NCBI GenBank assembly: GCA_963169045.1
Contig: CAUJDF010000047.1
Span: 1-42,125, forward strand
Direction of reading: 5' to 3'
Length of the DNA: 42,125 bases
Origin: Myxococcota bacterium
GTDB lineage: Bacteria > Myxococcota_A > Bradymonadia > UBA7976 > UBA1532
Shown: one piece after another, positions 1 to 42,125 of the stretch
Numbering within the stretch: position 1 is the first letter of the stretch
Layout: each line of letters begins with the position of its first letter
Made by a program: the position numbers and the translations under genes
The notes under the pieces: generated by a model
What the model was told of the DNA's origin: nothing
What the model saw: the letters and a program-made list of their open reading frames with translations, nothing else
Databases searched by the model: none

Positions 1-196
1 ACCCGTCCCCGTCGAAGTCGTCGCACCCTCCCGGCTGCTGCCCGCCCTCGTCGCAGAACCCGTCCCCGTCGAAGTCGTCGCACCCTCCCGGCTGCTGGCC
101 GCCCTCGTCGCAGAACCCGTCCCCGTCGAAGTCGTCGCACCCACCCGGCTGCTGGCCGCCCTCGTCGCAGAACCCGTCCCCGTCGACGTCCTGACA
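1..196 (-). repeat. 57-bp tandem repeats coding 19-residue calcium-loop units
   Basis: Three full copies and part of a fourth are visible, continuing past the window edge. Each unit codes Cys, then D-x-D-G-D-G-F-C-D, then a Glu-Gly-Gly-Gln-Gln-Pro-Gly-Gly spacer. The D-x-D-x-D-G-x-x-D spacing matches calcium-binding loops of the EF-hand/thrombospondin-3 kind. Copies differ by only a few bases, which suggests recent expansion or gene conversion. Confidence 0.95.
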
Positions 197-1021
197 CCCG
201 CCCGGCTGCTGCCCGGGCTGCTGCACGCCACCGGGCGGCTGCCCGGGCGGCTGCACGCCCCCCGGCTGGCCCGGCTGCGCGACGCCGCCGCCCGCCATCA
301 CCTGCTCGATGAAGCCCATGAAGGCGTCGACGCGCGTGTACACGCCGTACTCGAGGCACTGCTGGTCGCCGCCCGACGTGATGCCGCCGATGCGCCACGT
401 GCCGTCGCCGTCCTGGAACAGCGCCGGCCCGCCCGAGTCGCCCATGCACGAGCCGCCGCCGTTCTGGATGTACGTCATCGTGGTGGCGTCGAACTCGGTG
501 AACGTGACCGTCACGCTGCGCTTGACGCCGATGCCGGCGCCGCTCGCGTCGGTCATCCCGTAGCCGACGAGCAGCGACTGCACGCCGCCGTTCGCCGGCA
601 CCTGGAACTGCTCCACCATGGGCATCGGGACGGCGGCGGCGGCGCGCTGCAGGCGCACGAGCGCCACGTCGTTCGTGAGCTGCTGCGAGTTGAACTGCGG
701 GTGCAGGAAGGCCTGCGCGATCGGCACCGAGGGCGCGTTCGGATCCTCGGCGTTCTGCACGAGCGCGAAGGCCTCGCCGCCCTGCTGTTGCTCGAAGCAG
801 TGCGCCGCGGTCAGGACCCACTCCGGCGCGATCAGCGTGCCGGTGCAGAACGTGCCCTGCCCCGGCAGCACGAACGCGCCCACCGACGGGTGCCCGTTCT
901 CGAGCTGCCCGCCGACGATCTTCGGACGCTCGTTGCCGACGGCGCGGCGCTCGCCGCCCCCCTCGGTGCCCGCGCACGCCGCCAGCCCCGACGCCAGCAA
1001 CCCCAGCAGGATGGAACGCAT
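1..1021 (-). CDS. S1 (chymotrypsin-fold) serine protease lipoprotein, C-terminus beyond window
   Basis: Read on the minus strand from an ATG at 1021; 340 residues are visible and the frame is still open at the window edge. The N-terminus is a lipoprotein signal (lipobox LAAC, Cys16). KIVGG at 34-38 looks like a zymogen cleavage site followed by the mature Ile. The catalytic triad is complete: His74 in TAAHC, Asp118 in NDVAL, Ser196 in GDSGGP. The residue at the primary specificity position, six before the Ser, is Gly190 and not Asp, so trypsin-like Lys/Arg cleavage is not expected; elastase-like preference is an inference. After residue 245 comes a Gln/Pro/Gly linker and then 19-residue repeats of the form C-x-D-x-D-G-D-G-F-C-D. 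A GGGGG run sits just before the ATG as a possible ribosome site. Divergent from the kinase at 1224. Confidence 0.93.
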   Translation of the reverse strand, partial: MRSILLGLLASGLAACAGTEGGGERRAVGNERPKIVGGQLENGHPSVGAFVLPGQGTFCTGTLIAPEWVLTAAHCFEQQQGGEAFALVQNAEDPNAPSVPIAQAFLHPQFNSQQLTNDVALVRLQRAAAAVPMPMVEQFQVPANGGVQSLLVGYGMTDASGAGIGVKRSVTVTFTEFDATTMTYIQNGGGSCMGDSGGPALFQDGDGTWRIGGITSGGDQQCLEYGVYTRVDAFMGFIEQVMAGGGVAQPGQPGGVQPPGQPPGGVQQPGQQPGGCQDVDGDGFCDEGGQQPGGCDDFDGDGFCDEGGQQPGGCDDFDGDGFCDEGGQQPGGCDDFDGDG

Positions 1022-1223
1022 GTGACCCCCGCGCCGCAGTTCCGCGCACCGGCGCGGGAGGGTTGCAGCGGACGTGCCGGCGGTCCGATCCCGCGTCACG
1101 GCACGCTCACCGAAGGGCGCCCGTGACCCGCGCGCCACGACCGCCCCGCGACCGGGACCTGCGCGCCTCACCCCCGGCCCGGGTCGCTTCCGCCGCGCCG
1201 TTGGCCTACACTGCGCGCCGTCG

Positions 1224-2987
1224 ATGCTCCCCGATCGCTACGAGCTCCAGGATCGCCTCGGCGCAGGCGGCATGGCCCGCGTCCACCGCGCCTACGACCG
1301 CACGCTCGGCCGCACCGTCGCCGTCAAGCTGCTGCACGAGGAGTTCGCCGGCGATCCGGAGATCGGCGCGCGCTTCCTGCGGGAGGCGCGCATCTTCGCT
1401 CGCCTGCGCCACCCGCACATCGTCGAGATCCACGACGTCGTCACCCTCGACCGCGGCGTGGCGATGGTGATGGAGCTCGTCGACGGGACGGACCTGTCGC
1501 GCGTCGTGAAGGGCGGCCCGCCGATGCTGCCCGAGCTGGCGGTGACGGTGCTGCGGCCGGTCGCCGACGCGCTCGCCTACGCGCACCGCGAGGGCATCGT
1601 CCACCGCGACGTCAAGCCGGCGAACATCCTGCTGGGGCGCGACGGGCGCGTGAAGCTGTCCGACTTCGGCATCGCGAAGGTCAACGAAGAGACGCAGCTC
1701 ACGCGGACGGGCGACTTCCTCGGCACGCCGACCTACATCGCCCCGGAGCAGGCGCGCGGCGAGCTGACGGGCCCCGCCGCCGACCAGTACGCGCTCGGCG
1801 CCGTCCTCTACGAGGCCGTCTGCGCGCGCCCGCCGTTCGTGGGACCGACGGCGATGGCCGTCCTGACGCAGATCCTCATCGGGAAGTACCCCGATCCGCG
1901 CACCCTGAACCCGGCGGTCGACGACACGTTGGCGTCGATCGTGATGCGCATGCTGCAGAGCGATCCGGCGGCGCGTTTCCCCGACATGGCGGCGGTGCTC
2001 TCGGCGCTCGACGGCTTCGCGCATGCCGTCTCCGGCGACCGGCAGCGGCGCCTCGTGGCCTCGTTGATCGAGGATCCGCGGACGACCTCCGCCGACCTCG
2101 CGAAAGAGGTCGCGCGCGCGCGGCTCGCCACGGCGCGGCAGGCGCTCGCGGCGGGCGACACCGACGGCGCGCGGGCGGCGGCGCAGGCGGCGCTGGTCCG
2201 CAACCCGGCCGAGGACGAGGCGCGCGCCTTCCTCGACGACCTCGATCGCACGCGAACGCGCCCGCCATTCCGAGCGCCGGGGGCCGCCGCGCCGCCCCCG
2301 ACGGGCGTGCCCGTCGTCTTCGAGCCCCAGGGCTTCGGCGAGCCCACGCCGATGCTGGCGATGCCGCGCGAGCAGTCGCCGCGATGGGTGCTGGGGATCG
2401 TCGCCGCGCTGGTCACGTGCGCGGTGGTGCTCGGGATCTGGTTCTGGGTTGGAGGCGACGGTGGTCAGGACGCGCGGATCGACACCGGCATCGGCCCGCA
2501 GGCGGCGGCGCGTCGTGTGGCGCCCCCGCGGTCCGCGGCGCCGAGCCCGCCGCCGTCCGCGCCGCCGCCGTCCGTGATCGCGCCGCCGCCGTCCGTGGCC
2601 GCGCCGCCGCCGTCCGTGGCCGCGCCGGCGCCCGCCTCCGCGCGACCGGCGCCCACGTCCCTCGCCCCGAGGCCGACGCCGCCCGCGCCCCGCACCGAGC
2701 CGCCGCCGGCCCCCAGCGCGGCGCCCCCCTCGGTCGCCCGTCCGGGACCGCCGCCGACGACCGCGGCGCCGCCCGCCCCGGCGCGCCTCGTGCTGCACAC
2801 CGCGCCCTGGGCCGAGGTCTACGTCGACGGCGCACACAAGGGCCGCACCCCGTACCTGCGCGAGCTCTCGCTGCCGGCGGGCCGATACCGCGTCGAGCTG
2901 CGCAACCCGGGGCTGCCGACGCACACGGAGCAGATCACGCTCGACGCCGGTCAGGTCGTGACGCGGCGCATCCGCCTCGGCGAGTAG
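1224..2987 (+). CDS. Hanks-type Ser/Thr protein kinase with membrane helix and PEGA domain
   Basis: 587 residues. The kinase domain fills residues 6-275: Gly loop LGAGGMA at 12-18, VAVK with Lys35, HRD at 127-129 followed by KPAN, DFG with Asp147, and APEQ in the activation segment; an active kinase is expected. One membrane helix lies at about 388-409, so the kinase is cytoplasmic. The outer part is a long Pro/Ala linker with repeated PPPSV units and ends in a PEGA-type domain (about 520-586), a small beta fold common at the outer end of bacterial kinases. I chose the ATG at 1224 because the kinase fold begins five residues later; the open frame extends 50 codons upstream to an ATG at 1074, but that stretch is Arg/Pro-rich with no family match. 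A -10-like TACACT (1207-1212) sits 11 bases before the ATG and there is no clear Shine-Dalgarno sequence. Confidence 0.93.
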   Translation: MLPDRYELQDRLGAGGMARVHRAYDRTLGRTVAVKLLHEEFAGDPEIGARFLREARIFARLRHPHIVEIHDVVTLDRGVAMVMELVDGTDLSRVVKGGPPMLPELAVTVLRPVADALAYAHREGIVHRDVKPANILLGRDGRVKLSDFGIAKVNEETQLTRTGDFLGTPTYIAPEQARGELTGPAADQYALGAVLYEAVCARPPFVGPTAMAVLTQILIGKYPDPRTLNPAVDDTLASIVMRMLQSDPAARFPDMAAVLSALDGFAHAVSGDRQRRLVASLIEDPRTTSADLAKEVARARLATARQALAAGDTDGARAAAQAALVRNPAEDEARAFLDDLDRTRTRPPFRAPGAAAPPPTGVPVVFEPQGFGEPTPMLAMPREQSPRWVLGIVAALVTCAVVLGIWFWVGGDGGQDARIDTGIGPQAAARRVAPPRSAAPSPPPSAPPPSVIAPPPSVAAPPPSVAAPAPASARPAPTSLAPRPTPPAPRTEPPPAPSAAPPSVARPGPPPTTAAPPAPARLVLHTAPWAEVYVDGAHKGRTPYLRELSLPAGRYRVELRNPGLPTHTEQITLDAGQVVTRRIRLGE

Positions 2988-3017
2988 CTGACTCGAGGCC
3001 GGCAGTCGCGTTAAGCT
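2988..3017 (+). promoter_or_regulatory. candidate sigma70-like promoter for the 3049-6696 gene group
   Basis: CTGACT (2988-2993), an 18-base spacer, then TAAGCT (3012-3017), directly after the stop codon of the kinase gene. It would start RNA near 3024, leaving a leader of about 25 bases before the ATG at 3049. The -35 match is only fair. Confidence 0.4.
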
Positions 3018-3048
3018 GCCGACCCGCAACGGAAACCGGGGTGGCGGG

Positions 3049-3774
3049 ATGGGACCGGCGGCGGTGCTGATGGTGGTCCTCGCGGGGCCGGGCGAGCTGC
3101 GCGCGGCCCTCGACCACTACGACTTCGGCGAATACGCCGCCGCCTGCGAGCAGCTCGAGAAGCTGCGCGGCGAGGGCGGTCTCGCGCCCGAGGACGACCG
3201 CGTCGCCCTCCGCTACCTCGGCGCCTGTCACCATTTCCTCGGCGCGCGCGAGCCGGCGGCGAAGGCTTTCGAGGCGCTGCTCGACGCCGAGCCACAGGCC
3301 GAGCTGGATCCGGTGCAGTTCCCGCCCGAGCTCGTCGGCTTCTTCCGCGACCTGCGGGAGCGCCGCGGTCCGGCGCCCGCGACGCCGCCGACCGCGACCG
3401 CGCCGGCGACGCCGCGGCGGGACAAGAGCCGAGCGATGGCGTTCTTCCCCTTTGGTGTCGGGCAGTTCCAGAACGACTCCCCCGGCAAGGGCGCGCTGTT
3501 CGCGAGCCTCGAGGGCGTGACGCTCGGCCTCGGCGTGGTCGGCCTGGTGCTGTTCGAGTCGCAGAAGGAGACGGGCGGCTTCCTGCAGGGCGGCACCTTC
3601 GAGGACGAGCAGCAGGCGTCGCGGCTCCAGACGATCTACACGATGGGGTTCGTCGGCTTCGGCGCGCTGTGGGCGGTCGGCGTCGCCGACGCGCTCATCC
3701 ACTTCGACGACAGTGCGCCCGGGGTCGCGGTGATGCCCACACCCGACGGCGTCGTGTTCGGGGGCCGCTTCTGA
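3049..3774 (+). CDS. TPR-like envelope protein with C-terminal membrane segments, unknown function
   Basis: 241 residues. A short hydrophobic N-terminus (residues 4-13) may be a signal peptide. Residues 15-115 are helical with a TPR-like pattern (ALDHYDFGEYAAA, then a second helix pair with RYLGACHHFLG). After a Pro/Ala/Thr linker, residues about 135-215 contain FPFGVGQ and SPGKG followed by two hydrophobic segments. A TPR part followed by such a P-G-x-x-Q/GKG membrane tail recurs in Myxococcota and Bacteroidota proteins of unknown role; that comparison is from memory. The stop codon overlaps the start of the next lipoprotein gene (TGATG), so the two are probably translated together. No catalytic motif is seen. 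Confidence 0.8.
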   Translation: MGPAAVLMVVLAGPGELRAALDHYDFGEYAAACEQLEKLRGEGGLAPEDDRVALRYLGACHHFLGAREPAAKAFEALLDAEPQAELDPVQFPPELVGFFRDLRERRGPAPATPPTATAPATPRRDKSRAMAFFPFGVGQFQNDSPGKGALFASLEGVTLGLGVVGLVLFESQKETGGFLQGGTFEDEQQASRLQTIYTMGFVGFGALWAVGVADALIHFDDSAPGVAVMPTPDGVVFGGRF

Positions 3775-5222
3775 TGCGCGCCGCTCTCATCGCGGGCGCG
3801 CTCGCGCTCGCCGCCTGCCAGGAGATCGACGGCGGTGGCGCGAAGGACGTCGGCGGGTCCGACGCGGGCGGCGGCCGGGCCGTCGACGGTGGCGGTGGCC
3901 AGGGCGGCGCCGGTGGCCAGGGCGGCGCCGGGGGCCAGGGCGGCGCCGGGGGCCAGGGCGGCGCCGGTGGCCAGGGCGGCGCCGGTGGCCAGGGCGGCGC
4001 CGGTGGCGCGGGCGGCGCCCCGCCGGGCGACGCGGGCCCCCCGCCCGATCCCGACGCCGCGCCCGCCGACTGCGAGGGCGCCGTCGAGATCGCGGCGCAG
4101 CTCGCCGACGACCGCGTGTACCGCCGCGACGAGCCGGCCGAGATCCGCTTCGACGTCCGCGTCGCCGACGGCCCGCCCCGCATGCGCTTCTCCGCGGATC
4201 CCGGCGGCCGCTTCGCCCCCCGCGACGACCGCGTCTACTGGGCCGGCGGCACCGGCGAGGACGCCGACGTCCCCTGGCCCTGGTGGACGGGCCCGGTCCG
4301 CGTCACGGTGACCGCCGCCGACGCCCGCGGCTGCAGCGCCTCGGCGGACGTCGACGTCACGCTCGCCGGCGACGTCCTGTTCACCGACGGCGGACGCCCG
4401 GCGCCGATGATCTACGGCAGCCACGGCGCGTACCTCGGGCGCCTGCCGCCGGTCGGCGACGGCCGAGGTCTGCACGCGCCCGCCGTCCTCCCCGACCGCG
4501 AGGGCCGCGGCCTCGTGGTCGTCCAGTGGACGACCGACGGCAATCCGCCGGCGGTCCTCCTGCTGGACGGGCGCGGCCGCCTCGTCCGCGAGCTCGAGCC
4601 CACCGACCGCGCCGGCGTGCGCGTGTTCCCCGCCGGCAGGCCGCCCGCGCGCCTCGCCTGGTGGCCGGCCCGGCGCGAGATCGTCGCCGCCGGCGCCGCC
4701 GAGGGCCGGGTCCCCCGCTGGGCCGCCGACGGCACCTTCGAGGACTACTTCGAGGTCCCGCTCGACCACGGCGGCGGCCACCACGAGCCCGTCGGCTTCG
4801 GCTTCCGCGGACCGGCGCTCGCCGTCGGTCGCGACCTGAACAACCGCGTCTTCGGGCTCGACCCGGACGACGGCGCGGCGACGCTGCTCCTCGACGTGGG
4901 CGACGGCTTCGACGACCTCGTCGGCCTCGCCCCCGGCCACGCCGGCGGCCTCCTCGCGATCCTCCGCCGGTCCGGCATCTGGCGCATCGAGCGCTTTGAT
5001 GGCGGGGGCGTGCTCGCCGGCACGGCCGTCGGGGTGAGCGACGTCGTCTCGGTCGTCCCGTTCGTCGACGACCACCTCGTGCTGGACCAGAACGGCGCGC
5101 GCGTCCTCGGGCGCGACGTCTCCGAGAACCTCGGCCTCGCCGACGCCTGGGACCACGGGCACCCGCCCGACATCCGGTCCCGGTCCGGCCTCGTCTGGCT
5201 CGACGGCCGTGACCCCGACTGA
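3774..5222 (+). CDS. lipoprotein with Gly-rich linker and beta-rich (propeller-like) domain, paralogue 1
   Basis: 482 residues. The start at 3774 overlaps the preceding stop (TGATG) and gives a textbook lipoprotein signal ending LALAAC. Residues 25-85 are a flexible linker with seven GG-x-GGA hexapeptides. Residues about 100-205 form an Ig/cadherin-like beta region that includes the block WPWWTGPVRVTVTA. The rest, about 205-482, has repeated short strands of the kind seen in beta-propellers, though I cannot count blades with confidence. It is clearly homologous to the next gene: same layout, the same PWWTGPVRVTVTA block, and DARGC and LAGDV shared. A surface-exposed binding role is an inference; no enzyme motif is visible. 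Confidence 0.88.
   Translation: MRAALIAGALALAACQEIDGGGAKDVGGSDAGGGRAVDGGGGQGGAGGQGGAGGQGGAGGQGGAGGQGGAGGQGGAGGAGGAPPGDAGPPPDPDAAPADCEGAVEIAAQLADDRVYRRDEPAEIRFDVRVADGPPRMRFSADPGGRFAPRDDRVYWAGGTGEDADVPWPWWTGPVRVTVTAADARGCSASADVDVTLAGDVLFTDGGRPAPMIYGSHGAYLGRLPPVGDGRGLHAPAVLPDREGRGLVVVQWTTDGNPPAVLLLDGRGRLVRELEPTDRAGVRVFPAGRPPARLAWWPARREIVAAGAAEGRVPRWAADGTFEDYFEVPLDHGGGHHEPVGFGFRGPALAVGRDLNNRVFGLDPDDGAATLLLDVGDGFDDLVGLAPGHAGGLLAILRRSGIWRIERFDGGGVLAGTAVGVSDVVSVVPFVDDHLVLDQNGARVLGRDVSENLGLADAWDHGHPPDIRSRSGLVWLDGRDPD
3894..4019 (+). repeat. 18-bp tandem repeat, seven copies, coding GGQGGA
   Basis: Six copies coding Gly-Gly-Gln-Gly-Gly-Ala (3894-4001) differ only at one silent base, and a seventh has Ala in place of Gln (4002-4019). 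It forms the linker between the lipid anchor and the folded part of the lipoprotein. Slippage or recombination could change copy number in frame. Confidence 0.95.
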
Positions 5223-5244
5223 TCGACCGCCCGGAGTGATCTGC

Positions 5245-6696
5245 ATGCGCCGCCTCGTCCCCCTCATCGCCGTGCTCACCTGCGCCTGTCAGGACGTGGA
5301 CTCGTCGGCCCCTCGCCCGGTGGGCGCGTTCGACGGCGGAACGGACGGCGGTGATCCCGACACCGACGGCGGCGGGGGCGCAGGCGGCGGCGGCGGAGGC
5401 GCAGGCGGCGGCGGGTCCGGCGGCGGCGGCGGCGGAGGCGCAGGCGGCGGCGGCGGCGGCGGAGGCGGAGGCGCAGGCGGCGGCGGAGGCGCAGGTGGCG
5501 GCGGAGGCGCAGGCGGCGAGGGCGGCAGCGGACCGGCCTGCCCCGAAGGCGCCGAGGTCGGCGTCGTCGCACGGCTCACCACGGATCGCCTCTACGCCCG
5601 CAACGAGCCCGCCGAGATCACCTTCACGGTGGACGGCGCCGACGGCGACGTCCGCATGACCTTCGCCGCCGACGCCGGCGGCCGCTTCCGCGAGCGCAGC
5701 GACCGCGTCTTCTGGTCCGCGGGCGGCGACCAGGCCGGCGACGTCGACTGGCCGTGGTGGACGGGTCCGGTGCGCGTGACGGTCACCGCCACCGACGCCC
5801 GCGGCTGCGCCGGCAGCGCCACCGCCGACGTCCGGCTCGCCGGCGACGTCCTCGTCAGCGACGCGAGCCGCGGCTACCTCTACGCGCTCGGGAGCGACGG
5901 CCAGCCCCTCGGCCAGTTCCGGCAGGTCACCGAAGCGGGCCTCGGCGCGATCATCGCCGTACCGCCGCAGCGCGAGGGCGGCTTCGTCGCCGTCGTCCGC
6001 CCGCGGAACGAGCAGACGCTGCGCATCGTGCGTCTCGACGACCGCGGCGGCATCGTCGACGAGCTCGAGCTCACCAACCTGGCGGGCCTGCCGCTCTTCG
6101 ACGAGGGCGACGAGCCCCGGCACCTGGCCTGGGACCCGCACCGCAGCGAGATCCTCGCCGACGGCGGCTCGAATGGCCGCGTCCACCGCTGGAACCTCCG
6201 GGGCGAGTACCTCGAGCCGCCCTACGTGGTGCCGAACAACGGCGCAAGTGCCTGGAACGACCACCCCGTCGGCTTCGCGGTGCTTCCCGACGGCCGCATC
6301 GTCGCCGGCAACGAGGCGCACCGCCGCCTGTACGCCCTCCGCGAGGGCCAGGCTGCGCAGATCTTCGCGGAGGTGGTCCAGTCGCCGCGCGGCCTCGGGC
6401 CGGCGCACGGCGGCGGCGTCGTGGGCTGCAGCCACGACGGCAACGACACCGTCTATTACCGCTTCGACACAGACGGTCGAGAGCTGAACCGCGTCGAGGG
6501 CAGCGGCTTCTGCGCGACGGTGCTCGCGCCGTTCCGCGACGGCTACCTCACGAGCGAGGGCTCCGGCAGCCGCCTGCGTTACGGCGATGCCGAGATGAAC
6601 GTGGTGTTCGACAGCGAGGTCTTCAAGCAGACGCACGGCATCGACGAGCTCGGCTCGGTCGGTGGCTTCGTCTGGCTGAATCTGCCGGTGGAGTGA
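5245..6696 (+). CDS. lipoprotein with Gly-rich linker and beta-rich (propeller-like) domain, paralogue 2
   Basis: 483 residues, nearly the same length as its upstream neighbour, from which it is separated by 22 bases. The ATG at 5245 follows a GGAGTG ribosome site and gives a lipoprotein signal ending LTCAC (probably lipidated at Cys15). A Gly/Ala linker covers residues about 42-95. The beta domain repeats the neighbour's blocks: NEPAEITF against DEPAEIRF, PWWTGPVRVTVTA in both, DARGC in both, LAGDV in both. Downstream, repeats with Trp-Asp-Pro and Asn/His loops are consistent with an NHL-like propeller. The pair is best explained by a tandem duplication. It ends just before a perfect hairpin at 6700. 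The function is unknown. Confidence 0.88.
   Translation: MRRLVPLIAVLTCACQDVDSSAPRPVGAFDGGTDGGDPDTDGGGGAGGGGGGAGGGGSGGGGGGGAGGGGGGGGGGAGGGGGAGGGGGAGGEGGSGPACPEGAEVGVVARLTTDRLYARNEPAEITFTVDGADGDVRMTFAADAGGRFRERSDRVFWSAGGDQAGDVDWPWWTGPVRVTVTATDARGCAGSATADVRLAGDVLVSDASRGYLYALGSDGQPLGQFRQVTEAGLGAIIAVPPQREGGFVAVVRPRNEQTLRIVRLDDRGGIVDELELTNLAGLPLFDEGDEPRHLAWDPHRSEILADGGSNGRVHRWNLRGEYLEPPYVVPNNGASAWNDHPVGFAVLPDGRIVAGNEAHRRLYALREGQAAQIFAEVVQSPRGLGPAHGGGVVGCSHDGNDTVYYRFDTDGRELNRVEGSGFCATVLAPFRDGYLTSEGSGSRLRYGDAEMNVVFDSEVFKQTHGIDELGSVGGFVWLNLPVE
5368..5530 (+). repeat. low-complexity Gly/Ala-rich coding repeat
   Basis: GGC/GGA-rich run coding about 54 residues that are nearly all Gly with Ala every five to ten positions. 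It is the linker of the second lipoprotein and is less regular than the 18-bp array of its paralogue, so the two linkers have diverged in composition and probably expanded independently. Confidence 0.9.
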
Positions 6697-6699
6697 GGC

Positions 6700-6723
6700 C
6701 GGGCGCCCCGGCCGGGGCGCCCG
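6700..6723. terminator. perfect GC hairpin between convergent genes
   Basis: Arms CGGGCGCCCC (6700-6709) and GGGGCGCCCG (6714-6723) pair perfectly over 10 bp around a GGCC loop. It lies between the stop of the lipoprotein gene (6696) and the stop of the minus-strand dksA-like gene (6739), where a bidirectional terminator is expected. There is no U-tract on either side, as is common at high GC. Confidence 0.65.
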
Positions 6724-6738
6724 ACACCCGGCGCGACG

Positions 6739-7170
6739 TCAGTCGGCGTACGCGCGCTCGCGGTGCTCCTGCTGGGACTTGCAGACGATGCAGAGGGTGG
6801 TGACGGGCCGCGCCGACAGGCGGTTGAACCCGATCCACGCGCCGCAGGAGTCGCACCACCAGTAGTCGCCGTTCTCGAGGCGTTCGGACGCCTGGTCGAT
6901 CTTCTCCAGGAGCAGCCGTTCGCGCCCGCGGAGGCGGAACGCCAGACCCTGGTGATAGTCGGCGGTGGCGAGATCCATCTCGTCCGGCAGGTCGTCCGGA
7001 TCGAGCGTCATGTCCTCGGTCAGCGTGCGCTGCGCGTTCTTCAGGAGCTTCTGCTTCTCCTTCTGCAGGATTCCGCGGAAGAGCTCCTTCTTCTCAGCGA
7101 GCAGCTCCTCGCCCACCCCTTCGAACTCAGGGGGCTCGCGATTCGCGCCCGGCTCGAGCTTCCGATCCAT
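6739..7170 (-). CDS. dksA: DksA/TraR-family RNA polymerase secondary-channel regulator
   Basis: 143 residues. The C-terminal four-Cys zinc finger is intact (Cys106, Cys109, Cys127, Cys130), with the family's ARP and LCIxC context between the pairs. A long helical hairpin precedes it (about 20-100), and its tip reads P-D-E-M-D-L-A (62-68), keeping the two Asp and the Ala that in E. coli DksA (P-D-P-V-D-R-A) act at the polymerase active site. It should therefore work with ppGpp in transcription control. I chose the ATG at 7170 because GAGGAG stands 7 bases upstream and the sequence before it is not protein-like. Myxobacteria often carry several paralogues, so this may not be the main DksA. Confidence 0.9.
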   Translation of the reverse strand: MDRKLEPGANREPPEFEGVGEELLAEKKELFRGILQKEKQKLLKNAQRTLTEDMTLDPDDLPDEMDLATADYHQGLAFRLRGRERLLLEKIDQASERLENGDYWWCDSCGAWIGFNRLSARPVTTLCIVCKSQQEHRERAYAD

Positions 7171-7203
7171 TCTCGGGCTCCTCTGCCCCGACAAAACCGC
7201 AGT

Positions 7204-7233
7204 CAGATACACTAGCGGCCAGGGCGGCTGCAA
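7204..7233 (-). promoter_or_regulatory. sigma70-like promoter of the dksA-like gene
   Basis: On the minus strand: TTGCAG (7233-7228), 18-base spacer, TATCTG (7209-7204) preceded by GTG, which resembles an extended -10. RNA would start near 7197, leaving about 27 bases of leader that include the GAGGAG ribosome site. Confidence 0.55.
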
Positions 7234-7330
7234 CCGTTAGCGAAATCGACTCAAGTCGCCGCATGCCGTTTCCGTCCTTCGGTGGGGGGTCGGCGATGCC
7301 CGCCGACCAGCACGGAGAGGCCACGGAAGC

Positions 7331-8605
7331 TTGAGCGCCCCCGAGGAACGGGTCTGTCCCCGCTGCCGACGGCCGGCCGACGACGGCGATCGCTGCTCGC
7401 ACGACGGCGCGTACTTCGTTGGCCGGCGGGCGCTCGAGGCCGTCGGTCGCGACGCGTACCTCGGCGCGTTCATCGCAGACCGCTATGCGGTCCTCGAGCG
7501 CGTCGGCGTCGGTGGCATGGGCACGGTCTACCGGGCCCGCGACGAGCGGACCGGCGAGCGGGTCGCCATCAAGTTCCTGCGCGACGAGTACGCCGGTCAT
7601 CGCTCCATCCGCCGTCGCTTCGTGCGGGAGGCCGAGGCGGGGGCGTCCCTCGACCACCCGAACATCGTGCGGCTCACCGACTTCGGCATCGATGCGGACC
7701 GCACGCTCTACATCGTGATGGAGTTCGTCGAGGGTTGGACTCTCCGAGAAGAAGTCAATCGAAACGGACCCTTCTCGGTGGAGCAGGCACGGCGGCTCGC
7801 CGGTCAGCTGCTGGTGGCGCTCGCCGCCGCCCACGAAGCGGGCCTCGTGCACCGCGACCTCAAGCACGACAACATCATGTTCCACGGCAGCCGCGCCGAC
7901 TTCACCGCGCGCATCCTCGACTTCGGCGTGGTGAAGATCACCGCGGCCGACGCCGGGGAGTCCGGTGGGGAGCTGACGGCGAACGGCGCCATGGTCGGCT
8001 CGCCGAGCTACATGAGCCCGGAGCAGCTCCGCGGCCTCGACGTGGGGCCGCCCGCCGACCTCTACGCACTGGCGGTGGTCATCTACGAGAGCCTCACCGC
8101 GCGGCGGCTCTTTCCGGCATCGAACTACGACGCGCTGCTCCGGGCCGGCGCCCGGCGCGAGGCGCCGCCGCTGGACCGCAACGGGCGGGGCGAGGCGGTC
8201 CCGCCGGCGTTCGACCGCTGGCTGCGGCGGGCGCTCGAGCACGATCCCGCCGACCGCTACCCGGGCGCGCAGACGATGCTGCTGGCGCTCGAGCAGGCCT
8301 TCGAGGAGATGGGCGGCGGAGCGTGGCACGGCGACCTCCTCGCCGACGCGCCCGGCACCGTCCCGCCGGAGGTCTATCGGCGCGAGCTCGCCGAGCCGCC
8401 GACGCCCTCGCCGCCGCCCCTCGCCCAGCGACCGGCCACGCCGACGCCCACCGCGCCGATGCTCACGACCCCCATCCTCTCGGCGACCGATCCGCCGGGC
8501 CCGTCCGCGGAGGCGTCGCCGCCGCGGAAGCGCGGGTGGCTGCCCGTCGGCGCCTTCGCCGCGGCGGCCCTCGTCGCCTTCGCGGCGCTGCGCCTGCTGC
8601 GTTAG
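7331..8605 (+). CDS. Ser/Thr protein kinase with N-terminal zinc ribbon and C-terminal membrane helix
   Basis: 424 residues from a TTG codon; no ATG or GTG exists in frame back to the stop at 7238, and a GGAAG stands just before the TTG. Residues 9-24 hold C-x2-C and C-S-H, a small zinc-ribbon-like motif. The kinase domain (about 51-310) has the Gly loop GVGGMG, VAIK with Lys81, HRD at 174-176 and DFG with Asp197, followed by SPEQ. The catalytic loop reads K-H-D-N where K-P-x-N is usual. A Pro/Thr-rich linker leads to one C-terminal membrane helix (about 402-420) with almost nothing beyond, so this kinase is anchored by its tail and has no outside sensor, unlike the kinase at 1224. Its gene is followed after 55 bases by the aminopeptidase, which seems to have its own promoter. 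Confidence 0.9.
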   Translation: MSAPEERVCPRCRRPADDGDRCSHDGAYFVGRRALEAVGRDAYLGAFIADRYAVLERVGVGGMGTVYRARDERTGERVAIKFLRDEYAGHRSIRRRFVREAEAGASLDHPNIVRLTDFGIDADRTLYIVMEFVEGWTLREEVNRNGPFSVEQARRLAGQLLVALAAAHEAGLVHRDLKHDNIMFHGSRADFTARILDFGVVKITAADAGESGGELTANGAMVGSPSYMSPEQLRGLDVGPPADLYALAVVIYESLTARRLFPASNYDALLRAGARREAPPLDRNGRGEAVPPAFDRWLRRALEHDPADRYPGAQTMLLALEQAFEEMGGGAWHGDLLADAPGTVPPEVYRRELAEPPTPSPPPLAQRPATPTPTAPMLTTPILSATDPPGPSAEASPPRKRGWLPVGAFAAAALVAFAALRLLR

Positions 8606-8624
8606 ATCCGCCGGTCGGCGTACG

Positions 8625-8653
8625 TTGATCCGGTCGGGCGCGACCGCTACCGT
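8625..8653 (+). promoter_or_regulatory. sigma70-like promoter giving a predicted leaderless transcript
   Basis: TTGATC (8625-8630), exactly 17 bases, TACCGT (8648-8653), then only CGCGCGC before the ATG at 8661. RNA synthesis would start at or within a base or two of the ATG. No ribosome binding site precedes this ATG, in agreement with leaderless translation. Confidence 0.6.
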
Positions 8654-8660
8654 CGCGCGC

Positions 8661-10118
8661 ATGCGCACCCGAATCGAATTCGCGCCCGCCGGCACCCCGG
8701 TCGGGTCAGGCAAGGTCCTGGTGGTCGTCGGCCGCGCCGAGCGCCTGCGCGCCGCCGCCGTCACCGAGCTCCTCCCCCCCGGTGCCGCCGCCGTGTGGTC
8801 GGCCATGATCGACGGGGCCTCGCCCGGAGACGCCGGCGCCGCCACCTCGACGTGGCTCGCCGACGGCGCCTTCCGCAAGGTGGCGGCGGTGGTGATCCCC
8901 GACGCGTGCTCGCGCCACAACGCGCCGGCGCGGCCCGACGTCATCCTCGACCACGTCGCCGGGCAGGCCGGCGGCGAGGACGCCGCCATCGTGCTCGCGC
9001 TCGACCGCGCCGACCACGCGCTCGCGGCGGCGACCGCCATCGCGCGCGCCTTTCCGCGCTTCAACCGCAAGTCCGGCGGGGGCGAGGAGAAGTCGCGCAC
9101 GGTGACCGTGGGCTTCGTCGCCCCCGACGCCCCGGTCGACCCGGCCCGCGTGGCGATCGTCACCGAGTCGGTGCGCCTCGCCGCCGATCTCGTCGACCGC
9201 CCGACCGACGAGCTCCACACCGAGGCCTTTGCGGCGCTCGCGCGGGCGCAGGCGGAATCCTTGGCGAATCCGCACGTGAAGGTCGAGACGATCGCCGGGA
9301 CGGCGCTCAAGGAGAGGGGCCTCGGCGGCCTCTGGGGCGTCGGCCGCGCCGCCATGCACGGACCGGCGCTCGTGGTGCTCACCTACGATCCGCCGGGGGC
9401 GAAGCGCACGCTGGCGTGGGTCGGCAAGGGCCTCGTCTACGACACCGGCGGCCTCTCCCTGAAGACGAAGGAGGGCATGCCCGGCATGAAGCGGGACATG
9501 GGCGGCGCCGCGGCCGTCCTCGGCGCCTTCCTCGCCGCCGTGAAGCTCGGCACGCCGGCGCGCATCCACGCGCTGCTCTGCCTCGCCGAGAACGCCATCG
9601 GCCCGAATGCCGTCCGCAACGACGACATCCTGACGCTCTACTCGGGCAAGACGGTCGAGCTGAACAACACCGACGCCGAGGGCCGCCTCGTGCTCGGGGA
9701 CGGCGTCGCCTGGGCCTCCAAGCACCTCGCCCCGGACGTGGTCGTCGACATGGCCACGCTCACCGGCGCGCAGCTCATGGCCACAGGCAAGCGGCACGCG
9801 GGCATCGTCTGCAACGACGAGCAGCTCGAGGGCGCCTGCGTCGAGGCCGGCCGGCGGTCCGGCGATCTCGTGCACCCCCTGCCCTACGCGCCCGAGCTCT
9901 TCCGGCGAGAATTCAAGAGCGATGTCGCGGACTTGAAGAACTCGGTCAAGGACCGCATGAACGCGCAGAGCTCCTGCGCCGCGCAGTTCGTGGCCGAGCA
10001 CCTCGTCGGGTACGCCGGACCGTGGCTCCACGTCGACATGGCGGGCCCGGGGGACAACGGCGACCGCGGCACGGGCTACGGCGTCGCGCTGCTCACGACC
10101 CTGTTCGCCGAGGGCTGA
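8661..10118 (+). CDS. M17 family zinc aminopeptidase, NPEPL1-like branch
   Basis: 485 residues. Removes N-terminal amino acids from peptides using two metal ions; cytoplasmic. By comparison with E. coli PepA the metal ligands are Lys256, Asp261, Asp279, Asp338 and Glu340, and the catalytic Lys268 and Arg342 are also present; the family signature NTDAEGRL is intact. The core resembles vertebrate NPEPL1 more than PepA: VYDTGGLS, MPGMKRD, FCLAEN-like CLAEN, LYSGKTVE and GDLVHPL all recall that protein (from memory). The ATG at 8661 is preferred to the upstream frame opening at 8625, since that codon lies in the promoter -35 element. The DUF1244 gene follows after 2 bases and is surely co-transcribed. 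Confidence 0.93.
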   Translation: MRTRIEFAPAGTPVGSGKVLVVVGRAERLRAAAVTELLPPGAAAVWSAMIDGASPGDAGAATSTWLADGAFRKVAAVVIPDACSRHNAPARPDVILDHVAGQAGGEDAAIVLALDRADHALAAATAIARAFPRFNRKSGGGEEKSRTVTVGFVAPDAPVDPARVAIVTESVRLAADLVDRPTDELHTEAFAALARAQAESLANPHVKVETIAGTALKERGLGGLWGVGRAAMHGPALVVLTYDPPGAKRTLAWVGKGLVYDTGGLSLKTKEGMPGMKRDMGGAAAVLGAFLAAVKLGTPARIHALLCLAENAIGPNAVRNDDILTLYSGKTVELNNTDAEGRLVLGDGVAWASKHLAPDVVVDMATLTGAQLMATGKRHAGIVCNDEQLEGACVEAGRRSGDLVHPLPYAPELFRREFKSDVADLKNSVKDRMNAQSSCAAQFVAEHLVGYAGPWLHVDMAGPGDNGDRGTGYGVALLTTLFAEG

Positions 10119-10120
10119 CG

Positions 10121-10366
10121 ATGGACGAGCGCACCCGGACCGAGATCGAGGCCGCCGCGTTCCGCAGGCTGGTCCAGCACCTGCGCGAGCGCACCGACGT
10201 CCAGAACATCGACCTGATGAACCTGGCCGGCTTCTGCCGCAACTGCCTGTCGAAGTGGTACCGCGCGGCCGCCGAGGAGCGCGGCGAGGCGCTCTCCGAC
10301 CCCGAGGCCCGCGAGCTCGTCTACGGCATGCCCTACGACGAGTGGAAGGCGCGCCACCAGAAGTAG
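10121..10366 (+). CDS. DUF1244 family small protein
   Basis: 81 residues. Nearly the whole sequence matches the DUF1244 family of short proteobacterial proteins: it begins MDERTRTEIEAAAFRRL, includes QNIDLMNLAGFCRNC and SKWY, and ends YGMPYDEWKARHQ. The two cysteines of C-R-N-C are conserved in the family; its biochemical role is not known to me. The start lies 2 bases after the aminopeptidase stop, so it belongs to the same transcript. Confidence 0.93.
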   Translation: MDERTRTEIEAAAFRRLVQHLRERTDVQNIDLMNLAGFCRNCLSKWYRAAAEERGEALSDPEARELVYGMPYDEWKARHQK

Positions 10367-10583
10367 AGGCTTGGCGACCGCCGCCGGGATCCGTGCGGAT
10401 GCGCCCGCCCGCTCGCGCGCGAACGGCGCGACGCCCACCGCCGCGCGCGCCAGCGCGAGCAGGAGACCACGAGCCAACCGGCGACCCCTCGCGTGCCGTC
10501 GCCGCGCCACGGAGCGGCCGGCATCGCAGGCCGGCATCGGCAGCCGCCGGCCGGCAGGCGATTCGCCGCTGGCGCATGTCCAC

Positions 10584-10613
10584 TTGATTCGTCGACGGAG
10601 GGTGCGGTACTCG
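10584..10613 (+). promoter_or_regulatory. candidate promoter of the matrixin-like protease gene
   Basis: TTGATT (10584-10589), 18 bases, TACTCG (10608-10613). The -35 is good, the -10 poor at its last position. RNA would begin near 10620, about 25 bases before the GTG start, and would include the GGGAGG ribosome site. The rest of 10367-10583 is GC-rich sequence in which I see no gene or structure. Confidence 0.4.
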
Positions 10614-10644
10614 CCTGCCGTCCCCCATCCATCGGGAGGCCCTC

Positions 10645-12744
10645 GTGCGCCGCACCCTCGTTGTCGCCGCCCTTCTGTCCGCCGGGGCCGCCCAGGCGTT
10701 CGTCACGCTCGACGGCGACCGCACGCGCTTCCGGGCGAACCCGTCGTACCGCCTCGTCAACGCGCTGCCCGGCGGCAACGGCACCGACGGTCCGGCCCTG
10801 CGGCGCGCCTTCGCCACGTGGCAGGGCGTGCGCGGCTCGACCTTGCAGTTCCGCGAGGTGCAGCGCGGCGGCGACATCACCCTCGAGTTCACGAACCGCT
10901 GGCCGCCCGAGGTGGGGCCGTTCGCCGCCGGCATCACCTTCACCAACCGGCGCGGCGGCGAGATCAGCTCGGCCGAGATCCAGTTCAACCTCGCCAACTT
11001 CGAGTGGGGCACGAACGGCGATCCCGCGGTGACCGACGTCGAAGGCGTCGCGGTGCACGAGATCGGCCACGCCATCGGCCTCGATCACAGCCGGACGCGC
11101 GAGGCGACGATGTACTGGTCGGGCGGCGACGAGGAGCTGCGCGACCTCGACGCCGACGACGAGCGCGGCCTGCGCTTCCTGTACGGCAACGGCGGCGAGG
11201 GCCAGGTGTGCGACACCTGCACCGCGCACGACGACTGCGCCGAAGGGCCCTGCCTGCTGCTCGAGCAGGACCGGCAGCAGGCCTACTGCGGCAAGACGTG
11301 CCGGGGCCCGAACGACTGCCCCGAGGGCTCGGCCTGCTACGAGCTGGACGACGGCAGCGCCACCTGCGCGCCGACCGAGCTCTGGTGCCGCGACGACGGT
11401 GGCACCGACCTGCGGGAGGGCGCCTACTGCTGGGGCGCCGAGCAGTGCGCGGCGGGCCTGCAGTGCGTGCCCATCCCCGGGGGCTCGGCCCAGTGCGCTC
11501 GCGAGTGCCGCGCCCAGCGCGACTGCGCCCGCGGCCAGTGCGTCGGCGCCGAGGGCGGCCGGCCCGGCATCTGCCTCGTCGGCGGCGACGGCGCCTTCGG
11601 CGAGGATTGCGACACCAACCTCGACTGCAGCTCGCTCCTGTGCGTGCCGCTCGACGACGTGACGAGCGTGTGCACGGCGGGCTGCGATCCGGGGGGCCGC
11701 AACACGTGTCCGGGCGGCGCGCCCTGCGTCGAGATCGAGGGCGTGCCCGACACGCCCGGGCTCTGCGTGCCCCCCGGCGACGTGCCCGAAGGCGGCGACT
11801 GCAGCGGGGCGGCGATGCGCTGCGCCGCGGACATGACGTGCATCCTCGAGGACGAGGCGGGCATGCGGGGCGCCTGCCGCGAGCCGTGCGCGCCGTTCGG
11901 CCGTTGCGACGCGGGCCGCGGCTGCACGCCGTTCAGCGGCGACGCGTGGTTCTGCCTGCCTGCCGGGCGCACCGCCGAGGGCGGCGCGTGCACGGCGGGC
12001 GGCGGCGACTGCGCGCCCGGCCTGCTCTGCCTGCCGTTCGACGACGACGGCAACGGCCAGTGCGTGCGGCCCTGCGACGACGGCGACGCCGACAGCTGCG
12101 GCGCCGACAAGGTGTGCTTCGACATCGACGGCGACGAGGGCAACCTCGGCATCTGCCCGCCGGGGGATGGCGTCGCCGGCGACCGCTGCGACACCGGGCT
12201 CGAGTGCGGCACGTTCCAGTGCGTGGCCGATGGCGACCACGGCGTCTGCACGCGCACCTGCTCGAACGGCGACGACTGCCCCGACGAGTGGCGCTGCGCG
12301 GCGACCGCCAACGGCAAGCTGTGCTTCCCACCCGAAGAGATGGGTGGCCCCGGCGGCGGGGGCGGCAGCGGCGGCGGGGGCGGCAGCGGCGGCGAGGGCG
12401 GCAGCGGCGGCGCGGGCGGCTCCGGCGGCGCGGGCGGCTCCGGCGGCGCGGGCGGCTCCGGCGGCGCGGGCGGCTCTGGCGGCGCGGGCGGCGGCGCCGG
12501 CGGGGGGAACGGCGGTGCGGGCGGCGTCGGCGGTGGCGCCGGCGGTGGGAACGGCGGCTCGGGCGGCGCTGGCGGAGGCGCCGGCGGCAGCCCCGACGGC
12601 GGCCCGGGCGGCGACGAGCCCCCCGGGACGGTCATCAAGAAGGACGGCAGCGCCGGCGGCTGCAACGCCGCGCCCACGGCGGGCGGCGCCGGCGGCGTCC
12701 TCTTCCTCCTGCCCCTCCTCGGACTGCGGCGGCGCCGCCGCTGA
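10645..12744 (+). CDS. secreted matrixin-like zinc metalloprotease with Cys-rich repeats and MYXO-CTERM anchor
   Basis: 699 residues from a GTG with GGGAGG close upstream. A signal peptide ends near AQA (residue 17-18). The protease domain (about 20-175) has the zinc motif HEIGHAIGLDH at 138-148 with a Met turn at Met156, as in matrixins. Residues 190-560 are a chain of Cys-rich segments of the Myxococcota type (C-x-D/C-x-P-G-x-x-C), probably disulphide-linked. A Gly/Ser/Ala linker follows (about 568-655), and the protein ends with Cys, a hydrophobic stretch and five Arg. That end matches the MYXO-CTERM signal, which is processed by myxosortase-type enzymes for surface display. It converges with wlbA, 30 bases away. 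Confidence 0.92.
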   Translation: MRRTLVVAALLSAGAAQAFVTLDGDRTRFRANPSYRLVNALPGGNGTDGPALRRAFATWQGVRGSTLQFREVQRGGDITLEFTNRWPPEVGPFAAGITFTNRRGGEISSAEIQFNLANFEWGTNGDPAVTDVEGVAVHEIGHAIGLDHSRTREATMYWSGGDEELRDLDADDERGLRFLYGNGGEGQVCDTCTAHDDCAEGPCLLLEQDRQQAYCGKTCRGPNDCPEGSACYELDDGSATCAPTELWCRDDGGTDLREGAYCWGAEQCAAGLQCVPIPGGSAQCARECRAQRDCARGQCVGAEGGRPGICLVGGDGAFGEDCDTNLDCSSLLCVPLDDVTSVCTAGCDPGGRNTCPGGAPCVEIEGVPDTPGLCVPPGDVPEGGDCSGAAMRCAADMTCILEDEAGMRGACREPCAPFGRCDAGRGCTPFSGDAWFCLPAGRTAEGGACTAGGGDCAPGLLCLPFDDDGNGQCVRPCDDGDADSCGADKVCFDIDGDEGNLGICPPGDGVAGDRCDTGLECGTFQCVADGDHGVCTRTCSNGDDCPDEWRCAATANGKLCFPPEEMGGPGGGGGSGGGGGSGGEGGSGGAGGSGGAGGSGGAGGSGGAGGSGGAGGGAGGGNGGAGGVGGGAGGGNGGSGGAGGGAGGSPDGGPGGDEPPGTVIKKDGSAGGCNAAPTAGGAGGVLFLLPLLGLRRRRR
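12343..12612 (+). repeat. Gly/Ser/Ala-rich coding repeat, part with 18-bp period
   Basis: The central part repeats an 18-bp unit coding GGSGGA about five times, flanked by looser GGGGGS and GGGNGG variants. It separates the Cys-rich domain from the sorting signal of the metalloprotease. The six-residue period is the same as in the lipoprotein linker at 3894-4019. Confidence 0.92.
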
Positions 12745-12774
12745 CCGTCGAGGTCGGCCGAGGGCGCGTCCCCG

Positions 12775-13710
12775 TCAGTTCTTGAGCTTGGGGTGGCCGC
12801 CGTTCGCGGGGGCCAGCTCCGCCTCGCGGATGGAGTGCACGAGCGCGATCGACGCGCGCGCGTCCTCGATGCCGTACCCGCCGCCGGCGAGCACGTCCTC
12901 GTAGACGCGGGTGTGCAGGTTCTCGAAGCCCTCCGAGAAGTCGATGTCCTGGCCGTTCATCGTCAGCGCGCGGAAGGCGTGCTTCCCGGCGGCGAGGTGG
13001 CCCGGCGGCAGGTCGGCGGCGTCGACCGAGAGGAACCAGCGCACGCGGGCCCACTCGAGGTCGATGGCGCCTGCGAGGCGCTCCTTCTGGCGCACGTGCA
13101 CCTCGCTCTTGAGCGGCTGACCGAACAGGTGGATCAGCAGATCGAAGAAGTGGATGCCGATGTTCATCGCCAGCGTGCCGGACTTCTCCTCATTGCCCTT
13201 CCACGACTGGTGGTACCAGGCGCCCCGCCGCGTGACGTAGGTCAGCTCCACGTCCACCTTCTCGCGCGGCTGCCGGGCCTCGAGCTCGCGCTTGAGGCGC
13301 TGCACCTCGGTGTGCAGGCGCAGCTGCAGCACCGTGTACACCCGACGCCCGGTCTCCTGCTCGAGCTGGCCCAGCTGGTCGAGGTTCCACGGGCTGATGA
13401 CGAGCGGCTTCTCGCACAGCGCGTGCGCGCCGACCCGCAGCGCGAGGCGGCAGTGGGCGTCGTGCAGGTAGTTCGGCGAGCAGATGCTCACGTACTCGAT
13501 GCCCTCGCCGCGGCGCCGCAGCTTCTCGAGGTGACGGTCGAAGCGCTCGACCTCCGTGAAGAAGCGGCAGTCGGGGAAGTAGCGGTCGAGGATGCCGACG
13601 CCGTCGTAGGGATCGCAGGCCGCGGCCAGCACGTTGCCCGTGTCGTGGATGGCCTTCATGTGGCGGGGGGCCACGAAGCCGGCGGCTCCCAACATCGCGA
13701 ATTTCTTCAT
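12775..13710 (-). CDS. wlbA: UDP-GlcNAc-uronate 3-dehydrogenase-like (WlbA/WbpB) oxidoreductase
   Basis: 311 residues, Gfo/Idh/MocA fold. WlbA/WbpB oxidises UDP-N-acetylglucosaminuronate at C3, the step before transamination toward UDP-2,3-diacetamido uronic acids of surface polysaccharides. The N-terminus has the Rossmann turn GAAGFVAPRHMKAI, CEKPL places the catalytic Lys at 101, SICSPNYLH is typical, and the C-terminal half keeps ARVRWFLSVDA, DIDFSEGF and GYGIEDAR, all as I remember them from Bordetella WlbA. The other pathway genes (transaminase, acetyltransferase, epimerase) are not in this window. The ATG is preceded by GAGGTGA and overlaps the stop of the SpoIID-like gene (ATGA), making it the last gene of a coupled trio. 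Confidence 0.88.
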   Translation of the reverse strand: MKKFAMLGAAGFVAPRHMKAIHDTGNVLAAACDPYDGVGILDRYFPDCRFFTEVERFDRHLEKLRRRGEGIEYVSICSPNYLHDAHCRLALRVGAHALCEKPLVISPWNLDQLGQLEQETGRRVYTVLQLRLHTEVQRLKRELEARQPREKVDVELTYVTRRGAWYHQSWKGNEEKSGTLAMNIGIHFFDLLIHLFGQPLKSEVHVRQKERLAGAIDLEWARVRWFLSVDAADLPPGHLAAGKHAFRALTMNGQDIDFSEGFENLHTRVYEDVLAGGGYGIEDARASIALVHSIREAELAPANGGHPKLKN

Positions 13711-14483
13711 GGTTCACCTCGGGGCGCCGACAGCTCGAGGTCGGCGCCGTAGAAATAGCGGAGAATCGCCCGAGTGTCATGAGCGGCCCGTCGGGCCAGG
13801 CACACGGCGGTGTTCTGGCCCAGGGCGCCCCGGTTGGCGGCGACCCGCCCGGCGAGCGGAGTGGGGCGCACCTTCTCCCCCTCGAGGCCGTCGTTGCGAG
13901 TGACCAGCACTTCGGTCCAGTCCGTGCCGCCATAGCTCGGCCACTCGCCCGCGCGCCGGGCGGCCTCGAAATCGGCGCGCATGGCCTCCCAGGTCTCGAA
14001 GTCGTAGCCGCTGTCGGCGGGCGGCAGCGGCGTGCAGTCGTCGGCGAGGCGGCGCGTACCCGCGGCGTAGTTGGCCGAGATCAGCGCGCCCGCGCGGTGC
14101 GCGACGACGTCCTCGGTGCGCCGCGCGGCCTCGATGGCCGCCTGGCGGGCGCCCGGCTTCCAGCACTGGAAACGCGGGGTCGTCGGCACGACGGCGTCCT
14201 CGCCCTGGCGCTCGAGGAAGGTGGCCAGGTAGGTGCGCGCGGCGATGGCCTGGGCTTCGAGCGCCGCGGGCGCGTTGCCGGCCCCGCCCAGCTCGCACTC
14301 GACCACGCCCGGCACGTACTCGGCCTCGACCCGCATCGCCCCTCGCGTGGTGTCGACGCACACCGGCATGAAGGCGGTGCGCGGGCCCGTCGCGAATCGC
14401 GCTCGGCAATCGTCGAGCGTGACACCGTTCGTGGCGGCGCCGCAGCCCGTCAGCAGGAGCAGGGCGAAGGCGGCGCGCCTCAC
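13707..14483 (-). CDS. SpoIID/LytB-domain lipoprotein (probable peptidoglycan lytic transglycosylase)
   Basis: 258 residues from a GTG that overlaps the upstream stop (GTGA). The signal peptide ends LLTGC with lipid Cys14. Residues 55-90 match the start of the SpoIID domain: EYVPGVVECELG followed by APAALEAQAIAARTYLA, where one of the acidic residues (Glu62 or Glu64) corresponds to the catalytic Glu of SpoIID. The C-terminal end (GALGQNTAVCLA and AILRYFYG) also fits the family's closing motifs. SpoIID cleaves glycan strands lacking stem peptides; in a Gram-negative cell an outer-membrane-anchored version would act in division or remodelling, which is an inference. Several extra cysteines (26, 42, 108 and others) may form disulphides. 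The stop overlaps the wlbA start. Confidence 0.85.
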   Translation of the reverse strand: MRRAAFALLLLTGCGAATNGVTLDDCRARFATGPRTAFMPVCVDTTRGAMRVEAEYVPGVVECELGGAGNAPAALEAQAIAARTYLATFLERQGEDAVVPTTPRFQCWKPGARQAAIEAARRTEDVVAHRAGALISANYAAGTRRLADDCTPLPPADSGYDFETWEAMRADFEAARRAGEWPSYGGTDWTEVLVTRNDGLEGEKVRPTPLAGRVAANRGALGQNTAVCLARRAAHDTRAILRYFYGADLELSAPRGEP

Positions 14484-15169
14484 GGCGAGACCATCGCGCG
14501 CAACACCGCGCGGTCCTTGAGGTAGTGGTAGCGGATCTGCGCTTCGCCGTAGCGGTGCTCGCGGCCGCGCGGGCAGGCGTCGCGCATCGCGACCCAGGCG
14601 CGCCACGACGACTCGACGGCCTGCGCGTGTGGGGCGGCCTCGACGCACAGCGCCGCGAAGGCGGGCCCGCAGGCGCCCTCGCAGTGGCCGCAGGGCGCCG
14701 CCGGGGCAGGGACCGCCGGAGGGGGCGCGTCCACGATCAGCAGCGCGCGCAGGGCCACCCAGGGCCCGAAGACCGGGTGGACGCCGAGGCCCGAGGGCGA
14801 CCGCCACAGCAGCCCGGCGGCCTCCGCCGCGTGCAGCAGCGCCACCCCCCGCGGCGGCGCGTCGCTGGCCCAGCGCACGTCGCACGGGAACCGGACCGCC
14901 GCCGCCACGGCGTCGCGCACATACGCGTCGAGGGGGTGCGCCGCCTCGGCGCGGCGCGGATCGGCCCGCAGCGCCGCGGTGAACGGCGCCCACAGCGCCC
15001 GCGTGTTGCCCACCACGAGGCCGAGCGCGTCCTCGCGCCCGAAGATCGGCACGCGCCAGGCCGCCGGCACGCGCGCGTTGTAGGCGGCGAGCGACAGCGG
15101 CGCCACCAGGTCGAGCCCCGCGGGCCGCAGCGCGTCTCCCAGCTTGTCCGGCGCCTCCGCAGGCGGCAT
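14480..15169 (-). CDS. MMACHC/CblC-like protein with embedded Cys cluster
   Basis: 229 residues from an ATG with GGGGAGGGG upstream. It resembles animal MMACHC (CblC), the cytosolic cobalamin chaperone that removes upper-axial ligands from B12: residues 13-40 (LRPAGLDLVAPL, AYNARVPAAW, VP) fit that protein's N-terminus; GLGVHPVFGPWVALR at 127-141 fits its C-I-H-P-R-F-G-G-W block; the W-R-x-W, RDAC and HRYGEAQ region near the end fits as well. Between these lies C160-x2-C163-x3-C167-x7-C175, not present in human MMACHC as I remember it, but similar in spacing to one iron-sulfur cluster of the related QueG family. Cobalamin binding and a metal cluster are inferences. First gene of an overlapping trio. 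No cobalamin riboswitch is seen upstream. Confidence 0.75.
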   Translation of the reverse strand: MPPAEAPDKLGDALRPAGLDLVAPLSLAAYNARVPAAWRVPIFGREDALGLVVGNTRALWAPFTAALRADPRRAEAAHPLDAYVRDAVAAAVRFPCDVRWASDAPPRGVALLHAAEAAGLLWRSPSGLGVHPVFGPWVALRALLIVDAPPPAVPAPAAPCGHCEGACGPAFAALCVEAAPHAQAVESSWRAWVAMRDACPRGREHRYGEAQIRYHYLKDRAVLRAMVSP

Positions 15170-15256
15170 GTGACGTCCCCTCCCCGGCCGCGGCGACCCA
15201 CGCGCACCAATGACGACCGATCGTCGCGGCGCGTCGCGTCGTGCTTCGGGTACGAA

Positions 15257-15286
15257 AATGTAAGTCAACGTACGCAGCCCGCGCAA
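15257..15286 (-). promoter_or_regulatory. candidate promoter of the CblC-like/SpoIID/wlbA unit
   Basis: On the minus strand: TTGCGC (15286-15281), 18 bases, TACATT (15262-15257). This is the only AT-richer patch in the 222-base divergent gap. It would leave about 80 bases of leader before the ATG at 15169. Confidence 0.45.
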
Positions 15287-15391
15287 CCCGGCGCCCCGTC
15301 GCGCCCCGAGCCGCGTCAATCCGCCACGACCGCCGACCCCGTGCGCGGGAGGTCGCTGCCGGCATGGCCGTTGCTCACCGGCCCGGAGGTG

Positions 15392-17320
15392 ATGCGGTGG
15401 TACGGGCACGCGTGGATCGCCCTGGCGGCGGTCCTCCTGGGGGGCTGCGGCGCCGCGCCGGACCGCGCCGCGATCACCGGCGCGGAGTACGAGGTCGACG
15501 ACATCGCCTTCGAGGGCGCGACCGCGTTCGAGGAGGAGCAGCTGCTGGCCCACATGGTCCTGCGTGAGGCGTCCTGGTGGCCCTTCGCCGAGAAGGCCTG
15601 GTTCACCGAGGGCATCATCCCCGCCGACCGCCGCCGCATCGAGGCGCTCTACGCCGCCCACGGCTACCCGGACGCCCGCGTCACCGACGTCCGCCGCGTC
15701 GTCGACGGCGACGAGGTCGACCTCACGTTCGTGATCGCCGAGGGCCGCCCCGTCGTCGTGCGCCGGCAGGTCTTCCAGTGGCCGGACGGGTTGCCCATCG
15801 ACGACGAGGGACAGCCGGTCGAGGCGGCGGCGATCACCGACAAGGCGCGGCTCGTGCCCGGCCGGACGTTCTCCGTCGAGGATCTGAACGCGTCGGTCGC
15901 CGACATGCGCGTCGCCCTGCAGGAGCGCGGCTTCGCGCTCGCGACGGTGCAGGAGCGCGCCGTGATCGACCGCGACGGGCGCGCCGCGGACGTGAGCTAC
16001 GCGCTGCGGCCGGGGCCGTTCGCGCGCATCGGCGAGGTCCGGATCGTCGGCCTGCGCGATGTGCCCGAGGAGCTCGTCCGCCGCGAGATCGAGTTCGCGC
16101 CCGGCAAGCCCTACTCGCCGGGCCTGCTCAAGCGCATGGAGCGCGCGGCCTTCGCGCTCAACGTCTTCCGCTCGGCGACGGCGGTGACCGCCGAGCGCCT
16201 CGACGCCGACGGCCGGCTCGACGTCGAGCTGCGCGTCGCCGAGGCGCCGCCGCAGTCGTTGCGCTTCGGCCTCGGCGTCGCCTTCGAACCGAACCGCTGG
16301 GAGGAGCGCGTCGACACGACCTGGTCGCACCGCAACCTCTTCGGTCGGCTCTACCAGTTCGACGTCCACCTCAAGCTGGGCTACGCGCAGCTGCCCACGC
16401 TGTACTCGGCCGAGGCGCAGGGCCCGGTCATCGAGCTCGAGCCGACCCTGCGCAAGAAGGGCCTGCTCGAGGAGGGCCTCGTCTGGACCCTCGCGCCCCG
16501 CGGCGAGATCGGCATCGACGAGGGCTACAGCTTCTACACCCTCGAAAACCGGGTCGGCGTCTCCCGCTTCTTCGGCCGCCTGAACGCCGAGCTCAGCCAC
16601 AACTACCGGTACTTCGACTTCTACGACCTCACGCCGGCCTTTCGCTTCAACCGCACGGTGCTCGGCCGGGACTTCCGCGACCCGTCGCTGCTCTCGTACC
16701 TCGAGCTGCGCAACGTCCTGTACCTGACCGACAGCGTGCTGATGCCCGAGAACGGGCTCGTGCTCGAGGTCGACTACGTCTTCGCGGGCAGCGCGCTCGG
16801 CGGGGACTACGACTTCCACCGCGTCTGGCCCGAGGTCCGCGCCTACTGGTTCGTCGTCGACGACCTGCAGCTGGCGGCGCGCGTGGCGAGCGCGTTCGTC
16901 CTCACCTACGGGCAGCGCCCGGGCGCCCCGCTCGACCTGAAGCTGTACCTGGGCGGCGCCGACACGGTGCGCGGCTGGGGGCTCGACCGCCTCTCGCCGC
17001 AGGTGCCCGACTGCTCGCCGGAACAGGACTGCAAGGGCGTGCCCATCGGCGGCCGCAGCATGGTCCTGGGCAACTTCGAGGCGCGGTGGCGCGCGGTCGG
17101 GGCGCTCTGGCTCGTGCCGTTCCTCGACGTGGGCGACGTGCAAGAGGAAGAGCTCACCTACGACCCGTCGATGCTCAACTACTCGACGGGTCTGGGCGCG
17201 CGTTACGAGAGCCCGGTCGGCAAGATTCGGCTGGACGTCGGCATCCGGCTCAACAAGCAGCGCCGCTTCGTGGACGAGCCCGGCTGGGCCTTCCACCTCG
17301 GCCTCGGGGAGTCGTTCTGA
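15392..17320 (+). CDS. tamA: TamA-like Omp85 outer-membrane protein with lipoprotein-type signal
   Basis: 642 residues. The ATG follows GGAGGTG closely. The signal peptide ends LLGGC (Cys19), a lipobox, which is unusual for an Omp85 barrel. Residues about 35-285 show POTRA-like units (YEVDDIAFEGATAF, then ALYAAHGYPDARV, ARIGEVRIVGLRDV). The C-terminal half (about 295-642) is a 16-stranded-type barrel region with the Omp85 motif VRGWG in the expected place (LGGADTVRGWG) and a closing strand LGLGESF ending in Phe. Together with the overlapping tamB gene (TGATG at 17318) it should form a translocation and assembly module linking inner and outer membranes. BamA itself normally has five POTRAs and lies near skp/lpx genes, which are absent here. 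Confidence 0.9.
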   Translation: MRWYGHAWIALAAVLLGGCGAAPDRAAITGAEYEVDDIAFEGATAFEEEQLLAHMVLREASWWPFAEKAWFTEGIIPADRRRIEALYAAHGYPDARVTDVRRVVDGDEVDLTFVIAEGRPVVVRRQVFQWPDGLPIDDEGQPVEAAAITDKARLVPGRTFSVEDLNASVADMRVALQERGFALATVQERAVIDRDGRAADVSYALRPGPFARIGEVRIVGLRDVPEELVRREIEFAPGKPYSPGLLKRMERAAFALNVFRSATAVTAERLDADGRLDVELRVAEAPPQSLRFGLGVAFEPNRWEERVDTTWSHRNLFGRLYQFDVHLKLGYAQLPTLYSAEAQGPVIELEPTLRKKGLLEEGLVWTLAPRGEIGIDEGYSFYTLENRVGVSRFFGRLNAELSHNYRYFDFYDLTPAFRFNRTVLGRDFRDPSLLSYLELRNVLYLTDSVLMPENGLVLEVDYVFAGSALGGDYDFHRVWPEVRAYWFVVDDLQLAARVASAFVLTYGQRPGAPLDLKLYLGGADTVRGWGLDRLSPQVPDCSPEQDCKGVPIGGRSMVLGNFEARWRAVGALWLVPFLDVGDVQEEELTYDPSMLNYSTGLGARYESPVGKIRLDVGIRLNKQRRFVDEPGWAFHLGLGESF

Positions 17321-20300
17321 TGGCGCGCCGGCGCCTGCGGAGGGCCCTGAAGTGGGCAGGTGTCTTCCTGCTGGTGCTCGTCGTCGGGGCCGTCCTGCTG
17401 ATCGCGACGCTGCTCTGGACGCCCGGCGGCACGCGTCTGGCCCTCGAGGAGGCGCTCGCGCGCTACGACGCCATGATCGCGGGCCACGTCGAGGTCGACC
17501 GCATCGAGGGGAGCCTCGGTGGCGGGCTCGTGCTGCGTGGCGTGAAGATGACGGACCGCCACGGTACGCCGCTCGTCGTGGCGGAGCGCGTGGCGCTGCG
17601 AGCGGCGCCGCTGGCGTTGCTGCGGCGCGACGTCGACGTGGATCTGCTCGCGCTCGAGGGCGTCGACGTCTACCTGCCGCCGCCGGGGGCGCCGGGCTTC
17701 GCGGACCTGGCGCCGCCGCCCACGGCGGAGCCGCCGGACGCCGGGCTGGGGCCCGATCTGCCCGTCGCGATCGACGGGACGCTGCGCGTGCGCGACCTCA
17801 CGGTGCAGCAGGTCGGCGACTCGCCGCTCGTGGCCCGCCTGTCGCTCGACGGTCGCGTGACGGCCGAGGGCCGGCGCGCCCACGTCGTGATCACCGAGGC
17901 GAGCGCCGCGCTGCCCTCGTCGGACGTGAACGTGTCGCTCCTGGCGGCGTCCGTGCGTTGGGCCGAGCCGTGGGTGGAGATCGACGGGCTGCGCGTGCGG
18001 ACGGACCTCGGGAGCGTGGAGTCGGCGCGCCTGCTGGCGAACGCGGCGACGGGCCGTGTGGTGGGCCGCGTCGAAGGCACGGCCCCGCGCGAGGCGCTGG
18101 CGACGCGCTTCGGCCTGGACCTGCCGGGTGACGCGCGGGTGGCCCTGCGCGCGAACGGCGCGCCGGACGGCTTCGAGGCGGCGGTGCGGCTCGAGGCGGG
18201 GCCGGCGTGGGCGTCGATCGAAGGCGACGGGGCGCTCGTGCCCGAGCCGCGCTTCGACGCGGCGGTCGAGGTCGCCGGGGTGGACCCGAGCCGCTTCGCG
18301 CCGGTGGCGCCCGGCCACGTCGGCCTGCGCGGCCGGGTGCGGGTCCGCGGCACGGCCCTCGAGCTCCTCGACGCGGCGGTGGACCTCGCCTGCGTGGACT
18401 GCCGATTCGAGCCGGTGGGCCCCGTCGCGCTGACGGTCGAAGGCGAGCTGCGCGGCGGCGACGGCGCCGCCCACGTCGCGCTCGAGGCCGCGGGCGCGAC
18501 GGTCCGCGCCGACGCGGTCGTCGACGACCTCGAGCGCGGCGCGGTCGACATCGCCGTGCGCGCGCCCGACCTCTCGCGGCTCTCGGCGGTCGCGAAGACC
18601 GCGACGCCCCTCTCGGGCAGCCTCGTCGCGACCGGCCGCTGCGAGGGCGCGCTCGACGCGCCCGACTGCCACGCCCGGGCCACCGTCTCGGACCTGCGCG
18701 CCGGGGACGTCGCCGCCGCGCGCGCCGAGATCACCGCGCGCGCCCGCCCCGGCGAGACGCCGATGCCCGTGGACGCACGCGTCGAAGGCCGCGGGGTGCG
18801 CTGGCAGGGCCGGACGTTCCCGCGCTTCACGGCCACCGCCGGCGGCACGCTCGACCGCCTCGATGTGACCGTGAAGGCGCGCGACACCCGCGGGGACGGC
18901 GTCGACGCCGAGCTCGAGGTCGAGCGCGCCGGCCCCCGCGCCGACGCGGAGGCGGCGCCCGAGCTCGAGGCGGCGGGCGTCGCCCCCGACGCGGCCGCCG
19001 CCGCGGAGGCGGCCACCGAAGCGGTCGAGGCGGCGGCCGAGGCCGGCTACCGCGTCCGTGTGAAGCGCCTGAGCGCGCGGCTCGACGGCGTGGACCTGAA
19101 GGTCGAGGGGCCCGCCGCGATCGACCTCGGCGCCGGCCGCCTGCGCGTCTCCGACCTGCGCCTGCGCGTCGGCGGCGGCCTGGTCCGCGTCGACGGCCAC
19201 CTCGCCCCGGACGCGCCCGCGGACGTGCGGCTCGAGGTCCGCGACGTCCGGCTCGCCCGCCTCCGCCGCCTCGCGCCCGCGCTGGCAGTGGATGGCGTGC
19301 TCGGCGCCGAGGGCCGCGTCACCGGGCGCCCGGACGCGCCGAAGGTGGATCTGGAGGCGCGCGTCGAGCGCCTCGTCTGGGAGGGGCGCTACGTGGGCGA
19401 CGTGACGCTGGACGCGCGCTACGCCGCCCGCGCGCTCCACGCCCACGCCCGACTGCGCGGCGGGCCCGCCGAGCGCATCGCGCTCACGGCGGACGTCCCG
19501 CTCGATCTCGCGCTGTCGCCGTTCCGATTCTCCTTGCGTTCTCGCGCGCCCTTCGAGGGGGCGCTCCTGGTGGCCCACCTGGACCTCGCCGCCGCGCGCC
19601 GCCTCCTCGCGGCGACGCCGCCCGGGGGCCGACCGGTGGCGGGGACGCTGAGCGCGAAGCTGGCGATCGACGGCACGCTGGCCGCGCCCCGCGCCGCGCT
19701 CGATCTGGCGGTGATCGGGCTCGCGTGGCAACGCCGCGCGGTGGGCGACCTCACGCTGGCGGGCGAGTACGAGGGCGACCGCGCCACGGCCTCGCTGGAG
19801 CTTGCGGGCGACCTGGCGCGGCGCGTCGCGGCGCGGGTCGACGTCCCGCTGGTCGTGCGGCCGCTCGGGCCGCGTCCCGTCGCCTGGGACCGGCGCGCCG
19901 GCCACACCGTCACCCTCGACGTCGAGCACCTCGACCTCGCGGTCCTGAAGCGCTGGCGGCCCGATCTCCAGGCCACGGGCATCGTCGACGCGCAGGCCCG
20001 CGCCGAGGGCGAGCCCGGGTCGCCGCGCCTCGAGGCGGACGTGCGCGGCAGCGCCGTCGCGTGGCAGGGCCGGACGTTCGGCGACGTGCGGACCACGCTC
20101 GCCTACGCCGACGGCCGCGCCGAGGCCGACGCCCGCCTGCACCGCGGCGACGAGCGCGCGCTGCGCCTCGCCCTCTCGGCGCCGGTGCGCGTCGACCTGC
20201 TCGCGTCGCGCGCCACGTGGCAGTCCGAGGGCCGCCACCGCCTGCTCGTCGGCGCCCTGGGGGTCGACCGCGAGTTCGTGTCGCCGTTCGTCAAGGTACG

Positions 20301-21954
20301 CGGCGCCCTCGGCTTCTGGCTGAGCGGCACCCTCGAGGCGGAGGGCAACCTCGACGAGTTCGCCATGAACGGCCGCTTCGACGGCCAGATCCGCCACCCG
20401 GTCCTGCCGCGGGCGATGCCGGTGCGCCTGACGCTCGACGCGGGCCCGCGGGCGCAGGCGCTGGCGCTGCGAGTGGGCGACGGTCGGGCGACGGGGCTGA
20501 CGCTGCGCGCGGAGGCGCAGGCGCCGGTGCCTGCGCTGCGACGCGGCGAGGCCGAGCTGGCCGCCGTGCCCATCGCGGCGCGGCTCGAGGCGCCCGGCCT
20601 CCCGCTGGCGCCGCTCTCGGCGGTGATGCCGCCGTCCCTGTACGACCCGGAGGGCCGCCTCGTGGCGGACGTGACCGCCCACGGCACGATCGGCGCGCCG
20701 TCGCTGGACGGGCGGCTCGCCGTCGAGGACGGCGCGATCACGGTGGTGGACCTGAACCAGCGCCTGCAGGACCTGCAGGTGCTCATCCGCATGGAGGGCC
20801 GGGCGCTCCACCTGGACACGTTCCGCTTCGCCAGCGGCCGTGGTCGCGCGCGGGGCGAGGCGGACGCCGTGTGGGGGCCGGACGGCAGCTTCACCGGCAA
20901 GGCCGAGCTGGCGATGGACGACATGCCGTTCCAGCGGCCCGGGCTGCCCGTCGGTCAGATCGACTCGACCATCGAGACGCGCTTCGCCATCGCGCCGATG
21001 CTCACCGAGGTGGAGGTGGAGATCGCGCGCACGACGGTCGAGCTGACCGGCGGCCGCACGCGCGCCCCGGAGCCCATCCCCGAGAACGACCACGTGGTGT
21101 ACCTGGACGGCGACGAGGCGCGCCCGGCCTCGCCGGAGGCGTCGGAGGCGCCGCCGACGCCGGGCGTGGTGCAGCTGCTGTTGGACGTGAGCGATCCGGT
21201 GCGGATCTTCGGCCGCGGCTACGAGATGGCGTGGCGCGGCCGCATCGCGATGCGCTCCGTCGACGGCGAGACGACGGTCCGCGGCGGCCTGCAGTCGACG
21301 AGCGGCGAGGTCGAGGCGCTCGGCAACACGCTCAACCTCGAGTCGGGCCTCGTGACGCTCACGCCCGACGGCGATCCGTACCTGAACATCGTCGCCGGCA
21401 CGCAGGTGGGCAGCTACAACGTGAACGTCGCGCTGCGCGGCCGCGCCAGCGAGCCCGAGCTCGTTCTCAGCTCGGACCCGCCGCTGCCCGAGTACCAGGT
21501 GCTGCGCCTGCTCGTGATGGGCGCGCCGACCGGCGCCGACGAGGACCCCGTCCAGGTCGAGCGCGAGGCGGCGGCGCTGCTCGCCACGGTCAACGCCCCG
21601 CTGCTCGAGCGCCAGCTCAACGACCGGCTCGGCATCGACCGCCTCGGCGTCGGCTTCGGCGAGAGCGTCGACCAGCCCATCCTCACGCTCGGCAAGCGCG
21701 TGAACCGCGACGTGTATGTGGAGACCGCGTACCAGTTCAACGCGGAGCCCGAGGAGAACCAGACCGAGGTGCGCGTCGAGTACCAGCTGAAGCCGCGCTG
21801 GTCGCTCGAGACGCGCTACGGCGACGCGCAGGAGGGCGCGTTCGACATCGTGTGGCGCATCACGTTCGGCGGCACGCCGCTCATCGCCGATGTGCCGGCG
21901 CCGGCCGACGCGGTGGGCGCGCACCGTCCGCGGGAGGAGGCGGCGGCGCCCTGA
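17320..21954 (+). CDS. tamB: TamB-like inner-membrane-anchored bridge protein
   Basis: 1544 residues; E. coli TamB is about 1260. One N-terminal membrane helix (about 12-34) anchors it to the inner membrane. The long middle repeats beta-strand units of the AsmA/TamB kind with motifs such as L-x-V-x-G-x-V, A-W-Q-G-R-T-F twice, and phrases like GRLAVEDGAI. The C-terminal DUF490/TamB domain is clear from about 1280 on: ISSTSG-like LQSTSGEVEALG, LNLESGLVTL, DPYLNIVAGT, LSSDPPLPEYQVLRLL and a final WRITF. Such proteins form a hydrophobic groove thought to carry phospholipids across the periplasm. The sequence at 18940-19050 is an Ala/Glu-rich insert. It overlaps tamA and is followed after 46 bases by uvrA. 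Confidence 0.92.
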   Translation: MARRRLRRALKWAGVFLLVLVVGAVLLIATLLWTPGGTRLALEEALARYDAMIAGHVEVDRIEGSLGGGLVLRGVKMTDRHGTPLVVAERVALRAAPLALLRRDVDVDLLALEGVDVYLPPPGAPGFADLAPPPTAEPPDAGLGPDLPVAIDGTLRVRDLTVQQVGDSPLVARLSLDGRVTAEGRRAHVVITEASAALPSSDVNVSLLAASVRWAEPWVEIDGLRVRTDLGSVESARLLANAATGRVVGRVEGTAPREALATRFGLDLPGDARVALRANGAPDGFEAAVRLEAGPAWASIEGDGALVPEPRFDAAVEVAGVDPSRFAPVAPGHVGLRGRVRVRGTALELLDAAVDLACVDCRFEPVGPVALTVEGELRGGDGAAHVALEAAGATVRADAVVDDLERGAVDIAVRAPDLSRLSAVAKTATPLSGSLVATGRCEGALDAPDCHARATVSDLRAGDVAAARAEITARARPGETPMPVDARVEGRGVRWQGRTFPRFTATAGGTLDRLDVTVKARDTRGDGVDAELEVERAGPRADAEAAPELEAAGVAPDAAAAAEAATEAVEAAAEAGYRVRVKRLSARLDGVDLKVEGPAAIDLGAGRLRVSDLRLRVGGGLVRVDGHLAPDAPADVRLEVRDVRLARLRRLAPALAVDGVLGAEGRVTGRPDAPKVDLEARVERLVWEGRYVGDVTLDARYAARALHAHARLRGGPAERIALTADVPLDLALSPFRFSLRSRAPFEGALLVAHLDLAAARRLLAATPPGGRPVAGTLSAKLAIDGTLAAPRAALDLAVIGLAWQRRAVGDLTLAGEYEGDRATASLELAGDLARRVAARVDVPLVVRPLGPRPVAWDRRAGHTVTLDVEHLDLAVLKRWRPDLQATGIVDAQARAEGEPGSPRLEADVRGSAVAWQGRTFGDVRTTLAYADGRAEADARLHRGDERALRLALSAPVRVDLLASRATWQSEGRHRLLVGALGVDREFVSPFVKVRGALGFWLSGTLEAEGNLDEFAMNGRFDGQIRHPVLPRAMPVRLTLDAGPRAQALALRVGDGRATGLTLRAEAQAPVPALRRGEAELAAVPIAARLEAPGLPLAPLSAVMPPSLYDPEGRLVADVTAHGTIGAPSLDGRLAVEDGAITVVDLNQRLQDLQVLIRMEGRALHLDTFRFASGRGRARGEADAVWGPDGSFTGKAELAMDDMPFQRPGLPVGQIDSTIETRFAIAPMLTEVEVEIARTTVELTGGRTRAPEPIPENDHVVYLDGDEARPASPEASEAPPTPGVVQLLLDVSDPVRIFGRGYEMAWRGRIAMRSVDGETTVRGGLQSTSGEVEALGNTLNLESGLVTLTPDGDPYLNIVAGTQVGSYNVNVALRGRASEPELVLSSDPPLPEYQVLRLLVMGAPTGADEDPVQVEREAAALLATVNAPLLERQLNDRLGIDRLGVGFGESVDQPILTLGKRVNRDVYVETAYQFNAEPEENQTEVRVEYQLKPRWSLETRYGDAQEGAFDIVWRITFGGTPLIADVPAPADAVGAHRPREEAAAP

Positions 21955-21963
21955 CCGCCGCGC

Positions 21964-21993
21964 TTCACAGGTCGCCGGCCCCCGTGGCATCTT
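21964..21993 (+). promoter_or_regulatory. sigma70-like promoter giving a predicted leaderless uvrA transcript
   Basis: TTCACA (21964-21969), 18 bases, CATCTT (21988-21993), then CGCGCGC and the ATG at 22001. The seven bases between -10 and ATG are identical to those before the aminopeptidase ATG at 8661. There is no Shine-Dalgarno sequence. Confidence 0.5.
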
Positions 21994-22000
21994 CGCGCGC

Positions 22001-24376
22001 ATGCAATCGACCCGACCCCCGAAGGCCGACAGCCACGACTTCATCCGCGTCCAGGGCGCCCGCGAGAACAACCTGAAGGACGTCAGCGTCGACATCCCCA
22101 AGCGGCGCCTGACCGTGTTCACCGGCGTCTCCGGATCCGGCAAGTCGTCGCTGGTGTTCGGCACCATCGCCGCCGAGTCGCAGCGGCTCATCAACGAGAC
22201 CTACAGCGCGTTCGTGCAGGGCTTCCTGCCGACGCAGGCCCGGCCCGAGGTCGACGTCCTCGAGGGGCTGACGACCGCCATCCTCGTGGACCAGGAGCGG
22301 ATGGGCGCCAACGCCCGCTCCACGGTCGGCACGGTGACCGACGCCCACGCGATGCTGCGCATCCTCTTCAGCCGCCTCGGCGACCCGCGCGTCGGGCCGC
22401 CCAACGCCTACTCGTTCAACGTGGCGTCGATCCGCGCCGTCGGATCGATGACGGTCGAGAAGGGCAACGCCAAGGCCGAGAAGGTCACCTTCAACCGCGC
22501 CGGCGGCATGTGTCCGCGCTGCGAAGGCATGGGATCGGTCAGCGACATCGATCTGTCCCAGCTCTATGACGAGGCGAAGTCGCTCAACGACGGGGCGCTC
22601 ACCATCCCCGGCTACACGGCCGACGGCTGGTACGTGCGCATCTTCGGGGCCTTCCTCGACCTCGACAAACCCATCCGCGAGTACACGAAGAAGGAGCGCG
22701 AGGACTTCCTCTACAAGGAGCCGACGAAGGTGAAGGTCTCGGGCGTGAACCTCACCTACGAGGGGCTCGTGCCGCGCATCCAGAAGTCGTTCCTGACGAA
22801 GGACGTCGACGCGATGCAGCCCCACATCCGGGCGTTCGTGGAGCGGGCGGTGACGTTCACCGCCTGCCCCGAGTGCGGCGGCACGCGGCTCAACGAGGCG
22901 GCGCGCGCCTCGAAGATCAAGGGGATCAACATCGCCGACGCCTGCGCGATGCAGATCAGCGACCTGGCGGCGTGGGTGCGCGGGCTCGACGCGCCGTCCG
23001 TCGCGCCGCTGCTGGCTTCCCTGAGACACACCCTCGACTCGTTCGTGGAGATCGGCCTCGGTTATCTGAGCCTCGACCGGCCGTCCGGCACGCTCTCGGG
23101 GGGCGAGGCGCAGCGCACCAAGATGATCCGGCACCTGGGATCCGCGCTCACCGATGTGACGTATGTCTTCGACGAGCCGACGGTGGGGCTGCACCCGCAC
23201 GACATCCAGCGGATGAACGACCTGCTCTTGCGCCTGCGCGACAAGGGCAACACCGTCCTCGTCGTCGAGCACAAGCCGGAGGTGATCGCCATCGCCGACC
23301 ACGTCGTCGACCTCGGCCCCGGCGCGGGGAGCGGCGGCGGCGAGGTGGTGTTCACGGGCAGCGTCGAGGACCTGCGGCGGAGCGGCACGCTCACCGGGCG
23401 CCACCTCGGCCACCGGGTCGCCCTGAAGCCGAAGGTGCGCCCGCCGACGGGGACGCTGCCGGTACGCGGCGCCCGCACCCACAACCTGCAGGGCGTCGAC
23501 GTCGACATCCCGCTCGGCGTGCTCGTGGTGGTGACCGGCGTGGCCGGGTCGGGCAAGAGCTCGCTCATCCACGGCTCGGTCAGCGGTCGCGACGGCGTGG
23601 TGTCGGTCGACCAGGCCGCCATCCGCGGCTCGCGACGGAGCAACCCGGCGACGTACACCGACCTGCTCGAGCCGATCCGCAAGGCGTTCGCCAAGGCCAA
23701 CGGCGTGAAACCCGCGCTGTTCAGCGCCAACTCCGAGGGCGCCTGCCCCACCTGCAACGGCGCGGGCGTGATCTACACCGACCTCGGGATGATGGCCGGC
23801 GTCAGCACCACCTGCGAGGACTGCGAGGGCCGGCGCTTCCAGGCGTCCGTCCTCGAGTATCGGTTCGGCGGGCTGAACATCGCCGAGGTGCTCGACCAGT
23901 CGGTCGACGAGGCGGTCCGCTTCTTCGGCGCCGGCGAGGCGCGCACGCCGGCGGCCCATGCCATCCTGCGGCGCATGGCGGAGGTGGGGCTCGGCTACCT
24001 GCGCCTCGGCCAGCCGCTCACCACCCTGTCGGGCGGCGAGCGCCAGCGTCTGAAGCTCGCGACGCACATGGGCGCCGAGGGCGGCGTCTACGTGCTCGAC
24101 GAGCCGACCACCGGCCTGCACCTCGCCGACCTCGAGCAGCTGCTCGGCCTGCTCGATCGGCTCGTCGACGCCGGCAAGTCGGTGATCGTGATCGAGCACC
24201 ACCAGGCGGTCATGGCGCACGCCGACTGGATCATCGATCTCGGGCCGGGGGCGGGGCACGACGGCGGGCGCGTCGTGTTCGAGGGCACGCCCGCCGACCT
24301 CGTGGCGGCGCGGTCGACGCTGACCGGCCAGCACCTGGCGGCGTTCGTCGGTGGCGCGGAGGCGCCGGCGCGGTGA
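22001..24376 (+). CDS. uvrA: class II UvrA-like ABC ATPase (UvrA2 type)
   Basis: 791 residues, about 150 fewer than housekeeping UvrA, as in the class II proteins (UvrA2, DrrC-like) that lack the UvrB-binding domain. Both ATPase halves are complete: Walker A GVSGSGKSS and GVAGSGKSS, signatures LSGGEAQR and LSGGERQR, Walker B FDEPTVGLHP and LDEPTTGLHL. Zinc-binding pairs are CPRCEG with CPECGG in the first half and CPTCNG with CEDCEG in the second. Class II UvrA proteins are linked to tolerance of DNA-binding drugs or oxidants; no drug-synthesis genes are nearby, so the role here is open. The ATG at 22001 begins just before the conserved IRVQGARENNL. Confidence 0.93.
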   Translation: MQSTRPPKADSHDFIRVQGARENNLKDVSVDIPKRRLTVFTGVSGSGKSSLVFGTIAAESQRLINETYSAFVQGFLPTQARPEVDVLEGLTTAILVDQERMGANARSTVGTVTDAHAMLRILFSRLGDPRVGPPNAYSFNVASIRAVGSMTVEKGNAKAEKVTFNRAGGMCPRCEGMGSVSDIDLSQLYDEAKSLNDGALTIPGYTADGWYVRIFGAFLDLDKPIREYTKKEREDFLYKEPTKVKVSGVNLTYEGLVPRIQKSFLTKDVDAMQPHIRAFVERAVTFTACPECGGTRLNEAARASKIKGINIADACAMQISDLAAWVRGLDAPSVAPLLASLRHTLDSFVEIGLGYLSLDRPSGTLSGGEAQRTKMIRHLGSALTDVTYVFDEPTVGLHPHDIQRMNDLLLRLRDKGNTVLVVEHKPEVIAIADHVVDLGPGAGSGGGEVVFTGSVEDLRRSGTLTGRHLGHRVALKPKVRPPTGTLPVRGARTHNLQGVDVDIPLGVLVVVTGVAGSGKSSLIHGSVSGRDGVVSVDQAAIRGSRRSNPATYTDLLEPIRKAFAKANGVKPALFSANSEGACPTCNGAGVIYTDLGMMAGVSTTCEDCEGRRFQASVLEYRFGGLNIAEVLDQSVDEAVRFFGAGEARTPAAHAILRRMAEVGLGYLRLGQPLTTLSGGERQRLKLATHMGAEGGVYVLDEPTTGLHLADLEQLLGLLDRLVDAGKSVIVIEHHQAVMAHADWIIDLGPGAGHDGGRVVFEGTPADLVAARSTLTGQHLAAFVGGAEAPAR

Positions 24377-24384
24377 CGGTGGCG

Positions 24385-24400
24385 CCGTCTTCGGCGACGG
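24385..24400. terminator. short hairpin between convergent uvrA and DUF4846 genes
   Basis: CCGTC (24385-24389) pairs with GACGG (24396-24400) around TTCGGC. The stem is only 5 bp and lacks a U-tract, so a terminator role is a weak guess based on position. Confidence 0.3.
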
Positions 24401-24413
24401 TTGCGGGTCGATC

Positions 24414-25253
24414 TCAGCGGAAGCGACGCGCCATCTCGCGTGTGAACGGGCGCCAGGACGGCGTCGCGAGCGTCGGGTCCGAGGCGTCGGGCAGCAGGAA
24501 CCACACCCCGTCGAGCACGCGTGGTCCGCTCGCGCCGAGCACGTGGAAATCCTCGGCGGGCATGAAGCCCTGGCCGACGAGGGCGACGCGGCGGCCGTCG
24601 GGGTGGACGGCGACGTCGAGCAGGACGACGGCGTGGCCCGGCGCGCCGGGGTCGACGAAGAAGTCGCCGGCCTCGAGCTCGCCGGTGGCGGCGACGCTGT
24701 CGCGGGGGAGCGACTGCGTGCCGGCGTAGTTGAAGAGGTGCGTGAGCCAGCGGCGGAACTCGCCGTGGCCGGCGCCGGCGCGGCCGGTGCGGACGCGCTC
24801 GACCTTGGCGCCGCGGACGCGGAAACGCTCGCCCGCGCGCCAGTCCTTCCAGGCGGAGCGATCGCCGCTCGTGAAGCGGAAGATGGCGGCGTCGGCCCGG
24901 CCCGCGTCCCACAGGTACTCGGCGCGCAGGCGCAGGATGCTGTCGGCGCACTGCTGCACGTCGGTGTCGCCGACGTCGAGTGTCACGATGGCCGCCGCGG
25001 GGCGCACGAGCGGCGTGCCGTCGTAGGCGAGGACCGTGCTGCGGTCCCCCCGGACCGGGAGGCCCCGGAGCCACGCCGCGTAGCTGCCGGGCTCGGCGTC
25101 GACGCGGCGGAAGCCCGCGGGCGGGGCGAACCGCGCGTCGAGGCGGGTCGAGGCCGGCGCGCCGCCGGGCCAGGACGCGAGCCACGCGTAGTCGGCGCGC
25201 GCCTCGGTGGCGAGCAACAGCAGGAACGCATACAGGGCGAAGCGGATGCGCAT
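24414..25253 (-). CDS. DUF4846 family exported protein
   Basis: 279 residues. A signal peptide ends ARA (about residue 20). The rest fits the DUF4846 family: GFRRVDAEPGSYAAWLRGLP, YDGTPL, DVGDTDVQQCADSILRLRAEYL, then SGD-x-x-W-x-W, FNYAGTQSLPRD, GDFFVDPGAPGHAVVLLDVA and the late GFMPAEDFHVL. I know no experimental function for the family; the PGHAV block looks like an NlpC/P60-type His site, with Cys in QQCAD as a possible partner, but this is a guess. I chose the ATG at 25253 because the upstream extension of the frame is Arg/Pro-rich. It follows the Cys-rich lipoprotein gene by 32 bases and is probably co-transcribed. Confidence 0.88.
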   Translation of the reverse strand: MRIRFALYAFLLLLATEARADYAWLASWPGGAPASTRLDARFAPPAGFRRVDAEPGSYAAWLRGLPVRGDRSTVLAYDGTPLVRPAAAIVTLDVGDTDVQQCADSILRLRAEYLWDAGRADAAIFRFTSGDRSAWKDWRAGERFRVRGAKVERVRTGRAGAGHGEFRRWLTHLFNYAGTQSLPRDSVAATGELEAGDFFVDPGAPGHAVVLLDVAVHPDGRRVALVGQGFMPAEDFHVLGASGPRVLDGVWFLLPDASDPTLATPSWRPFTREMARRFR

Positions 25254-25285
25254 GCCCGGGCCGACGGGCCGCTGCCGCGCCGGAT

Positions 25286-26182
25286 TCACTGGCAATTGAT
25301 CATCAGGCGGTGCTCGGAGCACGCGGTGGAGATGTCGGCCCACGCCTGGCGGGGCCGGCGGGGGCCGACGCAGTGGACGAACTGGTCGGCCCAGTCGTCG
25401 AGGGGCGGGAGGTCGACGAAGCCACCGCCGTAGGAGAGCCACACGGTCACCGGGTAGTCGACGCTGCGGTTTCGATAGCGGATGGCGATCGTGCGGCCCG
25501 GGGGGACGTCGACCTGGGCCGGCACGACGCGCATGGTGCAGTCGTTGGCGACGAAGATGTCGACGACGCCGGCCTGCATGGCGGGCTCACAGCGGGCGTC
25601 GGCGCCGGGGACGAAGCCGGGACTGCACTGGCCGGCGGGGACGCAGACGCCGTCGCCGCCGTCCCGCAGCGCGAGGCAGTCGCCGCCGGCGCCGTCGTCG
25701 CACCGCTCGTTGGACTGGAGGACGCCGTCGCCGCAACGTCCCGTGATCGCGGAGCAATCGCCGGCGCAGTAGTCGCCGTCGCCGCGGTTGCGGTCGTCGC
25801 AGGCCTCACCGGGCTCGACGGCGCCGTTGCCGCAGACGGCGGCGGGCGCGGCGTCCGGGTCGGGCGGCGGCGCCGCGTCCGGGTCGGGCGCGGCCGCGTC
25901 CTCGAGCGCCGCGGCGTCCGGATCCGGCGGCGCCGCGTCCCCGACCGCCGCGGCGTCCGGCGGTGGTGGCGCCGCGTCCCCGAGCGCCGCGGCGTCCGGC
26001 GGTGGTGGCGCCGCGTCCCCGTTCGGGAACGCCCCGTCGGCCCCAGCCGCGTCGCGCCCCCCGAGGGGATCGCCGAAGTCGGGGCCGAAGTCGACCGGGT
26101 CGATCGTGTGTCGGTCGCCCGTCGCGTCGCTGCACGCCGCCAGGGCCCACAGCGCCCACCCCCACCGCCGCATGTGCTTCAT
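25286..26182 (-). CDS. Cys-rich DUF4215-type lipoprotein with Asp/Ala/Pro linker
   Basis: 298 residues from the ATG at 26182 (another ATG three codons later is possible). The signal ends LAAC. Residues about 40-118 are a linker of 13-residue GDAAPPPPDAAAL-like units. Then come Cys-rich segments of the Myxococcota DUF4215 kind (CGNGAVEPGEACDD, RCGDGVLQSNERCDDG). The C-terminal 100 residues form a separate beta-rich domain with WLSYGGGFVDLPPLDDW and several cysteines; I do not recognise it. It is presumably a surface protein. Preceded by an extended -10 element with only 8 bases to the ATG. Confidence 0.88.
   Translation of the reverse strand: MKHMRRWGWALWALAACSDATGDRHTIDPVDFGPDFGDPLGGRDAAGADGAFPNGDAAPPPPDAAALGDAAPPPPDAAAVGDAAPPDPDAAALEDAAAPDPDAAPPPDPDAAPAAVCGNGAVEPGEACDDRNRGDGDYCAGDCSAITGRCGDGVLQSNERCDDGAGGDCLALRDGGDGVCVPAGQCSPGFVPGADARCEPAMQAGVVDIFVANDCTMRVVPAQVDVPPGRTIAIRYRNRSVDYPVTVWLSYGGGFVDLPPLDDWADQFVHCVGPRRPRQAWADISTACSEHRLMINCQ
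25857..26030 (-). repeat. 39-bp degenerate tandem repeat coding Asp/Ala/Pro linker
   Basis: About four copies of a unit coding Gly-Asp-Ala-Ala-Pro-Pro-x-Pro-Asp-Ala-Ala-Ala-x. The first two copies are almost identical at DNA level, and the later ones have drifted. Confidence 0.88.
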
Positions 26183-26190
26183 GGCGCCGC

Positions 26191-26199
26191 AATCTATCA
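26191..26199 (-). promoter_or_regulatory. extended -10 element 8 bases before the lipoprotein ATG
   Basis: On the minus strand TGATAGATT fits the extended -10 pattern TGnTAnnnT, with no good -35 at 17-18 bases. Eight bases separate it from the ATG at 26182, so the transcript would begin at or very near the start codon. Confidence 0.45.
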
Positions 26200-26340
26200 C
26201 GTCATTTTCCGCTTGCGCTGCACGCGCGCCCCGTTCTGCCTCGCGCGAGGCGCGCCGCCACGACGGGATGCGGGCCGCGCGGGCCCGCGCGGTGGCACGC
26301 CCGATGCTCTCTCCCGACAGGTCGACCGGGAGGGGTCATC

Positions 26341-27405
26341 ATGGCGCGCGCCGCCCGTTGGGGAGCGAACCTCGAGCTGCTGTGCATCCTGCTCGCGGCC
26401 ACCGCCGCCTGCACCGACGACGCGGACGATGCCGCCGACGCGGCCACGGACGCCGGCGGCGAGCCGCCCGTCGAGCCGTCGGCCCTCTGCGGCGCGGGAC
26501 GGCCGGCGGACGGGGGCGGCTGCGGCCCGCCCGCCGGGGCGCACGACGCCACGCCGCCCATCCCGGATGCGCTGCCGGACGTCATCCCGCTCGACGTCCC
26601 GCTACCGGACGCGGCCCTCGCCGACGCGGTCGTGGTCGACGCGGCCCTCGCCGACGCGGCGGCGCCGCTGCCGCCCAAGCTCGCCGCGTCCGACCAGCGC
26701 CTCGATCTCGGCACGCGTCTGTTCATCGAGGGCGTGCAGTCGGCGGCGCCCGGGTGGGTGGTGGTGTACGAGACGGGCGCCGAGGGCAGGGCCGGCCGGC
26801 TGCTCGGCGCCACGTTCATCCCCGCGGGCACCTCGTCCGACGTCGCGGTGGCGCTCGCCCGGCCTGCCCGCAACGGCGAAGCGCTCGTCGTCCGCCTGCA
26901 CGCGGACGCGGGCGCGCCCGGCGTCTTAGAGGCGCGCGAGGACGCGCCGGTCCACGACGGCGAGGCCCGCGTCGAGCGCGCCGGCGTCGTGGTGGTGCCG
27001 CCGGGCACGCCCGCCGTGCGCCTGACCGTGTCGAGCCGCGACACGGTGTCCTTCGACTTCGTCGACGGGCAACCGCCCGAGCGGGCCGCCGAGGTCACCG
27101 GCGGCGAGCGCGAGGACCCGCCGCTCACGCTGCGTCCCGGCTGGCGCTACGAGCTCGTCAACCCGGAGCGCGCCGCCCACCCGTTCGAGCTCGTGCGCGT
27201 CGGCGCCACGCCGGCCGACGACCGGGTGCAGACCTCGCAGCGCCGCGACGCGCCGCTCGAAGAGGACCCCACCATCGGCTATCTCGAGCTGGGCGACGCC
27301 GTACAGTTCACGGTGAGCGTCACGTTCATGGACCTCGTCGACGGCTACCGCTGCGGCGTCCGCGTGGCCACCATGCGCGGCCCGGTGCGCTACCCCGGTC
27401 GCTGA
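26341..27405 (+). CDS. lipoprotein with DUF7282-like and cupredoxin-like domains
   Basis: 354 residues; GGGAGGGG precedes the ATG. The signal ends ATAAC (lipid Cys). Residues 25-115 are an Asp/Ala/Pro linker. Residues about 118-210 resemble the DUF7282 domain found in haloarchaea and others (APGWVVVYE, GATFIPAGTSSDVAVAL, VVRLHADAGAPGVLEA). The last 115 residues look like a cupredoxin: DTVSFDF, AAHPFELV and YRCGVRVATMRGPVRY. A type 1 copper site needs His, Cys, His, Met; here His of AHPFE, Cys and Met are present, but the second His (C-x2-H) is Arg. Copper binding is thus doubtful. The stop lies inside the end of the opposing mscS gene: the two overlap by 16 bases tail to tail. Confidence 0.82.
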   Translation: MARAARWGANLELLCILLAATAACTDDADDAADAATDAGGEPPVEPSALCGAGRPADGGGCGPPAGAHDATPPIPDALPDVIPLDVPLPDAALADAVVVDAALADAAAPLPPKLAASDQRLDLGTRLFIEGVQSAAPGWVVVYETGAEGRAGRLLGATFIPAGTSSDVAVALARPARNGEALVVRLHADAGAPGVLEAREDAPVHDGEARVERAGVVVVPPGTPAVRLTVSSRDTVSFDFVDGQPPERAAEVTGGEREDPPLTLRPGWRYELVNPERAAHPFELVRVGATPADDRVQTSQRRDAPLEEDPTIGYLELGDAVQFTVSVTFMDLVDGYRCGVRVATMRGPVRYPGR

Positions 27406-28427
27406 ACGATCGCCGGCCCCGCCAGATTCACCTCCATCGCCTGCAATCGGTCGTAGATCCCGATCAAGATGGCTTGCTGGCGGTCCAGATGGAGCTGGTT
27501 GTCCGGCTTCGACACCACGTACGAGACTTCGTACTGCAGCTCGCCGTGCGCCCCGAACGCCTTGAGGTGCGCCCGCTCGAACAGGACGTCCGGCACGCTG
27601 TCGATGGCCTCTCGCACGGCCTCCGGGATCCGCTCGAGCGCCCCGGCCGGCGTGCCGGGGGCCACGGCGAACGGGAGCGTCACGCGTCGCTCCTTCAGGT
27701 GGCGGAAGTTGCGCACGCGGCTCTTGAGCAGGTCGTTGTTGGCGAAGACGAGCTGCTCGCCGCCGGGCGTCCGCACGCGCGTCGTCTTCAGGCCCACGCG
27801 CTCCACGGTGCCCATGTCGGTGCCCACGGCGATGAAGTCGCCGACGACGAACGGCTTGTCCAGCACGATCGAGATCGACGCGAACAGATCGCCGAGCACG
27901 TTCTGCACCGCCAGCGCCACGGCGACGCCGGTGATGCCCAGACCGGCCACGAAGGCCGTCACGTTCACCCCGACGTTGTCGAGCGCCACCAGCGCGACGG
28001 CCAGCCACAAGGCGCCCAGGCCCAGCATCCGCAGCGCCATGAGGCCCGTCACCGCGCCGGGATCGGTGGCGATGCGCCGCTGCGCCCAGGCCTCGACGTA
28101 GCTCGTCAGGAACGCGCTGATCCAGATGCCGATCTGCAGGAGCGCCGCCAGGATCAGCAGCACCTCGAGCGCGCGCTCCACGCTCGACGACGGATCCAGC
28201 CACCTGCCGCCCACATACAGGCCGATCGCGACCAGGAAGAAGCCGCGCGTGCGCTGGAGCGCGACGACGAGGTGGTCGTCGGCCCGCGTCGGCAAGCGCT
28301 CGGCCAGGCGGCGGGCCCAGCGCAGGCCGATCGGGCGCACGGCGAACAACAGGAGCGTGAGGCCGGCGCCGATCGCGAGCGCGACGAGCCAGGCGGAGAC
28401 CGGGCGACCGAGGAACGTCTGCGACAT
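27390..28427 (-). CDS. MscS-family small-conductance mechanosensitive channel
   Basis: 345 residues. Four hydrophobic segments (about 11-30, 57-75, 88-110, 128-150) precede the pore helix GLGITGVAVALAVQN, which carries the Gly/Ala pattern of MscS TM3 and is followed by LGDLFASISI and DKPFVVGDFI, the conserved start of the beta domain. TRVRTPGGEQLVFANNDLLKS is also typical (shown here only to its key part: R-T-P-G-G and N-N-D-L). The cytoplasmic vestibule domain occupies the rest. It should open under membrane tension and release solutes during osmotic downshock. The ATG at 28427 starts one residue set before the first helix; no clear ribosome site is seen. Divergent from the persulfide dioxygenase gene, 96 bases away. 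Confidence 0.92.
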   Translation of the reverse strand: MSQTFLGRPVSAWLVALAIGAGLTLLLFAVRPIGLRWARRLAERLPTRADDHLVVALQRTRGFFLVAIGLYVGGRWLDPSSSVERALEVLLILAALLQIGIWISAFLTSYVEAWAQRRIATDPGAVTGLMALRMLGLGALWLAVALVALDNVGVNVTAFVAGLGITGVAVALAVQNVLGDLFASISIVLDKPFVVGDFIAVGTDMGTVERVGLKTTRVRTPGGEQLVFANNDLLKSRVRNFRHLKERRVTLPFAVAPGTPAGALERIPEAVREAIDSVPDVLFERAHLKAFGAHGELQYEVSYVVSKPDNQLHLDRQQAILIGIYDRLQAMEVNLAGPAIVQRPG

Positions 28428-28523
28428 GACGATCGGCAGACGACGCGGCGCGCGGCCGCGTCGCGCGCCGGTGGCACGGGCGTTGCGACCTCCGCGGACG
28501 GACGCTGCGGAAGGGAGCCCGCC

Positions 28524-29888
28524 ATGTTTCTGGAGCGGATTCGATCCGAGGGGCTCGCGCACTGGTCCTACGTCGTCGGGGACCAGGAGCGGGCCTTCGT
28601 CGTCGATCCGCGCCGCGACTGCCGCGTCTATCTCGACGTGGCATCCCGCCACGGCGCGGTGATCACGCACATCTTCGAGACGCACGGCTATGAGGACCTG
28701 CTGCTCGGATCGCCCGAGCTGGCGGCGCTCACGCGCGCGCCGATCCTGCGCGGCCGACGCTCGACCCATGCTTACGGGGACGTGGCGCGCGAGGGCGACG
28801 TGTTCGCGCTCGGCGACCTGAAGGTGCGCGTGCTCGAGACGCCGGGGCACACGGCGGACGGCCTGTGCCTCGTGCTTTTCCACGGCGCCGACGACCCGGT
28901 CGCCGTCTTCACCGGCGACACGCTGCTCGTCGGCGGCGTCGGCCGCACCGACCTCTTCGCCGGGCAGGAGGAAGAGCTCGCGGGTCGGCTGCACGACAGC
29001 CTGCACGGCAAGCTCTTCACGCTCGGCGATCACGTGGTGGTCTACCCTGCCCACGGCGCCGGCAGCGTGTGCGGCGGCGGGCTCGTCGACCGCGAGCTCA
29101 CGACGCTCGGTTACGAGCGGCGGCACAACCGGCTGGCGTCCGTGCTCGACCGCGACGCGTTCGTGCGGCGCGCCCTCGCGGAGCGGCGTCCGTGGCCGCC
29201 GTACTTCCGCGAAATGGAGCGCCTGAACCGCGCGGGCGCGCCGGCGCTCGTGGCGCCCCCCGTCCCCGCGCCGCTGTCGGCGGACCAGCTCGCCGACCTG
29301 CTCGGCCAGGGCGCGGCGGTGGTCGACACGCGCAGCCCCGAGGCGTTCGCGGGGGCGTATATCCCCGATTCCATCGCGCTTCCCCTGGACATGCTCGCCG
29401 CGTACGCCGGCTGGTTCCTGGCGTACGACCGGCCGATCGCGCTGGTCGTCGAGCACTCCGAGGACGCCGAGAAGGCGGTGCGGCAGCTGGCGCGCGTCGG
29501 CTACGACGACGTCGCCGGCTTCCTGCGCGGCGGCATGCGCGCCTGGGAGGCCAGCGGCCGGCGCTACGCGTGCATCCCCGCCATCTATGCGGGCGACCTC
29601 GAGCGGCGCCTGCAGACCGGACCCGACTTCACGCTGCTCGACGTGCGCACCCGCGAGGAGTTCGAGGCCGGACACCTGCCGGAGGCGAAGCAAGTCTTCC
29701 TCGGCGAGCTGCCGGACCGCCTCGGCGAGATCCCGCGCGACCAGCCGGTCGTCACATTCTGCGGCAGCGGCCGGCGCGCGATCACCGCCGCCTCGCTGCT
29801 CAAGCGCTTCGGCTACGACGACGTCGCCGACTGCTTCGGATCCATGGCCGCCTGCGCCGCCATCGCCTGCCAGATCGTCGCCGGCTGA
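28524..29888 (+). CDS. metallo-beta-lactamase persulfide-dioxygenase-like protein fused to two rhodanese domains
   Basis: 454 residues; GGAAGGGAG before the ATG. The N-terminal 230 residues are an ETHE1-type fold. The usual H-x-H-x-D-H is changed to H-G-Y-E-D-L at His54, but the three iron ligands of ETHE1 correspond to His54, the His of TPGHT and the Asp of FTGDTLL, all present, so iron binding and oxidation of glutathione- or low-molecular-weight persulfides remain plausible. The rhodanese domain at about 250-360 has no catalytic Cys (VVEHSEDA at the active loop). The second (about 365-454) has CGSGRR with Cys413 and should be active. The layout recalls CstB-like sulfide-detoxification proteins. 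No sulfide sensor or Sqr gene is nearby. Confidence 0.92.
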   Translation: MFLERIRSEGLAHWSYVVGDQERAFVVDPRRDCRVYLDVASRHGAVITHIFETHGYEDLLLGSPELAALTRAPILRGRRSTHAYGDVAREGDVFALGDLKVRVLETPGHTADGLCLVLFHGADDPVAVFTGDTLLVGGVGRTDLFAGQEEELAGRLHDSLHGKLFTLGDHVVVYPAHGAGSVCGGGLVDRELTTLGYERRHNRLASVLDRDAFVRRALAERRPWPPYFREMERLNRAGAPALVAPPVPAPLSADQLADLLGQGAAVVDTRSPEAFAGAYIPDSIALPLDMLAAYAGWFLAYDRPIALVVEHSEDAEKAVRQLARVGYDDVAGFLRGGMRAWEASGRRYACIPAIYAGDLERRLQTGPDFTLLDVRTREEFEAGHLPEAKQVFLGELPDRLGEIPRDQPVVTFCGSGRRAITAASLLKRFGYDDVADCFGSMAACAAIACQIVAG

Positions 29889-29927
29889 CCCACCCGGGGC
29901 GCCCGTCGGCCCGGCGCCCGGTGGGGG
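29889..29927 (+). terminator. GC-rich hairpin after the rhodanese fusion gene
   Basis: Directly after the TGA. CCCACC-CG-GGGCGCC (29889-29903) can pair with GGCGCCC-GGTGGG (29913-29925) with a two-base bulge. No U-tract follows; the downstream sequence runs into an A-rich patch before the next gene. Confidence 0.5.
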
Positions 29928-29986
29928 TAGAGCGTTCCCGGCGAAAAAAGTTACGCTGACGGCGGAACTCGTCGTCGGGGGGACGC

Positions 29987-32767
29987 ATGCGGAGGGGGCG
30001 CATCGCCGCGTTGCTGGCGGCAGGGCTGGCGTGCGGCGCGTGTGGGGAGGACGGCGGCGGCGCGACGTCGCCGGACGCGGCCACGGTCGTCGGTGGCCCC
30101 GACGCCGGACGCGCCGACCCCGACGCGGTGCTCATCGACGCCGACGCCGGGCCCGGCGACTCGGATGCGGCGCTCGGCGACCCCGACGCCGGCCCGGCGG
30201 ACCCCGACGCCGGCGGAGACGCGGACGCCGCAGCGCCGCCCGACGCCGCGCCGCCGCCGCCCCTTCCGCCGCTCGCGTTCAACGAGATCGACTGCCGCGG
30301 CGAGGAGTGGATCGAGCTGGTCAACGCCGGCGACACGCCCATCGACCTGACGGGCTGGACGCTCACCGACGACCCCGCGGACCCGGCGCGCGCCCGCGCC
30401 CTCGCCGGCGCGCTCGCCCCCAACGCCTTCGCGCTCGTCGAGGCGCTGCCGTTCGGCATCGGCTGCGGCGACGAGACCTTGCACCTGCTGGCCCCCGACG
30501 GCCGCGCGGGCGACACCGTCGCGGACTTCGACCCGCCGCGCGGCTCGACGTGGGGCCGCCTGCCCGACGGCGCCGGCCCCTGGCAGGTCACGCGCCCCAC
30601 CCCCGGCGCGCCCAACGCCGCGCCCGGCACGCCCGTCGTGCGCCTCAACGAGGTCGACTGCCACGGCCGCGAGTGGGTGGAGCTCGTGAACGTCGGCGAC
30701 GGCGCCGCCGACCTGACCGGCTGGGTGCTGACCGACGACCTCGAGGACGCCGAGATCGCCCACCCGCTCGACTTCGTGCTCGACCCCGGCGAGATCCGGC
30801 AGGTCGAGCAGCAGACGCGCCGCGAGGACGGCTTCCGCTTCGGCATCGCCTGCGGCGCCGACGTGGTGCGCCTCGTCGATCCGCAGGGCGCCGTCGTCGA
30901 CGAGGTGCTCATGGGCGAGGCGCCCGCCGCCTTCTCGTGGGGCCGGCTGCCCGACGGCGAGGGCGACTGGACGGCCACCGACAAGACGGCCGAGGCGCCG
31001 AACCGGCCGCCCACGGCGCCGGCGGGGTCGCTCTTCGATCCCGACCGTCCGTTCCAGGTCGACCTGACCCTCGATCCGGCGGCGCTGGACGCGCTGGCGG
31101 CCCAGCCGCGCGAGTACGTGCCCGCCACGATGCAGATGACCGTCGGCGACGAGGTCGTCGGGCCGATCCCCGTCGGCATCCACATCAAGGGGCGCGCCGG
31201 CAGCTTCCGCACCATGGACCGGAAGCCGGCGTTCAAGGTGAAGATCGACTTCACGGACGACGAGCAGCGTCTCTTCGGCCTGAAGAAGCTCACCTTCAAC
31301 AACCAGGTGCAGGATCCGTCGCTCATTCACGAGTTCGCGGCGTACTCGATCTTCCGCGAGGCGGGTGTGCCCGCGCCGCGCGTCGGATACGCCTTCCTGC
31401 GCATCAACGGCGCCGTCTACGGTCTGTACGCGCACATCGAGACGTACGACGACGTGATGCTCGACCGGCACTTTGCGTCGACGCAGCATCTGTTCGAGGG
31501 GGCGTACGGTCAGGATCTCTTCCACGCGCACGTGGCGCAGCTCGACCCGGACGAGGGCGATGCCGAGGATCGCAGCGATCTGCAGGCGATCACGACGCTG
31601 ATGGAGGCGCCGCCCCCGGAGGGCTTCTATGCGGCCACGCAGCACCTGGTGAACTGGCCGCTCGTCCTGCGCACGATGGCGGCCGAGGTGTGGATCGGCC
31701 ACTGGGACGGCTATGCACCCACGCGAAACAACTACTATTTCCACTTCGACGAAGGCGGGCGGTTGAGCCTGATGCCGTGGGGCACGGACCAGACGTTCGC
31801 GTCGCACCTCGGCTGGTACGACGGGCGCGGGCGCATGCTCGAGGCCTGCCGGCTGGACCGGCAGTGCCTGGCGGCCTACGAGCGCGCGCTGGACGAGGTG
31901 GACGCGGCGGTCGATCGCCTGCCGCTCGAGGAGCGCATCACCGAGCTCACGGCGACGCTGGCGCCCTGGTCCGCCCAGGACGTGCGCCGCGAGTACGACG
32001 CGAACCACATCGCCCAGTCGGTGCAGGCAACGCTGGCCTTCCTGGAGCGGCGACGCGCCGACGCCGGCGCCCTGCTCGCCTGCCTGAACGGCCCCGACGC
32101 GGATCGCGACGGCGACGGCTTCCCGTGCACGCGCGATTGCAGCAACGACGACCCGGACGTGTACCCGGGCGCGCCTGAGACGTGCGGCGACAACGTCGAC
32201 AACGACTGCAGCGGCGTGCCCGACGACGCGCTCGAGTGCCCGGACTGCCGCGAGGTGTGGCGCGGCGCCCACCGCTACCTCGTCTGCCCGACGCCGCGCC
32301 CCTTCGCCGACGTCGCCCAGCACTGCCTGAACGCCGGCGCCGCGCCGCTCATCATCGACGCCGCCAACGAGAACGCCTGGATCCTGGCCCAGGCGATGGC
32401 CGTCCGGCGCCAGTCGTACTGGATCCCGCTCACCGACGTCGCCACCGAAGGCCGCTTCGTCTGGCACGACGGCAGCGCCCCGGCGTTCACGAGCTGGAAC
32501 GGCGGCGAGCCGAACAACGCCGGCAACGAGGACTGCACCCAGTCGCTCGACGGCGGCCGCTGGAACGACGTGCCGTGCGGCCACCGCTACGGCGTCATCT
32601 GCGAGGACCCCTGCCCCGCCGGCCTCGACGAGGACGGCGACGGCTTCGGCCGCTGCGGCCCCGACTGCGACGACGGGAACCCGGCCGCGCACCCCGGCGC
32701 CCCCGAGATTTGCCGCAACGGCGTCGACGAGGACTGCAGCGGCGTGCCGGACGACGGCTGCCCGTAG
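29987..32767 (+). CDS. surface lipoprotein: two lamin-tail domains, CotH kinase, Ca-loop segments and C-type lectin domain
   Basis: 926 residues. A lipoprotein-like signal (Cys16 or Cys19) and an Asp/Ala/Pro linker (to about 90) precede two lamin-tail domains (96-211 and 217-344; NEIDC, EWIELVN, LTGWTLTDD, and the paralogous NEVDC set). Residues about 355-700 are a CotH-type kinase: HIKGRAGSF, FNNQVQDPS, then D574 in GHWDGY with N581-N582, and D601 in PWGTDQTF, the positions expected for ATP-Mg. Then comes a D-R-D-G-D-G metal-binding segment with paired Cys (702-747), a C-type lectin domain (753-875) with EPN (841-843) and WND (859-861), the calcium and mannose-type signature, and a second metal-binding segment at the end. 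A -10-like TACGCT lies at 29952. It should sit on the cell surface; sugar binding and protein phosphorylation are inferences. Confidence 0.88.
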   Translation: MRRGRIAALLAAGLACGACGEDGGGATSPDAATVVGGPDAGRADPDAVLIDADAGPGDSDAALGDPDAGPADPDAGGDADAAAPPDAAPPPPLPPLAFNEIDCRGEEWIELVNAGDTPIDLTGWTLTDDPADPARARALAGALAPNAFALVEALPFGIGCGDETLHLLAPDGRAGDTVADFDPPRGSTWGRLPDGAGPWQVTRPTPGAPNAAPGTPVVRLNEVDCHGREWVELVNVGDGAADLTGWVLTDDLEDAEIAHPLDFVLDPGEIRQVEQQTRREDGFRFGIACGADVVRLVDPQGAVVDEVLMGEAPAAFSWGRLPDGEGDWTATDKTAEAPNRPPTAPAGSLFDPDRPFQVDLTLDPAALDALAAQPREYVPATMQMTVGDEVVGPIPVGIHIKGRAGSFRTMDRKPAFKVKIDFTDDEQRLFGLKKLTFNNQVQDPSLIHEFAAYSIFREAGVPAPRVGYAFLRINGAVYGLYAHIETYDDVMLDRHFASTQHLFEGAYGQDLFHAHVAQLDPDEGDAEDRSDLQAITTLMEAPPPEGFYAATQHLVNWPLVLRTMAAEVWIGHWDGYAPTRNNYYFHFDEGGRLSLMPWGTDQTFASHLGWYDGRGRMLEACRLDRQCLAAYERALDEVDAAVDRLPLEERITELTATLAPWSAQDVRREYDANHIAQSVQATLAFLERRRADAGALLACLNGPDADRDGDGFPCTRDCSNDDPDVYPGAPETCGDNVDNDCSGVPDDALECPDCREVWRGAHRYLVCPTPRPFADVAQHCLNAGAAPLIIDAANENAWILAQAMAVRRQSYWIPLTDVATEGRFVWHDGSAPAFTSWNGGEPNNAGNEDCTQSLDGGRWNDVPCGHRYGVICEDPCPAGLDEDGDGFGRCGPDCDDGNPAAHPGAPEICRNGVDEDCSGVPDDGCP

Positions 32768-32779
32768 GCGGCCCGCGCC

Positions 32780-35700
32780 CTACTCCCAACCCCGGAGGCG
32801 CCGGCGGAGCGCCTGCCACCGGCGCAACAGCGAGTCGCGGCGCGTCGTCACCAGGATCATCGCGCCGAGGATCAGCAGGCCCGACACCGACATCACGAGG
32901 AAGCCGACGCGGTGGTCGCGCAGCGAGGCGTGGACCAGGTTCGCGATGACGTCGAGCGTGAGGAAGCCGGTGCCGAGCGCCAGGAAGGCGCGGACGCGCA
33001 GCATCATGCCGGCGGCGACCCCCAGCAGGCAGACTGCGCCGAAGACGATGGCGTAGGTGCCGTCGGCGGCGGGGCCCACCTGCATCGCGAGCTGGATCGC
33101 GGCAGGCACGTACAGCAGCAGACCGCCGAGGACGCGCACGCGCTTGCGCTGCACCGGGCCGAGCGCGCGCGAGTACAGCTGCGCGAGCAGGATCAGGAAG
33201 AGGCCGAGCAGCGCCAGATACACCTCGACGCCGTCCACGTCCTCGGCGAAGGCCACGTTCAGCAGCGCGAGGTTGCCGGCGAGGGCGGCGAGCGCGCCGA
33301 ACCCGCGGCTGCGCTCGACGAGGGCCAGCGCGCCGTAGAGCAGGCCCGAGCCGGCGGCGGTGGCGGCGCCCGTCCACGCGTCCTCGCCGCCGAGCAGCAC
33401 GCCGGCGGCGATGGGGAGGAGCGCGGCGAAGCGGCGCACGGCGTCGGCGACGGGCGGCACGCCGGCGCGCCGGGCGACGACGACGACGCCCACGAGCGCG
33501 AAGCCGAAGACGAGCAGCGCCACGGCGTCGGCCTCCGCGGGCCACTCCGGGACGACGCGGGTGCGATAGAGGCCGTAGGCCGCCGCGAGCGCGGCCTGCA
33601 CGAGGTACACGTGCCGCGGCGTCCGCTCGCGCCACGCCGCGTGCGCGCCGACGAGCGTCAGGAGCGCCAGCGCCGCCAGCGCCGTCTCGGGCACCGGCGC
33701 CCGGCCCGTCGCCAGCGGCGCCAGCGCGGCGCAGGTCGCGAGCAGCAGCGCGTCGCGTCCGAACCGTGCGCCCGTCGGACGCCGGCGACCGTGCGTGTGG
33801 GCGAGCGCCGCCACCGCCGCGAGCGCGAGCGACGCGGGGGCCGCCGCCTCCAGGCCCGGCGACGGCAGCGCGGCCCAGGCCACCGCCGCCGCGCCGGCCA
33901 GCAGCCAGCCCGCCGCCGTGCCCGAGGCCGACAGCGGGCCGCGCCACTGCGAGGCGCCCGCCAGCAGCGTCGCCGCCGCCAGCGCCAGCGTGGCGCAGAC
34001 CGACGGCGTGAGCGCACCGGCGCCGGCGCGATCGAGGGTCGCCGTCGCCGCCGCGGTGGCGTCGGCGAGGCCGCCCGCCGCCAGCGCGTACGCCACGCCG
34101 CCGCCGAGGCACACGAGCGCCAGCAGGTGTAGCCGCGTCCAGCGCGCCTCCCCGTCGAGCGCCGGCGCGCCCCCGTCCGCCGCCAGCGCCGGCCGGCGGA
34201 GCGGCCCTGCGGCCAGCAGCACGAGCGCCAGCGCCGCCGCGCCGAGCCCGGGGCCCACCGCGGCGGGGATGGCGCCCCCGGCGTGCGCGTGGGCGTGCAC
34301 CACGAGGAGCGCGCCGGCCCCCAGCGCCCGCTCTGCCCCCGCCGGCCCACGCGCCGCCGCCAACAGCAATCCGACGACGACGACGATCGCCGCCGGTCCG
34401 ATCGCCGCCCGCTCGACGCCGAGCACCGTCAGCCCCGTGGCGGCCACGCCCGTCCAGAGCCGCAGCACGTCCGCGCGCTCACCGCCCCACGCGGCGAGGC
34501 GCCGCCGCAGCCACGGCCAGCGCGCGAGGACCGCCGCGCCCGCCGCCAGCAGCGTCGCGGCGGCGCCGAGCCCGAGGGCGGCGCGGTCGATCAGGGACAG
34601 CGCCGTCACCCCCGGTGGCAACCACACCGTCGCCCGCGCGCTCGTCCCGTCGAGCGCCGCCGCCGCCTCCGGAGTCCAGAAGCCGTCGGGGTAAAGGCGC
34701 ACCAGCGCGGGGCCGAGCAGCCCGCCCTGCGCCGCCGCCAGCGCCGCCGCCGGCAACAGCAGCGCCGCCGCGACATGACGCAGCGCGTCGAACCCGCGCG
34801 CCCTCGCCAGCAGCGCGGCGGCCAGCGCGGCCCCCAGCGGCGCCAGCGGCGGCACCGTCGTCAGGAGGCGCATGCCGTCGCCCCATCCGACCGTGGCCGC
34901 CTTGTGCAAGAGGAGCGCGCCGACGACCGCCACGCCGACGTCCGCCACGTCCGCGAAGCGCGGCTTCGCGCCGGGACGCCCGAGCGCCGCGGCAAGCGCC
35001 GGGCCCCACCGCGCGAGCGCGCGGCCCGCGAGCCAGATCGCCGCCAGCGCCAGCGTCATCCGCAGCGCCGTCGTCGCCGGCGGGCGCTCCCGCCCGATGC
35101 GGTACACCACCGCGGCGAGCGCGCCGAGCACGCCCACCGCTGCGAGCGTGACCGACGAGGCGCGCAGGCCGAACGCCGCGAAGCCGGGCAGCGCGAACGC
35201 GGCGAGGCCCGCGACCACCAGCAGGAGCGCCGCCGCCACCACGAGCGCGCGATCCGCCTCGACGCGGTCGCCGAGCCAGAGGCCGATCTGCGCCACCGCG
35301 AGCGCCGCCAGCGGCAGCGCCGCCGCCGCGAACGCGTCGAACAGCGCGCGTCCCCGCCCGCCGTACGGCAGCGTCACGAAGTCGAGGAACCAGCGCCCCT
35401 CCACGGCCTCGGCGGGTGCGCGGGCCGCGGCCACGAGCGCGAAGGCCGCCGCGACGCCGGCGAGCGCCAGGGCCGCCTGCCCGGCGGACAGCGGCATGGC
35501 CCAGGTGTACGCCGCGACGGCCAGCCCCAGGGCGCCGGCGAAGGCCACCGCGCGGCTGCGGTCCCGCGGCGCGCGCGCCAGCAGCGTCGCTCCCGCGACG
35601 GCCGGCGGCAGCGGATCAAGCAGAATCCCGAGCGGAATCGCGCAGATGGCCGCGATCAGCGACACGTCGTCGAGCGCGTGGGTCGCGCGCAGGCGCGCCG

Positions 35701-37420
35701 CGGCGCCGTACAGGACCGCGGCGCCGGCCAGCGCCGCCCCGAGCCACGCCGGCGATCCCGGATCGAGCGTCCACAGCCCGAAGACGAACGCCGCGGCGCC
35801 GAGGAAGTGAAGGCCCGGTCGCGCGCCGAGCGCGCTCGCGTGCGCCGCCAGCGCGACGAGGCCGGCGGCCGCCGTCGCCGCGAAGCCCGGCGCCGCCTCG
35901 AGGATCACCGCGGCCACCGGCGCCGCCGCGCCCGCCGCCACGCCCCAGCCGATGACGAGCGCCCGCGTCCGCGTCGGCCGGACGCGGGCCGCCCCCAAAA
36001 GCAGGAGCGCCGCCGCCACGGCCGCCGCGAACGCCCACCAGCCCGGCGCGTCCGGCGCCACGAGGCGCCCCGCGAGGGCCGCCGCCGCCAGCGACCAGGC
36101 CACGGCCGCGTGGAGGGCCGGCGGCCGCCGCCACGCCGACGCCCCGAACACCGCCGCCGCCAGGGCCGGCGCTGCCGCCGACGCGAGGTCGAGGTCCGGC
36201 CGCAGCCCCGGCGCGAGCGCGAACGCACCCGCCACACCGCCGAGCGCCGCCGCCGCCACGCACGCCAGCGCCGCGATCTCGATCGTCGGCGCGAGGTGCG
36301 GCAGACGGCGCCGCAGCCAGGCCCGCCGCGCCTCGAACGCCAGCACCGCGCCGACGCCCAGCCCCCACAGCCCGACGCCGGCGAAGGCCTCCGTCCCCGG
36401 CACGAACGCGTCGCGGTCGAGCGCGCCCGGCGTGCCCGGCGCGCCGAAGAGCGCGAAGAGGCCGAGCGCCGCCGCCCCGTAGACCGCCGTCGCCAGCGCG
36501 CCGAGGGTGCCCGCTGCCACGCGCCCGCCCGCCACCACCGACAGCACGCCGACCGCCGGCAGCAGCGCGCGTTGCCACGGATGAAGGTCGGCGGCCACCG
36601 GCAGCATCGCGAGCAGCGACGGCGCGAGGACGAGCCAGAGCCGCAAGCCCCCGACGTTCGCGTGCGTCCGACCGACGACGGCGAGCGTACCGGCCGCGAC
36701 CGCGAACGCACCGGCGCTCGCCCCGGCGCCCAGCGTCGACGACAGCGCGGCGAGCGCCGACAGCGCGACGAAGACCACCGGCAAGAGGCCGACGGCCAGG
36801 CCGCCGAGCACGCGCCCCGCCCGCGGCGAGCGCCGACCGACGAGGACGGAGAGCGCGACGAAGCCCGCGTGGTAGGTGAGCAGCGCGCCGGCGACGACGA
36901 GCTGCCGCGGCGCGCCCTCGAGCGTGCGCCAGGCCTCGCGCACGCCCATCACCGAGCCGGCGAGGACGAGCAGCGTGCCGATGAACCACCAGACGTACTC
37001 GTTCAGGAGCGCGCGCAGGCCCGGGCCCGCCGCGTCGCCCTCGTCGAGGGCCGCGACGGCCTCGACCGCGTCTTCGGGCCGCTCGGCGGCGGGTCCTTGC
37101 AGCGACCGGCGGAGGGCGGTGAGCCAGGGCGGCGGCCACCGCACCCGCGCGGCGGTCCGCGCCACGGCGTCCGCCCCGTCCTCGAGCCGCTGCGCCACGG
37201 AGCGCCCCGGCGGCGGCGCCACCACCGGCGGTAGCGTGCCCTCGAGCTCCGCCGCCTTCTCCGCGTCGAGGCGACCCTCGTCGCGCCACCGCGCCACCTG
37301 CCGGCGCAGGCGCGCCGCCGCCAGCGTCTCGAGATGCGCGTCGTCCTCGGGCAGGAGCGGGCCGCCGCAGTCGGGGCAGCTCGAGCCGCGGGCCCGACGG
37401 ACGCAGCGCAGACAGATCAC
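32780..37420 (-). CDS. very large polytopic membrane protein with N-terminal zinc ribbon, unknown function
   Basis: 1546 residues from a GTG with GGCGGAG 6 bases upstream; the frame stays open further upstream to 37642 but that part is Arg-rich. The first residues form a zinc ribbon: C3-x2-C6-x8-C15-x2-C18. A charged helical segment (about 28-65, RRQVARWRDEGRLDAEKAAEL) resembles the short soluble part before membrane helices in DUF2157/DUF2339-type proteins. From about residue 150 to 1530 the sequence is several dozen hydrophobic helices, Ala/Leu-rich, with short loops. A loop near residue 1042 holds H-A-H-A-H. No transporter signature or catalytic motif is recognisable. Convergent with the lectin-CotH gene, 12 bases apart, and divergent from the VOC gene. 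Confidence 0.8.
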   Translation of the reverse strand: MICLRCVRRARGSSCPDCGGPLLPEDDAHLETLAAARLRRQVARWRDEGRLDAEKAAELEGTLPPVVAPPPGRSVAQRLEDGADAVARTAARVRWPPPWLTALRRSLQGPAAERPEDAVEAVAALDEGDAAGPGLRALLNEYVWWFIGTLLVLAGSVMGVREAWRTLEGAPRQLVVAGALLTYHAGFVALSVLVGRRSPRAGRVLGGLAVGLLPVVFVALSALAALSSTLGAGASAGAFAVAAGTLAVVGRTHANVGGLRLWLVLAPSLLAMLPVAADLHPWQRALLPAVGVLSVVAGGRVAAGTLGALATAVYGAAALGLFALFGAPGTPGALDRDAFVPGTEAFAGVGLWGLGVGAVLAFEARRAWLRRRLPHLAPTIEIAALACVAAAALGGVAGAFALAPGLRPDLDLASAAAPALAAAVFGASAWRRPPALHAAVAWSLAAAALAGRLVAPDAPGWWAFAAAVAAALLLLGAARVRPTRTRALVIGWGVAAGAAAPVAAVILEAAPGFAATAAAGLVALAAHASALGARPGLHFLGAAAFVFGLWTLDPGSPAWLGAALAGAAVLYGAAARLRATHALDDVSLIAAICAIPLGILLDPLPPAVAGATLLARAPRDRSRAVAFAGALGLAVAAYTWAMPLSAGQAALALAGVAAAFALVAAARAPAEAVEGRWFLDFVTLPYGGRGRALFDAFAAAALPLAALAVAQIGLWLGDRVEADRALVVAAALLLVVAGLAAFALPGFAAFGLRASSVTLAAVGVLGALAAVVYRIGRERPPATTALRMTLALAAIWLAGRALARWGPALAAALGRPGAKPRFADVADVGVAVVGALLLHKAATVGWGDGMRLLTTVPPLAPLGAALAAALLARARGFDALRHVAAALLLPAAALAAAQGGLLGPALVRLYPDGFWTPEAAAALDGTSARATVWLPPGVTALSLIDRAALGLGAAATLLAAGAAVLARWPWLRRRLAAWGGERADVLRLWTGVAATGLTVLGVERAAIGPAAIVVVVGLLLAAARGPAGAERALGAGALLVVHAHAHAGGAIPAAVGPGLGAAALALVLLAAGPLRRPALAADGGAPALDGEARWTRLHLLALVCLGGGVAYALAAGGLADATAAATATLDRAGAGALTPSVCATLALAAATLLAGASQWRGPLSASGTAAGWLLAGAAAVAWAALPSPGLEAAAPASLALAAVAALAHTHGRRRPTGARFGRDALLLATCAALAPLATGRAPVPETALAALALLTLVGAHAAWRERTPRHVYLVQAALAAAYGLYRTRVVPEWPAEADAVALLVFGFALVGVVVVARRAGVPPVADAVRRFAALLPIAAGVLLGGEDAWTGAATAAGSGLLYGALALVERSRGFGALAALAGNLALLNVAFAEDVDGVEVYLALLGLFLILLAQLYSRALGPVQRKRVRVLGGLLLYVPAAIQLAMQVGPAADGTYAIVFGAVCLLGVAAGMMLRVRAFLALGTGFLTLDVIANLVHASLRDHRVGFLVMSVSGLLILGAMILVTTRRDSLLRRWQALRRRLRGWE

Positions 37421-37629
37421 GCGTCGCTCCGCCTTGACCCGGTCCCGCGTGGGGCGTAATCGGACCGGACCCACCCGGGAGGTCGCCGCATGAGGCTGTA
37501 CTCGTCGCCGGTTCGATCGCGGAAGGCGTCGATCGCCTTCTTTGCGCAGAACCTCCCACTCGCGAACGAGATCGTCAATCCGGCGAGCGAGGCGGCGCCG
37601 CACCTCGCCGCCCCGATCGGAGGGCAGTG

Positions 37630-38001
37630 ATGGCCGACGCACCGAAGCCGGGCTCCATCGCCTGGACGGATCTGACCGTCGAGGACGCGGAGGGCATCCG
37701 CGACTTCTACGCCGCCGTCACCGGCTGGACGCCGTCGCCCGTCGAGATGCAGGGCTACGCCGACTACGCGATGATTCCGCCCGGAGGCGAGGCGCCGGTG
37801 GCCGGCATCTGCCATGCGCGCGGAGCCAACGCCGCGCTGCCGCCGCAGTGGCTGCCGTACATCGTCGTGCCCGACCTCGCGGCCGCCGTTCAGACGTGCG
37901 TGGACCGCGGCGGCGCCGTCCTGGTATCGGGCGAGGGACGTCCCTTCGCCGTCTGTCGGGACCCCGCCGGCGCCGCCTTCGCCCTGTACGAGAGCCACTG
38001 A
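37630..38001 (+). CDS. VOC (glyoxalase/bleomycin-resistance fold) family protein
   Basis: 123 residues from ATG (a GTG immediately before it is possible), with GGAGGG upstream. It has the beta-alpha-beta-beta-beta repeats of VOC proteins: IAWTDLTVEDAEGIRDFY at the start, GWTPSP, YIVVPDLAAAV in the second half, DPAGAAFALYES at the end. It resembles the group annotated as CFP-30B/27-kDa-antigen-like. The substrate is unknown: VOC proteins include dioxygenases, glyoxalases and drug-binding proteins, and the metal ligands cannot be assigned with confidence. It stands alone, and the 259 bases after it hold nothing I recognise. Confidence 0.85.
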   Translation: MADAPKPGSIAWTDLTVEDAEGIRDFYAAVTGWTPSPVEMQGYADYAMIPPGGEAPVAGICHARGANAALPPQWLPYIVVPDLAAAVQTCVDRGGAVLVSGEGRPFAVCRDPAGAAFALYESH

Positions 38002-38260
38002 TCGGTCCCGCGAAGCCATGTCCGCCACGACGACCCTGCGTGGTCATTGGCCGCGGCGGGCCCTCCCGACCGGACGCGGTGTGGCGCGCCGTCCATGGCT
38101 CCGACCGCACGCCCGGCCCGGCCGGGCGCGGCTCCGAGGTACGCAAAACACGCCGTGCGCCTCGCCGGAGTTGCATCCCGCCGGGGGATCGCGCATGAGT
38201 GTCGGCCGCGCGCCGGGCCGACGTGCGTCCGCCCTTCGCGCGCGCAGTGTGGAGTGAGCG

Positions 38261-39562
38261 ATGAAGGGTTCCTGGGACGATCGCGACAACCCGTTCGCGA
38301 TCGAAAAGCGCGACGATGACCTGGCGCCCGACGACGACACGTCGCCGCACGCGCTCGAGGTGCGGCCGGCGCGCATCGGTCTGGCCATCGTGCTCCTCGC
38401 CTCGCTGGTCGGCGCGTACTTCGCCGCCACGAGCACCGCCGACTTCGTCACGCACCTCGACCGCGACGTGCACGCCATCCACTGCTCGTTCAACCCCGGC
38501 GACAAGGCCGAGATGGGCGAGAGCGGCTGCCGCACGGTCATGCTCAGCCCCTACAGCTCGTTCTTCCGCGATCGGTGGTGGGGCGGCGTCCCGGTGGCGC
38601 TGTGGGCGCTGGCCGTGTTCAGCTTCCTCGCCTACCGGTCGGCGCACCTGATCTGGCGCGGAAAACCCTTGCGTTCCGAGGGATTGTTCTTGTTCCTCGC
38701 CACGCTGCTGCCGGTCGGCATGAGCGCCGTCTACGGCCACCTGGCGGTCAACGAGGTCGGCGCGGTCTGCAACGTCTGCGTCGGCATCTACGTGGCCAGC
38801 GGCGCGGCGTTCCTGGGGGCGCTGCTCACGCTGCTGCTCTCGGTGCCCAAGCGCGACCCCGCCGCCGTGCGCCGGTTCGCGACCGGGTTCGGCGAGGGCG
38901 TCCTCTTCGTCGGCGCGATGACGCTCGTGTACCTGACGTCTGTGCCCGAGGGGCGGGCCGATGGCAAGGGCGGAGCCGCGGGCTGCGGCGGGCTCGTCCA
39001 GCCCGAGGACGAGGCCGGCATCATGGTCACGCTCGGGGGCAAGGGGAAGGCGGCGATCGAGGTGCTCGACCCGCTGTGCCCCGCCTGCCGCGCCTTCGAC
39101 GCGCGTCTGAAGGCCAGCGGGCTCGACGAGAAGCTGGCGGCGAAGGCGGTGCTGTTTCCGCTCGACTCGACGTGCAACTGGATGGTCTCGACCTCGCTGC
39201 ACCCCGGCGCCTGCGCCGTCAGCGAGGCGATGCTCTGCGCGGCCGAAAAGGACGCGCAGGGGCCGCGCAAGGTGCTCGACTGGGCGTTCGTCCACCAGGA
39301 GGCGCTGCGCGAGCTCGCCGAGAAGGACGAGCCGGCCCTGCGCGCGAAGATCGAGGCCGAGTTCCCGAACGTGAAGGGGTGCCTCGGCTCGGCGGTCGTG
39401 AAGAACAAGATCGTGAAGAGCCTGCGATGGGCAGTGTCGAACGCGCTGCCGGTGATGACGCCGCAGCTGTTCGTCGAGGGCACGCGCATGTGCGACGAGG
39501 ACACGGATCTGGGCCTCGAGTACACGCTGACGCAGATGCTCTCGAGGGGGGGCGCGAAGTGA
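38261..39562 (+). CDS. VKOR-DsbA-type fusion: membrane disulphide-generating protein
   Basis: 433 residues; GGAGTGAGCG before the ATG. After a charged cytoplasmic tail, the first membrane helix is at about 37-57. The periplasmic loop holds Cys75 and Cys90 and ends in SPYSSFF, as in bacterial vitamin K epoxide reductase homologues; further helices follow (about 110-127, 141-160, 167-195), the last pair bearing the quinone-linked C170-N-V-C173. After another helix (about 210-227) a thioredoxin/DsbA domain begins, with C273-P-A-C276. Such fusions pass electrons from folding proteins via the thioredoxin part to quinone, making disulphides in the periplasm. The next gene starts within its stop codon. 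Confidence 0.92.
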   Translation: MKGSWDDRDNPFAIEKRDDDLAPDDDTSPHALEVRPARIGLAIVLLASLVGAYFAATSTADFVTHLDRDVHAIHCSFNPGDKAEMGESGCRTVMLSPYSSFFRDRWWGGVPVALWALAVFSFLAYRSAHLIWRGKPLRSEGLFLFLATLLPVGMSAVYGHLAVNEVGAVCNVCVGIYVASGAAFLGALLTLLLSVPKRDPAAVRRFATGFGEGVLFVGAMTLVYLTSVPEGRADGKGGAAGCGGLVQPEDEAGIMVTLGGKGKAAIEVLDPLCPACRAFDARLKASGLDEKLAAKAVLFPLDSTCNWMVSTSLHPGACAVSEAMLCAAEKDAQGPRKVLDWAFVHQEALRELAEKDEPALRAKIEAEFPNVKGCLGSAVVKNKIVKSLRWAVSNALPVMTPQLFVEGTRMCDEDTDLGLEYTLTQMLSRGGAK

Positions 39563-40251
39563 ACGACCTCGCCCGCAAGGGGATCACCGGCGGCGTCGGC
39601 CTCGCGGTGCCGGCGTTCCTGGTCCTGTCGTGGATCGGCGCCGCCGCCGAGCGCCTCGAAGAGAAGGCGAAAGCGCCGCAGGAGCGCAAGGTCGCCATCG
39701 CCAGCGTCGCCGAAGACGCCTACTGCACGCCCGAGCTCAAGGCGATCGTGCGACGCGTCGCCGGCGCGTGCGGCCTGCTGGACCAGTCCGGGGGGCGCGG
39801 TTGCCAGCCGATGGAGGCGAAGAACGTCGCCCAGCTCAGCGACGACGACTTCAACGCGCTGTTCCGGCCGCTCGCGAAGCGCGCCCACATCATCCAGTTC
39901 GATGCCGACCAGACCGAGCTCGACCCGGCGGCGATGGCGCAGGTCGAGAAGGCCTGGGGCGACCAGCGCGGCGCCAGCTTCTTCTTCGTCGTCGCGCGCG
40001 CGAGCCCCGACGGCAACGAGAAGAAGAACGAGGAGTTGAGCGCGGCGCGCGCCAAGGCCGTGCTCGGCCACCTGCAGGCGAAGTTCAACGATCCCGACCT
40101 CAAGAAGGAGGTCGGCCTGTTGTGGCTCGGCGAAGGCTTCGCCCAGCTCGGCACCGAGTTCTGCGACTGGCAGCGCTCGCGCAGCGGCGAGTGCACGTCG
40201 AAAGAGATCAACCGTTCGGCCTTCGTGGCATGGATCGATTGTGCGATTTGA
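39559..40251 (+). CDS. Cys-rich OmpA-like peptidoglycan-associated protein with N-terminal membrane helix
   Basis: 230 residues from a GTG that overlaps the preceding stop (GTGA), with GAGGGGGG upstream. One hydrophobic segment (about 12-30) anchors it, or is a signal peptide. Residues 108-200 match the OmpA C-terminal fold: FDADQTELDP, then a strand FFFVVARASPDG and N-x-x-L-S-x-x-R-A (Asn157-Arg164), with Arg164 in the position that contacts diaminopimelate. It has six periplasmic cysteines (56, 71, 82, 202, 212, 228) flanking the domain, suggesting three disulphides, and it is encoded between two thiol-redox proteins, so it may be a client of them. Confidence 0.83.
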   Translation: MNDLARKGITGGVGLAVPAFLVLSWIGAAAERLEEKAKAPQERKVAIASVAEDAYCTPELKAIVRRVAGACGLLDQSGGRGCQPMEAKNVAQLSDDDFNALFRPLAKRAHIIQFDADQTELDPAAMAQVEKAWGDQRGASFFFVVARASPDGNEKKNEELSAARAKAVLGHLQAKFNDPDLKKEVGLLWLGEGFAQLGTEFCDWQRSRSGECTSKEINRSAFVAWIDCAI

Positions 40252-40873
40252 CGCACCTCTGTTGATGGGTGTGTTGCTGCTGGCCGCGTGCGACCGCGGC
40301 GGTGGCGACGACAAGAAGCCGGCGCCGCCCCAGGGCGGCGGGCGCTTCGACGCCGTGCAGGCGGCGCCGCGCAAGGTCGTCGACGAGCGCGGCTTCTGCG
40401 AGAAGACCTGGCCCGCCGACGGTCCCACCGCGCGCAAGTGGACGCCGCCCCCCGAGCAGCCGCTGCCGGCCGGCGCGAAGACGGCGGCGCCGGGCGAAGG
40501 CAAACGCTGGACGTACGTGAACCTGTGGGCCACCTGGTGCCAGCCCTGCATCCAGGAGATGGGTCTGTTCTCGCGGTGGTCCGATGCGTTCCGCAAAGAG
40601 GGCCTGCCGGTCGACTTCCAGCTCGTCAGCATCGACGCGCCCGAGGCCGCCGACGCGCTCGCCGAGCGTGTGCGCAAGGGCCTGCCGGGCACGGTGCGCT
40701 GGCTGCGCGGCGCCGACGACCTCGGCCCGCTGCTCGACGCGCTCGGCGTCGAGCGCACGGCGGCGATCCCCATCCACGCCGTCGTCGATCCCGAGGGGAT
40801 GCTGCGCTGCGTGCGCGTGGGCGCCATCCACCCCGAGGACTACCCGTCGGTCAAGGCGCTCGTCGGCGGCTGA
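40241..40873 (+). CDS. TlpA/ResA-like thioredoxin-fold lipoprotein
   Basis: 210 residues from a GTG inside the end of the upstream gene; an ATG eight codons later would still give the lipobox LLAAC (Cys17). A linker precedes the thioredoxin domain (about 85-205), which has YVNLWATWC and the active-site C100-Q-P-C103, a strand with LVSIDAPE, and IPIHAVVDPEG with the cis-Pro. ResA/TlpA-like proteins reduce or isomerise disulphides, often for cytochrome c maturation. Here it may counterbalance the oxidase two genes upstream. An additional Cys53 lies before the fold. Confidence 0.9.
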   Translation: MRFDAPLLMGVLLLAACDRGGGDDKKPAPPQGGGRFDAVQAAPRKVVDERGFCEKTWPADGPTARKWTPPPEQPLPAGAKTAAPGEGKRWTYVNLWATWCQPCIQEMGLFSRWSDAFRKEGLPVDFQLVSIDAPEAADALAERVRKGLPGTVRWLRGADDLGPLLDALGVERTAAIPIHAVVDPEGMLRCVRVGAIHPEDYPSVKALVGG

Positions 40874-41026
40874 AGCGCGCGCCGCCACTGCCAGCGGAGC
40901 GGCGGGCCGGCGCCGCGGCGGCGGCATGAACCGCTGCGACCATGGCGCCGCCGCGCGCCCCCTCGCCGCGACCCGATCGTGGGCACGGCACGCGCGTTGC
41001 TCTTCGCCTCGGCGAGGAGGCGACGC

Positions 41027-41869
41027 ATGCAGGGCCACACGCGCGACACCGATCCCCACTCGGGCCGGCCGGCGGGCAGCGGTTTCGTGTTGCTGCCGCA
41101 GGGGCGCACGCCGGCGCCGACCGGGCGCGGACTGCAGTTCGCGGCGGCGACCCACGAGGGGCTGGTGCGCGAGCGCAACGAGGATGCGCACGCCCTGATG
41201 CCCGAGATCGGGGCGGCCCTGGTGGCCGACGGCATGGGCGGGCGGCTCGGCGGCGCCGAGGCCTCGCGCTTCGCCATCGAGACGATGCGCGCGCTGCTCG
41301 CCGAGGCGGCGCGCCACGGCCCGCCCTCCGCCGAGGCGCTCGACCACGCTGCGCGTGCCGCCAACGCGCGCATCCACCACATCGCGCAGTCGGAACCCGA
41401 GCTGTGCGGGATGGGCACCACGATCGCCGGGGTCTGGGCCCACGGTTGCCGCGCCTGCATCGTCCACGTGGGCGACACGCGGGTGTACCTGCTGCGCGGC
41501 GGCGCGCTCTGCCGGCTCACCGCCGACCACACCATCGCCGCGGCGTACCTTGCAGCGGGCATCGTCGACATGGAGCAGGCCGCGCGTGCGCCCTACCGCC
41601 ATGCGCTGACACGCGCGCTCGGCCCCCAGCCCGAGGTGGAGCCGGAGACGCGGGTCGTGGCGCTTCGCCCTGGCGACCGCCTGCTGATCTGCAGCGACGG
41701 CCTCACCGAGGAGGTGAGCGAGGCGGCGATCGGCGCGGTGCTGGTCGCGCGACAGGACGCCGAGACCACCGCCGACTTCCTCGTGAAGCGCGCGCTCGCC
41801 CGCGGCGGACGCGACAACGTCACCGCCGTCGTGATCGACGTGCACGGCTGCCCGTTGTTCGTGGCCTGA
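41027..41869 (+). CDS. PP2C-type Ser/Thr phosphatase
   Basis: 280 residues; GAGGAGG lies 6 bases before the ATG at 41027. All main motifs are present: R-E-R-N-E-D with Asp53, VADGMGG with Asp68, GMGTT, HVGDTRVYL, LTRALG, CSDGLTEEV and GGRDNVTAVV with the last metal Asp. It is a cytoplasmic manganese-dependent phosphatase of the PppA/Stp kind and would oppose the kinases encoded at 1224 and 7331, though it is 32 kb away from them. The first 35 residues are a variable, probably disordered leader. No transmembrane segment. Confidence 0.93.
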   Translation: MQGHTRDTDPHSGRPAGSGFVLLPQGRTPAPTGRGLQFAAATHEGLVRERNEDAHALMPEIGAALVADGMGGRLGGAEASRFAIETMRALLAEAARHGPPSAEALDHAARAANARIHHIAQSEPELCGMGTTIAGVWAHGCRACIVHVGDTRVYLLRGGALCRLTADHTIAAAYLAAGIVDMEQAARAPYRHALTRALGPQPEVEPETRVVALRPGDRLLICSDGLTEEVSEAAIGAVLVARQDAETTADFLVKRALARGGRDNVTAVVIDVHGCPLFVA

Positions 41870-41893
41870 CCCCGGCCCCGGAGAGCCCCGGTG

Positions 41894-41930
41894 GGCGCCT
41901 GCGGACCGCCCTCGGGAAGGGGGCGGCGCC
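41894..41930. terminator. possible hairpin between convergent genes
   Basis: CCGCCC (41906-41911) can pair with GGGCGG (41921-41926) around a 9-base loop. Two GGCGCC palindromes flank the region and could form an alternative outer stem. It lies between the PP2C stop and the stop of the minus-strand gene at 41934. Confidence 0.4.
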
Positions 41931-41933
41931 GGT

Positions 41934-42125
41934 CTACTCCTTCGGCGCCGGACGCGGGCGACGCGAACCGGTCGGCGAGCGCGCGGCGTCGTCGGCCGCG
42001 CGCCTGGCGGGCGCCGCTTCCGCGGGCGCCGGTGCCGCCTCCGCCTTGCCCCGCTTCGCCTTCGCGGGCGCCGCTTCCGCGGGCGCCGGTGCCGCCTCCG
42101 CCTTGCCCCGCTTCGCCTTCGCGGG
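41934..42125 (-). CDS. C-terminal tail of a Lys/Ala/Pro-rich (histone H1-like) protein, N-terminus beyond window
   Basis: 63 residues and a TAG are visible on the minus strand; the frame is open at the window edge. The sequence is two identical 19-residue units (PAKAKRGKAEAAPAPAEAA) and a tail rich in Arg, Pro and Ala. Such KAKR/PAPA tails are typical of bacterial histone H1-like, AlgP-like or ribosome-associated proteins, where they bind nucleic acid. The identity of the folded part, if any, cannot be told from this window. Confidence 0.75.
   Translation of the reverse strand, partial: PAKAKRGKAEAAPAPAEAAPAKAKRGKAEAAPAPAEAAPARRAADDAARSPTGSRRPRPAPKE
42012..42125 (-). repeat. 57-bp tandem repeat, two identical copies at window edge
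   Basis: Two perfect copies (42125-42069 and 42068-42012) coding Pro-Ala-Lys-Ala-Lys-Arg-Gly-Lys units; the array probably continues beyond the window. The unit length equals that of the array at 1-196 by chance: the sequences are unrelated. Confidence 0.93.

Follow-up and report, generated by a model that had tools for sequence, protein, structure and literature searches.

The window analyzed here is a stretch of 42,125 nucleotides from a Myxococcota bacterium. At positions 29987 to 32767 of its forward strand lies an ATG-started ORF (stop codon at 32765 to 32767) encoding a putative lectin-CotH lipoprotein of 926 amino acids, with homologues at 51 to 53% identity. From the N to the C terminus, the protein consists of a signal peptide (nucleotides 29987 to 30043), an Asp/Ala/Pro-rich linker (30044 to 30271), a first lamin tail domain (LTD; about residues 96 to 199, boundaries set by eye; 30272 to 30583), a second LTD (residues 214 to 307, the best Pfam LTD stretch; 30626 to 30907), a CotH kinase-fold domain (about residues 353 to 701; 31043 to 32089), a MopE-type metal-binding motif (about residues 704 to 751; 32096 to 32239), a C-type lectin domain (CTLD; residues 753 to 876; 32243 to 32614), and a second MopE-type motif (about residues 880 to 926, with the Pfam match at 893 to 923; 32624 to 32764).

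All Pfam domains scored above their cutoffs: CotH (PF08757) at residues 398 to 690 with 115.6 bits (cutoff, 23.8), LTD (PF00932) in two stretches with 63.5 bits (cutoff, 34.3), Lectin_C (PF00059) at residues 771 to 873 with 52.3 bits, and the two Cu-binding_MopE motifs (PF11617) that stand on either side of the lectin domain with 55.2 bits. The original prediction had placed lamin tail, CotH, and C-type lectin domains on one protein, and Pfam detects all three; the MopE motifs are an addition to that prediction. An AlphaFold model of residues 353 to 926, built on 19 sequences (mean pLDDT, 88; pTM, 0.71), superimposed on the Bacillus cereus CotH structures (5jd9/5jda) over 333 residues with a Z score of 36.5 and a root mean square deviation of 2.5, in agreement with Foldseek. 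Its lectin part matched surfactant protein D (SP-D) over 119 residues (Z score, 19.8; root mean square deviation, 1.6), with Z scores of about 19 across SP-D and mannose-binding protein (MBP). At the sequence level, the CotH part matched 5jd9 with an E value of 1.6e-9 as a single sequence and 2.5e-25 with a profile, and the CTLD matched SP-D with an E value of 2e-17; the domain matches are thus far above chance level. The Pfam and structure matches rule out a chance or shadow ORF at 29987 to 32767; it is the antisense ORF at 29951 to 32692 that was rejected as a high-GC shadow, every Pfam match being on the forward strand.

Export is predicted from the signal peptide, which would place the protein on the cell surface. 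Neither of its two possible lipoboxes, GLAC (C16) and CGAC (C19), is canonical, whereas several homologues carry the canonical boxes LSAC, LAAC, and LTAC at the equivalent place. The earlier designation as a lipoprotein is therefore plausible, judged by the homologues, but not clear-cut for this protein's own box.

The gene appears to stand alone. The ORF upstream (28500 to 29888, forward strand), which ends 98 bases before it, encodes a metallo-beta-lactamase fold with two rhodanese stretches of the sulfur metabolism type, and the ORF downstream (32780 to 37642, reverse strand) encodes a protein of 1,620 amino acids with largely hydrophobic segments and no Pfam match at an E value of 0.001. 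Comparison with 11 homologous regions found neither neighbor near them, and an operon reading was dropped for that reason; these regions likewise yielded no substrate, partner, or conserved neighbor. The flanking genes speak neither for nor against the earlier suggestion that the protein could act on or recognize surface glycoproteins of self or prey. Elsewhere in the window, the forward-strand ORFs at 1026 to 2984 and 7241 to 8602 both match, at 39 to 40% identity, an ORF (L051, 632 to 2206) that adjoins a pair of CotH genes on another contig (G000:C94).

In mannose-type C-type lectins such as MBP-A, Ca2+ site 2 is formed by E185, N187, E193, N205, and D206. The lectin domain of the window's protein holds the full Ca2+ site 2 and sugar set: EPN, the mannose-type motif, at residues 841 to 843 (32507 to 32515) and WND at residues 859 to 861 (32561 to 32569), both where the original prediction had them, together with E848-D849-C850, of which E848 and D849 (32528 to 32533) align with E193 and D194 of MBP-A. 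All four conserved CTLD cysteines and the CTLD fold were also found by Pfam, CTLD comparison, and the model. QPD is the galactose-type counterpart of EPN, and exchange between the two is a known switch of sugar specificity. Among 27 distinct CTLDs on CotH-bearing ORFs, 17 have EPN and 5 have QPD, with the ED and WND residues mostly kept; paralogues differ between the two motifs, and those with two lectin domains may hold one of each (for example, L022). This pattern would be expected if sugar binding were real and its specificity under selection, without being proof of binding. Taken together, the complete Ca2+ site, the fold, and the EPN/QPD switching make the predicted Ca2+-dependent, mannose-type sugar binding well supported.

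The CotH domain gives a less uniform picture. Alignment with 5jd9 places the Asp of the query's WDGY motif (D574; 31706 to 31708) on the Asp of the CotH FDGF motif, making it the equivalent of the catalytic D228 of Bacillus subtilis CotH and D166 of PKA, and N582 (31730 to 31732) is the likely equivalent of PKA N171. The same alignment places the query's PWGTD on the CotH PWDYD, so that in W598-G599-T600-D601 (31778 to 31789) the glycine occupies the position of B. subtilis D251 and the aspartate follows two residues further on (PMC7821199, PMC12189002). This mapping of D251 to Gly599, rather than to D601, is based on the alignment with the B. cereus structure chain and on spacing: in that chain, 23 residues separate the FDGF Asp from the first Asp of WDYD, as between D228 and D251, and the Trp of WDYD is residue 245 when the chain is numbered from 0, in keeping with the Trp245 that stacks on adenine in B. 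cereus CotH (PMC12189002). The exchange is of consequence, since D228Q and D251A each abolish catalysis in B. subtilis CotH (PMC7821199).

The original prediction of a retained set of likely ATP-site residues in the CotH part thus holds for D574, N582, and W598, the last being the equivalent of B. cereus Trp245. It does not hold for the second essential aspartate: D601, which, like D574, is present in the sequence as had been noted, corresponds to the later Asp of WDxD and not to the proven one. In addition, the query has H448 where Arg is common in the CotH family. By Pfam score and by its kinase-like fold, the domain nevertheless belongs to PF08757, since a whole phylum-wide clade that scores as PF08757 shares the same change; activity cannot be assumed from this membership.

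The extent of this clade emerged from 122 distinct CotH domains collected across the phylum, the window's own genome included. At the positions of residues 599 and 601, 54 domains have Gly and Asp (GxD), 31 have Asp and Asp (DxD), 30 have Asp and Asn (DxN), and 3 have Ser and Asp, and AxD, DxE, DxG, and GxG occur once each; a single domain lacks Asp at both positions. When residue 599 is not Asp, residue 601 is Asp in 58 of 59 domains, compared with 31 of 63 when it is; these counts are not independent of one another. Within the GxD class, all 54 domains have Asp at the position of D574, and 52 of the 54 have Asn at that of N582. A maximum-likelihood tree gathered the GxD domains into one group (58 of 121 rows) with 99% SH-aLRT support, or 93% when the motif columns were left out, and it requires only three changes between Asp and other residues at position 599, indicating one main evolutionary event rather than many independent ones. 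Random decay of one copy is ruled out as the origin of Gly599 by the clade-wide pattern. That D574, N582, and D601 are conserved, which a dead site would not require, speaks for a functional nucleotide/metal site.

The joining of lectin and CotH domains, which had been thought an unusual combination, turned out to be common. CotH, MopE, and Lectin_C domains occur together in all 19 aligned homologues, the architecture recurs in many genera, and the window's genome alone, with 11 CotH matches and 10 lectin domains, has 6 of those lectin domains on four CotH proteins; uniqueness was accordingly rejected. Named metagenome-assembled genomes with related sequences are mostly Myxococcota, Deltaproteobacteria, or Proteobacteria. 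Lectin domains are found on 24 of the 54 GxD ORFs, the single AxD ORF, 3 of the 31 DxD ORFs, and none of the 30 DxN ORFs; the contrasts available to an independent-pairs test of lectin versus motif were too few for a decision. On the CotH tree, the presence of a lectin domain switches at least six times, and fusions were thus repeatedly gained or lost.

Two of the lectin-bearing relatives, each with two CTLDs, have clearly degraded kinase sites. In L056 (3663 to 6401; G000:C75), the equivalents of W598 and N582 are both Ala, and L112 (G006:C148) has Glu at 574, Arg at 582, and Gly at 598. By their residues, both are likely pseudokinases, and since their lectins are kept, catalysis would be dispensable in at least some lectin-CotH proteins. 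A different arrangement was observed in four genomes, in which two CotH genes lie in tandem on the same strand (L051, 2900 to 6474 on G000:C94; L113; L114; and L115): a copy that reads WDxD and has Glu in place of N582 precedes a lectin-bearing copy with Asn and WGxD, which in L115 reads SGMD. Further tandem pairs, L133 and L160, combine N/WDxD with E/WDxD copies. By analogy, such pairs could possibly consist of an active kinase and a partner, like Fam20C and Fam20A.

The reading we favor, at a probability of roughly 45%, is that of an exported, probably lipid-anchored CotH-family kinase aimed by its lectin and using a shifted metal-binding Asp. The C-terminal lectin would bind mannose-, fucose-, or GlcNAc-type sugars through a Ca2+ ion held by E841, N843, E848, N860, and D861. 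The CotH domain would bind ATP/Mg2+ with W598 on the adenine, D574 as the catalytic base, and two metal ligands, N582 and D601, the latter taking on the role of the lost D251, and glycans or glycoproteins held by the lectin would become phosphorylated. The lamin tail domains and MopE motifs may serve as spacers and metal-stiffened linkers. The complete Ca2+ site and fold of the CTLD, the close match to the CotH fold, the residue conservation within the GxD class, and its grouping in one clade argue for this reading, as do known kinases whose essential residues lie in unusual positions, such as POMK, an active sugar kinase that phosphorylates mannose in a glycan (PMC5142810). It is weakened by the inactivity of the B. 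subtilis D251A variant (PMC7821199), given the Gly at that position here, and by the broken sites of L056 and L112, the nonindependence of the counts, the lack of a substrate, partner, or conserved neighbor among the regions compared, and H448 in place of Arg.

The main rival, which we consider quite possible, is that the protein is instead an adhesin in which the lectin sticks to glycans and the CotH domain is a pseudokinase, its fold serving either as a scaffold (structural or nucleotide-binding) or to activate another CotH protein. The residue that Gly599 replaces is known to be indispensable in B. subtilis (PMC7821199), and L056 and L112 lost still more of the site while retaining their lectins. 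The pairing of lectin-bearing GxD and WDxD CotH genes in four genomes also recalls Fam20A, a pseudokinase activator paired with the kinase Fam20C (PMC5413348). Set against this are the absence of a CotH partner beside the window's gene and the near invariance of D574, N582, and Asp601, residues whose loss should be more frequent in an inert scaffold. An active CotH-type kinase whose CTLD is a protein-binding or structural module seems improbable to us: many CTLDs do not bind sugar, and some homologues have lost site residues (ADD/FDD in L068, no WND in L113 and L114), but all Ca2+ and sugar ligands are kept here and in most sister copies, and the EPN/QPD alternation is that of the sugar-specificity switch.

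The favored kinase reading can be extended to the clade as a whole, in that the metal-binding Asp might have shifted two residues along (from WDxD/N to WGxD) in a phylum-wide group of CotH kinases, with one part of this group fused to EPN/QPD-diversified C-type lectins to become glycan-directed extracellular kinases; we regard this wider proposal as less likely than not. Each domain on its own is already known, as is the fold, and the family is common in its bacterial group. No description of the lectin-CotH fusion was found in the literature searched, a scope outside which most subscription papers lie. The fusion and the WGxD active-site class therefore appear undescribed in the searchable literature, which is not proof of novelty. 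Bacterial extracellular phosphorylation is barely charted, and a lectin joined to a kinase fold offers a direct handle on the substrate, namely, whatever the lectin binds. The WGxD clade is also a test of whether an essential metal ligand can be relocated in kinase sites or whether many annotated "CotH kinases" are pseudokinases.

Among the closest known systems, the lectin-CotH paralogues and orthologues in the same bacterial family (for example, G000:C72, G012:C5, G008:C159, and G009:C293) share the CotH-MopE-CTLD architecture and WGxD at 50 to 53% identity; they differ in that many have a pair of CTLDs, in some cases an EPN and a QPD copy, and they have no common gene neighbors. Bacillus CotH (5JD9/5JDA; the spore coat kinase in B. 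subtilis) shares the fold, the catalytic Asp (D228/D574), the Trp (W245/W598), and an Asn, but identity is 18%, its D251 in WDYD corresponds to Gly599 with the Asp at +2, and the present putative lipoprotein carries additional LTD, MopE, and lectin domains. The CTLDs of collectins and the mannose receptor group (SP-D, MBP, and DC-SIGN) have the same EPN, ED, and WND residues, four cysteines, and fold, whereas the present one is bacterial, lacks a collagen or neck region, and is fused to a kinase fold. The Fam20/POMK kinases of the secretory pathway are likewise exported and belong to the same superfamily but are distant by sequence and lack a lectin fusion. Finally, a CotH-like gene lies beside Pel polysaccharide operons in nonsporulating streptococci (PMC7112168), placing CotH proteins in glycan settings outside spores.
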